Assembly (NCBI RefSeq): GCF_900104475.1
Contig: NZ_FNJR01000002.1
Coordinates: 248,001-312,000, forward strand
Direction: 5' to 3'
Length of the DNA stretch: 64,000 bases
From: Actinopolyspora xinjiangensis
GTDB lineage: Bacteria > Actinomycetota > Actinomycetes > Mycobacteriales > Pseudonocardiaceae
A program made the position numbers and the translations under genes. The notes beneath the pieces were generated by a model. It was not told the origin of the DNA. It did not search any database and was given only the letters and a program-made list of their open reading frames with translations. The stretch's first letter is position 1; each line of letters starts with the position of its first letter. Below, piece by piece: positions 1 to 64,000 of this stretch.

Positions 1-932
1 GCCTCCGAGTCCGGCCGCTCCGAGAGCGTTCCGCGCAACTGCGAGAGGTCCTCGCCGAGGGTGCTGCCGACGTCGCCGATCCGCTCGGTGACACCGCTCT
101 CGACGGAGTCCAGGCGACTGTTGACGTTCTCCTCGACCGAGTCGATCCGGCCGGACACCTGGTCCAGGCGCCCCGCCAGTGCCTCCAGCCGGTCGGCGAG
201 CTGCTGCAGCCGCTCGGTCGGGTCCACCGCCGGGCGCTCCGCGAGCGCGTCGAGCTTGCCGTTGACCTTCTCGGCGTTCTCGGAAAGGGTCTCGCCGATG
301 CCGTTGCGGACCTCCTGGGCCGCGTCGGTCACCGAACGCTGCAACGATTCCCTGGTGCCGTCGAGGTGCTCGTGAACGCCTTCGTCGATCTCGGCGAACC
401 GCCCGCGCAGGCTGGTCTCCATCTGGTCGAGACGCTCCCGGAGCGGCTCCTGGACGGAGCCGGGAACCTCCTCCAGGCGGGAGTCCTGTTTGTCCAGGTG
501 CTGACCCAGTTCCTCGAGTCGTTTGTGGACGTGGGAGAGCTTGTCCTCCAGGCCGTCCACGCGGCCGTTCACGCCGTCGAACCGCCCTGCCATGCTGTCC
601 AGCCTGCCGTCCAGTTGGGCGAACGGTTTGGACAGTTTCTCGGCGAGGCCCTCGACCTGGCTGTTCAGGCCGGAGATCGCGTTCTCTTGGGCTTCCAGTT
701 TGGACAGTGCCTCGTCGAGTCGTTCGGCGAGCACGCTGACTTCGGTGCGATCCGGCAGCTCGGACAGCCGTTTGCGTACGGAGCCGAGTGACTCCAGCGG
801 CGACATCCGGGCGTTGATCTCGTCGAGAGCGTCGAAGATCTGCTGCTGTTCGCTTTCGCGGATCTCCGCTGCCCGCGTCAGCATGTTCCGCATACGGTCG
901 AACGACACCGTGTCTTGGCTGTTCTCGTTCAC
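1..932 (-). CDS. Coiled-coil protein of unknown function, 3' end outside window
   Basis: The reading frame is open from a GTG at 932 to the window edge (310 codons visible). The translation starts VNENSQDTVSFDRMR and is almost entirely heptad-like: repeated Leu/Val at a/d positions with many Glu, Arg, Asp and Gln, and recurring short units such as LDSVE, LDGLED and RLEEL. It has no Cys, no signal peptide and no membrane segment in the visible part, so it looks like a long cytoplasmic coiled coil, perhaps a scaffold or an SMC-like or tail-fibre-like rod. A purine-rich stretch (GAAGGACGA) precedes the GTG. No catalytic domain is visible. The function is unknown; the coding call rests on the frame and its composition. 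Confidence 0.75.
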   Translation of the reverse strand, partial: MNENSQDTVSFDRMRNMLTRAAEIRESEQQQIFDALDEINARMSPLESLGSVRKRLSELPDRTEVSVLAERLDEALSKLEAQENAISGLNSQVEGLAEKLSKPFAQLDGRLDSMAGRFDGVNGRVDGLEDKLSHVHKRLEELGQHLDKQDSRLEEVPGSVQEPLRERLDQMETSLRGRFAEIDEGVHEHLDGTRESLQRSVTDAAQEVRNGIGETLSENAEKVNGKLDALAERPAVDPTERLQQLADRLEALAGRLDQVSGRIDSVEENVNSRLDSVESGVTERIGDVGSTLGEDLSQLRGTLSERPDSE

Positions 933-1443
933 GGCAAAGGTCGTCCTTCTTCGAGGGGGAGGGAGAGGACTATTGGAGCGTAGCGAGTGGGCGGTCGGTT
1001 GGGCATACGCCCCCCGGGATTTTCCACGAATACGGTGGCCGTTGTTCCCTCGAACGGAGTAATGTTTCGGAGATCATCGCAGGTGGTCGCGTTGATCACG
1101 AGCTCCTTCGTCGTGGTTCCCCGGGGTGTTCGGCGAGCCGCGGTGAGTGATCCCCCGCGAGCTGTGGTCGCGTAGAGTGATCGATTCTCGCACGAAAGTG
1201 GTCGTTGGTTCAACGGCAAGATTGAAGTTAACTGTGGTGTGCGCTGCCGCTGACCGGAGTTCCTGCCTCGAAAGTATGGCGCGAAGTCATCCGTGTGGTT
1301 GGTCGTGCGGCCGGACGGGAACCCAGTGGGAACAGCGGAGCGGACCGCCGCGACGCGAGGCCGTCGGAGTGCGCCCCGCGTCGCGCGCTCGTTCCGCTCG
1401 GTGTGCTTCGGGCCGGACGGCGAACGGGTCCACCGGTGCGGAG
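933..1443. other. Gene-free stretch
   Basis: About 510 bp upstream of the coiled-coil gene and downstream of the next minus-strand gene. It is less GC-rich than its surroundings around 1050-1240. It should hold the promoter of the coiled-coil gene, but I cannot place a convincing -35/-10 pair. Frames across it lack ribosome sites and are mostly shadows. Confidence 0.4.
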
Positions 1444-2676
1444 TCAGTGCACCCGCAGCCGCGCCTCGAAGTTCTCCACCAGCTCGCGCCACGCCGCGAC
1501 CTCGTCGTCGAACGGCGGGGTCGGGGGCAGCCGGTTGGGGTCGGGTCGGAGCACGAACGACAGCATCCACCCCAGACGTTCGGAGGGAGCCAGCGCGTTC
1601 TCCACGCTCTCGTCGCCCGCCCAGGCCGCCGCGTCGGTGAGCAGCTCCTCGGCGAGATCCAGCTGGGTCGGGTCGACCGCCGACGGGCCCTCGTCCAGAT
1701 CGGCGTCCAGCCCGCTCAGCACGTAGGTGTTGTCCTGTTCGACCTCGATCTCCAGTTCACCGCCCGTGGCCTTGTTCTTGACCGTGGGCCACGTCGCCAC
1801 GCGCGCCAGGTCCGAACCGTCCACCTTGTCCTCGGCCAGGTACCGGGCCAGCGCCCGGGGCGAGGTGCAGACGTCGATGCTGCCCTCGGAACCGAGGAAG
1901 ACCGGGTCGTCGTCGAGGTAGCAGCGCAGCGAGTAGTACTCCCGGCCACCGGTCACGATCTTGATCGGATCGATGCCGATCTCGCGCCAGAAACCCTGCT
2001 CCTCCTCGGGCTCGCCGAGCTCCTCGTACTCGGAGTCCTCCGCCGCTGCCGGAGCGGTCTCGTCGTCCTCGCCGGGCAGAGCCTCGGCGAGCTCGCTCTC
2101 CGCAGTGGCCACGGCGGCGGCGTCCACCTCCGGCGTGGCCACCACGCCGTCGATGGCGTCGAGCAGTTCGTCCCACCGCTCGGCGACCACCCGGCAGAGC
2201 CGGTTCCAGCGACGCTGACCCTCCTTGCCGCTGAACGGCAGCGTTCCCTCGCCGAGCAGGTCGAATCCCTCGGCGTCCTGCAGCACCTCGGTGACCGTGT
2301 CGAGTTCGCAGACCTCCGCCAGCGAACGCGCCATCTCCACGATCTCCGAGAGCTCGTTGATGGTCCAGGTGTCCGGCGGCTCGGCGACGAGCTCCGGAAC
2401 ACCGACCAGGTCGTACTGGTGGTCCTCGTCCGGGCTGAGGTCAACAGCCGACAGCGCGGGGACGACGTGCCACGCCGGGTGGTCGTCCAGGTCGTTGACC
2501 GCGCCGGACCGGACGAAAGCGGCCAGGTGGGCCGGGTCGGGGAAGGCGTACAGATTCTCTTCGTGGCCGAGGAAGGCTTCCCATTCTTCGCCGTCCTCGC
2601 GCCAGCGGGGAGCCCAGAGGGTGACCAGATCGCCCTGCGGCAGCCCGAGCTCGATCGGGACGATGTCCTGCGCCAT
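1444..2676 (-). CDS. Conserved acidic actinobacterial protein of unknown function
   Basis: This is a 410-residue soluble protein with no signal peptide or membrane segment. It is rich in Asp/Glu, especially an acidic low-complexity linker around residues 175-225 (runs such as EEQGFWREIG follow it). It appears to have two similar halves, each with a W-containing 'YxLxxYLxDDP / ALARYLAEDK' type segment. The ATG has a strong ribosome site (GGAGGTAGCAAG) immediately upstream. I recognise it only as a family widespread in actinomycetes, sometimes loosely labelled primosomal protein; I see no primase or helicase motif and do not adopt that name. It is a single-gene unit. Confidence 0.8.
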   Translation of the reverse strand: MAQDIVPIELGLPQGDLVTLWAPRWREDGEEWEAFLGHEENLYAFPDPAHLAAFVRSGAVNDLDDHPAWHVVPALSAVDLSPDEDHQYDLVGVPELVAEPPDTWTINELSEIVEMARSLAEVCELDTVTEVLQDAEGFDLLGEGTLPFSGKEGQRRWNRLCRVVAERWDELLDAIDGVVATPEVDAAAVATAESELAEALPGEDDETAPAAAEDSEYEELGEPEEEQGFWREIGIDPIKIVTGGREYYSLRCYLDDDPVFLGSEGSIDVCTSPRALARYLAEDKVDGSDLARVATWPTVKNKATGGELEIEVEQDNTYVLSGLDADLDEGPSAVDPTQLDLAEELLTDAAAWAGDESVENALAPSERLGWMLSFVLRPDPNRLPPTPPFDDEVAAWRELVENFEARLRVH

Positions 2677-3068
2677 CTTGCTACCTCCGGTCGCCGAAGC
2701 GGACGCTGCCGAAGCCTACGGGATGGGGATTCGATTGCCGATACGGTGTCGCACCGTGCGTGGCCGACTCGCACCAGGGGCCCTGCCCAATGGCTCACCC
2801 GGCGGTCGACCGCACGCTCGGCGCGCTGAGCGGCCGAGTCGCGAGGCTCATCGAAGCAAGGAACTCCAAGCTACCTCAGCGCGAGGCGGCACGACCAAGA
2901 CACCGGCCGCGTCCCGTATTCCCCGGACGAGGTGGTGCGACCGCCCGGGGGAGTCGTCGTTGCCGCTCGCGCTCCTCGGAAATCCCTCCGTGCGTGGGCC
3001 GGAAAGAACCCTCATCCCCTCACGGTTGGCGGTATCGTTTCCCCGGCGCCGGGCCGATCCTGAGGTGA
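2677..3068. other. Divergent intergenic stretch
   Basis: 390 bp between the divergent acidic-protein gene and the SUKH gene, presumably carrying both promoters. I see no RNA gene, repeat or strong hairpin in it. Confidence 0.35.
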
Positions 3069-3650
3069 ATGGACGTCACGCTGCTGTGGACCAAAATCAC
3101 GCTTTGGCTCGCCGAGCACGCGCCGACCACCGCTTCCGAGCTCCGGCAGGCTCAGCCCCCTCCGGACATGGCCGAGTTCGAGTCCGGCTTCGAGCTGGCA
3201 CTTCCCCACCAGCTCAAGGAGTGGTGGTCCTGTTGCGGCGGGACCGAGACCGGTGCGTTGACCGATGTGCTGCCGCCGTTCTACACGCCCTACGGCGCAC
3301 CGGGCGCGTGGCGGGTCTGGTGCGAGCTCCGGGAGATCTGGGCGGACAAGTGGCACCGACCCGCCTGCGACTACTACGCGGGCTCGGCGGGGAGCAGCTT
3401 CCACCCGGCCTGGATTCCGATCGCGGGTGACGGTTTCGCCGACGAACTGGTGGTGGACCTGCGCCCCGGCCCGCTGCGCGGCTGCGTGCTGGAGTGGGAG
3501 CAGGAGATGAGCCGTGTCGGTCCGCCGCTGTGGGCCGATCTGGCCTCGATGTTGGCCGATGTGCACCATGCGTTGGTCGAAGGGGGCTCCGCCGGGTACA
3601 GCAGGCCTACCGTGACCGAGGACGGCAGACTGGACTGGCAGATCCGTTGA
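3069..3650 (+). CDS. SMI1/KNR4 (SUKH) family protein
   Basis: This 193-residue soluble protein has the SUKH core: 'LRQAQPPPDMAEFESGFELA' style acidic helix, then LPHQLKEWWSCCGG (residues 57-70), the classic 'LP..l..ll..ngg' signature, then a short loop ending FYTPYG and 'WIPIAGDGFADELVVDL' (the family's 'fipig.dg.Gd.l.vDl' strand). SUKH proteins are either immunity proteins against nuclease or deaminase toxins or general cytoplasmic proteins. There is no toxin gene next to it here, so it may be a solitary immunity protein or housekeeping SUKH. The start is ATG with GAGGTGA just upstream. The gene is monocistronic. Confidence 0.8.
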   Translation: MDVTLLWTKITLWLAEHAPTTASELRQAQPPPDMAEFESGFELALPHQLKEWWSCCGGTETGALTDVLPPFYTPYGAPGAWRVWCELREIWADKWHRPACDYYAGSAGSSFHPAWIPIAGDGFADELVVDLRPGPLRGCVLEWEQEMSRVGPPLWADLASMLADVHHALVEGGSAGYSRPTVTEDGRLDWQIR

Positions 3651-3723
3651 ACCGCTGGGTCGTCCCCGCCGCGCGGCGGTCTTCCGGGAAGTCGCCGCGC
3701 GGGGCGGGCGGAGCGGACCCGGT

Positions 3724-4467
3724 TCAGCGGAACCGTCTCCCCTCGTCACGGCGGAAGGTGAACACCGCCAGTGTTCCGAGAGCCACCGTCCACCCCACGG
3801 CGATCGACAACGCGGTCAGCGGTGGTCCGCCTCCGGTCAGCGCGCCGAGCACGAGCTCGCGGGCGGCCCTGGTCGGAAGCACGTTCGAAGTCGCGTCCAG
3901 CCAGTCGGGGAACAGGCTCGGCGGCAGGAACAGGCCTCCCGCGAACGCCAGAGGGAAAAGTATCAGCTGGACAGTGGGGATGGCGGCCTTGAGCGGCATG
4001 GAGTACCCCACCGTGAGTCCGAGGAAGGCGAACGGTACTCCCGCGAGGATCAGCGCGAACAGCGTCGTGCCCAACTCGATCACCGAAGCCTCGGCTTCGG
4101 TGAGCAGCATCGCCGCCAGTCCCACCGGCACCAGCGACAGCAGCGCGAAGCACAGCGCGTTGCACACCCTGCCACCGAGCTGTGCCATCGGGCCCGCGGG
4201 CAGCGTCCGCAGGTACGCGTGCCAGGTCTTGGCGCGGTCCTCGGCCACTCCGGCTCCGAGGTTGAACACGAAAGCGCTGATCACGGCGAACAGCGACATC
4301 TGCCCCGCGGCTTCGGTGGCAGCGGCGGTGTTGCCGGAGACCGACCGGTTGGAGACGACGAAAAGCAGCATGAACAGCGTGGGGAACGCGAGCGTGCCCA
4401 GCGCGGCCATGGGGATTCGTATCGTTTCGCGGAACTGATAGCGCGTGTACAGCGGTATGGTGCTCAT
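3724..4467 (-). CDS. ABC-2 type transporter permease
   Basis: A 247-residue integral membrane protein with about six predicted helices (roughly residues 20-40, 57-77, 104-124, 134-153, 165-183, 217-238), the size and layout of an ABC-2 permease (drug or bacteriocin export type). Its ATG overlaps the stop of the ATPase gene by 4 bp, so the two are translationally coupled and should form one half-permease/ATPase exporter. It is the last gene of a four-gene operon (membrane protein, winged-helix regulator, ATPase, permease). The substrate is not evident; in this family peptides, lipids or drugs are all possible. Confidence 0.88.
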   Translation of the reverse strand: MSTIPLYTRYQFRETIRIPMAALGTLAFPTLFMLLFVVSNRSVSGNTAAATEAAGQMSLFAVISAFVFNLGAGVAEDRAKTWHAYLRTLPAGPMAQLGGRVCNALCFALLSLVPVGLAAMLLTEAEASVIELGTTLFALILAGVPFAFLGLTVGYSMPLKAAIPTVQLILFPLAFAGGLFLPPSLFPDWLDATSNVLPTRAARELVLGALTGGGPPLTALSIAVGWTVALGTLAVFTFRRDEGRRFR

Positions 4468-5366
4468 GCTCTTCTCCCGGCGGTTTCGTCGGTCCGGTTC
4501 CCCGTCGAGGTCAGGGCGGTGAACGCCTCCTCCAGGGAGGTTCCCGTCACGGTCAGGTCCTCGAAATCGACTCCGCTGCGCACCAGGTCCCGAACGAGTC
4601 GGTCGGAGTCGTGGGTGAGCAGCCGGTGAGCTCCGTCCCGGAGTTCGGAACGCACCACCCCCGGCAGTTCCGGCAGCTCTCCCCGCACGGTCACGGTGCT
4701 GGTGCGCACTCGTGACTTGATCTCCCGCTGTGGTCCGTCGGCCAGCACCCTGCCGCGGTCCATCACCACGATCCGTTCCGCCAGGGCCTCCACCTCGGCC
4801 AGGTAGTGGCTGGTCAGCAGCACAGTCGTCCCGCGTCGATTGTGGTGGCGCAGCGCCTCCCAGAGCGAGTCCCGCGCGGCCACGTCCAGCCCGGTGGTGG
4901 GTTCGTCGAGCACTACCAGTCCGGGGTCGCCCGCGAAGGCCAGCGCCGCGCTCAACCGTCGTTGCTGCCCACCGGACAGCGAACCGGCCTGTTCGCGCGC
5001 GAGCTCGCTGAGCCCGAACCGCTCCAGCAGTTCATCGACCGGCAGCGGCTTCGGGTAGTGCTTGGCGACGAACTCCACGATCTCGGCCACCCGCAGTGTG
5101 TCAGGCAGACCGGTTTCCTGCGGGGTGGTTCCCAGTCGTTGGCGGTTGCGCGGTTGTCGGGGATCGCCGCCGAACAGCTCGACGCGGCCCGAGTCGGGAG
5201 CGCGGAGGCCGGTCAGCAGGTTCAGGAGGGTGGTCTTGCCCGCCCCGTTGGGGCCCAGCAGCCCCAGGATCTCTCCGGCGGAGATGTCGAGGTCGATGCC
5301 GTCCAGCGCGTTCAGCGAACCGAACCGGCGTGACGCGCCGATGGCGCGTGCTTGATATCGCGTCAT
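4464..5366 (-). CDS. ABC transporter ATP-binding protein
   Basis: A 300-residue ATPase of the DrrA/CcmA type. Walker A is GPNGAGKTT at residues 38-46; the signature LSGGQQRRLS and Walker B LVVLDEPTTGLD follow, then the switch His in LLTSHYLAEVEAL. A C-terminal extension of about 80 residues (from VRTSTVTVRGELPELPG) is the DUF4162-like domain of drug exporters. I chose the ATG at 5366 (MTRYQARAIG) rather than the much longer open frame, because the extra sequence reads through the regulator gene in the wrong frame and because it gives the usual 4-bp overlap with the upstream stop. It works with the downstream permease. Confidence 0.92.
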   Translation of the reverse strand: MTRYQARAIGASRRFGSLNALDGIDLDISAGEILGLLGPNGAGKTTLLNLLTGLRAPDSGRVELFGGDPRQPRNRQRLGTTPQETGLPDTLRVAEIVEFVAKHYPKPLPVDELLERFGLSELAREQAGSLSGGQQRRLSAALAFAGDPGLVVLDEPTTGLDVAARDSLWEALRHHNRRGTTVLLTSHYLAEVEALAERIVVMDRGRVLADGPQREIKSRVRTSTVTVRGELPELPGVVRSELRDGAHRLLTHDSDRLVRDLVRSGVDFEDLTVTGTSLEEAFTALTSTGNRTDETAGRRA

Positions 5367-5683
5367 GAGTCCCCCTCGTCGGTGACCGGCTCCAACAGGG
5401 CCCGCAACTGCCGCATGTACTGGTCGAAGGCCGTGCGCCCGGCACTGGTGAGGCACACGTAGGTGGTTCCGCGACCGGGGCCCGTCTTGGTGCTGTCGGT
5501 GTAACCCGCCTCTTCGAGCTTGCGCAGATGAGTGATCAGGTTTCCAGGTGTCATGTCCAGCAGTTCCCGTAGCCGGCCGAAAGCGATCCGGTCCTCGGTT
5601 GGCAGCGCCGCCAGGGTGGTCATCACCCGCAGCCTCGCCTGGGCGTGGATGATCGGATCGAGTCGACCGTCGGCAGGGGTCAT
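5363..5683 (-). CDS. Winged-helix transcriptional regulator (DUF4364/MarR-like, YtrA-context)
   Basis: A 106-residue DNA-binding protein with a classic winged helix: 'IIHAQARLRVMTTLAAL', 'FGRLRELLDMTPGNLITHLR' recognition region, then the wing GRGTTYVCLTSAGRTAFDQY. This is the small 'transcriptional regulator' type that sits beside ABC exporters in actinomycetes (winged helix DNA-binding domain, PF13601-like). The ATG at 5683 is preceded by GGAG. It overlaps the ATPase gene by 4 bp downstream and the membrane protein gene by 4 bp upstream, so it is cotranscribed with its likely targets. The paired 17-bp palindromes at 6384-6424 are its obvious candidate operators, which would make it an autoregulator. 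Confidence 0.88.
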   Translation of the reverse strand: MTPADGRLDPIIHAQARLRVMTTLAALPTEDRIAFGRLRELLDMTPGNLITHLRKLEEAGYTDSTKTGPGRGTTYVCLTSAGRTAFDQYMRQLRALLEPVTDEGDS

Positions 5684-6363
5684 TCCGGTTCTCCGGGGAG
5701 GCGTTCGTGACTGGGGGAGGGCCTCGCACCCGCTCGGTCGCGCAGCGTCAGCACCGTTCCCGCCACCAGAAAACCACCGCCGCCCGCCAGCGACATGACC
5801 AGGTAGTGGTTCGGGATGCCGGTGAAGGCTCCGGCCGCGTTGATCGCCAGAATCCACAGGCCCACGCCGTACTGCGTCCAGCTGCCGGTCAGCGCGCCAC
5901 CGCTGAGGTAGAGCACTCCCACCAGCAGGCCGGACCCGCTCGTCCAGAGCATGGCGTAGACGTCCTCGGGGATGCCCAGCCGTGATGTGGCGGCGATCAT
6001 CGCACCCAGCGCGACGAACCCCAGCATCCAGGACCAGCCGTGCATCGCCCCCGACTTCTGCGAGGGGCCGCGCAGACCGCGCAGGCTGCTCGCCAGATGC
6101 CAGACCGTGATGACGCCCGCCACGCCCAGGCAGCCGAAGAAGATCCCCAGGGCGTACCAGAGGGAGACGGCCAACACCGGATCGTCCCCGATGGTCAGGT
6201 ACAGCTCACCGAACCCCAGGCACCAGGCCGCCCCCCACACGCCGAACAGCAGCCCCGGGCTGACATCGAGGGCTCGTTCGGCGCGTTGTTGCTGCTGCTC
6301 GGTGATGGCCAGCATCTCCGCCGGTGACGGTGTCGAGTTCTCGGAGGTTTGTTCTTCGGTCAT
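5680..6363 (-). CDS. Polytopic membrane protein, first gene of ABC exporter operon
   Basis: A 227-residue protein with a short Gln/Glu-rich cytoplasmic N-terminus (residues 1-35) and about six transmembrane helices. There is no recognisable catalytic motif. The ATG at 6363 has GGGAGGCACGGA directly upstream; a longer frame starting nearer the palindromes is possible but has no ribosome site. It leads the operon that continues with the winged-helix regulator, ABC ATPase and permease, each overlapping the next by 4 bp. Homologous arrangements are common in actinomycetes, where the protein is annotated only as hypothetical. It may act as a partner of the exporter, but that is inference. Confidence 0.8.
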   Translation of the reverse strand: MTEEQTSENSTPSPAEMLAITEQQQQRAERALDVSPGLLFGVWGAAWCLGFGELYLTIGDDPVLAVSLWYALGIFFGCLGVAGVITVWHLASSLRGLRGPSQKSGAMHGWSWMLGFVALGAMIAATSRLGIPEDVYAMLWTSGSGLLVGVLYLSGGALTGSWTQYGVGLWILAINAAGAFTGIPNHYLVMSLAGGGGFLVAGTVLTLRDRAGARPSPSHERLPGEPE

Positions 6364-6383
6364 TCCGTGCCTCCCGCAGCTGA

Positions 6384-6424
6384 ACTTTGTGACGCAAAGT
6401 CTCACTTACTTTGTGACGCAAAGT
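6384..6424. promoter_or_regulatory. Two tandem 17-bp palindromic operators
   Basis: The sequence ACTTTGTGACGCAAAGT occurs twice exactly, at 6384-6400 and 6408-6424 (24 bp start to start, just over two helical turns). Each copy is an inverted repeat ACTTTG/CAAAGT around a 5-bp centre. They lie 20-60 bp upstream of the ABC-exporter operon and are the natural binding sites for its winged-helix regulator. Confidence 0.8.
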
Positions 6425-6469
6425 CAAGGCCGTGCGTCGTTCGCTTCGATTTACTATTTGGCGAGACAA

Positions 6470-6492
6470 ACTAGTATGTTGTATTTTCTAGT
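6470..6492. promoter_or_regulatory. Inverted repeat at the PadR promoter
   Basis: ACTAG (6470-6474) and CTAGT (6488-6492) form an inverted repeat with a 13-bp AT-rich centre containing TAGTATGTTG, immediately before the GTG start of the padR gene. This placement suggests autorepression by PadR; the start region looks leaderless (TAGTAT box about 17 bp before the GTG, no Shine-Dalgarno). Confidence 0.5.
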
Positions 6493-6493
6493 C

Positions 6494-6847
6494 GTGACGG
6501 AGAAGAAGTCGGTGGAGCGGCAGACACAGTGGCTGCGCGGCGTGCTGGATCTCGCCGTGCTCGCGCTGCTGGCGGAGAGCGGGGAGGACTACGGCTACAC
6601 GCTGGTCCGGCGCCTCGACGAGGCAGGGCTTCCCGGCATGAGACCGGGAACGCTGTACCCGCTGCTGAACCGCCTCGATTCGGAGGGGCTGGTGCGCAGC
6701 GAGTGGCGTGCCGGTTCCGGTGGGCCGGGCAGGAAGTTCTTCCAGCTCACCGGGCAGGGCCGTGCGGTGTTGGCCGAGCAGGGGCCGCTGTGGACCGAGT
6801 TCGCCGAGAACGCCACCGCAGTACTGGAACGGGGGATGAACTCATGA
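6494..6847 (+). CDS. PadR family transcriptional regulator
   Basis: A 117-residue protein with the PadR signature: RGVLDLAVLALLAE, 'YGYTLVRRLDEAG', the recognition helix and wing region GTLYPLLNRLDSEGLV, then 'GPGRKFFQLTGQGRAVL' and a C-terminal helix for dimerisation. I took the GTG at 6494 as start because the ATG at 6476 lies inside the inverted repeat and the AT-rich promoter box; neither has a Shine-Dalgarno, so leaderless translation is likely. It overlaps the downstream HAAS-type gene by ATGA, the usual PadR/membrane-protein pair. PadR proteins normally repress their own operon. Confidence 0.88.
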   Translation: MTEKKSVERQTQWLRGVLDLAVLALLAESGEDYGYTLVRRLDEAGLPGMRPGTLYPLLNRLDSEGLVRSEWRAGSGGPGRKFFQLTGQGRAVLAEQGPLWTEFAENATAVLERGMNS

Positions 6848-7485
6848 CCGCGGAGTCGGCGGAGAAGTACCGCGACGAGTTGACGTTCGCGCTGCGGATG
6901 CGCGATGTGCCGGCGGACCGGATCGGCGACGTGTTGGCCGAAGTGGACACGCACGTCGCCGAAACAGGTGAGGGCCCGGTGGAAGCGTTCGGCACACCGG
7001 GGGAGTACGCGGCGCGTGTGGTCGAGGAACTCGGAACGGCCGTCGGCCACCCCCGGCGAGCCGTGCTGCGGCCGGGTGTGCTGCTGGTCGGCGCCCTTGC
7101 GTTGTGTGGAGCGAAGCTGGCGACTTCCGCCGTGACCACGAACGAGGTCGTGCTGACGACCGGCGGTCTCGTCGGGATCGTCGCCCTGCTGGCGCTGCTG
7201 GTCGTGCCGCTGCTGCTGGCGATGCGCGCGGCGACCGAACTCCACAGCACCGCCCGGCGACTGTGGTTCGGGCTGGGAGCGCTGGGGACGCTGGTGCTCA
7301 CGCCGTTCGTGGCGAACCGGATCGAGCGAGTGGTCGGCGCGGAGCCGGTGCTGGTCACGATGCCGCGCTGGGCCGCCTCCGTGCTGGCGGCGGTGTTCCT
7401 GCTCGGCACGGTCGTCCTGCTGGCACGGATCATCCGTGGCAACCGGATCGTGGACCCCAGGCCTGGTGGCCTCGGGAGCTCCTGA
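6844..7485 (+). CDS. HAAS-domain-like membrane protein, PadR partner
   Basis: A 213-residue protein. The N-terminal 80 residues are soluble and fit the HAAS/DUF1700 pattern seen in proteins encoded beside padR genes: EKYRDELTFALRMRDVP, then DVLAEVDTHVAETGE and EAFGTPGEYAARVVEEL. Four hydrophobic segments follow (about residues 85-102, 108-128, 140-158, 178-198). The ATG at 6844 overlaps the padR stop by 4 bp, so the gene is translationally coupled to its regulator. Its role is not known; such proteins are thought to sense or transmit envelope signals. Confidence 0.75.
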   Translation: MTAESAEKYRDELTFALRMRDVPADRIGDVLAEVDTHVAETGEGPVEAFGTPGEYAARVVEELGTAVGHPRRAVLRPGVLLVGALALCGAKLATSAVTTNEVVLTTGGLVGIVALLALLVVPLLLAMRAATELHSTARRLWFGLGALGTLVLTPFVANRIERVVGAEPVLVTMPRWAASVLAAVFLLGTVVLLARIIRGNRIVDPRPGGLGSS

Positions 7486-7620
7486 GCGTGCCGGGCGGGC
7501 CTACCGAGCGATCGCCCGGTTCGGCCGCTCGGTCCGGGCCCCGCCGGAGCGGGAGCCCGCGGGTGGTGCCACCGGCCGAGCGCGGCGGAGAACCGAACCG
7601 ACGGAACCCCGCTAGAGGGG

Positions 7621-8514
7621 TCACTCCCCGAGGGGGTGCCACACCGTCTTCAGGTCCGTGAAGGCCCGCAACCGCTTCGGGGTGGGGGGCTCGCTCCAGT
7701 CCTGTTCCGGGAGCGGGACGTCGAGCATCCGCTTGACGGTCGCGGCGGCCGCCTCCTCCAGCTCGCCCCGGAGGGACTCCTCGGCCCCGCTCGGGTCCAG
7801 CGCGTCCACATCGGAGTGCGAGGCGAGTCGTGGAGCCAGTTCGGTCGGTTCCCCGGTGAGCACGTTGACCACGCCACCCGGCACGTCCGAGGTCGCCAGC
7901 GCCTCGCACAGACTCACGGCGGGCACCGCCGCCTCCGGACCGACGAGCACCACCGCGCAGTTGCCCGTCGCCATCACCGGTGCGAGCACGCTGACCAGGC
8001 CCAACAGTGAGGAGCTGCGGGGCGCGACCACCCCGACCACTCCGACGGGCTCGGGGCCGCCGTGGGAAGTGTAGGGGCCCGCCACCTGGTTGACACCGCC
8101 GAGCAGCACGCCGAGCTTGTCGGTCCAGCCCGCGTACCAGAACATTCGGTCCACGGCGGTGTCCACGACCGCTTCGGCCTCGGGGAGGGGGAGCCCCTCG
8201 ACGTCGGCGACCTCCCCCGCGAAGCGATCCCGGGTGCCCTCCAGCATCTCGGCGACACGGAACATCACCTGGCCCCGGTTGTGGGCGCTCGCCCCCGCCC
8301 AGCCGTCGAAGGCCTTGCGGGCCGCCGCGACCGCGTCGCGCAGGTCCTTGCGGGATGCCTGTGCCGCGTTGGCCCGGAAGTCTCCGTCCGATCCGGTGAC
8401 AGGAAAGACCCGACCCGACTCGGAGCGCGCGAAGGAGCCGCCCACGTAGAGTTTGTAGGTCTTGGGCACCGCCACCCTCTTCCGCGTGTTCGCCAACGAC
8501 TCCCCGTCAGACAT
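7621..8514 (-). CDS. Truncated aldehyde-dehydrogenase-fold protein (second half of a split ALDH16-like pair)
   Basis: A 297-residue ALDH-fold protein, far shorter than the usual 480. It has the NAD-binding half (PKTYKLYVGGSF, 'AVAAARKAFDGWAG', 'GVVGVVAPRSSSLLGLVSVLAP', 'PGGVVNVLTG') but ends about where the catalytic domain should begin, and has neither a catalytic Cys nor the general-base Glu. The ATG at 8514 overlaps the stop of the upstream ALDH gene by 8 bp. One full ALDH followed by a half ALDH is the layout of single-chain ALDH16 proteins, so this is probably a structural or regulatory partner and not a decaying gene. The operon is deoC, ALDH, this gene. Confidence 0.85.
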   Translation of the reverse strand: MSDGESLANTRKRVAVPKTYKLYVGGSFARSESGRVFPVTGSDGDFRANAAQASRKDLRDAVAAARKAFDGWAGASAHNRGQVMFRVAEMLEGTRDRFAGEVADVEGLPLPEAEAVVDTAVDRMFWYAGWTDKLGVLLGGVNQVAGPYTSHGGPEPVGVVGVVAPRSSSLLGLVSVLAPVMATGNCAVVLVGPEAAVPAVSLCEALATSDVPGGVVNVLTGEPTELAPRLASHSDVDALDPSGAEESLRGELEEAAAATVKRMLDVPLPEQDWSEPPTPKRLRAFTDLKTVWHPLGE

Positions 8515-9952
8515 CGAGATAGGCCTCCAGACCCGCTGCACCGCCCACGCGGCCGTCCCCGGACTCACCGCGCCCCCCGAAGGGCGCCGTCGGATCGAAC
8601 CGGTGGAACGCGTTGGCCCAGACCACGCCGGTGCGCAGCCGGCGTGCCGTCCACAACGCCCGTGAACCCTTCTCGCTCCAGACCCCGGCCGCGAGCCCGT
8701 GAGGGGTGTTGTTGGCCTTGGTCACGGCCTCCTCCGGAGTACGGAAGGTCAGTACCGAGAGTACGGGCCCGAATACCTCCGCGCGTGCGACGCTCATGGA
8801 CTGCTGCACGTCCGTCAGCAACGTCGGGGGCAGGAAACCGCCGTCGTGCGGTGGTGCCGCCGGGCTGGTCCAGCGAGTCGCCCCTTCCGCGACCCCGCGT
8901 TCGAGGAGTTCGGACAACCGTGCCACCTCCGCCGAACCGAGCGCCCCCACATCGGTGTTGCGATCCAGCGGATCGCCCACCCGCAGCGATTCCGTGCGTG
9001 CCCGCAGCCGCGCCACGAACTCCTCGGCCACGGATTCCTCCACCAGCAGTCGCGACCCGGCGCAGCGGACCCGTCCCTGGTTGAAGAACGCGCCCTCGAC
9101 CACGCCCCGCACCGCCTCCTCCGGGGCGGCGTCGGCGAAGACGATGTTCACCCCGCTGCCGCCCAGGTCGGACGTGAGTCGCTTGCCCCTGCCCGCGAGG
9201 TCCCGCCGAACCCGTTTGCCGGTCTCGGTGGAACCGGCGAACACCGCTTTGCGCACCCCCGGGTGCGCCAGCAGCTTCGCGCCGACGCCCGGGCCGCCGG
9301 GCAGCACGTTGACCACTCCGGCCGGAAGTCCCGCCTGTTCGCAGATCTCGCCGAACACCAGGGCGGTCAACGGTGTCCGCTCGGCCGGTTTGACCACCAC
9401 GGTGGCGCCGCACGCCAGGGCCGGGGCGACCCGTTGCGCCAGCAGCAGCAACGGGAGGTTCGACGGCAGCACCTGCCCGACCACGCCCTGCGGAGCGGGG
9501 GAGGGACCGAACCCCGCGTAGTCCAGCTTGTCCGCCCATCCCGCGTAGTGCAGGAACTGCGCCGCCGCGTTGGGCAGGTCGAACTCCGTGGTCTTGCGGA
9601 CGGGTTCGCCGGTTTCCAGGCTCGCCAGCACGGCGAGCTCGCGGGCCCTTTCCTGCAGCAGCCTGGCGATCCGGAACAGGTACTTGGCTCGTTCGGTGCC
9701 GCCGATCGGCGTCCAGCGTTGTCGGAACGCCTCCTCGGCCGCACTCACCGCGCGGTCCACATCGGACGCATCGCTGCCGGAGACCTCGGCCAGCGGCTCG
9801 GCGGTGGCCGGATTCACGCTGGAGAACGGTTCACCGGTCCCACCGGTGAACTCCCCGTCGACGAACGGTCGGTAGTGCTCCCGAAGCCGGGCGAGCGCCG
9901 CGGACTCGAGAGCGGGCGCGTAAGCCAAGGGCCGCGGTTTCGGCTCCGTCAA
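8507..9952 (-). CDS. Aldehyde dehydrogenase with altered active-site residues, downstream of deoC
   Basis: A full-length ALDH (481 residues) with cofactor motifs VLPSNLPLLLLAQRVAPALA, 'VVVKPAERTPLTAL' and FAGSTETGKRV. The active site is unusual. The motif that is normally LELGGK reads SDLGGSG, with Asp262 in place of the base Glu. The catalytic loop reads NQGRVRCAGSR, so the canonical Cys302 position is Arg and only the neighbouring Cys (residue 297) is kept. The start is a TTG that overlaps the deoC stop (TTGA); no ATG or GTG is available. In context it should oxidise acetaldehyde from DeoC to acetate. Whether it is catalytic with this loop is open. Confidence 0.9.
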   Translation of the reverse strand: MTEPKPRPLAYAPALESAALARLREHYRPFVDGEFTGGTGEPFSSVNPATAEPLAEVSGSDASDVDRAVSAAEEAFRQRWTPIGGTERAKYLFRIARLLQERARELAVLASLETGEPVRKTTEFDLPNAAAQFLHYAGWADKLDYAGFGPSPAPQGVVGQVLPSNLPLLLLAQRVAPALACGATVVVKPAERTPLTALVFGEICEQAGLPAGVVNVLPGGPGVGAKLLAHPGVRKAVFAGSTETGKRVRRDLAGRGKRLTSDLGGSGVNIVFADAAPEEAVRGVVEGAFFNQGRVRCAGSRLLVEESVAEEFVARLRARTESLRVGDPLDRNTDVGALGSAEVARLSELLERGVAEGATRWTSPAAPPHDGGFLPPTLLTDVQQSMSVARAEVFGPVLSVLTFRTPEEAVTKANNTPHGLAAGVWSEKGSRALWTARRLRTGVVWANAFHRFDPTAPFGGRGESGDGRVGGAAGLEAYLDV

Positions 9953-10929
9953 AGATCCACCGCCACCTGATCGGGGCCACTGTAGTGGCCGTCGAGTTGC
10001 GTTTCACGCTGCATCAGCAGGTCGTTGAGCAGTCCGGACGCTCCGAACCGGAACGACTCCGGGGTCAGCCACTCCGGTCCGGCCACCTCCAGCACCGCGA
10101 CGAGGTAACGCACCGCGTCCTTCGTGGTGCGGATTCCACCCGCCGGTTTGACACCGCGCGGTTGCCCGGTCCGGTCGCGCCACTCGCGCACCGCGCGCAA
10201 CAGTACGTGGGTCACCGGGAGGGTGGCGGCGGGGGAGACCTTGCCCGTGGAGGTCTTGATGAAATCCGCTCCGGCCAGCAGGGCGAGCCAGCTGGCCCGC
10301 CACACGTTGTCGTAACCGCCCAGCTCACCCGTCTCCAGGATGACCTTCAGGTGGGCCGGAGCGCAGGCGGCCCGCACCTGTTCGATCTCGTCGAACACCC
10401 GGCCGTACTCGCCCGCCAGGAAAGCACCCCGGTCGATGACCATGTCCACCTCGTCGGCACCGGACTCCACCGCCAGTTCCACCTCGGCGAGCTTGGCGCG
10501 GATCGTGGAGCGTCCCGAGGGGAACGCGGTGGCCACCGAGGCCACCCCCACCCCGGAGCCACGCAGGGCCGCCACCGCGTCGGAGACCAGGTCCGGGTAC
10601 ACGCACAGCGCGGCGACCCGCGGCACGTCGGGGAACCGCGAGTCCGGCCGGCGGGCCTTCGCGGCCAGCGCCCGCACCTTGCTCGCGTTGTCGGCTCCCT
10701 CCAGGGTGGTCAGGTCCACCATGCCTATCGCGGTGTCGATGGCGCGCAGCTTGGCGTCCCCCTTGACCGCACGTCCGGCCAGGGACGCGGCCCGCTGTTC
10801 GAGGCCCACCGCGTCGATGCCGGGCAGGCCGCGCAGGAAGCGCGTCAGCGCCGCTTCGTCACGGGTGGCCTCGGCCAGGTCACCCGGCAGCCCCGCTTTC
10901 GGTGGGTTGGAGGGCGGCGAATCGACCAT
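9949..10929 (-). CDS. deoC: Deoxyribose-phosphate aldolase
   Basis: Cleaves 2-deoxyribose-5-phosphate to glyceraldehyde-3-phosphate and acetaldehyde in deoxynucleoside catabolism. It is a class I aldolase: the Schiff-base lysine lies in FIKTSTGK and the second catalytic lysine in GVKPAGGIRT; the proton-relay Asp is in DEVDMVIDRG. At 326 residues it is about 70 longer than the E. coli enzyme, with an extra N-terminal helical segment ('RFLRGLPGIDAVGLEQRA') typical of actinomycete and eukaryotic forms. It starts at ATG 10929 and is first in the operon with the two ALDH genes, which can remove its acetaldehyde product. Confidence 0.95.
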   Translation of the reverse strand: MVDSPPSNPPKAGLPGDLAEATRDEAALTRFLRGLPGIDAVGLEQRAASLAGRAVKGDAKLRAIDTAIGMVDLTTLEGADNASKVRALAAKARRPDSRFPDVPRVAALCVYPDLVSDAVAALRGSGVGVASVATAFPSGRSTIRAKLAEVELAVESGADEVDMVIDRGAFLAGEYGRVFDEIEQVRAACAPAHLKVILETGELGGYDNVWRASWLALLAGADFIKTSTGKVSPAATLPVTHVLLRAVREWRDRTGQPRGVKPAGGIRTTKDAVRYLVAVLEVAGPEWLTPESFRFGASGLLNDLLMQRETQLDGHYSGPDQVAVDL

Positions 10930-11141
10930 GCGGGCAGTCTACGGCGCTGATCCGGGGTGGCACACGTTCACCGCGCCGTCCGTCCGGTCGGTGTCGAGCC
11001 ACCGGTGGGTTCTCGCGGCGCACGGCGCGGATGTCGCACTGGTGGGTGGCGTATGCCCTGCGGCGACTCCGCACCGTGTCGGGTCGGGGGCGGGCCAAAC
11101 CCGCTCGATCGGGCCGAGGGGGTTTACGTAGGCTGTGAACC

Positions 11142-12935
11142 ATGAGTACCCCCGTGCTTACCGCAGTGGCCTGGCCCTACACCAACGGGCCGCGACACAT
11201 CGGTCACGTCTCCGGAATCGGTGTCCCCTCGGACGTCTTCTCGCGGTACCACCGAATGGCCGGGAACAAGGTGCTCATGGTCTCCGGCAGCGACGAGCAC
11301 GGGACCCCCATCCAGGTGCAGGCCGAGAAGGAGGGCATCACCCCGCGCGAGCTGGTGGACAAGTACCACCGGGTGATCGCCGAGGACATGGGATCGCTGG
11401 GGGTCAGCTACGACCTCTACACCCGGACCACCACGGGCAACCACTACCAGGTGGTGCAGCAGATCTTCCTCGCGCTGTACCGCAACGGCTACATCGTCCC
11501 CCGGACCACCACCGGGGCGGTCAGCCCCTCCACGGGTCGGACCCTGCCCGATCGTTACATCGAGGGCACCTGCCCGATCTGCGGCCAGGACGGGGCACGT
11601 GGCGACCAGTGCGACAACTGCGGCAACCAGCTCGACGCCGCCGAACTGCGCAACCCGGTCTCCCGGATCAACGGGGAAGTACCGCGCTTCGTCGAGACCG
11701 AGCACCTCTTCCTGGACCTGCCCGCCTTCACCGAGTCGCTCGGCAAGTGGTTGGCCACGCGTACCGACTGGCGCTCCAACGTCCTGAACTTCACCCGCAA
11801 CCTGGTCGAGGACATGCGTCCCAGGCCGATCACCCGCGACCTCGACTGGGGCGTGCCCGTGCCGCTCGACGGCTGGGACGAGCAGTCGATGAAGCGGCTG
11901 TACGTGTGGTTCGACGCCGTGATCGGCTATTTCTCCGCCAGCGTCGAGTGGGCCAGGCGTTCCGGGGACCCGGAGGCATGGCGTGCCTGGTGGAACGACC
12001 CGGAGGCACTGCGGGTGTACTTCATGGGCAAGGACAACATCACCTTCCACGCCCAGATCTGGCCCGCCCTGCTGATGGGGCACAACGGAGCGGGGGACCG
12101 CGGTGGAACCGCCGGTCCCTACGGGGAGCTGAACCTGCCCACGGAGATCGCCTCCAGCGAGTTCCTCACCATGACCGGATCCAAGTTCTCCACCTCCCGG
12201 GGAACCGTGATCTACGTGCGTGACTTCGTGCGCGAGTTCGGCCCGGACGCGCTGCGCTACTTCATCTCGGCGGCGGGGCCCGAGACGCAGGACGTGGACT
12301 TCACCTGGGACGAGTTCGTCCGCAGGATCAACTTCGAGCTCGCCAACGAGTGGGGGAACCTGGTCAACCGCGCGGTGTCGCTGGCGGCCAAGAACGTCGG
12401 GGCCGTGCCCGAGCCCAAGGCCCCGGAGGCGGCCGACGAGGAGCTCAGGACCATGGCCCGGCAGGCATTCGACGTGGTCGGTGGTCACCTGCGGCGTTCC
12501 CGGTTCCGGGCGGCCACCCAGGAGGCGATGCGGGTGGTCTCGGCGGCCAACAAGTACCTGTCCGAGCAGGAACCCTGGAAGCGCAAGGACGATCCGGAGC
12601 GGCGCGACACCATCCTGCACACCGCGTTGCAGCTGGTGTCGGACGCCAACACGCTGCTCACGCCCTTCCTGCCGCATTCGGCGCAGAAGGTGCACGAGCT
12701 GCTGGGCGGCACCGGCACGTGGGCGGCGCAGCCGCGACTGGAGGAGGTCGACGACCTGGACGTGTCCGACCGCTCCTACCCGGTCCTGACCGGTGATTAC
12801 GCCGCCGAGCAGGCCAGCTGGCAGTCCCGCCCGATCGAGGTCGGCACACCGCTGAGCAAGCCGACGCCGCTGTTCGGCAAGCTCGACCCGGAGCTGGCCG
12901 AGACCGGTCCGGCGTGGGCTCCGATCAAGGACTGA
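11142..12935 (+). CDS. metG: Methionyl-tRNA synthetase
   Basis: Charges tRNA-Met. Class I synthetase, 597 residues: the HIGH motif is seen as [10 protein letters not shown] near residue 20, the zinc knuckle as CPICG...CDNCG around residues 144-160, and the KMSKS loop as KFSTS (in [11 protein letters not shown], about residue 350). There is no C-terminal EMAP/Trbp111 extension, as in other actinobacterial MetG. ATG 11142 has no clear ribosome site and lies close to a GTAGGC box, so it may be leaderless. It matches the position of Rv1007c next to tatD and rpfB. Confidence 0.97.
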
Positions 12936-13036
12936 GCCGGGGCTCGCCGCCCGGGGCGGAACTCGGGGTTGGCGGCGCGACCGCGCTCGGGGGCCGGGCA
13001 CTCGTCCCGCGTGCCGAGGTCCGGCCGCGAGGCCCC

Positions 13037-13068
13037 GGCCCGGTCGTTCCCTCGGGAGCGACCGGGCC
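13037..13068 (+). terminator. Hairpin after metG
   Basis: A 14-bp stem (13037-13050 with 13055-13068, one G-U pair) around a CTCG loop lies 100 bp after the metG stop. There is no U-tract, as is usual for actinobacterial terminators. Confidence 0.65.
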
Positions 13069-13140
13069 CTCGGTTCAGTGTGCTCCGGCGGAGTGCCGGG
13101 GGATGGAATGTGACGGCCGTCTCAACGGGAGAATGGTGGC

Positions 13141-13986
13141 GTGAGCAAGGGCGACAGACGAACTCCCCCGCCGGAGCCGGAAGCGTTGCCCGCCCCGGTG
13201 GTGGACGCGCACACCCATCTCGACGCCTGCGGTGCGGTGGAGGCGGCGGACGTCCGCCGCATGGTGGACCGGGCCGAGGCCGCCGGGGTCGGCCGGGTGG
13301 TGACGGTGGCCGACGACATCGAGTCGGCGAAGTGGACCGTCGCCGCGGCCGGGTGGGACGAACGGGTCTACGCGGCCGTCGCGTTGCACCCCACCAGGGC
13401 GAAGGACTTCGGTGACGCCGAGCGGGAGACGCTGGCCGAGCTGGTCGGTGATCCCAGGGTGGTGGCGGTCGGGGAGACCGGTCTGGACTACTACTGGGAC
13501 TTCTCCCCGCCGGAGCCGCAGCGGGAGGCCTTCCGCTGGCACATCGATCTCGCCAAGCGGGTCGGCAAACCACTCATGATCCACGACCGCGACGCGCACG
13601 AGGACATCCTGCGCATCCTGGAGGAGGAGGGCGCGCCCGAGACGGTGATCTTCCACTGCTTCTCCGGGGACGCCGACTTCGCCCGCCGTTGCGTGACGGC
13701 GGGTTACGTTCTCTCGTTCGCGGGAACCGCCACGTTCCGCAACGCCAACGCGCGCGGTCTCCGGGAGGCGGCGGCGCTCGTGCCGGTGGAGCAGATGCTG
13801 GTCGAGACCGACGCGCCGTTCCTGACGCCCCACCCCTTCCGGGGGCGGCCCAACGAGCCGTACTGCGTAAACTACACCGTTCGTGACCTTGCCGAACTGC
13901 GCGAGACCAGCGTCGAGGAACTGGCCGTGGCCCTGACAGCCACAACCGAGCGAGTTTTTCAACTCGATCGTGTGGCCGCTTCCTGA
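13141..13986 (+). CDS. tatD: TatD family metal-dependent hydrolase (DNase)
   Basis: A 281-residue TIM-barrel metallohydrolase. Metal-ligand motifs are visible: DAHTHLD (residues 22-28), VGETGLDYY (about 113), IHDRDAH (about 148), FHCFSGD (about 173) and VETDAPFL (about 222). TatD proteins are 3'-5' exonucleases or deoxyribonucleases linked to DNA damage; substrate specificity here is inferred from the family. The GTG start has GGGAGAATGG upstream. It corresponds to Rv1008 and sits between metG and the rpf genes. Confidence 0.93.
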   Translation: MSKGDRRTPPPEPEALPAPVVDAHTHLDACGAVEAADVRRMVDRAEAAGVGRVVTVADDIESAKWTVAAAGWDERVYAAVALHPTRAKDFGDAERETLAELVGDPRVVAVGETGLDYYWDFSPPEPQREAFRWHIDLAKRVGKPLMIHDRDAHEDILRILEEEGAPETVIFHCFSGDADFARRCVTAGYVLSFAGTATFRNANARGLREAAALVPVEQMLVETDAPFLTPHPFRGRPNEPYCVNYTVRDLAELRETSVEELAVALTATTERVFQLDRVAAS

Positions 13987-13996
13987 AGTCCGGTAA

Positions 13997-14542
<546 letters not shown>

Positions 14543-15077
14543 CGGGGGCATCCGCTGGGCTCCCGCCGAACCGACCGGGACTTTCCGTTCGTGCGAGATG
14601 GACGCCGCGTCATTGGCACGAAGGTGCCAGAAAACCGGTGCGATTGATCACGCGCGGTGTCGAGATCCGCGCGTTATGGCACGCGACGGCGAACGGTCGA
14701 TCGTATTTCAGCTCGATCGTGTGAATTTCATGGATGCCTTGTGCGCTGGGAAAGTATATTTTGTGGCGGTAACTCAGATCACAGCGAAATCGTGATCCTT
14801 GGCAGCACACGGATCATCACGCTAGAGTCTCGAACTCGTAAACCGATGACCACGGTCACGGGTTACGCCCGCAGTCTTCGCCGGTGTACGTCGGGGTAGC
14901 CTGCCATCGCGCTCGGGAGCACGGGCGCGGGGGTCGGCTGGCGGCGCTGGCTACGGGAGTCGGATACGGAAACGAAGCACGAAGGTAACGTGCTCGCGCG
15001 TGCCGGACCGGAAGCCGAAGAGGCGGTTTCCCCGGCAGAGCGGGTGCGTCTTTCCGCCTTCGGGAGGTAACGGCCCT
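14543..15077. other. Long intergenic region and rpfB leader
   Basis: No gene is present. The first part (to about 14790) is AT-richer than the surroundings and contains an 18-nt near-copy (one mismatch, 14706-14723) of the tatD 3' coding end. From the promoter at 14799-14828 to the rpfB start there is an untranslated leader of about 240 nt with several possible stems. The rpfB leader of M. tuberculosis is reported to carry an RNA switch; I could not match a known riboswitch consensus here. Confidence 0.5.
14799..14828 (+). promoter_or_regulatory. Candidate rpfB promoter
   Basis: TTGGCA (14799-14804), an 18-bp spacer and TAGAGT (14823-14828) form a good housekeeping sigma-type promoter. Transcription would start near 14835. 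Confidence 0.6.
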
Positions 15078-16577
15078 GTGAACGAACGCGGCTATTTCGG
15101 TGAGCAATTCTCGGCCGACGACCACCACGCGCCCTGGGGTGACTCGCTCGGCGGAACGAGCCGGTTCACCCCCGTCTCCGAGGAGTCGCACACCGCAGTC
15201 GGTGTGCTGGAACGCCCCGAGGAAGGGACCAGGACCGAGCGGCCCTACCCGGCGCAGGATCACCCGAGCTTCCCGCCCGGCGCCCTGAGCATCACCCCGC
15301 AGGACCTCTACGAGATCCTCGGCCCCGACGTCGAGGACCTGATGGCCGACACCGATCTCGACGTCGAGGGGCTGATCGGCCTGCTCAACGCCGAGACGAC
15401 GGTGATGCCGCCGCTGCCGCTGTCCGACTCGGTCACCCGAGAGGAGCTCGAGCGGCCCTCCCCGGAGCTGTCCGAGGCGATCAGCACCTGGAAACGCCGT
15501 TTCCTGAAGAGCGCGGTGGCGGCCCTGATCCTGTCCATCACCGGTGCGGGCGGCGCCGCCGCCGCGATGGACAAGTCGGTCACCGTCGAGGTGGACGGCA
15601 AGGAACGCGAGGTAAGCACCTACGAGTCCACCGTGGGCGAGGTCCTCGAGGACGAGGGCATCGAGGTCGACAAGCACGACGCCCTCAGCCCCTCCCTGGG
15701 GTCCAAGATCGAGCACGGCGAGACCATCACGCTCGACCGGGGCAGGAAGATCGAGCTCACCGTCGACGGCAGGACCCGCGAGGAGTGGGTCCGTTCGGTG
15801 ACGGTGGGGCAGGCGCTGCGCCAGCTCGGCGTCCCCACCGACGGCGCCTCGATCTCGGCCAAGCGCACCATGCCCGTCCCGGAAGAGGGCATGAGCCTGG
15901 AGGTCAAGACCGCCAAGTCGATCACGCTCGTCGACGGCGGGAACAAGCCCAGGCAGCTGACCACCACCGCCGTCACGATCGACGAGCTGCTCCGCAAGCA
16001 GGGGCTTCAGGTCGACGAGAACGACAAGGTCACTCCCGGTTCCGACCAGCGGATCAGTGACGGCGCCGAGGTGCGCATCGATCGCACCGGCATTTCGACC
16101 ATCAACGTCCGGGAGGAGATCGATCCCCCGGTCAAGGAGATCGTGGACGACTCGATGCTCGTGGGCGAACGCAAGGTCGAGCAGCGGGGCGAACCCGGAG
16201 AGAAGATCGTCTTCACCCGGGTGACCACTCACAACGGTGAAGAGGTCAAGCGGGAGACCGTCGGAGAGAAGGTCGTCACCGAGGCGGAGCCCAAGGTCGT
16301 GCGGGTCGGCGGCAAGCAGCCGCCGAACAGCGGGGTCTGGGACAAGCTCGCCGAGTGCGAGTCCGGCGGCAACTGGCACATCAACACCGGCAACGGCTAC
16401 TACGGTGGCGTCCAGTTCAACAAGTCGACCTGGGACGCCTACGGCGGTGATCAGTACGCCGCCTACCCGCATCAGGCCAGCAGGGAGCAGCAGATCGCCA
16501 TCGCCACCAAGGTGCGCGACGCGCGAGGGGGGTACGGGGCCTGGCCCTCCTGCTCCGCCCAGCTCGGCCTTTCCTGA
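15078..16577 (+). CDS. rpfB: Resuscitation-promoting factor RpfB, DUF348-G5-Rpf muralytic protein
   Basis: A 499-residue envelope protein. The order is: cytoplasmic, disordered N-terminus (about 1-140), one membrane helix ([18 protein letters not shown], about 145-162), three DUF348 repeats (starting [29 protein letters not shown] and [16 protein letters not shown]), a G5 domain (about 355-420, '[15 protein letters not shown]'), and the catalytic Rpf domain (from [17 protein letters not shown], Glu in LAECESG) ending 'GYGAWPSC'. It cleaves peptidoglycan glycan strands and promotes regrowth from dormancy. GTG 15078 was chosen over the upstream frame because GGGAGGTAACGG precedes it. It is followed by rsmA and ispE as in Rv1009-Rv1011. 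Confidence 0.95.
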
Positions 16578-17064
16578 GTTTTCCGCAACAGAGGTACGCG
16601 TACGTTGGCCCGGTAGCCGGCACGTGAGGCGGTGCCTTGCGATGCATCCGCCTCACGCGCCGGGGACACCCGCGCTGCTCACGCCGCATGACGGATGATG
16701 CTGATTTCGTGGTGCGGTTGAGTGGGGGTACTCGCCGGAATCTCCGGCGGCGCCTCGCTCCGGGAGGCCCGACATCGGGTAGGTACTACACAACGTCGGG
16801 CCTTCCTCGCGAGGCACTCGCCGGAGAACTCGCGGCGGTGCCGAGGGCTGGGGTGGTCGGAGTTCGGCCTGCGTGAGTGGTGGCAGTTCGGCACTGCGGC
16901 GAACGGAGGCGGCTCGCATGCGATGTTCGCCTCACACACTTGGGACCTTCGTTCGCCGTGTCGGGCACGGGCGATTTCGCGGGAGCTCGACGCCGCCCGG
17001 CCTCCGGATGGGAGGAACGCGTCCCCACGCGGGGAGGGGAATTCGGCCTGCTAGTTTCGGTGAC
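16578..17064. other. rpfB-rsmA intergenic region
   Basis: 487 bp without a gene, mostly occupied by dispersed palindromic repeat copy A (16731-16870). The remainder, 16871-17064, is ordinary GC-rich sequence ending in a TAGTTT box (17052-17057) just before the rsmA GTG. Confidence 0.5.
16731..16870 (+). repeat. Dispersed palindromic intergenic repeat, copy A
   Basis: One of four full copies in the window (also 28335-28478, 46993-47133, 61510-61650). Layout: outer arm CGGAATCTCCGGCGG, core hairpin 16766-16802 (GCCCGACATCGGGTAG, short loop, CTACACAACGTCGGGC), a second arm CTCGCGAGGC, then CGCGGCGGTGCCGA and a trailing GTGGTC...TTCGGC. It reads in the direction of the flanking rpfB and rsmA genes. 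Confidence 0.8.
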
Positions 17065-17943
17065 GTGGAGCAACAGCCGTCGGCAGTCCGTCTGCTCGGT
17101 CCGGCCGAGGTTCGTGGACTGGCAGAGCGGCTCGAACTACGTCCCACCAAGAAACTCGGCCAGAATTTCGTGCACGATCCCAACACCGTCCGGCGCATCG
17201 TCGAGACCGCCGGCGTCGGTTCCGACGACGTGGTGCTCGAGATCGGCCCCGGTATCGGGTCACTGACCCTGGCCCTGCTCGCCTCGGCCGGGGCGGTCAC
17301 CGCCGTGGAGATCGATTCGGTGCTCGCCGAGCGGTTGTCGGCCACCGTCGCCGAGCACGCCCCGAAGCTCGCCGACAACCTGCGGGTGGTCAACGGTGAC
17401 GCCCTCCGGATGAGCGCGGCCGAGTTCGGTGGTCCGGACCGCGCGCCGACCGCGCTGGTGGCGAACCTCCCCTACAACGTGGCCGTTCCGGTGGTGCTGC
17501 GGCTGCTGGCCGAACTGCCCTCGCTGCGGCACGGCCTGGTGATGGTGCAGGCGGAGGTCGCCGAGCGGATGGCCGCCGAGCCGGGCAGTCGCCGTTACGG
17601 CGCGCCCAGCGCGAAGTCGGCCTGGTTCGCCGACGTGCGACGTGCCGGTGCGGTCTCCCGCAACGTGTTCTGGCCGGTGCCGAACGTGGATTCCGGTCTG
17701 GTGGCCTTTACCCGGCACGAACCGCCCGCCGAGCTCGACCGCGAGCGGGTGTTCGCCGTGGTGGACGCGGCGTTCGCGCAGCGCCGCAAGACACTGCGCT
17801 CGGCGCTGGCGGGCTGGGCCGGTTCGGCGGGACGCGCGGAGCGCGTGCTGCGCCGAGCCGGGATCGACCCGGCGGCCCGAGGGGAACAGCTCGACATCGC
17901 CGAGTTCGCCGCGGTGGCGCGAGCCGCCGACACCGAACCCTGA
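17065..17943 (+). CDS. rsmA: 16S rRNA (adenine1518/1519-N6)-dimethyltransferase
   Basis: KsgA/RsmA dimethylates two adjacent adenines in helix 45 of 16S rRNA in late 30S assembly. SAM motif I is [17 protein letters not shown], preceded by [17 protein letters not shown]; motif IV is [17 protein letters not shown] (the NLPY catalytic motif), followed by [20 protein letters not shown] and the '[12 protein letters not shown]' motif. 292 residues, normal length. The GTG at 17065 is preceded by a TAGTTT box at 17052 and no Shine-Dalgarno, suggesting a leaderless transcript. It is separated from ispE here by the metNIQ block, whereas in M. tuberculosis rsmA and ispE are adjacent. Confidence 0.95.
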
Positions 17944-18145
17944 CCGGGAATCCGCCGCGATTTCGCTTCGAGCCGCTGGGCCCGCGTGATTCCCACGACT
18001 GTTTTCCGTATTCGGGCGCTCACCGAAAGTGGTCGCCCTGCTTTTCTTTTCGGCCGAAAGGGCTAGTGGCGAATACGACAACCAGTGGAAAGTGACTCAT
18101 ATCAACTTGCGTCCGGCGGAATCGGTCATGTTTACTCTTCCGCGG

Positions 18146-18236
18146 AGTCCATCCCGAGCGGCCGAGAGATCTGGCTCGACGACGCCGCAGCAACCACCCG
18201 GCTCGGGCAGGTGCTACAGCCAGGAACGATGGAGTT
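18146..18236 (+). ncRNA. SAM-I (S-box) riboswitch
   Basis: The S-box core is recognisable: GCCGAGAGATCTGGCTCGAC, then GACGCCGCAGCAACC, a P3 hairpin (CCCGGCTCGGG), AGGTGCTACAGCCAG and GGAACGATGGAG. P1 is formed by TCCATC (18148-18153) with GATGGA (18228-18233). It lies 220 nt upstream of metN in the sense direction, so it fits methionine-transporter control by S-adenosylmethionine. The 3' strand of P1 contains a GGAG that could serve a downstream leader reading frame, so ligand binding could hide that ribosome site. Confidence 0.9.
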
Positions 18237-18278
18237 GATTTGTCTCTGAGTTCCACCGCAAGCGCAAAGACGCTTCCC

Positions 18279-18362
18279 GTGGCTATCCGCCTCGGCCTGA
18301 CGGAGCGTCGTGTCGTCGATCTCGGGCGGCGTACCACGACCGCCTGTCGGCGCCACGTCTGA
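18279..18362 (+). CDS. Putative sulfur-responsive leader peptide upstream of metNIQ
   Basis: A 27-codon open frame between the riboswitch and metN, starting with GTG. Its sequence, with LTERRVVDLGRR followed by TTTACRR, resembles the actinobacterial leader-peptide family found before sulfur-assimilation and transport genes (pattern L-x-x-RRHVDL-x-R...C). The same frame could instead start at TTG 18240, which would use the GGAG inside riboswitch P1 as its ribosome site; the GTG start itself has no good site and follows a small hairpin (AAGCG/CGCTT, 18260-18275). It is too short for domain evidence, so the call rests on the motif and position. Confidence 0.5.
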   Translation: MAIRLGLTERRVVDLGRRTTTACRRHV

Positions 18363-18453
18363 TCCCGTACTGGCCCCTGGTCGTTTCCCATCCGGCCTTT
18401 TCGTGCGCCCTCGCACGTCCTGTGGCCGAGGCGAGCTGAAGCGGAGTTCGATC

Positions 18454-19476
18454 GTGATCACTGTCGAGAACCTGACCAAGACCTTCACCCAGAGCAACAC
18501 CTCCGTGGCGGCGTTGGACGACGTGAGCCTGGAGGTGCCGGACGGTTCCGTCTGCGGCGTCGTCGGAACCAGCGGTGCGGGCAAGTCCACCCTGGCACGT
18601 TGCATCGCCCTGCTGGAGAAGCCCGACACCGGGGCCATCCGGGTGGACGGGACCGATCTCGTCTCGCTGGAGGGCAGCAAGCTCCGGGCGGCGCGCCGTC
18701 GGATCGGTGTGGTGCCCCAGGGTGACTCGCTGCTGCGGCAGCGCACCGCGGCCGGCAACGTCGCGCTGCCGCTGGAGTCGGCGAAGGTGCCCGCCGCGCA
18801 GCGCCGGAGCAGGGTGGCCGAACTGCTCGACCTCGTGGGGCTGTCCGACAAGGCCTCGGTCTACCCGGACCACCTCTCCGGGGGGCAGCGGCAGCGGGTG
18901 GCGGTCGCGCGTGCGCTGGCCGCCAAGCCCTCGGTGCTGCTGGCGGACGAGCCGACCTCGGCGCTGGACCCCGCCACCACCGACTCGGTGCTGACCGTGC
19001 TGGAGCGTGCTCGTTCCGAGCTCGGAGTGACGGTGCTGGTCGTCACGCACGACATGGCGGTGGTGCGGCGCATCGCCGACGACGTGGCCGTTCTCGAACA
19101 GGGCAGGGTGGTCGAGCACGGCAAGGTGCTGGACCTGGTCTCCGAGCCGGGCAGTCGGATCGGTTCGACGCTGCTGCCCGAGACCGACCAGGCGAGCGTG
19201 CTGCGGCCCGACTCCGGCCAGCAGCACGACGTGGTCGCCGAGGTGGTGCTGGTCGGCTTCGCGGCGGTGGGGGCGTTGCTGCCCGAGGCGTCGAGCAGGT
19301 TCGGGGTGGAACTGTCCATTCTCGGCGGTGGACTGACGCGGCTCGGGGACACGCCCGTCGCCAAATTCCGCGTCGGGTTGTCCGGTGAACGTTCCGAGTC
19401 CGCGCTGAAGTGGATGATCGAGCGCGATGCGCATGTGCGCCGCGCTCCCGTGAGCGTTGATGGAGTTGCTGCGTGA
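18454..19476 (+). CDS. metN: Methionine ABC transporter ATP-binding protein
   Basis: The ATPase of the MetNIQ D/L-methionine importer. 340 residues: Walker A GTSGAGKSTLARC, Q-loop GVVPQGDSLL, signature LSGGQQRQRVAVARAL-like segment (LSGGQRQRVAVARAL), Walker B VLLADEPTSALDP, switch His in VVTHDMAVV. A C-terminal NIL domain (about residues 260-335) is the MetN regulatory domain that binds methionine for trans-inhibition. The GTG at 18454 (VITVENLTKTF) has GCGGAG upstream. It overlaps metI by 4 bp and lies under SAM-I riboswitch control. Confidence 0.96.
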   Translation: MITVENLTKTFTQSNTSVAALDDVSLEVPDGSVCGVVGTSGAGKSTLARCIALLEKPDTGAIRVDGTDLVSLEGSKLRAARRRIGVVPQGDSLLRQRTAAGNVALPLESAKVPAAQRRSRVAELLDLVGLSDKASVYPDHLSGGQRQRVAVARALAAKPSVLLADEPTSALDPATTDSVLTVLERARSELGVTVLVVTHDMAVVRRIADDVAVLEQGRVVEHGKVLDLVSEPGSRIGSTLLPETDQASVLRPDSGQQHDVVAEVVLVGFAAVGALLPEASSRFGVELSILGGGLTRLGDTPVAKFRVGLSGERSESALKWMIERDAHVRRAPVSVDGVAA

Positions 19477-20159
19477 GTGACGTGACCCCCTGGTCGGAGG
19501 TCCTCGAACTGGTACGTCCCGCGACGGTCGAGACCATCTACATGGTCCTGATGTCGACCCTGGTGGGAGTGGTGGGTGGCCTGCCGCTGGGCGTCTGGCT
19601 GCACATGACCTCCCCCGTGGGACTCACCCCCAAACCGCTGTTGCACCGGGTGCTCGGCGCGATCGTGGACGTGACGCGGTCGATCCCGTTCGTGGTGCTG
19701 CTGGTGGTGGTCGGCTCGCTGACCCGGCTGCTGATGGGGCAGGCGTTCGGCAGCAGCGCGGCGATCGTGCCGCTGGCCATCGCCGCAGTGCCGTTCTTCG
19801 CGCGGTTGACCTCCAACGCCCTGCGCGAAGTGGACTCCGCGATCGTGGAGGCCGCGGTGACCACCGGGGCGAGCAAGTTCCGGATCGTGTGGACAGTGCT
19901 GCTCAGCGAGGCTCGGGCGGCTCTGGTCGGTGCGGTCGGGGTGACCATGCTCGCGCTGATCGGCTACGCCGCGATGGCGGGTGCCATCGCGGGTGGCGGG
20001 CTGGGAGCCACCGCGATCCTGGACGGCTACAACGCCTACGACGACCGAGTGCTCTACGTCTCGGTGGTGCTGCTCGGAGTGCTCGCCTGGGGGATGCAGC
20101 TGCTCACCGACTGGGTGACCAAGCTGGTCGACCGCAGGCGCGCCGTCACCAACGTCTGA
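19473..20159 (+). CDS. metI: Methionine ABC transporter permease
   Basis: A 228-residue inner-membrane permease with five or six helices and the binding-protein-dependent transport signature: 'EAAVTTGASKFRIVWTVLL' (the EAA loop that docks on MetN). It starts with GTG overlapping the metN stop by 4 bp. Works with MetN and the lipoprotein MetQ. Confidence 0.95.
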   Translation: MSDVTPWSEVLELVRPATVETIYMVLMSTLVGVVGGLPLGVWLHMTSPVGLTPKPLLHRVLGAIVDVTRSIPFVVLLVVVGSLTRLLMGQAFGSSAAIVPLAIAAVPFFARLTSNALREVDSAIVEAAVTTGASKFRIVWTVLLSEARAALVGAVGVTMLALIGYAAMAGAIAGGGLGATAILDGYNAYDDRVLYVSVVLLGVLAWGMQLLTDWVTKLVDRRRAVTNV

Positions 20160-20312
20160 GCCGCTGACCTCCGACCGTGAATCACGGCGGTCCCGCTCTC
20201 CCGGACGAGTCCCGACGGCTCGACGCGTCGAGCCGAGGGGCCGGGCGAGCACCGCCGCAGTGAACCGAGGTGGGTGGCTGCCGCCGCCCACCGAGATCCG
20301 AAAGGACCTTCG

Positions 20313-21122
20313 ATGCGTACCAGAATCCTGGCCTCACTGCTGACCGTCAGCGCTCTCGCGTTAGCCGGGTGCGGCGGTGGTTCGGCGGCGCAGGACGACC
20401 CGGACGCGGCGATCAAGGTCGGTGCCACCGCCCAGCCGCACGGCGAGATCCTGGAGTACGTCAAGGAGAACCTCGCCCCCGAGCGGAACCTGAAGATCGA
20501 GATCGAGACCTTCAGCGACTACAATCGGCCCAACGCCGCCACCGCCAACGGCTCGCTGGACGCCAACTACTACCAGCACAAGCCGTTCCTCGAGGAGTAC
20601 AAGGAGGAACGCGGCGGTGATCTGCACTGGGTCGCCCCGGTGCACCTGGAGCCACTGGGCATCTACTCCAAGAAGATCGGCTCGTTGGACGAGGTCTCCG
20701 ACGGCGACACCGTGACGATCCCCAACGACCCCTCCAACCGGGGCCGGGCCCTCAAACTGCTCCAGGACAAGGGGCTGATCGAGCTCAAGGAGGGCTCGGC
20801 GGAGGAGACCAACGTCCGCGACATCGTGAGCAACCCGAAGAATCTCCAGATCGAGGAGATGAAGGCGGCCCAGATCCCGCGCACGCTGCAGGACGTGCGG
20901 TTCGCGGTCGTCAACGGCAACTACGCCCTCAAGGCCAACCTGGATGATCCGCTGGCCCTGGAATCGACCGAGAACAACCCCTACGTCAACGGGGTGGTCA
21001 CCAACTCCGAGATGCGGGACGACCCGCGCGTCGACAAGCTCGTCGACCTCCTGCAGTCCCAGGAGGTCAAGGACTTCATCAACGAGGAGTACGGCGGTAA
21101 GTCCGTCATTCCGGCCAGCTGA
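20313..21122 (+). CDS. metQ: Methionine-binding lipoprotein
   Basis: A 269-residue NlpA/MetQ family substrate-binding lipoprotein. Signal peptide MRTRILASLLTVSALALAGC with a good lipobox (LAGC, Cys20); the mature protein has the family signatures KVGATAQPHGEILEYV, 'DANYYQHKPFL' and TIPNDPSNRGRALKLL. The ATG at 20313 has GAAAGGAC upstream; 150 bp separate it from metI, which is enough for processing or a weak promoter but still consistent with one operon. Confidence 0.96.
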   Translation: MRTRILASLLTVSALALAGCGGGSAAQDDPDAAIKVGATAQPHGEILEYVKENLAPERNLKIEIETFSDYNRPNAATANGSLDANYYQHKPFLEEYKEERGGDLHWVAPVHLEPLGIYSKKIGSLDEVSDGDTVTIPNDPSNRGRALKLLQDKGLIELKEGSAEETNVRDIVSNPKNLQIEEMKAAQIPRTLQDVRFAVVNGNYALKANLDDPLALESTENNPYVNGVVTNSEMRDDPRVDKLVDLLQSQEVKDFINEEYGGKSVIPAS

Positions 21123-21191
21123 CACCAGCGCCGTCGCCCGGGACCCGAGTCACGCGTGAACGTGCGCGGTACGGACACGTACCCTGGGGGT

Positions 21192-22151
21192 GTGCTGTCC
21201 GTGGTACCGACCCCGATCACCGTCCGGGTCCCGGCGAAGGTGAACCTGCACCTCTCGGTCGGTGACAGTCGCCAGGACGGTTATCACGAGCTGGTGACCG
21301 TATTCCAGGCGCTGTCGCTGACCGACGAGGTCACGGTACGCAGTTCCGACGAGCCGGGCATCGAGGTGCGCGGCGAGGGTTCGGACGACGTTCCGTTGGA
21401 TTCCGACAATCTGGCGTGGCGGGCGGTGACCGAACTCGCCCGCGCCAGCGGCAGAGATCCGGACGACACCGGTGTGCACGTCTCGATCAACAAGGGCATA
21501 CCGGTGGCGGGCGGCATGGCCGGTGGCAGCGCCGACGCCGCCGCGACGCTGTTCGCGCTGAACGCGCTGTGGAAGCTGGAGCTCGGTCGTGACGAGCTCG
21601 CCGACATAGCGGGCCGGCTCGGCAGCGACGTGCCGTTCGCCCTGCAGGGGGGAACCGCGCTCGGCACCGGCCGGGGAGAGCGGTTGGTGCCGGTGCTGGC
21701 CCGGCACACCTATCACTGGGTGATCGCGCTGCACGGGGAGGGACTGGGAACCCCGGAGGTCTACGGCGAGCTGGACCGGTTGCGGCGCAACTCGGACAAC
21801 CGGGTCGGCGAGGTGGAGCCGGTGCTGGAGGCGCTGGCTTCCGGCGATCCGCGTGAACTCGCCCTGCTGCTGGGCAACGATCTGCAGGCCGCGGCGGTCT
21901 CGCTGCGCCCGGTGCTGCGGCGCACGCTGCGAGCCGGGGTGGACGCCGGGGCGCTGGCCGGGATCGTGTCCGGATCCGGACCGACCTGCGCGTTCCTGTG
22001 CACCGACGGGGAGGACGCGGTGCGGATCGCGGCCGAGCTCTCCGGAGCCGGGGTGTGCCGGACGGTGCGGGTGGCGCAGGGCCCCGTCGCCGGTGCGCGA
22101 CTCGTCGAGGAGCACTCCGACCGCCCCACCCCTCCTCAGGTGCACGCATGA
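21192..22151 (+). CDS. ispE: 4-diphosphocytidyl-2-C-methyl-D-erythritol kinase
   Basis: A GHMP kinase that phosphorylates CDP-methylerythritol in the MEP isoprenoid pathway. Motif 1 is [12 protein letters not shown]; the ATP-binding motif is [17 protein letters not shown] (about residue 105); motif 3 is [13 protein letters not shown]. 319 residues from GTG 21192; a second in-frame GTG at 21201 is possible. A TACCCT box 12 bp upstream and no Shine-Dalgarno suggest leaderless translation. Equivalent to Rv1011, but here metNIQ is inserted between it and rsmA. Confidence 0.94.
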
Positions 22152-22261
22152 GAACCGGGCGCGTGTGAATCCCGGCCGCGCAATGAAACCGACGGCTCGG
22201 CCCCGGGCCGTCCACAGCCCGTTCCGGGCATGTTCGAAGTCGACGGAGTGACCAACGCTCG

Positions 22262-24064
22262 ATGGCCAACCTGATCAATCTGGAGTCGGTCGAGAAAAGC
22301 CACGGGGTTCGGCCCCTGCTGGACGGGGTCTCGCTCGGCGTGACCGAAACCGACCGCATCGGGGTCGTCGGCCTCAACGGTGGTGGCAAGACGACCCTGC
22401 TGGAGATACTGACCGGTATCGAAGAGCCCGACGCCGGACGGGTCAACCACACCCGTGACCTGCGCAGCGCGGTCGTCACCCAGCGGACCGAGCTTCCCCC
22501 CGACGCCACAGTGCGCAACGCGGTGCTCGACCCGCAGGGGTTCACCGCCGAGCACGAGTGGGCCGCCGACCCCAAGGTGCGTTCCGTGCTCAACGGGCTC
22601 GGCATGACCGGGCTCGGCCTGGAGACCAGGGTCGCCGAGCTGTCCGGCGGTGAACGCCGCCGCGTGGCGCTGGCCGCCGCGCTGGTGCGCGAACTCGACC
22701 TGCTGGTGCTGGACGAGCCGACCAACCACCTCGACGTCGAGGGGGTGCGTTGGTTGGCGGACCACCTGCTTTCGCGGCGCTGCGCGCTGGTGATCGTCAC
22801 CCACGACCGGTGGTTCCTCGACGAGGTGTGCAACCGCACCTGGGAGGTCGTGGACGGCCGGGTGGAGCAGTACGAGGGCGGCTACGCCGACTGGGTCTAC
22901 GCCAGGGCCGAGCGGGCCAGGATCGCGCAGCAGACCGAGGAGAAGCGCCGCAACCTGGCGCGCAAGGAGCTCGCCTGGCTGCAGCGGGGCGCCAAGGCCC
23001 GCACTTCCAAGCCCAAGTTCCGGGTGGAGGCGGCCGAGGCCCTGATCTCCGACGTGCCGGAGCCCAGGGACACCGTGGAGCTGGTCTCCTTCGCCAAGCG
23101 GCGGCTGGGCAACACAGTGATCGAGCTGGAGGATGTCGAGCTCCGACTGGCCGATCGCAAGCTGCTGGACAACGTGACCTGGCGGCTGGGACCGGGTGAC
23201 CGGATAGGTGTGGTCGGGGTGAACGGTTCCGGCAAGACGACGCTGCTGCGGCTGCTGGCCGGGGAGCGCGAGCCCGACGGCGGCAAACGGATCGAGGGCA
23301 AGACGGTCCGGCTGGCGCACCTCACCCAGGAACTGCACGACCTGCCCGGCGAGTGGCGTGTACTGGAGGCGATCGAGGACGTCGCCAAGCAGGTCACGCT
23401 CGGCAAGTACGAGCTGACCGCCTCCCAGCTGGGCGAGCGGTTCGGCTTCGGCAAGGGCAGGCAGTGGACCAGGGTCGAGGACCTCTCCGGCGGTGAGCGG
23501 CGCAGGTTGCAGCTGGCCAGGCTGCTGATGGACGAGCCCAACGTGCTCGTGCTGGACGAGCCCACCAACGACCTCGACATCGACACCCTGCAGCAGCTGG
23601 AGGACCTGCTGGACGGCTGGCCCGGCACCCTGGTGGTCGTCTCCCACGACCGCTATCTGGTGGAGCGGGTCTGCGACAACGTGGTCGCCCTGTTCGGCGA
23701 CGGCAACATCACCCACCTGCCGGGCGGGATCGACGAGTACCTGAACCGGCGCCGCTCGCTGCTGGAGGGCGGGGACCAGTCCCTCGGCAGGCAGCAGGAG
23801 AGCGGTGGAGCCGCGGCGAGCGGGAAGGCGAAGTCCGGCGGCCTGTCCGGTGCGCAGGACCGAGCCGCTCGCAAGGAGCTCTCCCGGCTGGAACGCCAGC
23901 TGGACAAGCTCGCCGATCGGGAGCGGGAGCTGCACGACCAGCTCGCCGAGGCCGCCACCGAACCGGAGCGGCTGCAGGAGTTGAACTCCCAGCTGCGGGA
24001 GCTGCACGAGCAGAAGGACGACATCGAGTCCCGCTGGATGGAGCTGGCCGACAGCCTCGATTGA
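22262..24064 (+). CDS. ABC-F family ATPase, Uup type
   Basis: A 600-residue protein with two ABC cassettes and no membrane segment. Cassette 1: Walker A GLNGGGKTTLLE, signature LSGGERRRVALAAAL, Walker B LLVLDEPTNHLD. An arm of about 80 residues lies between them (TEEKRRNLARKELAWL). Cassette 2: GVNGSGKTTLLR, LSGGERRRLQLARLL, VLVLDEPTNDLD. A C-terminal coiled coil (about 535-600, rich in Glu, Leu, Arg) is the Uup-type DNA- or ribosome-binding tail. ABC-F proteins act on ribosomes or, for Uup, in replication and transposon precise excision. No sign of antibiotic-resistance specialisation is evident. Confidence 0.92.
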   Translation: MANLINLESVEKSHGVRPLLDGVSLGVTETDRIGVVGLNGGGKTTLLEILTGIEEPDAGRVNHTRDLRSAVVTQRTELPPDATVRNAVLDPQGFTAEHEWAADPKVRSVLNGLGMTGLGLETRVAELSGGERRRVALAAALVRELDLLVLDEPTNHLDVEGVRWLADHLLSRRCALVIVTHDRWFLDEVCNRTWEVVDGRVEQYEGGYADWVYARAERARIAQQTEEKRRNLARKELAWLQRGAKARTSKPKFRVEAAEALISDVPEPRDTVELVSFAKRRLGNTVIELEDVELRLADRKLLDNVTWRLGPGDRIGVVGVNGSGKTTLLRLLAGEREPDGGKRIEGKTVRLAHLTQELHDLPGEWRVLEAIEDVAKQVTLGKYELTASQLGERFGFGKGRQWTRVEDLSGGERRRLQLARLLMDEPNVLVLDEPTNDLDIDTLQQLEDLLDGWPGTLVVVSHDRYLVERVCDNVVALFGDGNITHLPGGIDEYLNRRRSLLEGGDQSLGRQQESGGAAASGKAKSGGLSGAQDRAARKELSRLERQLDKLADRERELHDQLAEAATEPERLQELNSQLRELHEQKDDIESRWMELADSLD

Positions 24065-24154
24065 TCCCGTGGAGGGCGACGCGTGATCTCGGCAGGTCAC
24101 CGCGCCCGCCACGACGGTGGCGAGTCCCCTCTCGCCACGAAGTAGCCTGGGAAT

Positions 24155-25819
24155 GTGAGCCGTTTCACGGAGATGGTGGCCGCGGCGGCGGCTTCGGACC
24201 AAGGTCCGGGGACCCGTGGCCTGGTCACCGGTGAGCCCGACGCGCCCCGCTGTCGCGGTTGGGGGCAGGTGCGCGAGTGCGCGCTGCGGATCTCGGCCGC
24301 GCTGCGCTCCTCCCGAGGAGGACCGCCCGTGCGGCGGGGAGACGCGGTGGCGGTCCTCGCCGCGCGCCCGGACTCCGTGGTTCCCGCCGTGCAGGCGGTG
24401 TGGCTGGCCGGTGCCTCGGTGACGATGCTGCACCAGCCCACGCCACGCACCGATCTCGGGACCTGGGCGGAGGACACGCTGCGCGTCACCCGCATGATCG
24501 GGGCCGGGCTGGTGCTGCTCGGGGAGCCGTTCCACGAGTTCGCTCCGGTGCTGGCCGAGCACGGCATCCGGTTCCGCGACCTGGACGAGCTCTCGCGGGC
24601 GGAAACCGGCCCCGCCGAGGAGGTCCCCACCGATGAGGACGACCTCGCGCTGCTGCAGCTGACCAGTGGTTCCTCGGCGGAGCCCAAGGCGGTGCGGATC
24701 ACGCACGGCAACCTCTACCACAACACCCGGGCGATCACGGCCGCCGCGCGGTTGTCCCCGGAGCGCGACGTCGCGGTCTCGTGGCTACCGCTGTTCCACG
24801 ACATGGGCATGGTCGGTTGCCTGGCTGTGCCGATGGCACTGGGGATGCGACTGGTCAAGGTCACCCCGGCCGACTTCCTGGCGCGGCCCTCGCTGTGGCC
24901 GGAACTGATCGGGCGCTACGGCGGGACCGTCACCGCCGCGCCGAACTTCGCCTACGCCATCACCGCGCGGGGAATGGAACGGGCCGAGGCCGGGGCGTTC
25001 GACCTGTCCACGCTGCGGTTCGCCCTCAACGGGGCCGAGCCGGTCGATCCCGACACGGTGGGGCGGTTCCTCGCGGCCGGAGCCGGTTTCGGGTTGCGCC
25101 CGGAGTGCGTGGTGTGTGCCTTCGGCATGGCCGAGGCCACCCTGGCCGTCTCGTTCGCGCCCACGCACGGCGGCATGGAAGTGGACACGGTGGACTCCGA
25201 GGCACTGTGGAGTTCCCGGCGGGCCGTCCCCGCGCGGCCGGGGAATTCGGGTGCGCGCGGGTTCGCGCTGCTGGGGCCACCTCTGCCCGGCATGGAGATC
25301 GTGGTGGTCGACGAGTCCGGCGCGTCGTTGCCGGAGCGCGGCGTGGGCGGACTGCTGATCCGGGGCGCGGCCGTCACCCCCGGCTATCTGACGGTGCACG
25401 GGCCGCTGGCCGCCACCGACGGGAACGGCTGGCTGGACACCGGTGACGAGGGATACCTGGTGGACGGGCAGCTGGTGGTGTGCGGGCGCCGCAAGGACGT
25501 GATCGTGCTCGGCGGTCGCAACGTGCACCCCACCGACATCGAGCGGGCGGCCTGCACCGTGTCCGGGGTGCGGCCGGGAAACGCGGCGGCCGTGCGCGAG
25601 GACGCCGGTAGGCGGCGCGAGCACTTCGCGGTGATCGTGGAGTCCCGCTCGGCCGGGGACGAGACCGAGGAACGGCGGCTGCGCAAGGAGGTGGCCGCGA
25701 AGGTCTTCGGCGAGGTGGGCGCGCGTCCCTCCACCGTGCTGGTGGTCGAGCCGGGCTCGTTGCCCAAGACGCCATCGGGCAAGCTCCGGCGCGGTGCCGC
25801 TGCCGAACTGCTGTCCTGA
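24155..25819 (+). CDS. Fatty-acyl-AMP ligase-like protein (Rv1013/pks16 equivalent)
   Basis: A 554-residue member of the adenylate-forming family. The phosphate-binding loop is LQLTSGSSAEPKAV (about residue 165); then 'VSWLPLFHDMGMVG' (the D-M-G-M of FAAL-type enzymes), NGAEPVDPDTV, 'GWLDTGDEGYLVDG' with the hinge GRRKDVIVLGGRNVHP, and the C-terminal catalytic Lys in PKTPSGKLRR. The LPLFHDMGMVG motif and gene position next to ispE fit Rv1013. It activates a fatty acid as acyl-AMP for transfer to CoA or a carrier protein; the acceptor is unknown and no PKS is nearby. The GTG start follows a TAGCCT box without Shine-Dalgarno. Confidence 0.88.
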   Translation: MSRFTEMVAAAAASDQGPGTRGLVTGEPDAPRCRGWGQVRECALRISAALRSSRGGPPVRRGDAVAVLAARPDSVVPAVQAVWLAGASVTMLHQPTPRTDLGTWAEDTLRVTRMIGAGLVLLGEPFHEFAPVLAEHGIRFRDLDELSRAETGPAEEVPTDEDDLALLQLTSGSSAEPKAVRITHGNLYHNTRAITAAARLSPERDVAVSWLPLFHDMGMVGCLAVPMALGMRLVKVTPADFLARPSLWPELIGRYGGTVTAAPNFAYAITARGMERAEAGAFDLSTLRFALNGAEPVDPDTVGRFLAAGAGFGLRPECVVCAFGMAEATLAVSFAPTHGGMEVDTVDSEALWSSRRAVPARPGNSGARGFALLGPPLPGMEIVVVDESGASLPERGVGGLLIRGAAVTPGYLTVHGPLAATDGNGWLDTGDEGYLVDGQLVVCGRRKDVIVLGGRNVHPTDIERAACTVSGVRPGNAAAVREDAGRRREHFAVIVESRSAGDETEERRLRKEVAAKVFGEVGARPSTVLVVEPGSLPKTPSGKLRRGAAAELLS

Positions 25820-25899
25820 CGTGGTCGGGGTGTCGGTCGGTAGTCGGGCCGTCCTCTCCCGGCCGGGGGCGGTGCGTGAGACGGGGAGGAGCCCGGTGC

Positions 25900-26355
25900 C
25901 TACCGTCCGGCGGGCCGCGGTGCGCGTCGGTGGCGGTGGGCGCGGACGGCGGCGTGCACGGCGACGGCTACCGCCGCCGTGAGGAGAACCGCGGTGGTGA
26001 TGTTGAGTTCCCAGGGCACCAGGGTTTTCGTGTCTCCGTCGGGCCACACGCAGCGCGTCACGACCGGGTAGTCGAACAAGGAACTGCTGTCGATGTACAG
26101 ACCTGGGGTCGGTTCCCACGCGCTCGGTTCGCACACGTCTTCCGGTTGGTTGGCGATGCCCGACCACAGCGCGGCGGTGTGGGAGTCCAGCGTGACAAGC
26201 AGCAGCCAGGCCACGAGCTCACCCTTCACCCCTCGTGAGCCGCGTGGTGCGAGTGAGCTCCTTCCCGTCGCGAGCCAGTGCAGGAGCTTGCCGAGGACCA
26301 GCCAGGGAGTGCCGACCAGCAGCAGCGTGGCGAACTCGCCGGCGAGGTCTTCCAC
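25900..26355 (-). CDS. Small membrane protein of unknown function
   Basis: A 151-residue protein with three likely membrane helices (about residues 8-28, 45-62 and 115-135) and a Cys-containing external loop between helices 2 and 3 (Cys in PEDVCEPSA and TRCVWPDG, possibly a disulfide). It ends in a basic tail (HRHRRAPRP). It starts with GTG. No family is recognised. It is convergent with the acyl-AMP ligase gene and lies downstream, on the same strand, of the secreted-protein gene. Confidence 0.65.
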   Translation of the reverse strand: MEDLAGEFATLLLVGTPWLVLGKLLHWLATGRSSLAPRGSRGVKGELVAWLLLVTLDSHTAALWSGIANQPEDVCEPSAWEPTPGLYIDSSSLFDYPVVTRCVWPDGDTKTLVPWELNITTAVLLTAAVAVAVHAAVRAHRHRRAPRPAGR

Positions 26356-26565
26356 GGTTGACGGTCACTCCTCGATCGACATGTCGGTTCGCCGGTGTTT
26401 CCGTCCCGAGGCGGGAGTCGGGCCTCGCCGCGCTGCCCGGTCGCGCGTCACGGAGCGCGGGACCCGCCGTGTCGGACCCGAGTCGGACCCGAGGAGGTCT
26501 CGACACGCATGTCGGCCCGACCTCCACGGTACGCGAGGAGATCGGGCCGAGATGTGATACGAGGC

Positions 26566-27267
26566 TCAGCGGGAACTGATATCCCCGAGGAGACCGCGAA
26601 GTGCACCGCCTTCCACGTCTTCGTTCTGCGCCGGGACCAGGTCAACCGGTTTCCGCTGTTCGTATGTCGCGCCCTGTGGCGGGAAACTCTTGGGGTTGCC
26701 GACCAGTTCGACCGGTTCATCCGTCAGGAGGATGAGCGGTTCCTGCCGTGCTGTCCGGGGAGCCAGCTGCTCCAGCAGTCGCTGGGGCGGATTCTCGATC
26801 GAGATCCTCAGGTCGAGGGACGCGGTGTGCTCGAACCTCGGTGGGAACCGCTGGGTCATGGTCAGCGAGCTGCTCACGTCGGCGTTCTGCTCGACGCGGA
26901 CCTGGCCGAGGTCCTGCTGGGCCGGGGTGCTCTGCCGGGGGGACGCGTCACCGGGGGAAACCGAGTGCGCCTTCAGGTCTCTGACATCGATGGAAGTGGT
27001 CTGGTCCGGTGTCACCGGCGGCTCCCCTTCCATGATCACCGATCCCGTCAGCGGAATCATGAAGTCCTGCTCAGCCAGTTCGAGCTCCATCTCGGACGAA
27101 GTGAGAACCAGTTCCTCGACGTCCTTCGTCTGGGAGGCCGGTTTCTCTTCCTGCTGGGCAGCCGGAGCCGTGGCCGGTGCGGCCGGTACGGCAGGTACGA
27201 CGATCATGGCGAGCACCCCGGTCACGCCGACGACGGCCTGGCGAAACACACGGAGATTCCGCGACAC
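26566..27267 (-). CDS. Secreted protein of unknown function
   Basis: A 233-residue protein with a signal peptide (RNLRVFRQAVVGVTGVLAMI, cleavage after about AAPATA), then a Pro/Gln-rich linker and a Glu/Pro-rich exported domain with repeated hydrophobic-acidic strands (SEMELELAEQDFMIPLTG, TASLDLRISIENPPQRL). No Cys in the mature part. The GTG at 27267 has a strong GGGAGGAGAAAT ribosome site. I do not recognise a family; it may be a wall-associated beta-rich protein. Its codon use is somewhat less GC-biased than its neighbours. Confidence 0.7.
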   Translation of the reverse strand: MSRNLRVFRQAVVGVTGVLAMIVVPAVPAAPATAPAAQQEEKPASQTKDVEELVLTSSEMELELAEQDFMIPLTGSVIMEGEPPVTPDQTTSIDVRDLKAHSVSPGDASPRQSTPAQQDLGQVRVEQNADVSSSLTMTQRFPPRFEHTASLDLRISIENPPQRLLEQLAPRTARQEPLILLTDEPVELVGNPKSFPPQGATYEQRKPVDLVPAQNEDVEGGALRGLLGDISSR

Positions 27268-27610
27268 GATTTCTCCTCCCTCACGGGTCAGCCCGCTGCT
27301 TGCGGCAGTTGAGACCGTGACGGGGACGTGGTGCTCCCACAACCAGTGGTCCACCATCGAGAACCACCATCACCCGTTCCAGCCAACAGCGATTACCCGT
27401 TGGAACAGGCACCCACCATCCGAATGACATCGCCCTCACCGAAGCGAGGTTCGTGGCGCCCGGCCGCGAGGACAGGCTGCTCGCGCGGACGGTTACGGCG
27501 GAGCCGACGAGGAGCGGGGCCCGAAGTGGTGGACGGCCTCCGGTGACAGAACAGCACCGGACGCGAAGCTCCACGGAACGACAGCGTCGTCCCACCGGCG
27601 CGAAACCCCG
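27268..27610. other. Gene-free stretch
   Basis: About 340 bp upstream of the secreted-protein gene and downstream of pth. It contains an imperfect inverted repeat (GTTCCA at 27376-27381, TGGAAC at 27401-27406, with an AT-richer centre) that might belong to the promoter of the secreted-protein gene. Nothing else is supported. Confidence 0.4.
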
Positions 27611-28249
27611 TCAGTGGAACTCGTTCTGCGCGGCCTCCAGGCCCTTGCCCACCAGCGCCGAGACGGCGTCCGCGCAGCGGTCGACGAAGAATCCCAGTTC
27701 GGAGCGCTCGGCGCGCGAGAAGTCGCGCAGCACGTAGTCGGCCGGATCCATCCTTCCCGGCGGGCGGTCCACCCCGAACCGCACCCGCAGGTAGTCGCGC
27801 GTGCCGAGCGACTTGCTGATCGAGCGCAGCCCGTTGTGGCCGTTCTCGCCACCGCCCCGCTTGAGCCGCACGGCACCGTAGGACAGATCCAGCTCGTCGT
27901 GGATCACGATCACCGACTCGGGGGCGACCTTGTAGAACCGGACGGCCCCAGCCACGGGGCCGCCGGAGAGGTTCATCAGCGAGCGGGACTTCGCCAGCGC
28001 GACCCGGTTGCCGTCGAGCCTGCCCTCGGCGATGTCGGCTCCGGACTTGTGCCGTTTGAACTTCCCGCCGACGCGGTCCGCCAGCTCGTCGGCGACCAGG
28101 AACCCCACGTTGTGCCGGTTGCCCGCGTAGCGCGGTCCCGGATTGCCCAGCCCGACGACCAGCGTGGGGCCGTCCGCGTCCTTGTTGCCCGGTGTTGTCA
28201 CGACATCCTCGGATTCGTCTTGCCCCGAAGTGGGGTCGCGCTCACTCAT
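27611..28249 (-). CDS. pth: Peptidyl-tRNA hydrolase
   Basis: Releases peptides from peptidyl-tRNA dropped off ribosomes. Family motifs: [12 protein letters not shown], the catalytic His in [22 protein letters not shown], the Asp in HDELDLSYG, and [13 protein letters not shown]. From the ATG at 28249 it has 212 residues with a disordered 27-residue N-terminus; an in-frame GTG at 28201, which has CGAGGA at good spacing, would give 196 residues, closer to the family norm, and may be the true start. Pairs with rplY as in Rv1014c-Rv1015c. Confidence 0.93.
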
Positions 28250-28334
28250 CCCGTGTGGTGGCGCCCGCTGCCGAAGAGGCGCTTGCCAGTTCCTGTTCCG
28301 CCCGCTCGGGCACAGGTGATCGCTGTTTTCGGCG

Positions 28335-28478
28335 CGCCGGCGCCGAAACAACCACTATCGCGGCTCGCACCGCCGCGGGTTCTCCCGTACGGCTCTCGCG
28401 AGGAAGGCCCGACGTTGTGTTGACCACCCGATGTCGGGCCTGGCCGCGACGAGAGCCGTACGAGAGGTTCCGCCACGG
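28335..28478 (-). repeat. Dispersed palindromic intergenic repeat, copy B
   Basis: Full copy on the minus strand between rplY and pth. Its core hairpin (28406-28440 region) is GCCCGACGTTGTG...ATGTCGGGC, flanked by GGTTCTCCCG...CTCTCGCGAGG and ACGAGAGGTTCCGCCA. On the low-coordinate side it is followed by the hairpin GGCGC/GCGCC with GAAACAACCAC, matching copy C. Read on the minus strand it has the same orientation as the flanking genes. Confidence 0.8.
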
Positions 28479-28523
28479 AACCGGCTGTGGGAACCGAGCC
28501 GACGAAGCGTCACCAATAGGTGA

Positions 28524-29153
28524 TCACTCGTTCGAGATCTGCTCCTCGGAGGCCTCCTCGACGACCCCGGCGCCGCTGGTGTCGATCTCGGACTCCATCT
28601 CGGCCTCGGTCGGGGCCTCGGAGACGTTGACGACCAGGACGTCCTCGCCGCTCTGCAGCGTGGCGCCGCGCGGCAGGGTCACGTCCGGGGCGTGGAACTG
28701 GGTGCCCGCCTCGGCTCCCTGGATCGACAGCTCCAGCTGCTCCGGGATGTGCGTGGCCTCGACCTCGAGCTGGATCTCGTTGGCGTCCTGGGCGACCAGG
28801 GTGCCGGGAGCGGCATCACCGGTGACCACGACCGGCACGTTGACGGTGACCTTCTCGCCGCGCTTGACCAGCAGCAGGTCCACGTGCTCGATGTAGTTCT
28901 TGGTCGGGTGTGTGGTGATCTCCTTGCACAGCGCGAGCTCGTTCTTGTCGCCTGTCACCTCGAGCGTCAGCACGGCGTTGCGGCCGTTCTCACGGACCAG
29001 GCGGGCGAACTCGACCGTGGGCAGCGAGAGGTGCTTCGGGTCGGAACCGTGGCCGTAGAGCACCGCGGGAATCTTGCCCGCCCGGCGGATCCTGCGGGCG
29101 GCTCCTTTGCCGAACTCGTGGCGCTGTTCCGCTGCGAGACGTAGATCGGACAC
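28524..29153 (-). CDS. rplY: 50S ribosomal protein bL25 (long, CTC type)
   Basis: A 209-residue bL25 of the general-stress CTC type: N-terminal 5S-rRNA-binding domain (residues 1-95: RLAAEQRHEFGKGAARRIRR, 'IPAVLYGHG', NAVLTLEV) and C-terminal beta domain (FHAPDVTLPRGATL) with an acidic tail rich in Glu. The GTG start has AAGGAGTACG upstream. It is immediately upstream of pth on the same strand, the order found across actinomycetes. Confidence 0.95.
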   Translation of the reverse strand: MSDLRLAAEQRHEFGKGAARRIRRAGKIPAVLYGHGSDPKHLSLPTVEFARLVRENGRNAVLTLEVTGDKNELALCKEITTHPTKNYIEHVDLLLVKRGEKVTVNVPVVVTGDAAPGTLVAQDANEIQLEVEATHIPEQLELSIQGAEAGTQFHAPDVTLPRGATLQSGEDVLVVNVSEAPTEAEMESEIDTSGAGVVEEASEEQISNE

Positions 29154-29471
29154 GGTGACGTACTCCTTGGCGTAGGGCTGGTGTCATCAGTCGCTGTCCT
29201 GCGGCGGAGTGACGCGCGACTGGTCTGGCTGACGGGGCGCCTAACGCTCTGCCGAGTCCCTGGGAACCGGGCCGGTACACCGGCGGCTCACCGGTGACCA
29301 CCAGCCGCCACGCCGATAACGCCGGGCTCGGGCGCCCGACCTCGCCGAGGCAACCATGCCATTGTATGGGGTGCCTGTTCGGCCTGGCCGACCGGCCGGG
29401 GAAATGACGGCGTGATGGGAGGCGTTGTCAATATCTTTCCTCCCCGTCCTCGGAATATTACGTTGACTCGC
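29154..29471. other. Divergent intergenic stretch rplY / Nramp-like gene
   Basis: 318 bp with no gene, carrying promoters in both directions. The 70 bp before the transporter start are AT-rich for this genome (CAATATCTTTCC, GGAATATTACG) and are likely its control region. Confidence 0.4.
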
Positions 29472-30767
29472 ATGACTGCCGAGACCACCGCGAGTGAGCC
29501 CACGAGCACGGATTGGCGCAGCAGACTCCGCCGGGTGGGGCCGGGAATCATGGCCGCCGCTACCGGGGTCGGCGCGGGAGACCTGGTGGCGACCCTGGTG
29601 GCGGGGTCGCGGTTCGGCTACACCTTGTTCTGGGCGATCCTGCTCGGTGCCGTGTTCAAGATGGGCATCGGCGAGGCGGTGGGGCGCTGGCACCTCGGTT
29701 CCGGCAGCACGATCCTGGCCGGCTGGCGCTCGCTGGGGCGTTGGGCCATCGCCTTCTTCGGCGTCTACATCGTGATCTGGGGATTCGTCTACGGCGCCAC
29801 CGCCATGTCGGCGACCGGGTTGCCGCTGAACGCGCTGCTGCCGTGGTTATCCGTGCGTTCCTGGGGGATGATCTGCGGGGTTCTCGGCCTGGTGCTGGTG
29901 TGGTTCGGGCGCTACCGGCTGCTGGAGCGACTGATGACGGTCCTGGTCGGCGTCATGTTCGTGGCGGTGGTGGGCACCGCTGTGCTGGTCGGACCGAACC
30001 TCGCCGAGCTGGGGGGCGGGCTCGTTCCCCGGCTGCCGCAGGGGTCGTTGGCCTACGTGCTCGGCCTGATGGGCGGAGTCGGTGGCACGATCACGATGGC
30101 CGCCTACGGGTACTGGACGCTGGCCAAGGGGTGGCGCACCCCCGCGTGGATCCCGTTCATGCGCACCGACAACGCGGTCGGCTACGTCACCACCGGCGTA
30201 TTCGTGGTGGCGATGCTGATCGTCGGGGCCGAGCTGCTGCTGGGGCAGGGCATCACCGACGGCGACCGGGGCCTGCTGGAGCTCGGGCAGCGGTTGGCAG
30301 CCGACTACGGCCAGTGGGCGCGGCTGCCGTTCCTGATCGGGTTCCTCGCGGTGACGTTCACCTCGTTGCTGGGGGTGTGGAACGGTGTGAGCCTGCTGTT
30401 CGCCGACTGGTGGCGCACCTGGCGAGCGAGCGGGACCACGCCTGCCGTCACGGGTGGGCACGAGACGGGTGGGCACGAGGACGCCGCCGGGATGCGCGGT
30501 TGGCCGTTCCGCGGCTACGTGCTCTGGCTCACGGTGCCGCCGATGTCGTTGTTGTTCCTGGACAAACCCTTCCAGCTCACCATCGCCTACGGCGTGCTGG
30601 GCTCGCTGTTCATGCCGTTCCTGGCGGGGACGCTGCTGGTGCTGCTGAACTCGGGGCGGATGCCCGCCGCGCACCGCTCGCGTTGGCTGTCCAATGTCGT
30701 GCTCACGCTGTGCCTGGTGCTGTTCGCCGTGCTGGCCGTGAACAAGCTGGTCGGCTATGTCTCCTAG
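29472..30767 (+). CDS. Nramp-family transporter lacking the canonical metal-binding motif
   Basis: A 431-residue membrane protein with about 11 helices and the Nramp/LeuT fold order (RRVGPGIMAAATGVG at the N-terminus equals the first helix of Nramp). The diagnostic DPGN metal-binding motif of TM1 is replaced by GAGD (residues 34-37), and the MPH motif expected in TM6 reads GGTITMAAYGYW. This places it among Nramp-related proteins with altered specificity. The ATG at 29472 (MTAETTASEP) was chosen over an upstream frame start because it fits the family N-terminus. A role in divalent or other cation uptake is probable but not proven. Single gene. Confidence 0.85.
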   Translation: MTAETTASEPTSTDWRSRLRRVGPGIMAAATGVGAGDLVATLVAGSRFGYTLFWAILLGAVFKMGIGEAVGRWHLGSGSTILAGWRSLGRWAIAFFGVYIVIWGFVYGATAMSATGLPLNALLPWLSVRSWGMICGVLGLVLVWFGRYRLLERLMTVLVGVMFVAVVGTAVLVGPNLAELGGGLVPRLPQGSLAYVLGLMGGVGGTITMAAYGYWTLAKGWRTPAWIPFMRTDNAVGYVTTGVFVVAMLIVGAELLLGQGITDGDRGLLELGQRLAADYGQWARLPFLIGFLAVTFTSLLGVWNGVSLLFADWWRTWRASGTTPAVTGGHETGGHEDAAGMRGWPFRGYVLWLTVPPMSLLFLDKPFQLTIAYGVLGSLFMPFLAGTLLVLLNSGRMPAAHRSRWLSNVVLTLCLVLFAVLAVNKLVGYVS

Positions 30768-30916
30768 CGGGGGCCTGCCCGTTCGGTTCTCCGTCGCGCT
30801 CGGCCCGCGGAACCGCTCGCGGCCTCGTTCGTGCAGGCCGTACGACCTTCGCCGTGTTCGGGGCGCGGTGACTTCGCGCGAAATCGCCGCGCCCCGGCCG
30901 GGTGGGGCTCGGTGGC

Positions 30917-31903
30917 TCAGGCCTGGCCGTTGAACAGTCCCGTCACCGAGCCGTCCTCGAACACCTGGTGCACCGCCTTGGCGATCAGCGGGGCGATCGA
31001 GAGCACCGTGAGCTTGTCGAACCGCTTCTCGTCGGGGATCGGCAGCGTGTTGGTCAGCACCACCTGCTTGGCGCCGCTGTTGGAGAGTCGTTCCACGGCC
31101 GGGCCGGAGAGCACGCCGTGCGTGGCGGCGATGATCACGTCCTTGGCGCCCGCCTCCAGCAGCTGCTCGGTGGCCTTCACGATCGTGCCGCCGGTGTCGA
31201 TCATGTCGTCGACCAGCACGCACAGCCGGTTCTCCACGTCGCCCACGACGCGGTTGGCCACCACCTCGTTGGGCTTGCTGGGATCCCGGGTCTTGTGGAT
31301 GAAGGCCAGCGGGGTGCCGCCGAGGTTGTCCGCCCACTTCTCGGCCACGCGCACCCGGCCGGAGTCCGGGGAGACGACCGTGATCCGCTCCTCGGAGTAG
31401 GCGTCCCTGATGTAGTCCGAGAGCACGGTCTGCGCGAGCAGGTGGTCCACCGGCCCGTCGAAGAAGCCCTGGATCTGGTCCGTGTGCAGGTCCACCGTGA
31501 GGATGCGGTCGGCGCCCGCCGTCTTGAACAGATCGGCCATCAGCCGTGCCGAGATGGGTTCACGGCCCTTGTGCTTCTTGTCCTGCCTGGCGTAACCGTA
31601 GAACGGCATGACCACGGTGATGCGCTTGGCGCTACCGCGTTTGAGCGCGTCCACCATGATCAACTGCTCCATCACGGCCTCGTTGATCGGGCTGCTGTGC
31701 GACTGGATCACGAACGCGTCGCAACCGCGGACCGACTCGTCGTAGCGGACGAATATCTCACCGTTGGCGAACTCGTAGGCAGCCTGCGGCGTGACCGTAA
31801 CGTCCAGGTGCTTGGCGACCTCCTCGGCCAGTTCCGGATGACTGCGGCCGGAGAAAAGTTTGAGGCTCTTCTTCGGTGTCGCAGACATGGCACTCACGGT
31901 CAT
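30917..31903 (-). CDS. prs: Ribose-phosphate pyrophosphokinase
   Basis: Makes PRPP from ribose-5-phosphate and ATP. Motifs: flexible catalytic loop FYGYARQDKKHKGREPISA, the Mg/ATP site DLHTDQIQGFFD, and the PRPP-binding VLVDDMIDTGGT. 328 residues from ATG 31903, which has GGGAGGGGACG upstream; a later ATG (MSATPKKS) is a possible alternative. It follows glmU by 35 bp in the same operon, as in Rv1017c-Rv1018c. Confidence 0.97.
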   Translation of the reverse strand: MTVSAMSATPKKSLKLFSGRSHPELAEEVAKHLDVTVTPQAAYEFANGEIFVRYDESVRGCDAFVIQSHSSPINEAVMEQLIMVDALKRGSAKRITVVMPFYGYARQDKKHKGREPISARLMADLFKTAGADRILTVDLHTDQIQGFFDGPVDHLLAQTVLSDYIRDAYSEERITVVSPDSGRVRVAEKWADNLGGTPLAFIHKTRDPSKPNEVVANRVVGDVENRLCVLVDDMIDTGGTIVKATEQLLEAGAKDVIIAATHGVLSGPAVERLSNSGAKQVVLTNTLPIPDEKRFDKLTVLSIAPLIAKAVHQVFEDGSVTGLFNGQA

Positions 31904-31938
31904 CGTCCCCTCCCGTTGACGGCTGGAAAGCTTGGGTG

Positions 31939-33438
31939 TCACTCGTCGGTTTCGGTGGAGTTCTCACGGTCGGCCAACGCACGCCGGGCGGCCTCGTCGG
32001 CGGCTGTGCCGGGACGTCGTTCGGCGACCCAGCCATCGATGTTGCGCTGCCTCCCTCGGGCGATCGCCATCGCGCCGGGGGGGACGTCATCGGTGATCAC
32101 CGAGCCCGCTGCGGTGTAGGCTCCGTCCGCGACTCGAACCGGTGCGACGAACATGTTGTCGGCACCGGTGCGCGCGTGGGATCCGATCACCGTGTGGTGT
32201 TTGGCCACGCCGTCGTAGTTGACGAAAACCGTGGCGGCCCCGATGTTACTGTGCGTGCCAACCGTGGCGTCCCCGACGTAACTCAGATGCGGGACCTTAC
32301 TCCCCGCACCGATGTCGGCGTTCTTCACCTCGACAAAGGTACCCACCTTGCCCTCGGGGCCGAGGCGGGTGCCCGATCGGAGGTAGGCGAACGGTCCCAC
32401 CGACGCGCCCGCGGCGACCTCGGCGCGATCACCGTGCGTCGACACGACCTCGGCCCCTGCCCCGATCGAGCAGTCGGTCAGCGTCGTGTCCGGGCCGACG
32501 CTCGCGCCGTCCTCGACGCTCGTTCCGCCCCGCAGCCGCACGTTCGGTTCGAGTACCACATCCCTGCCGAGCCGCACGTCGCAGTCCAGCCACACGCTGC
32601 TCGTGTCGGTGATCGTGACGCCCTCGCGCATCCAGTGCAGCAGCAGCCTGCGGTTGAGCTCGGCGCCGACCGAGGCGAGCTGGACCCGGTCGTTGACCCC
32701 CTCCACCAGCCAGTTGTCCGCGCACACCAGCGCACCGACGCCGTGCCCTTCCGCGCGGGCGATGGCTACCACGTCCGTGAGGTAGAGCTCGCCCTGTGAG
32801 TTGTCCGTGGACAACCGCTCCAGCGCGGTGTCGAGGAACCGCGCGTCGAAGGCGTACACGCCGGAGTTGATCTCGTTGATCGCGGCCTGCTCGGTGGTGG
32901 CGTCCTTCTGCTCCACGATGGAGGTGACCTCGCCCGAGGAGCCCCGCACGATCCGGCCGTAACCGAACGGATCGTCCACCACCGCGGTCAGCAGGGTCAC
33001 CGCGTTGCCCGAGTCACGGTGCTCGCGCAGCAGCGCGAGCAGCGTCGCTGAGTCCAGCAGCGGAATGTCACCGTAAGTGACCAGCACGGTTCCGGCGGAT
33101 GCCCGTTGCTCCCGTCCGCACCGCACCGCGTGTCCGGTCCCCAGCTGCTCCTGTTGCACCACCGTTCCGATACGGCGGTCGAGTTCGTTTTCCAGGATCG
33201 TGAGATGTTCGCCGACGGCCTGCCTGCCGTGCCCGATGACCACGCTCAACTCGTCCGGTTCCGCGCCCGCCGCGGCACGGACGGAGTGCTCGAGCAGCGA
33301 TCTGCCCGCGATCCGGTGCAGTACTTTCGGTGTCGCGGATCTCATGCGAGTGCCTTCGCCCGCGGCCAGCACGAGCACACTCACGGGGTCGGAGGACATG
33401 CCGTCCGAAGGCGGCTGGGCCGAAACGCCCTCGAGCAT
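31939..33438 (-). CDS. glmU: Bifunctional GlmU: GlcNAc-1-P uridyltransferase / GlcN-1-P acetyltransferase
   Basis: Makes UDP-GlcNAc for peptidoglycan. The N-terminal uridyltransferase domain has LAAGEGTRMRSATPKVLH, YGDIPLL and the Mg-binding Asp/Asn; the C-terminal left-handed beta helix (about residue 265 on) shows hexapeptide repeats (GASVGPDTTL, VGPFAYLRSG) with the acetyltransfer region KVPHLSYVGDATVG and NYDGVAKHHT. 499 residues; the C-terminal tail after the helix is disordered. ATG 33438 follows GAGGGAGAGC. Upstream of prs in one operon. Confidence 0.97.
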   Translation of the reverse strand: MLEGVSAQPPSDGMSSDPVSVLVLAAGEGTRMRSATPKVLHRIAGRSLLEHSVRAAAGAEPDELSVVIGHGRQAVGEHLTILENELDRRIGTVVQQEQLGTGHAVRCGREQRASAGTVLVTYGDIPLLDSATLLALLREHRDSGNAVTLLTAVVDDPFGYGRIVRGSSGEVTSIVEQKDATTEQAAINEINSGVYAFDARFLDTALERLSTDNSQGELYLTDVVAIARAEGHGVGALVCADNWLVEGVNDRVQLASVGAELNRRLLLHWMREGVTITDTSSVWLDCDVRLGRDVVLEPNVRLRGGTSVEDGASVGPDTTLTDCSIGAGAEVVSTHGDRAEVAAGASVGPFAYLRSGTRLGPEGKVGTFVEVKNADIGAGSKVPHLSYVGDATVGTHSNIGAATVFVNYDGVAKHHTVIGSHARTGADNMFVAPVRVADGAYTAAGSVITDDVPPGAMAIARGRQRNIDGWVAERRPGTAADEAARRALADRENSTETDE

Positions 33439-33864
33439 CGATGCTCTCCCTCGGAGTCCAGCGGTTTCGACGCCGACTCACCGTGTCACCCGTGGTTACT
33501 GCCGGACTCCGCGGAACCGAGCCCGCGACAGCCTCGGGAAAGACGGTGCCTGTACGTCCAATCGGGTGAAGGGTAACTGTCTGGACGCTGTATCGGGCCG
33601 CTGCCCCGGCAGGTACGTGGGTGATGGTGTGCCGGTGGGGGAGATGTTACCGCGCGTGTCCGTTCCGTGCGCGGTTCTCACGCGGTTCCACGTGCGTTCA
33701 CGTGGCTTCTACTTCGGCGGAGTCGTCGGCGCGCTCCGGGGAACGGAAACACGGCTCCGCCACGCGGCAGGGCACCGAACGGCGGGGCACGAGGGTCGGG
33801 GAAGTTCGGAGCCGGGCGGTCCCCGCGCGTTCCGGAGGACAGCGGTTCCGGGCTGCTGGTCCCG
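33439..33864. other. Gene-free stretch
   Basis: 426 bp between glmU and the GGDEF gene (both minus strand). It should hold the glmU promoter; I found no repeat or RNA gene. Confidence 0.35.
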
Positions 33865-35598
33865 TCAGTCCGAGTCGGGCGGAATCCAGGCGGGGGGTTC
33901 GGTGGGGTCGGTGTGGTGCGCGTCGCCGGAGAGCGCCGCGACCTGGTTCCCACCCCGCCGCTTGGACTGGTACATCGCGGTGTCGGAGCGTGCCAGCACT
34001 TCGCTGCCGCTCTCGCGGGGAAGCATCGACACCACCCCGATGGACAGGGTGACGCCTCGGGACAGCGAGGCGGGAAGCCGAGCCACCGCGTTGACGGTGC
34101 GGTTCAGGGCGCTCTCGGCGGCTTCCAGCTCCACGCCGGGAAGCAGGACCACGAACTCGTCCCCGCCGTAGCGCGATACGAGGTCGTCGGCACGAAGCGT
34201 GTCGCTGAGGGTGCGTGCGATGACTCGCAGCACCTCGTCGCCCTCCGCGTGCGACAGCTGGTCGTTGACCTCCTTGAAGCCGTCCAGGTCGACCAGGGCC
34301 ACCGACAGCGGCTGCGCGTCGGGCTCGCGCAGCACGCTCTCCAGCTTCGCGTCCAGCGCTCTCCGGTTGGGCAGGCCGGTGAGCGGGTCGTGCATCGCCT
34401 GCCTGGTGATCGCGTGGTGTTGACGGTTCAACCGCTGCCGGTCCAGCCGGGCCATCAGGGTGGCGCTGCGCGAGGCGCGCATGGTCCACAGCTCCGTCTC
34501 GAGCTCCTGCGCGTACTCCTCGACGGCGGTGGCGGAGTCCCGCGAATCGGGCCTGGGGCGCCGGGCGTACTCGCGTACCAGCGATATCCGCAGGCTGGGC
34601 TCGGATATGTCCTCGGCGACCCGCTGCCGGGTCTCCGAGAGCACCCTCGTGGCCTCCTCGGGTCGGCCCGCGCTGTCGTAACAGCGCGCCAGCGCGATGG
34701 CTATGATGATCGTTTCCTGGACGGGCAGTTCCAGGCCGGGGTCCGAGACCTCCTCCAGCTTGTCGATGTGCTCCCCGGACGGTTCCGCCAGCGCGCACGC
34801 CGCGGCCAGCACCGGCATCTGTTCCGCGGCCTTCCGCCCCGGAACGCGGGGGAACAACGACTCCTGCCACGGCCCGTCCACCGCGATCGCTATCTGGGCC
34901 GCCGTGCTGAACCTGCCGTCCGCGTCGTCCCGCTTGCCGACCCGTTCCAGCCGCAGCCCCCAGCCGAGCAGCATCCGGCACCGGTTGATCAGGTGGGTGG
35001 CTATCTCGTGGGGCCCGCCGCTCTCGCGAATCCGGTGGTGCGCTCGCGCCATCACCTCGTCGGCGATGTCGAACACCCCGAGCTGAGTGAGGACGAGACC
35101 GATGTCGATCAGGGAGGTGGCCAGCAGCCGTTCCCAGGAGCGCCGTCCCAGCGCGGCGTCGGGCACCAGGTCGTCCTCCAGGAGCACAAGTGCTTCCGCG
35201 GCCTGGTTGAGCGCGTTGTCCTCGTTGCCGTCCAGCAACGCCAGCCTGCCTCGCAGGGCGTGCGCGTCGGCACGCAGCACGTCGAGCCGGTGTCGTCGTG
35301 CGTGCGTGAGGAGCTCGTCCAGCAGCGGGACGGCCTGCTCGGCCATGCCGGGCGTGCACAGCCGCAGTGTCGCGCAGCAGCACAGCAGCTGTCCGAGGAC
35401 TCTCGGATGCCCCCGCCTGCGGGCCTCGGTGAGCAGGTGGTCCGCTTCCTCGCGGGTGGTGTCCCGGGTCCGTGGATCGCTGTGCTGGCCGACGACCTGC
35501 AGTTCGCGCGCACGTCCGACCAACCACGCGTCGGACAGTTCACCGAGCGAGGTTGCCGCTCCCTCCCGCGCGTCAACCACGTCGTCGCGCAGCGGCAC
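33865..35598 (-). CDS. Diguanylate cyclase with N-terminal TPR-like array
   Basis: A 577-residue cytoplasmic protein. Residues about 40-390 are all-helical with tetratricopeptide-like pairs (ADHLLTEARRRGHPRVLGQL, ALRGRLALLDGNEDNALNQA); residues about 405-560 are a GGDEF domain: HDPLTGLPNRRALDAKL, VDLDGFKEVNDQLSH, and the active-site RYGGDEFVVLLPG. The active-site motif is intact, so c-di-GMP synthesis is expected. The RxxD inhibitory site (five residues before GGDEF) reads LRADDLVS, without an obvious I-site. There is no membrane segment or PAS domain, so the TPR array presumably senses a protein partner. GTG start at 35598, 63 bp from the tRNA gene. Confidence 0.9.
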   Translation of the reverse strand: MPLRDDVVDAREGAATSLGELSDAWLVGRARELQVVGQHSDPRTRDTTREEADHLLTEARRRGHPRVLGQLLCCCATLRLCTPGMAEQAVPLLDELLTHARRHRLDVLRADAHALRGRLALLDGNEDNALNQAAEALVLLEDDLVPDAALGRRSWERLLATSLIDIGLVLTQLGVFDIADEVMARAHHRIRESGGPHEIATHLINRCRMLLGWGLRLERVGKRDDADGRFSTAAQIAIAVDGPWQESLFPRVPGRKAAEQMPVLAAACALAEPSGEHIDKLEEVSDPGLELPVQETIIIAIALARCYDSAGRPEEATRVLSETRQRVAEDISEPSLRISLVREYARRPRPDSRDSATAVEEYAQELETELWTMRASRSATLMARLDRQRLNRQHHAITRQAMHDPLTGLPNRRALDAKLESVLREPDAQPLSVALVDLDGFKEVNDQLSHAEGDEVLRVIARTLSDTLRADDLVSRYGGDEFVVLLPGVELEAAESALNRTVNAVARLPASLSRGVTLSIGVVSMLPRESGSEVLARSDTAMYQSKRRGGNQVAALSGDAHHTDPTEPPAWIPPDSD

Positions 35599-35660
35599 AC
35601 ACCCCCTGCCAAATCCGACCGGACCGGGCCGGTGCGAGTTGTCAACCGGGGTGCCGGTCG

Positions 35661-35731
35661 CTCCGCCGCCAGGATTCGAACCTGGACTATCGGAACCAAA
35701 ATCCGAGGTGCTGCCTTTACACTACGGCGGA
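35661..35731 (-). tRNA. tRNA-Gln (anticodon UUG)
   Basis: A 71-nt cloverleaf: acceptor TCCGCCG (35731-35725) pairs with CGGCGGA; the anticodon stem TCGGA/TCCGA encloses TTTTGGT, giving anticodon TTG; the T arm CCAGG TTCGAAT CCTGG is canonical; discriminator G. No CCA is encoded. The tRNA-Gln near glmU is also present at this position in mycobacteria. Confidence 0.97.
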
Positions 35732-36180
35732 CCGCACGACACAGCTGTCCGGTGACGTTCTGGTTCCGTCACCGATGTCGGCACCGCAGCCTACCGACTA
35801 CGCGTCGCGTTGACGACGTCCGACTCGTCGCTGTCGTGTCCGACGCACATGATGTCATGTCCGGTTCCGCTTCACGTAGCCGGATGGAAGTTGTGGTCCC
35901 TCCCGGAGTGCGCTCATCCTGTCCACGGGACCGTTCACCCGCCCCGGGAAGTGCCGCGTGCGCTGCTCGGGTGGCTGCTGCGCGCCGCCGGTGTGAAGCT
36001 GGAGGCCGGAAGGGAACCGGGAACCTACGGCACCGTAGGTTACGGTGTCGTAGGCTGAACGGTACATTCCGGTCGTGCCCGTGCTCGCGCGGATCTGGCC
36101 GACGGAGTGCCTACGCGGCAGCGGGCCGCTCCGAACAACCGGTACAACCTCTGTTTCCCAACTCCAGTCGAGGTAGCGAC
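35732..36180. other. Intergenic region tRNA-Gln / desaturase
   Basis: About 450 bp with the tRNA promoter at its left end (a GGTGACG/CGTCACC hairpin at 35751-35773) and the palindromic desaturase promoter at its right end. No gene is convincing in between. Confidence 0.45.
36024..36056 (+). promoter_or_regulatory. Palindromic operator and promoter of the desaturase
   Basis: A perfect inverted repeat CCTACGG-CA-CCGTAGG (36024-36039) abuts a second half-similar palindrome TACGGTGTCGTA (36041-36052), with TAGGCT (36051-36056) as a likely -10. Tandem overlapping palindromes at a promoter are typical for a TetR-family repressor of fatty-acid desaturation. Confidence 0.65.
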
Positions 36181-37149
36181 ATGACAGCACCCACCGAGAG
36201 CGTGGCCGCCGAGCAGCGGCCCCGGCGCGAGGCGCCGAAGCCGCTGACGGCGGGAACCCGCCCGTACATTGCCCAGGCCTTGGTCTACCTGTTCGTCATC
36301 GTTCCGCTGCTCGCCCTGATAGCGGCGGTCCCCTTCGCCTGGGGCTGGGGGCTCGGGGTGGTGGACATCTCGCTGGCCTTCGTCTTCTACGTGCTCAGCG
36401 GTCTGGGGGTCACCGTCGGTTTCCACCGGCTGTTCACTCACAGGTCGTTCAAGACGAACCGGACGGTCCAGGTGCTGCTGGCCATCTCGGGGATGGGCGC
36501 GGTGCAGGGGCCGGTGATCAACTGGGTCGCCGACCACCGCAGGCACCACGCCTACTCCGACCGGGAGGGCGACCCGCACTCGCCCTGGCGGTTCGGCAGT
36601 TCGGCCGCCGCCCTGGCCAAGGGGTTCTGGCACGCCCACATGGGCTGGCTTTTCGAACGCGACGTCACCAACGCCGAGCGGTTCGCCCCCGACCTGCTCA
36701 AGGACAGGGTGCTCGCCCGGATCAACAAGCTCTTCCCGGTGTGGACCCTGGCCAGCTTCGTGCTGCCCGCCGTGCTCGGCGGTCTGATCACCTGGTCCTG
36801 GTGGGGGGCTCTCACCGCGTTCTTCTGGGCCGGCTTGGTCCGCGTGTCGGTGCTGCACCACATCACCTGGTCGGTGAACTCCATCTGCCACATGATCGGT
36901 GAACGCCCGTTCAAGAGCCGCGACAAGGCGGCCAACTTCTGGCCGCTGGCGCTGGTCTCGTTCGGTGAGTCCTGGCACAACTCGCACCACGCCGATCCGA
37001 CCTGCGCGCGCCACGGGGTGCTCAAGGGGCAGCTGGACATCTCCGCGCGACTGATCTGGATGCTGGAGAAGGCCGGCTGGGCCTGGAAGGTGCGCTGGCC
37101 CAACGAGCAGCGGCTCGCCCGGATCTCCGTCACCGAACAGCAGGGCTGA
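36181..37149 (+). CDS. Acyl-CoA desaturase (stearoyl-CoA 9-desaturase type)
   Basis: An integral membrane di-iron desaturase, 322 residues. The three histidine boxes are HRLFTH (about residue 82), HRRHH (about 119) and HNSHHAD (about 264), with four membrane helices around them. It introduces a double bond in long-chain acyl-CoA, controlling membrane fluidity. The ATG at 36181 has CGAGGTAGCG upstream; the reading frame is open far upstream, but that part is antisense to the GGDEF gene and not coding. Its N-terminus is a short charged tail. It is preceded by tandem palindromes and followed by a strong hairpin. Confidence 0.94.
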   Translation: MTAPTESVAAEQRPRREAPKPLTAGTRPYIAQALVYLFVIVPLLALIAAVPFAWGWGLGVVDISLAFVFYVLSGLGVTVGFHRLFTHRSFKTNRTVQVLLAISGMGAVQGPVINWVADHRRHHAYSDREGDPHSPWRFGSSAAALAKGFWHAHMGWLFERDVTNAERFAPDLLKDRVLARINKLFPVWTLASFVLPAVLGGLITWSWWGALTAFFWAGLVRVSVLHHITWSVNSICHMIGERPFKSRDKAANFWPLALVSFGESWHNSHHADPTCARHGVLKGQLDISARLIWMLEKAGWAWKVRWPNEQRLARISVTEQQG

Positions 37150-37176
37150 CCATCCCGGCGCCGCCCGTGCCGCGTC

Positions 37177-37221
37177 CCACCGGTACCCGGTCGGTTCACC
37201 CGCCCGGCCGGGTACCGGTGG
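37177..37221 (+). terminator. Hairpin terminator after the desaturase gene
   Basis: A perfect 14-bp stem, CCACCGGTACCCGG (37177-37190) with CCGGGTACCGGTGG (37208-37221), and a 17-nt loop, lying 27 bp after the stop. Confidence 0.75.
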
Positions 37222-37321
37222 AGTTCGCCGAGCTCCGGCACCGAGTCATCCGAGAACCGGCTCCGGTGCGGCACCGAAGGCTCCGTCACGTGTCGAGGTG
37301 CGGTACGTAGGGTGAGCTGTC

Positions 37322-38011
37322 ATGGCGGTACGTCGACGAGGACACGGCCGATCCGAGAGGTCCTCCGGGAACAGCGGTGCGTCCGGCGGCACCAGGGTGC
37401 GGATGACCGGTAAGGAACGCCGTCAGCAATTGCTGGACGTCGCCAGGGCGCTGTTCGCGGAGAAGGGGTTCGACGGTGCCTCCATCGAGGAGATGGCCCA
37501 TCGCGCGGAGGTCTCCAAGCCGGTGGTCTACGAGCACTTCGGCGGCAAGGAGGGCATCTACGCCGTGGTCGTGGACCGCGAGATGCAGAGCCTGCTCGAC
37601 CTGGTCGTCTCCGCGCTGTCGGCCGGTCACCCGCGAGAGCTGCTCGAACAGGCGGCCTGCGCGCTGCTGGACTACATCGACAACTCCACTGACGGTTTCC
37701 GCATCCTCGTCCGCGACTCACCGGTGGCCAGCGCGACCGGCACCTTCTCCGGGCTGCTCAACGACATAGCCAGCCAGGTCGAGCACATCTTCGGACTGCA
37801 GTTCAGCGCTCGCGGCTACGATCCCGAGCTCGCGCCGCTGTACAGCCAGGCGCTGGTGGGAATGGTCGCCCTGACCGGGCAGTGGTGGCTGGAGGTTCAC
37901 CGCCCCGGACGTGACGAGGTCGCCGCCCACCTGGTCAATCTCGCCTGGAACGGTCTCTCGCACCTGGAACACGAACCCCGGCTGCGCAGCCGTGACCACA
38001 GCAGTGCGTGA
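37322..38011 (+). CDS. TetR family regulator (Rv1019 orthologue)
   Basis: A 229-residue TetR regulator. The HTH region is MTGKERRQQLLDVARALFAE, then 'SIEEMAHRAEVSKPVVYEHFGGKEGIYAVVV'-type recognition segment; the C-terminal ligand domain follows with FRILVRDSPVASATGT and QALVGMVALTGQWW. The residue pattern and the position just before mfd match Rv1019, an autorepressor that in M. tuberculosis also affects mfd and mazG. Here a STAS gene, a thioesterase and a PQQ gene lie between it and mfd. The first 27 residues are basic and disordered; an internal ATG (MTGKERR) at 37403 could be the real start. Confidence 0.9.
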   Translation: MAVRRRGHGRSERSSGNSGASGGTRVRMTGKERRQQLLDVARALFAEKGFDGASIEEMAHRAEVSKPVVYEHFGGKEGIYAVVVDREMQSLLDLVVSALSAGHPRELLEQAACALLDYIDNSTDGFRILVRDSPVASATGTFSGLLNDIASQVEHIFGLQFSARGYDPELAPLYSQALVGMVALTGQWWLEVHRPGRDEVAAHLVNLAWNGLSHLEHEPRLRSRDHSSA

Positions 38012-38512
38012 CATCCGACCGGCGCTTGATCTCCGACCGGCACCGGGAATCGCCGGGCTAGGCGTGACCGTTCCGGCGCACTGAACAGACGTGGATCCCA
38101 CGCCGTCACGTTCGGCCCGAACGGCACGCTCCCGCTTGCGGCGAACACCGACGCGCTCCCGCTGTTGTGAACATCCGGGCGGGACGACTCCTACCGTGGT
38201 GTTCCGGGTGGAGGGGTATGCGGGTGCCGAGCCGTGGCATCCCGGTGGGATCGGCTGCCCGGCTCCGGAACCGGGCGGAGGTTCGGGCGGTCTTTCGCCG
38301 TGACTGGTCTTCGAAGCGCTGCTCTTCTGATATTGTGAAGGTGGTCGAGTCCTTGACTCGGCAGGATCAACCACGCGACAGCCTGATCGAAGTGTTCGCC
38401 TCGGTTCCCTTTCGGGATCATTGTCCCGCCGCACGTGACACACGGGGCAGGGATGTCGTCAACGAGATCGCCGATTCCCTTCGCCTGCTGCCTCGCCTTC
38501 GAGGAGGCAGTC
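38012..38512. other. Upstream region of the STAS gene
   Basis: 500 bp without a gene. It contains a short perfect palindrome CGAGTC-CTT-GACTCG (38346-38360) next to a TATTGT box (38331 region) and a GGGGTAT motif (38214) reminiscent of stress-sigma -10 elements, but spacing does not fit a clear promoter. Confidence 0.4.
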
Positions 38513-38980
38513 ATGACTGCTACCGACCTCTTTCCCCTCGCCGACGATTCGCACGTCCCCTTCGCCGCCGAGCCCTCCACCGTCGAGCGAGGCGTGATCC
38601 CGGGAGGTGACCGCGCTCGCCTGGAGCTGCGGATGTGGCGCCCGACCAGTACTTCGGTCGGAGTGCACATCGCGGGTGAGCTCGACATGAGTACCGCCCC
38701 GCGACTGCGTGAACTCCTCGCCTCCCGATTGTCCTCCACGGTCGAGACCATGGTTCTCGATCTGTCCGAGCTGAGCTTCCTGGGGGTGGCGGGGCTGGAG
38801 CTGCTTTCCCAGACCCACCAGCGGGCTGCCGAGAGTGCCGTGTCGGTTCGTCTCGTCGACGGGCCGGTCGGCGTCGCGCGGGCGCTGCACGCCGCGGGCA
38901 TGAGCGCGATGTTTCCCACCTACCCCACCATCGTGGCGGCGAGTGCCGACCTCACCGGTTCCCCTCGGGAGAACCGGTGA
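38513..38980 (+). CDS. STAS-domain anti-sigma factor antagonist-like protein lacking the phospho-serine
   Basis: A 155-residue protein with a STAS domain from about residue 48: VGVHIAGELDMSTAPRLREL, 'VLDLSELSFLGVAGLELL'. In SpoIIAA/RsbV the loop reads DSSGL with the phosphorylated serine; here it is GVAGL, so the switch serine is missing and phosphorylation by an anti-sigma kinase is not possible at that site. The N-terminal 45 residues are disordered. The ATG at 38513 has GAGGAGGCAGTC upstream. It may act as a constitutive antagonist or have another partner. Single gene with a long leader. Confidence 0.85.
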   Translation: MTATDLFPLADDSHVPFAAEPSTVERGVIPGGDRARLELRMWRPTSTSVGVHIAGELDMSTAPRLRELLASRLSSTVETMVLDLSELSFLGVAGLELLSQTHQRAAESAVSVRLVDGPVGVARALHAAGMSAMFPTYPTIVAASADLTGSPRENR

Positions 38981-39233
38981 GCGACGCACGCGGCGGGCTC
39001 GGTGTGGCACATGCGGTCACGTCGCGTCCCGACCGGCGGGTGGTGGGGCGGGGGCGCCTCGGAGACCGGCTCCTTCGCCGGGCGCCGGTACCGGAGAGCA
39101 GCCGTGGATTCCGTGCAGTGCCACGCCGTGCCGGGCACGGTGGTTGAACCGATGCGACCCCGGCCGAGGTGAACGGGCGGGGTGGTCGCGGCGACGGTCG
39201 CGGACCATCGCCGCGCTCCTCGGCGAGAGGTGA

Positions 39234-39794
39234 CTACCGGTTCCCGTTCGGGGAGCGCAGCTCCTGTTCCAGCGCCGCGCTGTGCTCGTAACCGGCCTTG
39301 CTCCACTGCGCCACCCACTCCGGCAGCTCCGGCCGTTCCACCGGGCCGGGCAGCAGATTCACCACCTGCTCGGGGGTGACCCGTTCCCCGGAGCGGGAGA
39401 GGAACCTGATCTGGATCACCGCCGTGGTGGTGAGCTCGCCGCCGCTGACGATCCGGTGCTCGATGAACAGGTGCCGTTCGTCCCAGCCGATGATCCGGGT
39501 GCGCAGGGTGAACGCCCGGAAGGGCCGCAGCGGGCGGCGGAACGATCCCGTCTCGTTCGTCACCACGGCGTACCACCCTTTCGGGCGCAGTCGCCGGAGC
39601 AGGCCGGAGCGCTTCATCAGGTCGATGCGGCCCAGATCGAACACCGAGAAGTAGACCCCGTTGTTCATGTGTCCCAGCAGGTCCAGGTCGGTCGGGGACA
39701 CCCGCAGGTTCGTGTGGCAGGGGCCCAGCGGGTGCACCCCGCGACCGAACACGGTCTTGGCCATGAGCACGACCAGGCGCAGCAGCATGTTCAT
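39234..39794 (-). CDS. Hotdog-fold thioesterase-like protein (THEM6 type)
   Basis: A 186-residue hotdog-fold protein. The active-site helix region is VSPTDLDLLGHMNNGVYFSVF (residues 32-52 approximately), with the Asp of 4-hydroxybenzoyl-CoA thioesterase-like enzymes, followed by ETGSFRRPLRPFRAFTL. An N-terminal hydrophobic stretch (MLLRLVVLMAKTVF) may attach it to membranes. The family is usually annotated as acyl-CoA thioesterase without known substrate. ATG 39794. Single gene. Confidence 0.8.
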   Translation of the reverse strand: MNMLLRLVVLMAKTVFGRGVHPLGPCHTNLRVSPTDLDLLGHMNNGVYFSVFDLGRIDLMKRSGLLRRLRPKGWYAVVTNETGSFRRPLRPFRAFTLRTRIIGWDERHLFIEHRIVSGGELTTTAVIQIRFLSRSGERVTPEQVVNLLPGPVERPELPEWVAQWSKAGYEHSAALEQELRSPNGNR

Positions 39795-40052
39795 CGGGAC
39801 TGTTCCTTCCGTGACGCGCCCGGAACGCGGCGGGACTCACAACAGAAGTTACTGACGAGTAATCAACACTAGTTCCGGACGACCGCGCCCCACAACCGCC
39901 CGTGAACACCGACACACCGCACCCCCGTGAGTGTCCACCGAGACGCCCGTCACCGAGCGGAGCGGAGCGTCCGCGTCCATCGGAAGCGGCCTCCCACTCT
40001 GCGGCGAGCGCGGTCGGCGGCCCGCCGCCGAACCCGGCCCGGCGGCCCCGGC

Positions 40053-41285
40053 TCAGGCCGGTGCCACGCGCAGCAGTCGGTCCCCGGAACCGTTCGAAGT
40101 GGTCAGGTACAGTGCGTCGTCCGGGCCGAGCGTGGCGGCCCGCAACCTGCCGTGGGTACCGTCCAGCTCCTCCGGTGCCCACATCCTCCGCACGCTCCGT
40201 CCGTCGGCGGCCAACCGGAACAGCAGCAGCTTGCTGCCCTTCAACGTCGTCACAGCGAGCACGCCCTCCAGCGACCCCCAGCGCGAACCGCGCAGGAAGG
40301 CCGCGTCGCAGACGGCCACGGTCTCGTCCCCCGAGGTCCACACCGCCGGTACCGCGCCTGGAAACCGCTGCCGGTCGGTCATCGGTACCGACTCGTCGTA
40401 GTACGAGCTTCGCCCGCCGCGCGAGGGATCCCAGCCGTAGTTCCCGCCCGGGACCAGCCGGTTCAGCTCGTCGTCCACGTCGGGGCCGTGCTCGGCTGTG
40501 AAAACCTCACCGTCCTCGCGCACCGCCACGCCCTGCGGGTTGCGGTGCCCGAAGGTGAGGACCAGCCGGGTGGCGGGCTCGGGGGAGTCGATCATCGGGT
40601 TGTCGGGCACGGGCTCCGCCGTGTCCGGGCGGAGCCGCAGCACTTTCCCGCCCAGGGAGCCCAGGTCCTGCGCCACGCCGGGGCGGGCGGTGTCGCCGGT
40701 GGTGACCAGCAGGTTCCCGTCCGGGGCCCAGGCGGGTCTGCACCCCGAGTGCCTGCCGCTGGGATTCAGCGGCAGCCCGGTCAGCAGGGTGCCGGTGCGC
40801 TCGGCCGCCCGGCCGTCGGCGGACAGCCGCCAGTCGACCAGCCGGACGTCGGTCGCCTCGCCGGCGCGCCGGTGGGTCTGGCAGGTGACAAAGCGCCGGT
40901 TGCTGCCGAAGTCGGGATCGACCAGCAAGCCCATGAGCCCACCCTCGCCGCGGACCAGCACGTCGTCGAAGTTCGCCCGGACGGTGCGGGTTCCGGAACC
41001 GTCGACCACGGCGAGCCGACCGGGTCGCTGCGTGACCAGCGCCGAACCGTCCGGCAGGAACCCCACGTCCCAGCCGTGCTCCAACCGCTCGGACAGCACC
41101 TCCACCCGCAGCCGGGCATCGGGGGCCGGCCCGGTGGTGCGGGCGTCGTCGGTGCCGCCACCACCGCAACCGGACAGCAGCAACGTGCCCGCCACTCCGG
41201 AGAGCACTCGGCGACGGTCGATCAGCGGCGGTTCCGGACGGGGCTGGTCCGGACGGGGCTGACGCTCGGATGTGACCATGCCCAC
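40053..41285 (-). CDS. PQQ-dependent sugar dehydrogenase lipoprotein
   Basis: A 410-residue soluble glucose/sorbosone dehydrogenase-type beta propeller exported as a lipoprotein: a twin-Arg motif (DRRRVLSGVAGTLLLSGC) puts a lipobox LSGC at the end of the signal, suggesting Tat export. Family motifs: WDVGFLPDGSALVTQRPG, GEGGLMGLLVDPDF, TGDTARPGVAQDLGSLGGKV, FGHRNPQGVAVREDGEVFTAEHG-like segment (about residue 245), and GGNYGWDPSRGG. It oxidises sugars at the outer membrane face with PQQ. GTG 41285 is the start used; ATG 41279 is 2 codons later. Divergent from mfd. Confidence 0.9.
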   Translation of the reverse strand: MGMVTSERQPRPDQPRPEPPLIDRRRVLSGVAGTLLLSGCGGGGTDDARTTGPAPDARLRVEVLSERLEHGWDVGFLPDGSALVTQRPGRLAVVDGSGTRTVRANFDDVLVRGEGGLMGLLVDPDFGSNRRFVTCQTHRRAGEATDVRLVDWRLSADGRAAERTGTLLTGLPLNPSGRHSGCRPAWAPDGNLLVTTGDTARPGVAQDLGSLGGKVLRLRPDTAEPVPDNPMIDSPEPATRLVLTFGHRNPQGVAVREDGEVFTAEHGPDVDDELNRLVPGGNYGWDPSRGGRSSYYDESVPMTDRQRFPGAVPAVWTSGDETVAVCDAAFLRGSRWGSLEGVLAVTTLKGSKLLLFRLAADGRSVRRMWAPEELDGTHGRLRAATLGPDDALYLTTSNGSGDRLLRVAPA

Positions 41286-41588
41286 ATGCTCGCACTCCCG
41301 GTCGCCCCGGTGTCCGGTTCGAGCCGCCCACTCCCGGCGGGAAGCCGCCGCCGCGACGGTTGTTCGGGCTCAACCACCGCCGGGCCGATCGGCCTCATCG
41401 GGGGATGGCGGGGATTCGGCCGGGACGGGCCGCCCGGAGATGCCCGCCCGGAAGTCGTACGCTGGTCCGGGTGCCCGTAGGCCCGGGGGTTCGGGCCCGG
41501 CTCGGGCGGATCGCCGCCTTCGCGGCGCGCCCGTTGTCCACGGGATCGAGTGTCGGCGTTTCCCTTCGTCGCGGTGCGAGGTTGTTCC
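41286..41588. other. Divergent region PQQ dehydrogenase / mfd
   Basis: 303 bp carrying both promoters; no gene or repeat is visible. Confidence 0.35.
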
Positions 41589-44500
41589 ATGGCCCAGGCT
41601 GGTCCCCTGTCGGGACTGTTCCAGACGCTCTCCGGCGATCCGGCCTTGCGGCGGGTCGCGGCCGCCGCCGACTCGGCACGGCTGTCGCTGGAAGGGCCCG
41701 CGGCGGCCCGGCCCCTGGTCGCCACCGCGCTGGCGGCGGGCGGCGAACTCGGTGGCAGTGACCGTCCGGTGCTGCTGGTCACCGCCACCGGTCGGGAGGC
41801 CGACGAGCTCGCGGCGGCGGTCTCCTCGTTGCTGGGGCCCGAGGGCGTCGAGGTCATGCCCTCCTGGGAGACCCTGCCGCACGAGCGGCTCTCACCCCGC
41901 GCCGACACCGTCGGGCGACGGCTCGCGGTGCTGCGCAGGCTCGCGCACCCCGAGGAGCACCCCCACGGCGCGCTGCGGGTGCTGATCACCACCGTGCGCA
42001 GCCTGATCCAGCCGGTGGCCCCCGGGCTGGGAGAACTGCCCCCGGTGCTGCTCGGCGTCGGGGAGGAGTACGAGTTCGAGGAACTGGCCACCCGGCTCAC
42101 CGAGCTCGCCTACAACCGCGTGGACATGGTGGAGAAGCGCGGCGAGTTCGCCGTGCGCGGCGGGATCGTCGACGTCTTCCCGCCCACCGAGGAGCACCCG
42201 TTGCGGCTGGAGTTCTTCGGCGACGAGGTCACCGCCATCCGGCCGTTCTCCGTGGCGGACCAGCGTTCGCTCGCCGACGGCGCCGATCCGGCGGAGCGGC
42301 CCCGGCTGCACGCCCCGCCGTGCCGCGAGCTGCTGCTCACCGAGGAGGTGCGCGAGCGCGCCCGCGAGCTGTCCGAACAGCACTCGGGGGACGCCCAGCT
42401 GGGCGAGATGCTCAACAGCATCGCCGAGGGCATCTCCGTGGAGGGCATGGAGGCGTTGATACCGGCGCTGTGCGCGGGCAGGATGCAGCTGCTGAGCGAC
42501 CTGTTGCCGGAGGACACCCACGTGGTGCTGGCTGATCCGGAGAAGGTGCGGGCGCGGGCCGCCGATCTGGTGCGCACCGGCGAGGAGTTCCTGGAGGCCT
42601 CCTGGATGGTCGCGGCCGACGGCGGGAAGGCCCCGGTGGATCTGGGGGCCTCCGCCTACCGCGATCTCGCCGAGGTGGGCGAGCACACCCGCGAGCTGGG
42701 GCTGCCGTGGTGGACCCTGAGCCAGTTCAGCAGCGTCGAAGAGGGGGACGAGGACGCGCTGCGGCTCGGGCTCAGACAGGTCGAGCAGTACCGGGGGGAT
42801 GTGCAGCGGGCCTTCACCGACCTGCGCGCCCACACCGCCGGGGGCGGCGCGACGCTGCTGGTGGTGCCCGGCACCGGTACGGCGCAGCGAGCCGTCCAGC
42901 AGCTGGGCGAGGTGGACCTGCCCGCCAGGCACGCCGAGAACGGCCTGAGCGAGGCGCCGGAACCCGGCGTGGTCACGGTGGTGCGCGCCGATCTGGAGGA
43001 CGGGTTCGCCGCGCCCGACGTGGGGCTGATCGTGCTCACCGAGACGGATCTGACCGGCGGTCGCGGGGGAACCTCCACGAAGGACATGCGCCGGATGCCC
43101 TCGCGGCGGCGCAACGCGGTGGATCCGCTCGCGCTCAAACCGGGTGACCACGTGGTGCACGAGCAGCACGGCATCGGCAAGTACGTCGAGATGGTCCAGC
43201 GCACCATCGGGGGAGCCACCCGCGAGTACCTGGTGCTGGAGTACGCCTCCAGCAAGCGCGGCCAGTCCGGCGACAGGCTGTTCGTGCCCACCGACCAGCT
43301 CGACGAGGTCTCGCGCTACGTCGGCGGCGAGGTCCCCACGCTGAACAAGCTCGGCGGCTCCGACTGGAAGAACACCAAGGCCAAGGCCCGCAAGGCGGTC
43401 AAGGAGATCGCCTCGGAGCTGGTCCAGCTCTACGCGGCCAGGCAGTCGGCCCCCGGGCACGCCTTCGGTCCCGACTCGCCGTGGCAGCGCGAGCTGGAGG
43501 ACGCCTTCCCCTACACCGAGACCGGCGATCAGCTGGCCGCGATCGAGGAGGTCAAGGCCGACATGCGGAGCTCGGTCCCGATGGACCGGGTCATCTGCGG
43601 CGACGTCGGATACGGCAAGACCGAGATCGCGGTGCGCGCCGCGTTCAAGGCGGTGCAGGACGGCAAGCAGGTGGCCGTGCTGGTGCCGACCACCCTGCTG
43701 GCGCAGCAGCACCTGAACACCTTCACCGAGCGGATGCACTCCTTCCCGATCAACATCAGGGGGCTTTCGCGGTTCACCGATCCCCACGAGGCCGAGCAGA
43801 CCGTCAACGGGCTGCTCACCGGCGAGGTGGACATCGTCATCGGCACCCACCGGCTGTTGCAGACCGGGGTGCGCTACAAGGACCTGGGCATGGTCATCGT
43901 CGACGAGGAGCAGCGCTTCGGTGTGGAGCACAAGGAGCACATCAAGCAGCTGCGTACCCACGTGGACGTGCTGACCATGTCGGCGACGCCCATCCCGCGC
44001 ACCCTGGAGATGAGCATGGCGGGCATCCGCGAGATGTCCAACATCCTCACACCGCCGGAGGAGCGCCACCCGGTGCTGACCTACGTCGGTGTCTACGACG
44101 AGAAGCAGGTCGCCGCGGCGGTGCGCCGGGAGCTGCTGCGGGACGGGCAGGTGTTCTTCGTGCACAACCGGGTGCACGACATCGAGAAGACCGCGCGCCA
44201 CCTGCGCGAGCTCGTGCCCGAGGCGCGGGTGGTCACCGCGCACGGGCAGATGAACGAGGACCGGCTGGAACGCATCATCCAGGGCTTCTGGGAGCGCGAG
44301 TACGACGTGCTGGTGTGCACCACGATCGTGGAGACCGGGCTGGACATCTCGAACGCCAACACGCTCATCGTGGACCGTTCGGACGCGCTCGGGCTGGCGC
44401 AGCTGCACCAGCTGCGCGGCAGGGTCGGCCGGGCCAGGGAGCGCGGTTACGCGTACTTCCTCTACCCGCCGGAGAAGCCGCTGACCGACACCGCGCACGA

Positions 44501-45200
44501 CAGGCTGGCCACCATCGCGCAGAACTCGGAGCTGGGGGCGGGCATGGCCGTGGCCATGAAGGACCTGGAGATCCGGGGCGCGGGCAACATCCTCGGTTCC
44601 GAGCAGTCCGGACACATCGCCGGAGTGGGGTTCGACCTGTACATGAGGCTGGTCGGCGAGGCGGTGCAGGCCTACCGCGAGGACGCCGGGGCCGAACCGG
44701 AGGAGCAGGAGGAGCTCACCGACGTGCGGGTGGACCTGCCGGTCGACGCCCACATCCCGCACGACTACGTGCCGGGGGAGCGGTTGCGGCTGGAGGCCTA
44801 CCGCAAGATCGCGGCCTCCGCCGGGCAGTCCGACCTGGACGCGGTGCGCAACGAGCTCACCGACCGGTACGGCACTCCGCCCGAGCCGGTGGAGCGGCTG
44901 CTCAGGGTCACCGCCTTCCGCCAGATCTGCAGGCAGTACGGCGTGACCGAGGTGACGCTGCAGGGGACCTCGGTGCGGTTCGCGCCGCTGGAGCTCTCGG
45001 ACTCGGCGCAGGTGCGGATGAAGCGGCTCTACCCGAAGGCGGTGTACAAGGCGGCGGTGCGCACCGTCTCGGTCCCCCGGCCGACGGAGGGAGCCGCGGG
45101 AGGTCGCATCGGTGCGCCGCAGCTGCGCGACGAGGCGCTGCTGGAGTGGTGCGGCAAGCTGGTGGAGTCGCTGGCCGCCGCACCCGCGGTCGCGGGGTGA
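41589..45200 (+). CDS. mfd: Transcription-repair coupling factor
   Basis: Removes stalled RNA polymerase and recruits UvrA. 1203 residues. UvrB-homology domains at the N-terminus ([20 protein letters not shown], '[17 protein letters not shown]'); the RNAP-interaction domain after [17 protein letters not shown] (about residue 515); translocase motor with Walker [17 protein letters not shown] (about 672), Walker [21 protein letters not shown], and motif [10 protein letters not shown]; and the C-terminal TRCF domain ([12 protein letters not shown] to end). The ATG at 41589 has CGAGGTTG upstream; the longer upstream frame start has no support. It corresponds to Rv1020. Confidence 0.97.
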
Positions 45201-45311
45201 TTCGGCGGCGGTGGTGGTGCTCCCGTGGCGTCACCACCGCGTCCGGTTTGGCACTTCCTCGTTCGTGAATCTCGTGCTGTCCAGTGGTGTGGTGCCTCCT
45301 GGGCGCTCATC

Positions 45312-46835
45312 TCATCCCAGCGCCTCCTCCGCCGCCGGCAGCGCGGCCTCGCGGTCGCGGGCCACCACGCCGAGGCGGGTTCTGCGGTCGAGCAGGTCGC
45401 CGGTGTCGAGCGCGCCCTCGTGCCGCACGGCGAACCGCAGTTCGGCGGGGGTGGTCGAGGTGTCGCCGGTGACCGGTTCGAGCGCCGCCGGGTCGCCGCC
45501 GGCCTGTTCGAGCACGGCGGGGGCCTCGGTGCCGTACCGCGCCACGAGCCGGCGCGGCGCGCGCACCCGAGCCAGGCGCGCCCGGTCGGCCGCGCCCACC
45601 AGCGGCAGCCTTCCGGTGCGGCACGGACCCGCGTGCAGTCCGGACCGCCGGATCGCCTCGTCCACCGCGTCCTCGGCCATGCGGCGGTAGGTGGTCAGCT
45701 TGCCGCCCACCACGCTGACCACGCCGTCGCCACCGGTGAGCACCGCGTGGCTCCGGGACAGGTCGGCGCTGCCCGACTCCGCGCCGCCGTCCAGCAGCGG
45801 ACGCAGCCCCGAGTAGGTGTCGAGCACGTCCTCCGGGCGCAGCGGCTCGGTGAGCACGGTGTTGATCCTCTCCAGCAGGAAGTCCACCTCGTGCGCGGCC
45901 GCCTCCGGGACGTCCGGCACGGGGCCGGGGGCCTCCTCGTCGGTGAGTCCGATGTGGATTCTTCCGTCGTCCGCGGGCAGCGCGAAGACGAACCGATTGG
46001 TGGTCCCGGGGATCGGCACCGTCAGCCCCGCGTCCAGCCCCGGCAGCGAGTCGGCCGGAACCACCAGGTGCGTCCCCCTGCTGGGGCGCAGCGTGAGCTC
46101 CGGCGCGATCTCGCCCGCCCACACCCCGGCCGCGTTGACGACCGCTCTGGCCCGCACGGACACCGCTTCCCCGCCGAGCCGGTCGCGCAGCACGGCGCCC
46201 CGCCCGGTCACCTCCTCGGCGGCGCAGCGGGTCAGCACCCTGGCCCCGTGCCCGGCGGCGGTGCGCGCGATCGCGGTCACCAGCCTGGCGTCGTCGGTGA
46301 GCTGGCCGTCCCAGGCCAGCAGACCGCCGCGCAGTCCCTCGTGCCGGACCGGCGGCGCCATGCGCAGCGTCTCGGCCGCGCCGATCCGCCGCGAACCGGG
46401 CAGCGAGCTCGAACCGGTCCGTGCCGCCACGCGGAGCGCGTCCCCGGCGAGGAACCCCGCCCGCACCAGCGCGGCCTGCCGCGCGCCCGTCGTCGGCAGC
46501 AGCGGAACCAGCTGCGGCAGCGGACGTGTCAGGTGCGGCGCGGTGTGGCGCAGCAGGATTCCGCGCTCCACGGCGCTCTCGTGCGCGATGCCGACGTGAC
46601 CGGAGGCCAGGTAGCGCAGCCCGCCGTGCACGAGCTTGGAGCTCCAGCGGCTGGTGCCGAACGCCAGGTCGTGCTTCTCGGCCAGCACAACCGACAACCC
46701 CCGGGAGGCCGCGTCGAGCGCCACCCCGGCGCCGGTGACCCCACCTCCGATCACCAGCAGGTCCACTCGGCCGGTTTCGGCCAGTTCGGACAGTTCCCGG
46801 CTCCTGCGGGCCGCGTTCAGCGAGGTGTCGCGCAT
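45312..46835 (-). CDS. glpD: Aerobic glycerol-3-phosphate dehydrogenase
   Basis: FAD-dependent oxidation of sn-glycerol-3-phosphate to dihydroxyacetone phosphate at the membrane. 507 residues: FAD-binding VDLLVIGGGVTGAGVALDAAS, then TSRWSSKLVHGGLRYL, 'ARAVVNAAGVWAGEI', the substrate-binding region (IHIGLTDEEAPG), 'VLDTYSGLRPLL' and GGKLTTYRRMAEDAV, and a C-terminal domain from about residue 385. It has the same order as Rv2249c: glpD, TetR (minus), then an alkyl-DHAP-synthase-like protein and a lipid kinase (plus). Confidence 0.95.
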   Translation of the reverse strand: MRDTSLNAARRSRELSELAETGRVDLLVIGGGVTGAGVALDAASRGLSVVLAEKHDLAFGTSRWSSKLVHGGLRYLASGHVGIAHESAVERGILLRHTAPHLTRPLPQLVPLLPTTGARQAALVRAGFLAGDALRVAARTGSSSLPGSRRIGAAETLRMAPPVRHEGLRGGLLAWDGQLTDDARLVTAIARTAAGHGARVLTRCAAEEVTGRGAVLRDRLGGEAVSVRARAVVNAAGVWAGEIAPELTLRPSRGTHLVVPADSLPGLDAGLTVPIPGTTNRFVFALPADDGRIHIGLTDEEAPGPVPDVPEAAAHEVDFLLERINTVLTEPLRPEDVLDTYSGLRPLLDGGAESGSADLSRSHAVLTGGDGVVSVVGGKLTTYRRMAEDAVDEAIRRSGLHAGPCRTGRLPLVGAADRARLARVRAPRRLVARYGTEAPAVLEQAGGDPAALEPVTGDTSTTPAELRFAVRHEGALDTGDLLDRRTRLGVVARDREAALPAAEEALG

Positions 46836-47159
46836 GGGGCCTCTCCTCGTCGGTTCGCTGATCTCTGCTGAGGGGACGTTCGGAAGCGGAACTCCTCGTC
46901 CGGTTCATGGTTCGGGAGAACGTTTTCTACCGGTGTCGAGTCTTGACGCATCCGCTTCCGGTGGTCGTCTGTCCGGTCTCCTTCGGCGCGGCAGCGCCGA
47001 AACGGCCACGTGCGTCGGCCGACCACCCGCGGGTTCCCCCGGGTGCGCTCTCGCGAGTACGGCCCGGCGTGGTGTAGCTACTGCTCGGTGTCGGGCCGCG
47101 CGGGGCGAGAGCCCGCGAGAGGTTCCGCCACCCGAGCACTTGCGGGAGTCGACCAACCC
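46836..47159. other. Intergenic region TetR / glpD
   Basis: 324 bp between two minus-strand genes. Palindromic repeat copy C fills 46993-47133; the rest (46836-46992) should carry the glpD promoter. Confidence 0.5.
46993..47133 (-). repeat. Dispersed palindromic intergenic repeat, copy C
   Basis: Full copy on the minus strand. Core hairpin: GGCCCGGCGTGG...GTGTCGGGCC (47061-47097). Flanks: CGGGTTCCCC, CTCTCGCGAG, GCGAGAGGTTCCGCCACC. At the low-coordinate end it starts with the GGCGC/GCGCC hairpin and GAAACGGCCAC, as in copy B. Oriented with glpD and the TetR gene. Confidence 0.8.
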
Positions 47160-47738
47160 CTACTCCGGGGGTTCGGGGCGCAGGTAGTTCTCCAGCATCG
47201 CGCGCAACTGCTCGTCGAGGCGTTCGGCGGGCAGCCGCTCCGCCACGACACGAGCCGAGAGCACGGCGGACTGCGTGACCAGCAGCAGCATCGCCGCCAG
47301 CTCCTCGGGATCTCCCCCGGTGATCGAACCGTCCCGCTGGCCGTCCCGGATCGCGGCGGCGAAGACCTCCAGGATCTCGCGCTGGCTGGTGCCGAGCCGG
47401 TCGAAGGTGTAGGTGACCAGCAGTTCCGGGTCGGTCTCCAGGATCTTGCGCAGCAGCGGGTGCTCGCGCACGGCCGCGACGGTGCTGACGATCCGGTCGA
47501 CGCCGCGCACGCGCGCGTTCCCTTCGGTGGCGTCGTCCCCCGGCAGCAGCGAGCGCAGCTCCCTGGTCAGCAGGTCGGCCGCCAGCGAGCGCATGTCCGG
47601 CCAGTGGCGGTAGACGGTCGGCCTGCTCACCCCGGCGCGACGGGCCACTTCGGTCAGCGTCGTACGGCGCATCCCCACGGCGAGCACGCACTCGCGGGCG
47701 GCGTCCAGGATGCCGTCTTCGTTACGACTTGACGTCAT
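47160..47738 (-). CDS. TetR family regulator (Rv2250c-like)
   Basis: A 192-residue TetR regulator: HTH in 'MRRTTLTEVARRAGVSRPTVYRHWPDMRSLAADLL', C-terminal ligand domain with DPELLVTYTFDRLGTS. Its ATG (47738) lies only 17 bp from the divergent ATG of the flavoprotein gene, so both promoters must overlap within it and the adjoining coding ends; TGTAAAACTGTAGCG between them is the probable operator region. It lies upstream of glpD on the same strand, with repeat copy C between. Confidence 0.9.
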   Translation of the reverse strand: MTSSRNEDGILDAARECVLAVGMRRTTLTEVARRAGVSRPTVYRHWPDMRSLAADLLTRELRSLLPGDDATEGNARVRGVDRIVSTVAAVREHPLLRKILETDPELLVTYTFDRLGTSQREILEVFAAAIRDGQRDGSITGGDPEELAAMLLLVTQSAVLSARVVAERLPAERLDEQLRAMLENYLRPEPPE

Positions 47739-47755
47739 GTGTAAAACTGTAGCGC

Positions 47756-49369
47756 ATGACCGAACCGCAGCACCGCACCCCGGAACCGACGTGGAACGCC
47801 TGGGGAACGGCGGAGGACGCGGAACCGCTGCCGGAACACCTGCGTGAGCTGCTGACGGAGGGCCTCGGCGTGCCGCGCCGCGACACCCCTTCGGTGCCCC
47901 GCGAGCTGGTGCGCGTCCGCGAGTCCGAGCTGACCGAGGTGGCCCGGTCCTCGTTGGAGGACGTCGTCGGTGCCGGCAACCTCCACACCGACGAGCACAC
48001 GCGGCTGCTGCACACCGGGGGCAAGAGCACTCCGGACCTGCTTCGCCGCCGCGCGGGCGACGCGGAGGGGGCGCCCGACGCGGTCGTGCGGCCCGGCGAC
48101 CACGAGGAGGTGGAGCTGGTGCTGCGGGCCTGCGCCCGGCACCGGATCGCGGTGGTCGCCTTCGGTGGCGGCACCAGCGTGGTCGGTGGGGTGAGCCCGG
48201 ACCGCTCGGCGCTGCCCGTCGTGGTGGCGCTGGACCTCGCGCGGCTGGACCGGCTGCTCGAACTGGACACCGAGTCGGGCACCGCCACGTTGCAGGCCGG
48301 ACTGCGGGGACCGGAGGCCGAGCGCCTGCTGCGGGAGCGGGGTTTCTCGCTGGGGCACTTCCCGCAGAGCTTCGAGTACGCCACCATCGGCGGTTTCGCC
48401 GCCACCAGGTCCTCCGGGCAGGCCTCGGCGGGCTACGGCCGGTTCGACGACATGGTGCTGGGGCTGCGGGTGGCGACCCCGCGCGGCACGATCAGCCCCG
48501 GACGCGCGCCCGCCTCGGCGGCCGGTCCGGACCTTCGGCAGCTCTTCCTCGGCTCCGAGGGGGCGTTCGGAGTGGTCACCGAGGTGACCGTGCGGGTGCG
48601 TCCGGCGCCGACCGAGACGCGTCACGAGGCGTGGTCCTTCCCCGACTTCGCGACCGGGACGGCCGCGCTGCGGAAGCTGACGCGGACCGGTTCGTCGCCG
48701 ACCGTGGCGCGGCTGTCCGACGAGACCGAGACCTGGCTGAACCTGGCTACCTCCGAGCTCGGCGAGAGCGCGCCGTCCGGGGGCTGCCTGGCCGTGACCG
48801 TCTACGAGGGCACGTCCGAGCACGTCGAGGCCCGCCACTCCGAGGTGGCCGAGCTGCTGCGCGCGGCGGGCGGGACGTCGCTGGGGCCCGAGCCCGCCGC
48901 CGCCTGGGATCGCGGGCGGTTCCACGCGCCGTACCTGCGCGACGCCCTGCTGGACGTCAACACGCTGGCCGAGACGCTGGAGACCGCCACCACGTGGTCC
49001 AACCTGGACCGGACCTACCGCGCGGTGCACGAGGCGCTGTCCGGCTCGCTGGAGCGGCAGGGAACCCCGCCGCTGGTCATGTGCCACGTCTCGCACGTCT
49101 ACCCGACCGGCGCTTCGCTGTACTTCACCGTGGCGTGCGCTCGCGGTGAGGACCCCGTGGCGCAGTGGCGGCAGGCCAAGCGCGCGGCGTCCGAGGCGAT
49201 CACCTCGGTGGGGGCCACCATCACGCACCACCACGCGGTGGGCTCCGACCACCGGGAGTGGATGCTCGAGGAGGTCGGCGAGCTCGGGCTCGACGTGCTG
49301 CGCGCCGTGAAGGAGGCGGTGGACCCCGAAGGGGTGCTCAACCCCGGGAAACTGATCCCGCCGGAGTGA
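47756..49369 (+). CDS. FAD-linked oxidoreductase similar to alkyldihydroxyacetonephosphate synthase
   Basis: A 537-residue VAO-type flavoprotein. The PP-loop FAD domain contains VVAFGGGTSVVGGV; the AGPS-like central part has GFSLGHFPQSFEYATIGGF and 'VATRSSGQASAGYGRFDDMV'-like residues (QASAGYGRFDDMV); the C-terminal part has the active-site triple histidine ITHHHAVGSDH and DPEGVLNPGKL. In animals AGPS replaces acyl by alkyl on DHAP to form ether lipids; in actinobacteria the function is not proven. It is cotranscribed with a lipid kinase and divergent to a TetR, the Rv2251-Rv2252 arrangement. Confidence 0.9.
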   Translation: MTEPQHRTPEPTWNAWGTAEDAEPLPEHLRELLTEGLGVPRRDTPSVPRELVRVRESELTEVARSSLEDVVGAGNLHTDEHTRLLHTGGKSTPDLLRRRAGDAEGAPDAVVRPGDHEEVELVLRACARHRIAVVAFGGGTSVVGGVSPDRSALPVVVALDLARLDRLLELDTESGTATLQAGLRGPEAERLLRERGFSLGHFPQSFEYATIGGFAATRSSGQASAGYGRFDDMVLGLRVATPRGTISPGRAPASAAGPDLRQLFLGSEGAFGVVTEVTVRVRPAPTETRHEAWSFPDFATGTAALRKLTRTGSSPTVARLSDETETWLNLATSELGESAPSGGCLAVTVYEGTSEHVEARHSEVAELLRAAGGTSLGPEPAAAWDRGRFHAPYLRDALLDVNTLAETLETATTWSNLDRTYRAVHEALSGSLERQGTPPLVMCHVSHVYPTGASLYFTVACARGEDPVAQWRQAKRAASEAITSVGATITHHHAVGSDHREWMLEEVGELGLDVLRAVKEAVDPEGVLNPGKLIPPE

Positions 49370-49548
49370 GTTCCACCGGAAGCGGAGGTCTCGACGCCCG
49401 GCGACCCCAGGGGAATCACCGGGTCCGGTGGCCGGTGCGCCAGCCGGCCTCGGAGTTGTCGTTCGGACGCGGCCGAGGACCGGACAGCGGGAAACCAGGG
49501 TGCGCGGCCGGACGTCCGGGCGGCGCCACAGTGAAGCAGGGAGCGGCC

Positions 49549-50433
49549 GTGCGCGACATCGCCCTACTCGTCAATCCGACCTCCGGCAGGGGGAGGGCCC
49601 GCGAGGCGGCCCGCCGCGCGGCCCGGCGGCTGCGCCGCGACGGAGCGTCGGTCACCGAACTGGTGGGTACCGACGGGGCGCACGCCCTGCGGCTGGCCGA
49701 GCACGCCGTGGCGGCGGGCACGGACGCGCTGGTGGCCTGCGGCGGCGACGGCATCATGAACACCGCGCTGCGGGCGGCCGTCGGCACCACCACGCCGATC
49801 GGGCTGGTCCCGGCGGGCACCGGCAACGACTACGCGCGGATGCTGGGGCTGCACGGCAGCGAACCGGAGTCCGCCGCCAGGGTGGTGCTGGCCGGGCGGA
49901 CCGGGGCGATCGACGCGGGGCGCTGCGGCGAGGACTGGTTCGGCACCGTGCTGGCGTGCGGGTTCGACGCCAAGGTCAACGAACGCACCAACCGCATGTC
50001 CTGGCCGCGCGGCAAGTGGCGCTACAACCTGGCCGTGCTCGCCGAGCTCGCCAGGCTGCGGCCGCTGGACTACACCCTCGAACTCGACGGCGAGCCGTGG
50101 CGGACCAGCGCGGTGCTGGTGGCGATCGGCAACGGTCCGAGTTACGGCGGCGGGATGCGGATCTGCCCCGGCTCGTCCCTCGTGGACGGTTGGTTCGACG
50201 TCACCGTGATCGGGCCGGTGGCGGCGCGGCGGCTGGTGCGGGTGCTGCCCACCGTCTACAGCGGCGGGCACGTGGCGTATCCGCAGGTGACCACGGTTCG
50301 GGCGCGCCGGGTGTCGGTCTCCACACCGGAGGTCACCGCCTATGGTGACGGCGAACCGCTGGCGCGGCTGCCGCTGACCGTCGAGTGCGTCCCCCGCGCG
50401 GTCAACGTGCTGGTGCCGGAGGAGCCGCGCTGA
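49549..50433 (+). CDS. Diacylglycerol/sphingosine-type lipid kinase
   Basis: A 294-residue DAGK-catalytic-domain kinase (DgkB/YegS/LCB5 type). Nucleotide site: ALLVNPTSGRGRA at the start and VACGGDGIMNTAL (GGDG motif, residue about 65); then IGLVPAGTGNDYARMLG and 'AIGNGPSYGGGMRICPGSSLVDGWFDV'-type motifs (YGGGMRI, DGWFDVTV). The GTG at 49549 has AGGGAG upstream. Equivalent of Rv2252, which phosphorylates diacylglycerol. It lies 180 bp downstream of the alkyl-DHAP-synthase-like gene. Confidence 0.92.
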   Translation: MRDIALLVNPTSGRGRAREAARRAARRLRRDGASVTELVGTDGAHALRLAEHAVAAGTDALVACGGDGIMNTALRAAVGTTTPIGLVPAGTGNDYARMLGLHGSEPESAARVVLAGRTGAIDAGRCGEDWFGTVLACGFDAKVNERTNRMSWPRGKWRYNLAVLAELARLRPLDYTLELDGEPWRTSAVLVAIGNGPSYGGGMRICPGSSLVDGWFDVTVIGPVAARRLVRVLPTVYSGGHVAYPQVTTVRARRVSVSTPEVTAYGDGEPLARLPLTVECVPRAVNVLVPEEPR

Positions 50434-50545
50434 GCCCGGGGCTCGTCGGGCGTGACGGGCTCCCGAAGCCGACTCGGGTCAGTGTGGACGGGGCCGGACC
50501 GACCGCTGTTCGGGCGTGACGCACCGGGTGGGCGAGCGCGCCCGC

Positions 50546-50797
50546 TCAGCCGCGGCCGAACAGCACGTACGCCTCCGGGCGTCCCTTGAAGTCCTGCGCC
50601 ACCGAGAAGAACTCGCAGCACCAGCCGATCCGCTCGATCGCCTCGATCTGCTTCGACCAGTCCGGGATCTCGCCGGACAGGCCGTGGTGCGTCATCGGGA
50701 AGTTGAGCCGCGCCGCGAAGCGGGCCTGGCCCTCGTCGTAAGCCCGTTGCGCCTCGGTTCCGATCTCGCTCTCTTTCGCCCTCGACAGGAAGCCCAT
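50546..50797 (-). CDS. Small conserved actinobacterial protein of unknown function
   Basis: 83 residues from ATG 50797 (MGFLSRAKESEIG). The conserved-looking segment is 'QRAYDEGQARFAARLNFPMTH' followed by IEAIERIGWCCEFFSVAQD and AYVLFGRG. No signal peptide or membrane segment. This is a small protein found singly in many actinomycetes; no function is known to me. Confidence 0.75.
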   Translation of the reverse strand: MGFLSRAKESEIGTEAQRAYDEGQARFAARLNFPMTHHGLSGEIPDWSKQIEAIERIGWCCEFFSVAQDFKGRPEAYVLFGRG

Positions 50798-51114
50798 GCG
50801 GAGGATGGTGTCACGGGGAGGCGTTCGGACGAGGGGTTTCGGTCTCACCGATCGTCGCTAACGGGGTGTTCGGTCGCGCGGGTGCGGCGGTTCTCAGCGG
50901 TGGTGGTCCGCGCGAGGGTGGGCGGTTTTCCGGCGAAGTGCGGCATCGGGGCGAGTTCTGCCGGGGCGGGATCTGCCTGGACGGGCGCCGCCGGTCAGCC
51001 CGGTGGCGCCCCCGTTATCGGTGGATCGACGTCCGCCGGGCGGGAGGCGCGAGACGCGGTTCGGGCCGTCACGATTCCTTGATCGGCTCGTTCGCGGCGG
51101 ACTACGTTTTTCGA
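50798..51114. other. Gene-free stretch
   Basis: 317 bp between the divergent small genes. A segment GGTTCTCAGCGG (about 50889) and neighbouring palindromic GC-rich sequence recall an arm of the dispersed repeats but lack the core hairpin. Nothing else is supported. Confidence 0.3.
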
Positions 51115-51312
51115 GTGGGGAAAAGACACGCTCTTCATCTCGTGATCGCTCTCGCGGGGATGGCGGCCTTCGTGCTGCTTCTGCTGGCAGATCATTTCGT
51201 CCTGTGGAAGTACTTCCCGTCCGGTTCGGCGCTGGGGCTCGTTCAAGTGGTCGTGTTCGCTTGTCTCGCGCTGATCGTCCGGAAACAGTGGAAGGAGAAG
51301 GAAAAGGAGTAG
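51115..51312 (+). CDS. Small two-helix membrane protein
   Basis: 65 residues from GTG 51115: VGKRHALHLVIALAG starts a hydrophobic helix (about 6-26), a short loop with HFVLWKYFPSGS, a second helix (about 38-57), and a strongly charged tail RKQWKEKEKE. There is no Shine-Dalgarno; an AT-rich TACGTTTTTC box lies directly upstream, consistent with leaderless expression. Sequence composition shifts to AT-richer than the flanking region. No family recognised. It is the last gene before the CRISPR-bounded island. Confidence 0.65.
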   Translation: MGKRHALHLVIALAGMAAFVLLLLADHFVLWKYFPSGSALGLVQVVVFACLALIVRKQWKEKEKE

Positions 51313-51519
51313 CGCCGCGGCAATGCCGTCCTGGTCGCTCGGTGCGGCAGTTCGTCGAGCTGGATGATGGGTTTCGTGCGGTGCCGCTGTGCGCGCTCCT
51401 GGGGGTGCGCCACTGGGACCGCACCACCAACGGGCGCCGCATCACCAGCGGTCGGCGGTGGGTGGTTTCCACAACGTGCTGGGGAGCTGCCGTTTCGTCC
51501 GAACCGGACGGATGAGGTG
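51313..51519. other. Unexplained stretch before CRISPR array 1
   Basis: About 205 bp with open frames on the plus strand but no convincing start or ribosome site. Because it ends in a terminator of the same design as the one after the DUF397 gene (55873-55906), it may be the remnant of a gene; I could not recognise one. Confidence 0.3.
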
Positions 51520-51548
51520 GCGCCTCCGGAGCGATCCGGAGGCGCTTT
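51520..51548 (+). terminator. Strong hairpin at the distal end of CRISPR array 1
   Basis: GCGCCTCCGGA (51520-51530), loop GCGA, TCCGGAGGCGC (51535-51545) and TTT. The centre CCGGA-GCGA-TCCGG is identical to that of the hairpin at the distal end of array 2. Confidence 0.8.
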
Positions 51549-51553
51549 CGCCG

Positions 51554-51947
51554 TCTCAGTCTCCGTGTGTGCGGGGCCTACAGATCGCAAGGAATGGAAT
51601 CCTTGCCTCTGCCCGGTCCATCCCCGCGTGCGCGGGGCCTACGCCTCCGACCGTGTCTCGGTCTACGACGTGGCGGGTCCATCCCCGCGTGCGCGGGGCC
51701 TACTTCGGTGCAAGCGATACCGCTAGCGCGTAGACGGGTCCATCCCCGCGTGCGCGGGGCCTACCAGCGCCCCGCCGGACTTCTCTCCCACCCAGCGGGT
51801 CCATCCCCGCATGAGCGGGGCCTACCACAACAGCAACGGCTCCACCGATCGCGGGTTGGGTCCATCCCCGCATGCGCGGGGCCTACCGGATCAACATATT
51901 CAAAAAAACAAGGGAAGTAGGTCCATCCCCGCATGAGCGGGGCCTAC
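51554..51947 (-). CRISPR. Type I-E-like CRISPR array 1, 7 repeats and 6 spacers
   Basis: Repeats are 28 nt with 33-nt spacers (61-nt period, repeat ends at 51581, 51642, 51703, 51764, 51825, 51886, 51947). On the minus strand a repeat begins GTAGGCCCCGCGCACG and ends GCGGGGATGGACC, a type I-E repeat of actinomycetes. The leftmost repeat (51554-51581) is degenerate in one half, marking the old, distal end; the leader is therefore to the right. The three leader-proximal repeats carry variants in the loop (CATGAG, CATGCG). The leader-proximal spacer (51887-51919) is about one third GC, unlike the host. No cas genes are in the window. Confidence 0.97.
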
Positions 51948-52017
51948 CTTGTTGGCCTGCGATCTTAACAGTGCTTTCCCGCTGTGGGAATCACTTTTGT
52001 TCCGGGTAGGAGGGTGG
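51948..52017 (-). promoter_or_regulatory. Probable CRISPR array 1 leader
   Basis: An AT-richer 70-bp segment directly right of the array. Read on the minus strand, it contains AAAGTGATTCCCACAGCG and TTAAGATCGCAGGCCAACAAG-like sequence running up to the first repeat, as expected of a type I-E leader. It is squeezed between the array and the end of the Imm1 gene, whose transcription runs into the array. Confidence 0.6.
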
Positions 52018-52476
52018 TCAGTACCACTGGCCGGGTTGCCATTCGACGCGGGTGGGGCGTTGTCCGGTCCGGCAGTACTCGGTGATGGCTTCGCGGACTT
52101 GCTCGAGGGGCAGTGCGGCCGAGTTGGGGAAGTCCGCTCCGTCCGGGTCGAGGGGCAGGATCGGCGCATTCGCTTCGGCATCGGGGTTGTAAGAATCGAC
52201 CACACGTCCGTGTGGAGTGTGGGGATCTACGTAGTTCAGCGCGCCCCAACCGGTGTTCGGGGAGCTGGACACGAGCAGCCGAGCGTCCGGGAATTCCGGT
52301 TCACCGTCGAGGACGAACCGGCACGGTCGGTCCCACACGAACACTTCACAGACCGGGCGGGGTGGATTCTCGGTGATCTCGCGGACCAGCGCGTCGAGTT
52401 CGTCGTCGGTGTGGGCGTGTCGCAGGTCGCGGCGGTAGAGCACCGACACCACGGTGCCTGTTTCAACGGTGGTCAC
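52018..52476 (-). CDS. Imm1 family immunity protein
   Basis: A 152-residue soluble protein with the Imm1 pattern: an N-terminal part around HTDDELDALVREITENPP, a middle 'ARLLVSSSPNTGWGALNYVD', and the diagnostic C-terminus FPNSAALPLEQVREAITEYC followed by TGQRPTRVEW. Imm1 proteins neutralise deaminase toxins in polymorphic toxin systems. The start is a GTG (52476) overlapping the deaminase stop by 4 bp and with GAGGAAAGG upstream; it is translationally coupled to the toxin, as expected for an antidote. A longer upstream frame is not supported. Confidence 0.85.
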   Translation of the reverse strand: MTTVETGTVVSVLYRRDLRHAHTDDELDALVREITENPPRPVCEVFVWDRPCRFVLDGEPEFPDARLLVSSSPNTGWGALNYVDPHTPHGRVVDSYNPDAEANAPILPLDPDGADFPNSAALPLEQVREAITEYCRTGQRPTRVEWQPGQWY

Positions 52477-53201
52477 GGTCTGGCCTTTCCTCGCAGCGTG
52501 ATCGTTTCGGGCGTTCCTGGGTGCCACACTTTCAGGGTGGAGCCTTTCGGCAGGATCTCCGGTACGGCCTTTTCGCACCCTCGGCAGAGTTCGTTGTTGA
52601 GTACCACGACGCCATAAGTCTGCCCTGCTTGCCGCATCATGAGCGCGTATTTCACCTCAACGTGCATCGTCACGGTCGGTTCGCCACGATCGTCGGTGGG
52701 AAACCGTTCGGAATTGTGCAGGATCAGCCGTGCTTGCTCGGACAGTTTTGGGTCTCGCCCGCTGTTGACCTGAAGTTCGGTGCCGTCTTGGTCGTAGGTG
52801 AGTCCGGTGGTTTGTCCGCCGGTGTGTTCGGGCAGTCGTTGGCGCACCTGTTCGATCCAGGAGTGGTCGTGGGAGGTGTGGGTGGGTATTCGGGGATGGG
52901 TGGAGGGGTGGGGCAGGCTCGGTGGGGGTTGGTCGTCGGTCATGCCGAGGGTGGCGAGGTAGCTCACCAGGTGTTCTCGGGTGGTCTCGCTCAGGGCGAG
53001 GACGTCGTCGGTGAGTTCGCGGGTTTGTTCGAGCAGTGTGACGGCTTCGGTCAGGTCGGGCGAGGTGCTGCCCTGGCCGATCTCGGCGAGGGTGGGTAGG
53101 GCGTATTCCTCGACCCAGGCCCGTACTCGGTGCAGTTGTTCGGGGGGTAGTCGTGTGAGCATTCCGGCGAGGGTGTTTCCCATGTCTTCCACGTGGGACA
53201 T
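52473..53201 (-). CDS. DddA/SCP1.201-like cytosine deaminase toxin
   Basis: A 242-residue protein. Residues 1-90 are helical (LTRLPPEQLHRVRAWVEEY); 91-113 is a Pro/His/Thr-rich linker; about 115-242 is a SCP1.201-type deaminase domain: LPEHTGGQTTGLTYDQDGT, SGRDP, then HVE (His180, Glu182) and LCRGC (Cys206, Cys209), the zinc ligands and catalytic Glu of the DddA clade, ending STLKVWHPG. Such domains deaminate cytosine in nucleic acid. No signal peptide is present, so delivery, if any, would need a secretion system. The ATG at 53201 has GAAGGAGGATCC upstream. It is the middle gene between a small helical protein and Imm1. Confidence 0.87.
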   Translation of the reverse strand: MSHVEDMGNTLAGMLTRLPPEQLHRVRAWVEEYALPTLAEIGQGSTSPDLTEAVTLLEQTRELTDDVLALSETTREHLVSYLATLGMTDDQPPPSLPHPSTHPRIPTHTSHDHSWIEQVRQRLPEHTGGQTTGLTYDQDGTELQVNSGRDPKLSEQARLILHNSERFPTDDRGEPTVTMHVEVKYALMMRQAGQTYGVVVLNNELCRGCEKAVPEILPKGSTLKVWHPGTPETITLRGKARP

Positions 53202-53214
53202 GCCGGATCCTCCT

Positions 53215-53463
53215 TCACAGCACGGCGGAGAACGAGCGGACGTGCTCGAGGGCATACATGAGCGCCTGGACGGCCTCGCCGGTCTTGTCGTGGGCGAGGC
53301 CGAACAGCCGGGACGCCTGGTGCACGTCGTCGTTGGTGCTGGTTCCGGCCATCTGGTGCAGCAGTGCGCGTAGCTCGTCCAGCGTGGTCCGTATGGCTTG
53401 TAACTCGCCTGCGGGCGCGGTGTCGGTGATCTGTTGGAGCTGTCCACGGATCTCGTCGAGCAT
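53215..53463 (-). CDS. Small helical protein, partner of the deaminase toxin
   Basis: 82 residues, predicted as two or three amphipathic helices: LDEIRGQLQQITDTAPAGEL, then ELQAIRTTLDELRALLHQM, and a second half with HDKTGEAVQALMYALEHVRS. Size and all-helical character resemble WXG100/DUF6244-type small proteins found just before deaminase toxins in streptomycetes; these are thought to assist delivery. ATG 53463 (a GTG lies one codon earlier) with AGGAGAACCC upstream. 13 bp separate it from the toxin gene. Function is inferred from position only. Confidence 0.6.
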   Translation of the reverse strand: MLDEIRGQLQQITDTAPAGELQAIRTTLDELRALLHQMAGTSTNDDVHQASRLFGLAHDKTGEAVQALMYALEHVRSFSAVL

Positions 53464-53767
53464 CACGGGTTCTCCTACCAGGAGGGGACGACAGTCCCGG
53501 CGCAGTGAGACGGCTACCAGTGCCGGGAGTTGGAGCGCGCCCAGGCCCGCAGCCGCCCCCGTGGGGACCGTCGTGTCCGGAGGACATCACACCCGAGATG
53601 CCCTCGGCATCCACGTGCCGCCCAGGGGTCGCAGTTCAGAGTTCGATGAACGCCGGGTCTTCTCGGTGGTTGGGTGCCGCCCGGCCGGACGGGGGAGGGG
53701 AGCGGCCGGCCGGGCGGTGGACGGTCCGGCACCGGAGGTCGGGGGTTCGACGGTGCCGGGCCGTGGT
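53464..53767. other. Intergenic region between two minus-strand operons
   Basis: 304 bp. It holds the hairpin terminator (53677-53717) of the upstream small-gene operon and presumably the promoter of the toxin operon in the right part near 53470-53600. No gene is supported. Confidence 0.45.
53677..53717 (-). terminator. Hairpin terminator of the 54668-53768 operon
   Basis: A perfect 12-bp stem (CCGCCCGGCCGG at 53677-53688, CCGGCCGGGCGG at 53706-53717) with a 17-nt loop, 50 bp beyond the last stop of the small-gene operon. Confidence 0.7.
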
Positions 53768-54202
53768 TCACAAGCGGTGCAGCCCGTCGAGCACGCGGCG
53801 CAGCAGGGCCAGCTCGGAAGGCTCCGGTGCCGATGCTGATTCAGGGGAGGAAGCTGAAGCAGCGGTAGCGGTATTCATGGCGATCGGGCCGGTGGGAGTC
53901 GGCACGACCGGTGGCGACTCCGGTCTCGATACCAGTGAGGGCGCCACCGGGGCGAGTGGGGCCGGCCCGAACAGGTGCGGCTGCTCGTCCGGATCACACA
54001 ACGGCCAGCCGATCAACTCGACGGTCGGGGACTCGCCCCGGGCGTAGTGCTCCAACCTGAGCGCGGCCAACCGTCTGGCGGCCGGACCACTACCCCCCGC
54101 GTGACGCGGCCGATAACCGGCCCGATAGCCCCACCCGCCCAGCACGAGCACGGCCCCCGTCAGCACCACGGCCGTGGCCAGCAGCACCGGCGGCGCACTC
54201 AT
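53768..54202 (-). CDS. Membrane-anchored protein of unknown function
   Basis: A 144-residue protein: a single N-terminal membrane helix (PPVLLATAVVLTGAVLVLGG), a basic region (YRAGYRPRHAGG), and a Pro/Ser/Ala-rich soluble tail ending in a short helix SELALLRRVLDGLHRL. ATG 54202 overlaps the upstream stop by 4 bp. It is the last gene of a compact three-gene operon. I do not recognise a family. Confidence 0.65.
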   Translation of the reverse strand: MSAPPVLLATAVVLTGAVLVLGGWGYRAGYRPRHAGGSGPAARRLAALRLEHYARGESPTVELIGWPLCDPDEQPHLFGPAPLAPVAPSLVSRPESPPVVPTPTGPIAMNTATAASASSPESASAPEPSELALLRRVLDGLHRL

Positions 54203-54447
54203 CGCTGGTCCTCCCCTCCGGGTGGCTCGTCGGGATCGATCGACCCCGACCCCGGCGGCCGCCCGCCGCCGAAGGCGAGCCCGGCCGCGTAGTCCCGCAA
54301 CTCATCCGACAGCCGCTGCAACACCCCGGCCAGTTCCGCACACTGCCTGGGCGTGGCCCGCCGCGCCGGAATGTCGTAGGAGGCCTGCTCCAGCTTCCAC
54401 TGCTCATGGGCCAACCACATCCCCAACCTGCCCGCATAACTGGTCAC
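54199..54447 (-). CDS. Small helical protein of unknown function
   Basis: 82 residues, mostly two helices: MTSYAGRLGMWLAHEQWKLE and a second with CAELAGVLQRLSDELRDYAA, then a Gly/Pro-rich tail. Its ATG overlaps the stop of the upstream gene and its stop overlaps the next start (ATGA on both sides), so the three genes are translationally coupled. No family recognised. Confidence 0.6.
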   Translation of the reverse strand: MTSYAGRLGMWLAHEQWKLEQASYDIPARRATPRQCAELAGVLQRLSDELRDYAAGLAFGGGRPPGSGSIDPDEPPGGEDQR

Positions 54448-54668
54448 CGAGCATCACCCCCAGCACACCGCACCGCCGCATCCAACACATCCCGCAACAC
54501 ACGAGCCTGCCCCACCGTCCACACCGTCCGGTTGAACACCGTCGGCGTCTCGATCCGAATCACCTCGGGCGTCCACTGCGACCGCCACACCACCAGCGAC
54601 GACGACCCCGACTCATCCCGACACCACACCCGCACACCCGGATACGACACGTCGTATCTCTGTGGCAT
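54444..54668 (-). CDS. Small protein of unknown function, first gene of operon
   Basis: 74 residues: a beta-rich start (PQRYDVSYPGVRVWCRDESG) and a C-terminal helix (WTVGQARVLRDVLDAAVRCAG). It leads a three-gene operon divergent from the XRE gene; the 148 bp between them contain the perfect inverted repeat that probably controls both directions. No family recognised. Confidence 0.6.
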   Translation of the reverse strand: MPQRYDVSYPGVRVWCRDESGSSSLVVWRSQWTPEVIRIETPTVFNRTVWTVGQARVLRDVLDAAVRCAGGDAR

Positions 54669-54741
54669 TCAATACACTTCCTATCGACGAACAGTACGTG
54701 TCTGACTGACTCTGCTATGTCTAATAGGACAGTATTTTGTT

Positions 54742-54820
54742 CCATGAGACAAACTCAATACTTCGATCGAGTGATCTCCTGGAACAGAGCCAGATTCGGA
54801 GATTAGGGTTTGTCTCATGG
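54742..54820. promoter_or_regulatory. Perfect inverted repeat spanning the XRE start codon
   Basis: CCATGAGACAAAC (54742-54754) and its exact complement GTTTGTCTCATGG (54808-54820) are 53 bp apart. The right arm contains the XRE ATG (54817), so the transcript is leaderless or nearly so (TAGGGT box at 54804). The left arm lies in the divergent promoter (TTGAGT, 18 bp, TACTGT on the minus strand). The XRE protein is the likely binder. Confidence 0.7.
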
Positions 54821-55671
54821 CACGCACCGCTAAGCATTCGCCACGGGTTCGAGCACTCGGCGCTGAACTGCGTGAAGCCCGCGAAGCAGCGGGAATGACC
54901 ATGCGAGAAGTGGCGCAAAGACTCGGATGGCACCACTCGAAGTACGCGAGGTTCGAGTCCGGCGACCAACCACCCACCCCGGAACAGTCATCCGCGATCC
55001 TGGCGACCTTCGGCGCGTCGGAGGCCGAACGTGAACGACTCACGGACATGGCAGCCGACATCGCCAACGGCGACGCGAACTGGCTGAAAGCCGGAACCGG
55101 TCACGACGACCTGACTACACTGCTTGAGTTCGAGCGCACCGCGACCAACATCGTGGATGTTTCGCCGTTGCTCATCCCAGGACTGCTACAAACCTCGGAC
55201 TACGCCCGAACGATCATGGCCAATGAGACCCCTGGCGACATCGAACGTCTGGTGGCCATGAGGATCGGACGCCGCGATGTACTCACACGCCCGAAACCGG
55301 TGGAGCTGACCGCGATCATCCTCGAAACCGCACTTCGGCGGCCAATGGGTGGACGCGAGGTAATGGCCGACCAACTGCGCTACATCGCCAAAATCGCATC
55401 CGACCACAACAACGTCACCGTGCACGTCCTCCCGGATACCGGTAAGTGGACTCCGGCGCACATCGGACCGTTTATCCTGTTCGACTTCGCGAAAGCAGCA
55501 CCGATCGTGCACTTCGAGCACTTGAGCAGTTCCGCGTTCTTGTCCAATACCGGGGACATCAAAGTTCACCGGGAAGCGGCGGTTAACCTCCGTGAGGCAG
55601 CGATGAACCCGACCGAGTCCATCGAGTTCATCGCTCAGTGCGCTGCTGAAATGGAGGACAACCACGAATGA
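54817..55671 (+). CDS. XRE family regulator with DUF5753 (Scr1-type) domain
   Basis: A 284-residue regulator. The HTH at residues about 12-65: RALGAELREAREAAGMTMRE, VAQRLGWHHSKYARFESG. The remainder (about 95-275) is the DUF5753 domain with 'LLIPGLLQTSDYARTIM', VTVHVLPDTGKWTP and HFEHLSSSAFL. In streptomycetes such proteins pair with a small DUF397 protein (WhiJ/BldB-like system) to control development or act as toxin-antitoxin-like modules. ATG 54817 is within the operator. GC content is lower than in the housekeeping genes here. It overlaps the DUF397 gene by 4 bp. Confidence 0.92.
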   Translation: MARTAKHSPRVRALGAELREAREAAGMTMREVAQRLGWHHSKYARFESGDQPPTPEQSSAILATFGASEAERERLTDMAADIANGDANWLKAGTGHDDLTTLLEFERTATNIVDVSPLLIPGLLQTSDYARTIMANETPGDIERLVAMRIGRRDVLTRPKPVELTAIILETALRRPMGGREVMADQLRYIAKIASDHNNVTVHVLPDTGKWTPAHIGPFILFDFAKAAPIVHFEHLSSSAFLSNTGDIKVHREAAVNLREAAMNPTESIEFIAQCAAEMEDNHE

Positions 55672-55856
55672 CAGCACCCCCCGAGGGCTGGCGCAAGTCG
55701 AGCCGCTCCTCGAAAACTAGTTGCGTCGAGGTCGGCCGCATCAACGACGGCGCGGCGGTGCGCGACACCAAGGACCGCTCGGCCGGATACTTCACCACCA
55801 CCGGCCAGCAGTGGGCCGCGTTCATCGATGCGGTGAAGAGCAACCGGTTCGACTGA
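55668..55856 (+). CDS. DUF397 small protein
   Basis: 62 residues with the DUF397 pattern: GWRKSSRSSKTSCVEVG, then VRDTKDRSAGYFTTTGQQWA and 'FIDAVKSNRFD'. The ATG overlaps the XRE stop by 4 bp. DUF397 proteins are the partners of adjacent XRE-DUF5753 regulators. Followed by a strong bidirectional terminator. Confidence 0.92.
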   Translation: MTAPPEGWRKSSRSSKTSCVEVGRINDGAAVRDTKDRSAGYFTTTGQQWAAFIDAVKSNRFD

Positions 55857-55872
55857 ACTCCAGCGAACAGAT

Positions 55873-55906
55873 AAAGCGTCCCCGGAGCGATCCGGGGACG
55901 CTTTTT
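55873..55906 (+). terminator. Intrinsic terminator after DUF397, distal end of CRISPR array 2
   Basis: AAAGCGTCCCCGGA (55873-55886), loop GCGA, TCCGGGGACGC and a run of five T. It can stop transcription from both strands (TTTATCTG on the minus strand), so it also ends array 2 transcription. Confidence 0.9.
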
Positions 55907-55907
55907 G

Positions 55908-56057
55908 TGTGCCTCCCCGCCTGCACGGGGCCTACTGCGGTGGCGCTGGCCCACACCGACGACGAGGGGGTCCATCCCCGCACGCGCGGGGCCTACGACA
56001 TGGAACGTGCCCGCCGCGCGGTCGCCACGGGTCCATCCCCGCACGCGCGGGGCCTAC
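55908..56057 (-). CRISPR. Short CRISPR array 2, 3 repeats and 2 spacers
   Basis: Same 28-nt repeat and 33-nt spacers as array 1: repeats at 55908-55935 (degenerate, distal), 55969-55996 and 56030-56057. On the minus strand they begin GTAGGCCCCGCGC. Both intact repeats carry the CACGCG loop variant, different from array 1. No leader-like AT-rich sequence follows on the right, so this may be an orphan or decayed array. Confidence 0.93.
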
Positions 56058-56474
56058 ACTCACTGCGCTGGGATTCTAGCGGCGCGAACGCGCGCTGGGA
56101 ACCACTTCGTCACACCCCGTCGGACACCCCGCGTGCCAACCCGCCGGAGTCTCGACTCCCACCGCCGTCCACCGCACCGGCATCGAGTTCACCACCGACA
56201 CCCAAGCATCGCTACCCCCACATCCCAGCACCCCCAACCTCCCAACACCGCCAACCCCGCGTCCACCGCCCGGGACGTCCTCGCGGCCCCACCGAACTCT
56301 CCCGAGGACGCTGTCCCGGTTCGGAGTACCGGACCGCCGATGCGCCCGGAGAGCGGTGCGCGGCCCCGGCGGGAATCCACGGCACCCCACCTCGACCTGT
56401 GGTCCGAACCTCCCTCGGACAACCGCCCCGGATGCCATACTCGTGGTGTGGGGGCGGGATCGAGAGGCCGAGAG
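56058..56474. other. Gene-free stretch right of CRISPR array 2
   Basis: 417 bp with no supported gene. Around 56180-56270 it is C-rich with short tandem-like runs (CACCCAAGC, CACCCCCAACC). It may be the decayed leader side of array 2 and the promoter of the following gene. Confidence 0.35.
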
Positions 56475-57302
56475 GTGAGTGTGTCCAGTCCCCGCTTCGA
56501 CCGCGTCATCACCGAACCGGTGGTGCTCAGCTACGCCGCCTACGACGTGCTGCACCACGGCGAGTTCGGCGAGCGCGCCGCCAAACCGGCCGGGTTGGAG
56601 GGCGTTTCCCCTGGCGCCACGCACCGCGAACGCGAGGCGATCGTGACGACGGCCCTGGATGGGCTGCGCGAAGCGGGGCTGGCGACGGGCGACGCCCCGA
56701 ACGCCGCGCTGCGCGACACGCTCCACCTGCTGCACCACCCCCAGCGCCGCGTCTACGGCTGGTACTCGATGCGGGCGGAGGCCGGGGTGGTGCGCGGTGG
56801 CTTCCACGTGGCCGAGGCCGACGACCACGCCGTGCTGGCCGCAGTGGAGCACGACCGCGTGCTGCTCGAACCCGTCGAACCCGACGCGCTGCCATCCACA
56901 GTGGCCGGTTTACTGCCCGACGCCGAGCCGGTGGACGAACCGCCGACCACCATGCCGCCCCCACCCGCTCGCCACGCCGCGCCGGACCGCGCCCGCGACT
57001 CCCCGGCCGGACCGGACGAGCCGGAACCCCCGAAGCACCCCGACTCGCCGGGGCACCGCCTGCTGGACCGGCTGACCGCCCCGCCGCTGGACTTCGCGCT
57101 GCGCGCCGTGCGCTCCCAGTATGTCTCCAGGGAGACCGAGCGGGAGTGCGAGTTCCCGCTGAACTACTACGCGGGGCCGCTGGGTGCCCTGCTGACCGTG
57201 GTCAAACGCGACCCCGACGAGGGGGAGCCCCTGTTGCACCTCCTCCCGGCCACCGCCGAGGTCTTCCGCCGGGAACTGCGCGAGCTGGGCCGATCCCGCT
57301 GA
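56475..57302 (+). CDS. ESX secretion-associated EspG-family protein
   Basis: A 275-residue soluble protein of the actinobacterial EspG family: 'VVLSYAAYDVLHHGEFGE' at the start, GATHREREAIVTTALDGLR, then 'HLLHHPQRRVYGWYSMRAEAG', a Pro-rich insert (about 155-185), and a conserved end FPLNYYAGPLGALLTV. EspG proteins are cytoplasmic chaperones for PE/PPE or WXG100-type substrates of type VII secretion. No ESX genes or substrates lie nearby in the window, so this is an orphan. GTG 56475 (a second GTG is two codons on). It is the first gene right of the CRISPR arrays. Confidence 0.72.
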   Translation: MSVSSPRFDRVITEPVVLSYAAYDVLHHGEFGERAAKPAGLEGVSPGATHREREAIVTTALDGLREAGLATGDAPNAALRDTLHLLHHPQRRVYGWYSMRAEAGVVRGGFHVAEADDHAVLAAVEHDRVLLEPVEPDALPSTVAGLLPDAEPVDEPPTTMPPPPARHAAPDRARDSPAGPDEPEPPKHPDSPGHRLLDRLTAPPLDFALRAVRSQYVSRETERECEFPLNYYAGPLGALLTVVKRDPDEGEPLLHLLPATAEVFRRELRELGRSR

Positions 57303-57404
57303 CCACCCGGCTCCGGTACCTGCCACGAACCGTGCGGAGTGTGATCGGTCATGATCACAGCGGGCTTACGGACAGCGCCGGGGGGCTCGTGAGAAAGTGA
57401 TCGT

Positions 57405-58352
57405 GTGAGATCAGTCATCGTTCGCCCACGGTTGATCGTCGCGCTACTCGCCGCCTGCCTGCTGGCGGGGTGTGGTTCCCAGCCGTCACGGGTCGGCTCG
57501 GCCGCGCTCGTCGGCGACCAGGCCATCCCGGTGAGCACGGTGGAACAGCGGTTCGAGGCGGTGGTGCGTGACAGGCCGCGCCTGCGTGAACAGCTCGAAC
57601 AGCAGGGACGCGAGGACGAGCTGGCGCGCCAGATAGCCGCGTTCACGGTCCGGCAGAAGCTCGCCGACGTGGCCGCCGGCCGGCAGAACCTGCACGTCAG
57701 CGAGCAGGAGGTAACCGAGTGGGTCCAACAGCAGGGCGGTCCGGAGGCCGCCACGGAGGGGACCATCTTTACCCCGGCTGAGGTCCGCTCGGTGGCGCGT
57801 TCGCTGTTGCTGATGCGCGAGCTCGGCAGCAAGCACCTGTCGAACACCTCGGTGGTCTTCGACTACACCAGCGCCACGAGCCGCGCCGAGGCCAAGCGCA
57901 AGGCGCAGCGCATGGCACGCGGTCCCGAACAGGCCGCCGAACTGATCCGGGAGGACAAGGCGGCCGGAGGTTCGGCCGGTTCGGGGCGTGAGCTCAGCGC
58001 CGCGAACTCCCCGAGCTTCGCCGCGCGGACCCCGCTGTTCGCGGCCGAACCGGGCACGGTGCTGGCCTTCCCCGGGCCGGGGCAGCGCAGCGCGGGGCAG
58101 TGGCTCGTCGCGCGGATCACCGAGCGTCACACCGGAAACGGTGAAGGGCAGTCCGACACCCCGTCGCTGGGGCGCCAGGGGGCGCAGCTCACCCAGGCCT
58201 TCGGGGCGCGGCTGCTCGGCCTGACCGCGCAGCGGGTGGGCGTCGAGCTCAGCCCGCGCTACGGGGTCTGGGACCCGCTCGAACTCACCGCCGCCCCCGA
58301 GAAGGGGCAGACCACCGGTTTCCGCATCCCCGAGGGATCGAGCCTGAGCTGA
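57405..58352 (+). CDS. SurA N-terminal-domain lipoprotein (LpqU-position)
   Basis: A 315-residue lipoprotein: signal peptide ending LLAACLLAGC (lipobox LAGC), then a SurA-N type helical region (VGDQAIPVSTVEQRFEAVVRD, QIAAFTVRQKLADVAAG) and a beta-rich C-terminal part (AEPGTVLAFPGPGQRSAGQW). SurA-like domains bind unfolded exported proteins; the prolyl-isomerase domain is not evident. GTG 57405. It directly precedes mazG, the position of lipoproteins in other actinomycetes. Confidence 0.82.
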   Translation: MRSVIVRPRLIVALLAACLLAGCGSQPSRVGSAALVGDQAIPVSTVEQRFEAVVRDRPRLREQLEQQGREDELARQIAAFTVRQKLADVAAGRQNLHVSEQEVTEWVQQQGGPEAATEGTIFTPAEVRSVARSLLLMRELGSKHLSNTSVVFDYTSATSRAEAKRKAQRMARGPEQAAELIREDKAAGGSAGSGRELSAANSPSFAARTPLFAAEPGTVLAFPGPGQRSAGQWLVARITERHTGNGEGQSDTPSLGRQGAQLTQAFGARLLGLTAQRVGVELSPRYGVWDPLELTAAPEKGQTTGFRIPEGSSLS

Positions 58353-58464
58353 CAACTCTCCGGAAGGGCCACGGCACCGGATCGAGCGCGACCGCGCGGA
58401 TTCCGCTCGGTCCGGACCGGTCGAGCCCACGCCATGATCGGCTATGGGCTGGAACAATCGGGGC

Positions 58465-59496
58465 ATGGACGCCCCCGGTGAATCACGATCCCTCGTCAAC
58501 GGTTGCGCGGTGGTGCTGGTGGACGACCGTCTCGGCGACGTCGTCCCGGCCGAGGCGGTCCCGTGGTTGCGCGGTGCCGTGACGGTCTACGCGGACGCCG
58601 GGCTCGCCGAGTCCACCCGTGACTCGCTGGGAGCCACGACGCCGCCCGAGTGCTCGGAGACGCTGCGCCGCGCCCGGAGCGAGCCGGTGGTGCTGGTCGC
58701 CGCCGACGACCACTCGCGGACGGCACGCGAGCTGCTGGCGGCCGGGGCCGCCGAGGTGCGCGCGAGCCCACCGGCCGGTGTCGAGCTGCTGGACGCGGTG
58801 ACGGTGATGGACCGGCTGCGCTCTCCGGGCGGCTGCCCGTGGGACGCGGGGCAGACGCACGAGTCGCTGCGCACCTACCTGGTCGAGGAGACCTACGAGC
58901 TGCTGGAGGCGCTGGAGCACTCCGACCGCGGTGCCATGCGGGAGGAACTCGGCGACGTGCTGCTGCAGGTGCTGTTCCACGCCCGCGTGGCGGCCGAGCA
59001 CGAGACCGACCCGTTCGACGTGGACGCGGTCGCGGCCGAGCTGGTGAGCAAGCTCGTCTCGCGCCATCCGCACGTGTTCGCCACCGACGACTCCGTGCAC
59101 GACGCCGAGTCGCAGCACGCGCGCTGGGAGGAGCTCAAGCAGCGTGAGAAGCAGCGCGAGTCCGTTGTGGACGGCGTGGCGCACGGCCAACCGGCCGCCG
59201 CGCTCGCGGCCAAGCTCGTGCAACGGGCCGAACGGGCCGGAGTCCCGGGGGAGCTGATCGGCGACGACTCCCAGCCGGGGGCCGAGCTGTTCGAGGCGGT
59301 GGCGCGCGCGAGGCGACGTGGGCTGGACCCGGAGGACTCGCTGCGCGCGGCGTCGCTGGCCTTCGACGGGAACGTTCGCGCCGCCGAGCGACGCGCACGC
59401 GCGGCCGGTGCGGACGCTGCCCGGCTGTCCGAATCCGACTGGCGGAAGTACTGGCCGGAACCCGGGGAAACCGGTGGAATCGACCGGCAGGGGTGA
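58465..59496 (+). CDS. mazG: Nucleoside triphosphate pyrophosphohydrolase MazG
   Basis: Hydrolyses non-canonical NTPs. 343 residues from ATG 58465; an ATG at 58444 would add 7. The N-terminal 100 residues are an actinobacterial extension; the MazG domain has LRSPGGCPWDAGQTHESLRT, then the Mg-binding EExxE/DxxxD pattern 'VEETYELLEALE...EELGDVLLQVLFHA', and a second MazG-like half around ARWEELKQREKQRESVVDGV. Equivalent of Rv1021; in M. tuberculosis it follows mfd directly, here 13 kb away. Confidence 0.93.
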   Translation: MDAPGESRSLVNGCAVVLVDDRLGDVVPAEAVPWLRGAVTVYADAGLAESTRDSLGATTPPECSETLRRARSEPVVLVAADDHSRTARELLAAGAAEVRASPPAGVELLDAVTVMDRLRSPGGCPWDAGQTHESLRTYLVEETYELLEALEHSDRGAMREELGDVLLQVLFHARVAAEHETDPFDVDAVAAELVSKLVSRHPHVFATDDSVHDAESQHARWEELKQREKQRESVVDGVAHGQPAAALAAKLVQRAERAGVPGELIGDDSQPGAELFEAVARARRRGLDPEDSLRAASLAFDGNVRAAERRARAAGADAARLSESDWRKYWPEPGETGGIDRQG

Positions 59497-59598
59497 GAGC
59501 TCTTCGGCGGGGTGAACCCCCGCCGTGGGGGGACCGGTGCTCGCCGAAGGGCACCGCTGGCCGGAGAACAGTTCAGCGACCGAGGGAGGTCCGCGACC

Positions 59599-60399
59599 GT
59601 GCCGCGACGACGGAAGGCTTCCGATTCGCCGATCGTGTTGTTGAGCGGACTGGCGATGCTCGCAGTGCTCGTGCTGTTGGCCGGGCTGCTGGACGGCGGC
59701 GGACGTCACGAGAGCTCCCGGCTGCCCACCGCCACGGCACCACCCCGCGCCGGGGCGCAGCCGCCCGACGTGCGCCCGTTACCCGGTGCGGCCGACTTCG
59801 CGAGTACCTCCCGGCCGCAACGGCAGCTCGCGGACTGGGCCGGCAACCTCTCCGAGGAGCTCAACATCCCGCTGGCAGCCCTGGAGGCCTACGGCTACGC
59901 CGAACTCGCGCTGGAGCGGACCAGACCGGACTGCGGGCTGAGCTGGTCCGTGCTCGCCGGGATCGGCGCCGTCGAGTCCGGCCACGGCCGCTACGGCGGA
60001 GCGGACCTCGACAGCACCGCGCGCCCGGAACCGCCCATCAGGGGGGTCCCGCTGGACGGCAGCGAGGGGGTGCGGCTGATCCGTGACACCGACGGGGGGA
60101 AGTTGGACGGCGACTCGACCTACGACCGCGCGGTGGGGCCGTTGCAGTTCATCCCGAGCACCTGGCGGACCTGGGGGCGCGACGGCGACGCCGACGGCGA
60201 GGCCGATCCGGACGATCTGGACGACGCCGCGCTGGCGGCGGGCTACTACCTCTGCGACTCCGGCAACGACCTGCGGCGCGCCGAGCAGTTCCGCGACTCG
60301 GTGCTGCGCTACAACGCCAGCGGCGAGTACGTGCAGCAGGTGCTGGACCACGCCGACGACTACGGCAAGCGCAGCCGCGAGCTGCTGCGGAAGAGGTGA
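59599..60399 (+). CDS. Lytic transglycosylase (MltB-like, membrane-anchored)
   Basis: A 266-residue membrane-anchored muralytic enzyme: one N-terminal helix (SPIVLLSGLAMLAVLVLLAG), a disordered linker, then a lysozyme-like SLT_2 domain: CGLSWSVLAGIGAVESGHGR (catalytic Glu in VESGHG) and YDRAVGPLQFIPSTWRTWG, ending DDAALAAGYYLCDSG. The GTG at 59599 has GAGGGAGGTCCG upstream. The next gene is a diverged copy; the two share the catalytic motifs and domain order. Confidence 0.9.
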   Translation: MPRRRKASDSPIVLLSGLAMLAVLVLLAGLLDGGGRHESSRLPTATAPPRAGAQPPDVRPLPGAADFASTSRPQRQLADWAGNLSEELNIPLAALEAYGYAELALERTRPDCGLSWSVLAGIGAVESGHGRYGGADLDSTARPEPPIRGVPLDGSEGVRLIRDTDGGKLDGDSTYDRAVGPLQFIPSTWRTWGRDGDADGEADPDDLDDAALAAGYYLCDSGNDLRRAEQFRDSVLRYNASGEYVQQVLDHADDYGKRSRELLRKR

Positions 60400-60430
60400 G
60401 CCGGACAGGGGGCCGCCGGCCGGGGCTCCG

Positions 60431-60480
60431 CCGCCGGAACCTCTCACGCGGCCTTCGGCCGGGAGACCGGCACCGCGTGG
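60431..60480 (+). repeat. Partial, core-less copy of the dispersed repeat
   Basis: GCCGGAACCTCTCACGCGG matches the outer arm of the dispersed repeats, followed by GGGAGACCGGCACCGCG resembling the other end, but the central CCCGAC/GTCGGG hairpin is absent. Probably a decayed or truncated copy between the two transglycosylase genes. Confidence 0.45.
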
Positions 60481-60642
60481 CGGCGAGCGACATGGCCAGG
60501 GCGCGAGCGACACAGCGAGGGCGGTCGCGGTGACCGCCGCGTCCCGTCACGAACCGCCGCCCACGGCGGAGAGGGCGATTCCCAACAGGGTTCCGGCGGT
60601 GCGGCGGCCGGTGCGGCTGGACAAGTCGCCTAACCTGTCCGA

Positions 60643-61470
60643 GTGACCGAATCCGCTTCCTCGAAGCGCGTACGTCTTCGTGCGGTGCTGGCCGTCCTCG
60701 GGCGCGGGGCGCTGGCGCTCGCGACCGTGGCGACCGCCCTGTGCGGTGTGGGCGCGGTGGCCGTGCTGGGCGAACCGGCCGCGGCGCCGCGGGCGTCCCC
60801 GCTGGAACGGGGAAGCGTCGAACCGGCCCCGGTGGAACCGGGTTCGAGCGCGCCGGGGCGGCGCGCGGCCGACTCCGAACCGGACACCGGAGACAGCGGC
60901 GACCCGGTGCGCGACTGGGCCGACGAGGTGGCCGCCGTCGTCGACGTTCCCGCACGCGCCTTGGTGTCCTATGTGAACGCCGATCTGGCGATGCGACGGC
61001 GGAACCCGGAGTGCGGACTGGACTGGGCGACGCTGGCGGGAATAGGGCGTGTCGAGTCCGACCACGGCCGCTACGGGGGACGCAGGTTGGGCGCGGACGC
61101 GGTTCCCTCCAGTCCCATCATCGGGGTGCCGCTGGACGGCGGCGAGGACGTCCGCGCCATCACCGACACCGACGGCGGCGCGCTCGACGGCGACGCCACG
61201 TACGACCGCGCCGTCGGCCCCATGCAGTTCATTCCCTCCACCTGGGCGAAGTGGAGCACCGACGGCAGCGGCGACGGGGTGGGCGACCCGCACAACCTGG
61301 ACGACGCGGCGATGGCGGCGGCGCGCTACCTCTGCGCGGGCGGGCGCGACATGCGCAGCGGCCAGGGGTGGTGGGCCGGTGTGATGTCCTACAACAACTC
61401 GGTTTCCTACGCCAGGAAGGTCTTCAGCCTGGCGGAGCGATACGCCCAGGCGGGTAGCCGCGACGAATGA
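60643..61470 (+). CDS. Lytic transglycosylase (MltB-like), tandem paralogue
   Basis: A 275-residue exported protein: signal or anchor helix 'LRAVLAVLGRGALALATVAT', Pro/Glu-rich linker (about 45-95), then the SLT_2 domain: CGLDWATLAGIGRVESDHGR (catalytic Glu), YDRAVGPMQFIPSTWAKW, 'DDAAMAAARYLCAGG' and VMSYNNSVSYARKV. GTG 60643 follows a TAACCT box and lacks a Shine-Dalgarno, so a leaderless transcript is likely. It arose from the same ancestor as the gene upstream, but it lacks that gene's Val/Leu-rich anchor sequence. Confidence 0.9.
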   Translation: MTESASSKRVRLRAVLAVLGRGALALATVATALCGVGAVAVLGEPAAAPRASPLERGSVEPAPVEPGSSAPGRRAADSEPDTGDSGDPVRDWADEVAAVVDVPARALVSYVNADLAMRRRNPECGLDWATLAGIGRVESDHGRYGGRRLGADAVPSSPIIGVPLDGGEDVRAITDTDGGALDGDATYDRAVGPMQFIPSTWAKWSTDGSGDGVGDPHNLDDAAMAAARYLCAGGRDMRSGQGWWAGVMSYNNSVSYARKVFSLAERYAQAGSRDE

Positions 61471-61509
61471 CGTCGTGTCGGGAGTGCGGCTCGGTCTGCT
61501 TGGCGGTGC

Positions 61510-61650
61510 GGGTGGCGGAACCTCTCGCGGGCTCTCGCTGTGGGTGCCCCGACATCGGGTAGCGACCTACACAACGTCGGGGCCGTCCTCGCGAGAGCAC
61601 CACGAGAGACCCCGCGGCGGTGCCGATTGCGTAAGTGGTTGGGGTTCGGC
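61510..61650 (+). repeat. Dispersed palindromic intergenic repeat, copy D
   Basis: Full copy: GGTGGCGGAACCTCTCGCGG, then the core hairpin (CCCCGACATCGGGTAG, 4-nt loop, CTACACAACGTCGGGG; 61547-61582), CTCGCGAGAGC, CGCGGCGGTGCCGA and the trailing GTGGTT...TTCGGC. It follows a plus-strand gene in the same orientation and precedes a convergent gene. Confidence 0.85.
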
Positions 61651-61767
61651 TCGGACGCGTTCGAGAAGGCCCCACGTTCGACGGACACAGCGGGATTCCT
61701 GGAGCACTGCTCGATGCGGTGTGGAGCGCTACTCGACGCGGGACTGTCGTGTTCGCGGTGGGAATCC

Positions 61768-63791
<2,024 letters not shown>

Positions 63792-63794
63792 GTC

Positions 63795-64000
63795 ATGCCG
63801 ACCGGGCGACCGGCTCAGCGCGACCGGAAGAACGGGGCGGACGCGGCGCGCCGCACCCGGGAACCGGCGCCTGCGCGGCGCCCGCGCGGTGACTCGGACG
63901 CCGGGTCCACGCGGCGCCGGAGGCCGGGTTCCGCCCGAACCCGGTCTCCGGCGGGCACGGGAGGCGCGTTCAAGCTCTCCTCCACGAGGCGGGCCGCCGT
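63795..64000 (+). CDS. Septum-formation initiator (FtsB/DivIC-like), 3' end outside window
   Basis: Only the first 68 codons are present: a strongly basic, disordered N-terminus (PTGRPAQRDRKNGADAARR, then GSTRRRRPGSARTRSP) that reaches FKLSSTRRAAV at the window edge, where the membrane helix of FtsB-like proteins would begin. ATG 63795 has GCGGAGGTG upstream and overlaps nothing. The call rests on its position right after eno, the same as Rv1024, and on the N-terminal style; the diagnostic helix and coiled coil lie outside the window. Confidence 0.7.
   Translation, partial: MPTGRPAQRDRKNGADAARRTREPAPARRPRGDSDAGSTRRRRPGSARTRSPAGTGGAFKLSSTRRAA

Follow-up and report, generated by a model that had tools for sequence, protein, structure and literature searches.

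The N-terminal third of the short deaminase toxin described here is a helical domain shared with a separate 82-aa protein and with two small proteins, A and B, that are encoded beside a soluble FtsK/EssC-like ATPase, and this domain is the new feature of the locus. With moderate confidence, we interpret the protein as a polymorphic toxin that is addressed by its Esx-like N-domain and the 82-aa partner to the soluble EssC-like ATPase for export, and whose producer would be protected by Imm1.

The window (the whole stretch of 64,000 nt that was analysed) carries three minus-strand genes in the operon arrangement proposed in the initial annotation: gene calls place the 82-aa helical protein P0001 at 53215..53463, the 242-aa DddA-like deaminase P0002 at 52473..53201 and the 152-aa Imm1 protein P0003, which has a GTG start, at 52018..52476. 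The 4-bp overlap claimed for the last two genes is present (GTGA, formed by the deaminase stop and the Imm1 start), and GGAGG stands immediately 5' of the deaminase ATG. Three parts were distinguished in the toxin: (i) the helical N-domain, residues 1–86 (52944..53201, minus strand), recognised by hhalign and genome searches, (ii) a proline-rich linker, residues 87–113 (52863..52943, minus strand), read from the sequence with boundaries set by the Pfam match and the alignment, and (iii) the catalytic domain, residues 114–240 (52482..52862, minus strand). The upstream genes P0010–P0012 were considered as members of the module and rejected, as they are missing or scattered in many loci.

The assignment of the toxin to the SCP1.201/DddA-type deaminases, made initially from motifs, was upheld by a Pfam profile check (PF14428 over residues 114–240, E=2e-23, 83.2 bits against a cut-off of 25), and the directly downstream gene was likewise confirmed as Imm1 (PF14430, E=2.4e-17). 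All residues named earlier (H180, E182, C206, C209, TTGL at 131 and SGRDP at 147) were found, and the zinc-site test (H-x-E, C-x(2+)-C) returned the first four of them; among 12 aligned sequences E182, C206 and C209 are invariant and H180 is kept in at least 90%. The HVE motif (His180-Glu182; 52656..52664, minus strand) presumably provides a zinc ligand (His) and the catalytic acid (Glu) of the deaminase fold, and we take Cys206 and Cys209 of the CxxC motif (52575..52586, minus strand) to be zinc ligands. The toxin is predicted to deaminate cytosine in DNA; members of the DddA family vary in their preference for single- or double-stranded substrates. A PDB profile search placed 8w20 closest to the catalytic part among solved structures (E=2.6e-14); in our reading, this is UmbC1, a Streptomyces umbrella protein with a deaminase tip. 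According to the available text of PMC11062931, the toxin domain of UmbC1 introduces C-G to T-A mutations in E. coli and is paired with an Imm1-family protein.

In 30/30 loci of the host's family (L005–L034) and 30/30 loci of its genus (L064–L093), the deaminase is immediately followed by an ORF that a locally built Imm1 profile recognises, and Pfam confirmed Imm1 at all four deaminase loci of the window's own genome; the PDB profile search gave no useful match for Imm1. This pairing is the ordinary part of the locus, Imm1 and SCP1.201 deaminases being a known pair (PMC3482391, in the text available). The immunity protein would inhibit the toxin and protect the producer.

The deaminase had been described as free-standing. 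It indeed lacks a large carrier, but it possesses an N-terminal module, the helical, trafficking-type residues 1–86. For the 82-aa protein we obtained no Pfam match above the cut-off and no NCBIfam match at all, and the DUF6244 label suggested for it found no profile support in these two sets, which may lack a DUF6244 model; in the literature searched, DUF6244 was not mentioned.

Profile–profile comparison was made among sequences of core A (22), core B (15), toxin N-domains from outside (15) and inside (30) the genus, and small proteins (23). Core A and B were chosen by place and motif, and the toxin N-domains and small proteins through an iterated mixed profile grown from the toxin N-domain. 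Over 74–88 columns, hhalign probabilities were 98.7 for the two N-domain groups, 98.5 for A and 97.1 for B against the N-domains from outside the genus, 96.8 for the latter against the small proteins, 96.6 for A against the small proteins, 96.5 for the genus N-domains against the small proteins, 93.0 for A against B, 88.9 and 81.4 for A and B, respectively, against the genus N-domains, and 39.6 for the weakest pairing, B against the small proteins. Controls (39 column shuffles and one reversal for each of seven pairings) did not exceed 10%. The similarity of small proteins and N-domains is not a fully independent test, since both groups entered through the same mixed profile; a repeat with named loci only gave 84.8% over 78 columns. 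The relation is visible to profiles only, BLASTP between the small protein and the N-domain returning nothing. The profile comparisons indicate that the deaminase's N-domain has a free-standing relative in the 82-aa protein, and that both are related to A and B.

Proteins A and B and the small proteins measure 82–88 aa and are helical as judged from sequence alone, WXG100/Esx proteins being two-helix proteins of about 100 aa. For one core A protein, P0016, there is a weak match to WXG100 (E=0.011 in Pfam, E=0.008 in NCBIfam, both below cut-off). The WxG motif is absent from all 60 sequences of these groups (0/22 A, 0/15 B, 0/23 small) and present in 2/45 toxin N-domains, while YxxxD/E was found in the last 30 residues of none of the 105 helical sequences and the looser [YF]xxx[DE] in one. 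The PDB matches listed for the family look like unrelated coiled coils and TPRs, the ESAT-6-like 12fa reaching only E=0.51.

Relatives of P0001 were detected at E<=0.01 in 16 of 150 sampled genomes of the host's family (Pseudonocardiaceae), and 5 of the 11 hits outside the genus (G004, G046, G079, G082, G086) adjoin an FtsK/SpoIIIE-type ATPase. Six Actinopolyspora genomes contain 38 PF14428 places, and 30 loci besides that of the window were examined. A P0001 match accompanies 17 of the 18 other loci with a window-type toxin N-domain (partial or split in L068, L073 and L090) and none of the remaining 12, which include three fragments. Among the 30 family loci L005–L034, a separate small helical gene lies upstream in three, all of Actinopolyspora (L023, L024, L026). 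Outside the genus, most deaminase loci of the family lack a separate small protein, which counts against the export reading. The earlier proposal of a delivery or chaperone partner has gained in likelihood, the protein being related to the toxin N-domain and to proteins beside an FtsK/EssC-like ATPase, but it cannot be extended to all loci (3/30); in the window, P0001 is a probable partner of the toxin N-domain.

The ATPase cassette consists, in order, of a 150–330-aa protein (in several loci), A (~86 aa), B (82–87 aa, in most listed loci) and an ATPase of ~890–1015 aa. In the window's genome, A is encoded at C19:329489-329749 (L154:8990-9250) and the ATPase at C19:330216-333182 (L154:9717-12683); no gene for B was called in this cassette. 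Among the ATPases examined, P0013 matches FtsK_SpoIIIE in Pfam (PF01580, E=2.6e-21), and P0015 matches the NCBIfam models EccC_a (E=2.1e-28) and EssC (E=5.4e-25), both far below the curated cut-offs. The ATPase has one Walker A motif, situated mid-protein. No clear transmembrane helix was seen in the three ATPases tested (hydropathy maxima 1.28 in the own genome, 1.41 in P0015 and 2.21 in P0013); the hydrophobic stretch of P0013 is mid-protein, at residue 310, and N-terminal transmembrane helices are absent. The gene calls beside the ATPase showed no recognisable EccB/D/E or other membrane partner. Relatives of the ATPase also stand beside WXG100, CARF, VWA, PP2C and kinase genes in the Caballeronia locus L179 and beside Hsp70 and GrpE genes in the Rhodococcus locus L178. 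By eye, an 86-aa protein of the latter locus (P0020) resembles the A/B family. A table footnote of PMC3482391 applies the term 'mobile versions of T7SS' to solo WXG proteins accompanied by a distinct YueA-like ATPase, and CoCoNuT type III-A extensions contain an EssC-like ATPase without transmembrane helices and two WXG100 proteins (PMC11090510), as far as the available portions of these papers go.

Within the 150 family genomes the ATPase was detected at E<1e-200 in 119, and the remaining 31 comprised 15 with weak matches only (E>1e-20) and 16 with none at 1e-10. A search with the helical alignment A2, in which the candidates scored per genome were capped in number, gave at E<=1e-4 matches in 118/119 ATPase-positive genomes and in 0/31 ATPase-negative ones (Fisher p 2.6e-31), a zero that marks a limit of sensitivity, since the helical-domain deaminase L255 (E=8e-7) of the ATPase-negative genome G074 was missed by the genome-wide search. 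The p-values given here and below overstate independence, because the genomes are related, and as A is itself a helical match, the ATPase-positive count is partly circular and the empty 31 genomes are the informative part. These belong to 12 genera, and the genus-level tally of the helical search is 35/46 positive. In the 119th genome (G119) a divergent A-like gene was recognised by eye directly before the ATPase. By our own reading, a transposase-like gene lies ~1.4 kb upstream of L255.

In a separate set of 296 genomes of the class, the ATPase was found at E<=1e-60 in 16 (two of them from the host's family), and all 16 have helical matches, among the matches listed. Helical matches occur in at least 30 of the 296 genomes; 14 of these 30 have no ATPase call at E<=1e-60, namely 13 from family f19, where the cassette falls near the threshold, and one from f24, and 13 of the 14 assemblies consist of at least 190 contigs (G241 is a single contig). 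In 14/14 ATPase-positive genomes outside the family, the single helical match is on the ATPase's strand, 1.0–2.5 kb away from its aligned portion.

Comparison of deaminase N-termini revealed that, where the ATPase is missing, a membrane-type anchor takes the place of the helical domain in most deaminases. Deaminases occur in 7/31 ATPase-negative genomes, at 15 places, and 13 of their N-termini are readable (those of L237 and L253 are not). Twelve of the 13 have a hydrophobic segment (19-residue hydropathy 2.05–2.74) and no helical domain, the exception being L255. In the ATPase-positive sample, a hydrophobic segment was seen in none of the 28 readable N-termini of 29, and the helical domain in 22/29 at E<0.01 (exchange p 1.6e-9), 11 of these 22 loci having contributed rows to the search model. 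The 29 loci are L005–L034 minus L033; the own-genome loci were left out, as were L214–L227, L248, L249 and L094, which had been fetched partly for helical hits. Seven of the 29 gave no helical call: L015 (with the domain in another frame), L016, L018, L025 (cut off), L027, L028 and L032. In 10 of the 12 anchored proteins an AxA motif follows 12–28 residues beyond the hydrophobic stretch, before an acidic segment and often with Cys; such spacing would be long in an ordinary signal peptide and leaves cleavage uncertain. In the window toxin no signal peptide was found (hydropathy maximum 0.59). Mostly, then, one and the same deaminase–Imm1 pair follows the helical domain if the genome has the ATPase and a membrane-type anchor if it does not; no other observation hints as strongly at a trafficking role of the helical domain.

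The helical domain is not confined to deaminases. Ten selected helical-domain proteins without DddA included three with CdiA_C matches (E=1.4e-17, 2e-4 and 3e-3, the first alone above the cut-off), one fused to Imm1 (E=1.3e-17) and six without a confident match. A separate small helical protein is encoded directly upstream in L213, L242 and L228, as in the window, and a small gene follows the toxin in L213, L221, L241 and L243, none being called right after L228. One N-domain is combined with several C-termini (DddA, CdiA_C and unassigned ones), as is characteristic of polymorphic toxins.

Variation of the core is also seen within a single genome. The host, a salt-loving soil bacterium of the genus Actinopolyspora with an assembly of 5.04 Mb in 33 contigs, carries four PF14428 loci, each followed by Imm1. 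At the DNA level, one of these (L001) shares 98% identity with the window across 371 bp of N-domain and linker, and 96% across 960 bp upstream. In 20-column blocks, the identity of the two toxins is 0.9–1.0 over residues ~21–140 and 0.55–0.71 afterwards, and that of the two Imm1 proteins is 0.25–0.6 except for an identical last block. Such a profile fits an exchange of core and Imm1 between these copies, through a swap or fast evolution of the toxin–immunity core on a conserved front end. A reading of L001 by eye showed only a short remnant of the small protein.

CRISPR repeats do adjoin the locus (51615-51948 and 55969-56058), as the initial annotation had noted, but the anti-phage role drawn from them gains little: repeats occur in 5/30 other Actinopolyspora toxin loci (a single repeat in two of the five), for which reason the link was dropped, and PADLOC gave no match for the deaminase or Imm1. 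The PADLOC matches of the small protein (HamA, E=0.0096) and of the ATPase (SspH, mads_8, HerA) span only a stretch or the ATPase core and were rejected as defence identities. A phage origin was also discarded, the deaminase being unmatched in 50,697 phage records.

Under the export reading that we favour, residues 1–86 would serve as a short helical Esx/WXG100-like targeting domain and would form a heteromeric helical bundle with the 82-aa protein. The bundle would be addressed to, and recognised by, the soluble three-domain FtsK/EssC-like ATPase encoded elsewhere in the genome beside A (in relatives also B), which might unfold the toxin or drive it out of the cell, alone or through a further channel, the canonical type VII channel being a possible docking site. 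Kin or competitors without the matching Imm1 would be the targets. Alternatively, the canonical type VII system (EccBCDE/MycP) could export the toxin as one of its normal substrates, the small protein acting as an Esx/Lap-like targeting factor and the soluble ATPase being unrelated or accessory. This agrees with the presence of EccC above the curated cut-off in 10/10 Actinopolyspora genomes, with the weak, sub-threshold WXG100 match of P0016 and with the need of type VIIb LXG toxins for WXG100-like targeting partners (available text of PMC9600955), but EccC is equally above the cut-off in 31/31 genomes that lack the soluble ATPase, where helical matches at E<=1e-4 are 0/31. As canonical EccC does not track the helical toxins, and as WxG (0/60 in A, B and small proteins, 2/45 in N-domains) and YxxxD/E (0/105) were looked for and not found, we have not filed the toxin as a type VII substrate and regard this explanation as distinctly unlikely.

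Rather unlikely, though with a slightly better claim, is an intracellular conflict or defence role, in which the ATPase cassette would sense or relay a signal and free the deaminase from Imm1 within the cell (abortive infection). The ATPase is soluble, its relatives stand in defence-like loci (with CARF, VWA, PP2C and kinase genes in L179, with Hsp70 and GrpE genes in L178), which fits an intracellular role and counts against export, and CoCoNuT defence loci have extensions with a comparable ATPase and WXG100 proteins (PMC11090510, available text). The hydrophobic anchor of 12/13 ATPase-less deaminases, with AxA beyond it in 10/12, nevertheless points outward, and the PADLOC and CRISPR results (no match for deaminase or Imm1; repeats in 5/30 loci only) likewise speak against defence. 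Core swapping, CdiA_C domains and Imm1 are typical of interbacterial toxins and point in that direction here as well. Very improbable, in our view, is a type II toxin–antitoxin-like or decaying cassette that is never exported and whose helical domain merely dimerises or stabilises the protein: within the genus, several loci are fragmentary or contain a stop (G038:C2:772261, L078, L081, L082) and the window protein has no signal peptide, but N-domain matches occur in 10/10 Actinopolyspora genomes, 33 of the 35 places are free of internal stops, and one N-domain bears several toxin types and is tied to the ATPase. Extending the favoured export reading, we suggest tentatively, as a possibility rather than a probability, that many actinobacteria possess a second, membrane-component-poor type VII-like machine (a soluble three-domain ATPase and two Esx-like proteins). 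It would operate independently of the canonical type VII system that these cells also carry and would serve short toxins of the polymorphic class (deaminases, CdiA_C-type nucleases and others) with N-domains that copy its own small subunits.

The type VIIb LXG system uses an FtsK-family ATPase, a trait shared with the system proposed here. LXG toxins and their partners Lap1/Lap2 (DUF3130/DUF3958), as presented in the available text of PMC9600955, also have in common with it a polymorphic toxin, a helical N-domain and an adjoining small WXG100-like partner gene, whereas the window system is actinobacterial and has an N-domain of ~86 aa, a partner related to that N-domain itself, a soluble ATPase encoded elsewhere and neither WxG nor YxxxD/E, its export being probable only. 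The soluble EssC/YueA-like ATPases of PMC3482391 and PMC11090510 resemble the window-type ATPase, an FtsK/EssC-like protein without clear transmembrane helices, with one mid-protein Walker A and with WXG100-like partners; it differs from them in that toxins share the partner domain and that the cassette is present in 119/150 sampled genomes of one actinobacterial family. In the available text of both papers, no polymorphic toxins with the same helical N-domain are named. Canonical T7SSa and T7SSc-j (PMC11217815, available text) share the FtsK-type ATPase and WXG100-like partners, but there the ATPase is membrane-bound, whereas the one described here lacks a clear transmembrane helix and the adjoining gene calls include no recognisable EccB/D/E.

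Neither the N-domain, nor its small partner, nor the link to the soluble ATPase appears in the available text of PMC3482391, PMC7159879, PMC11090510, PMC11217815 and PMC11062931. No description of any of the three was found in the literature searched, which was mostly without subscription journals. If correct, the export reading would name the missing delivery module of many short, carrier-free actinobacterial DddA-type deaminases, a family that is the source of base-editing enzymes, would give a function to the soluble EssC-like ATPase present in 119/150 sampled family genomes and would provide a short sequence tag for finding further toxins. It would also make the role of soluble EssC-like ATPases directly testable and points to an undescribed actinobacterial way of handling and probably exporting toxins.

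Closest in catalytic and immunity families are other DddA/SCP1.201 deaminases with Imm1, including Streptomyces UmbC1-UmbD1 (PMC11062931, available text). The UmbC1-type deaminases are the tips of large carriers (8w20 has 1368 aa), whereas the whole window toxin, with its short helical N-domain, has 242 aa. Of nine deaminase matches on Streptomyces plasmids, the three examined are also parts of large genes (3.6–4.2 kb).

Fusions of the Esx-like helical N-domain to Imm1 were identified at two loci (L212:2094-2795 and L224:2050-2766). In both, the helical domain was of the same kind as that found on the toxins, and no deaminase was found adjoining either fusion. The fused immunity protein may be handled by the same system as the helical-domain toxins. 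At another locus (L218, contig G001:C4), a single deaminase was followed by three consecutive Imm1 frames and a deaminase fragment; this Imm1 series is an immunity array.

The ATPase operon of genome G248, which comes from a different family of the same order, encoded a 359-aa protein (L270:6419-7498) with a seemingly helical start and a long, proline-rich tail, which occupied the place expected for small helical protein B. Two further genomes (G034 and G068; loci L215 and L245) carried a second, paralogous ATPase (43% identity) with its own A-like gene and an additional helical gene downstream.

Analysis of free-standing helical proteins revealed a further example in the window's own genome (L210:3523-4440, contig G000:C21). 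It is encoded in what resembles an integrative element, and an FtsK-like frame (C21:150327) lies approximately 4 kb away. In genome G012, small helical genes formed a tandem pair and a triplet (L219, L220), with which no toxin domain was recognised.

Upstream of the window toxin operon lie three small overlapping genes, P0010-P0012 (53768-54668), the first with an N-terminal hydrophobic stretch detected by eye. They showed 92-100% conservation in the second copy within the same genome (L064), and were missing or scattered at many of the other toxin loci read. Beyond them, divergent from the operon, are overlapping genes for a helix-turn-helix regulator and then a small protein (54817-55856), which we take to be of the XRE/DUF5753 and DUF397 types, respectively.

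Two short plus-strand CRISPR-like arrays with 61-bp spacing were present in the window: one of six repeats (51615-51948), directly downstream of the Imm1 gene, and a smaller one of two repeats (55969-56058). Similar repeats flanked L065 (the C21 paralogue of the toxin locus), L075 and L091.
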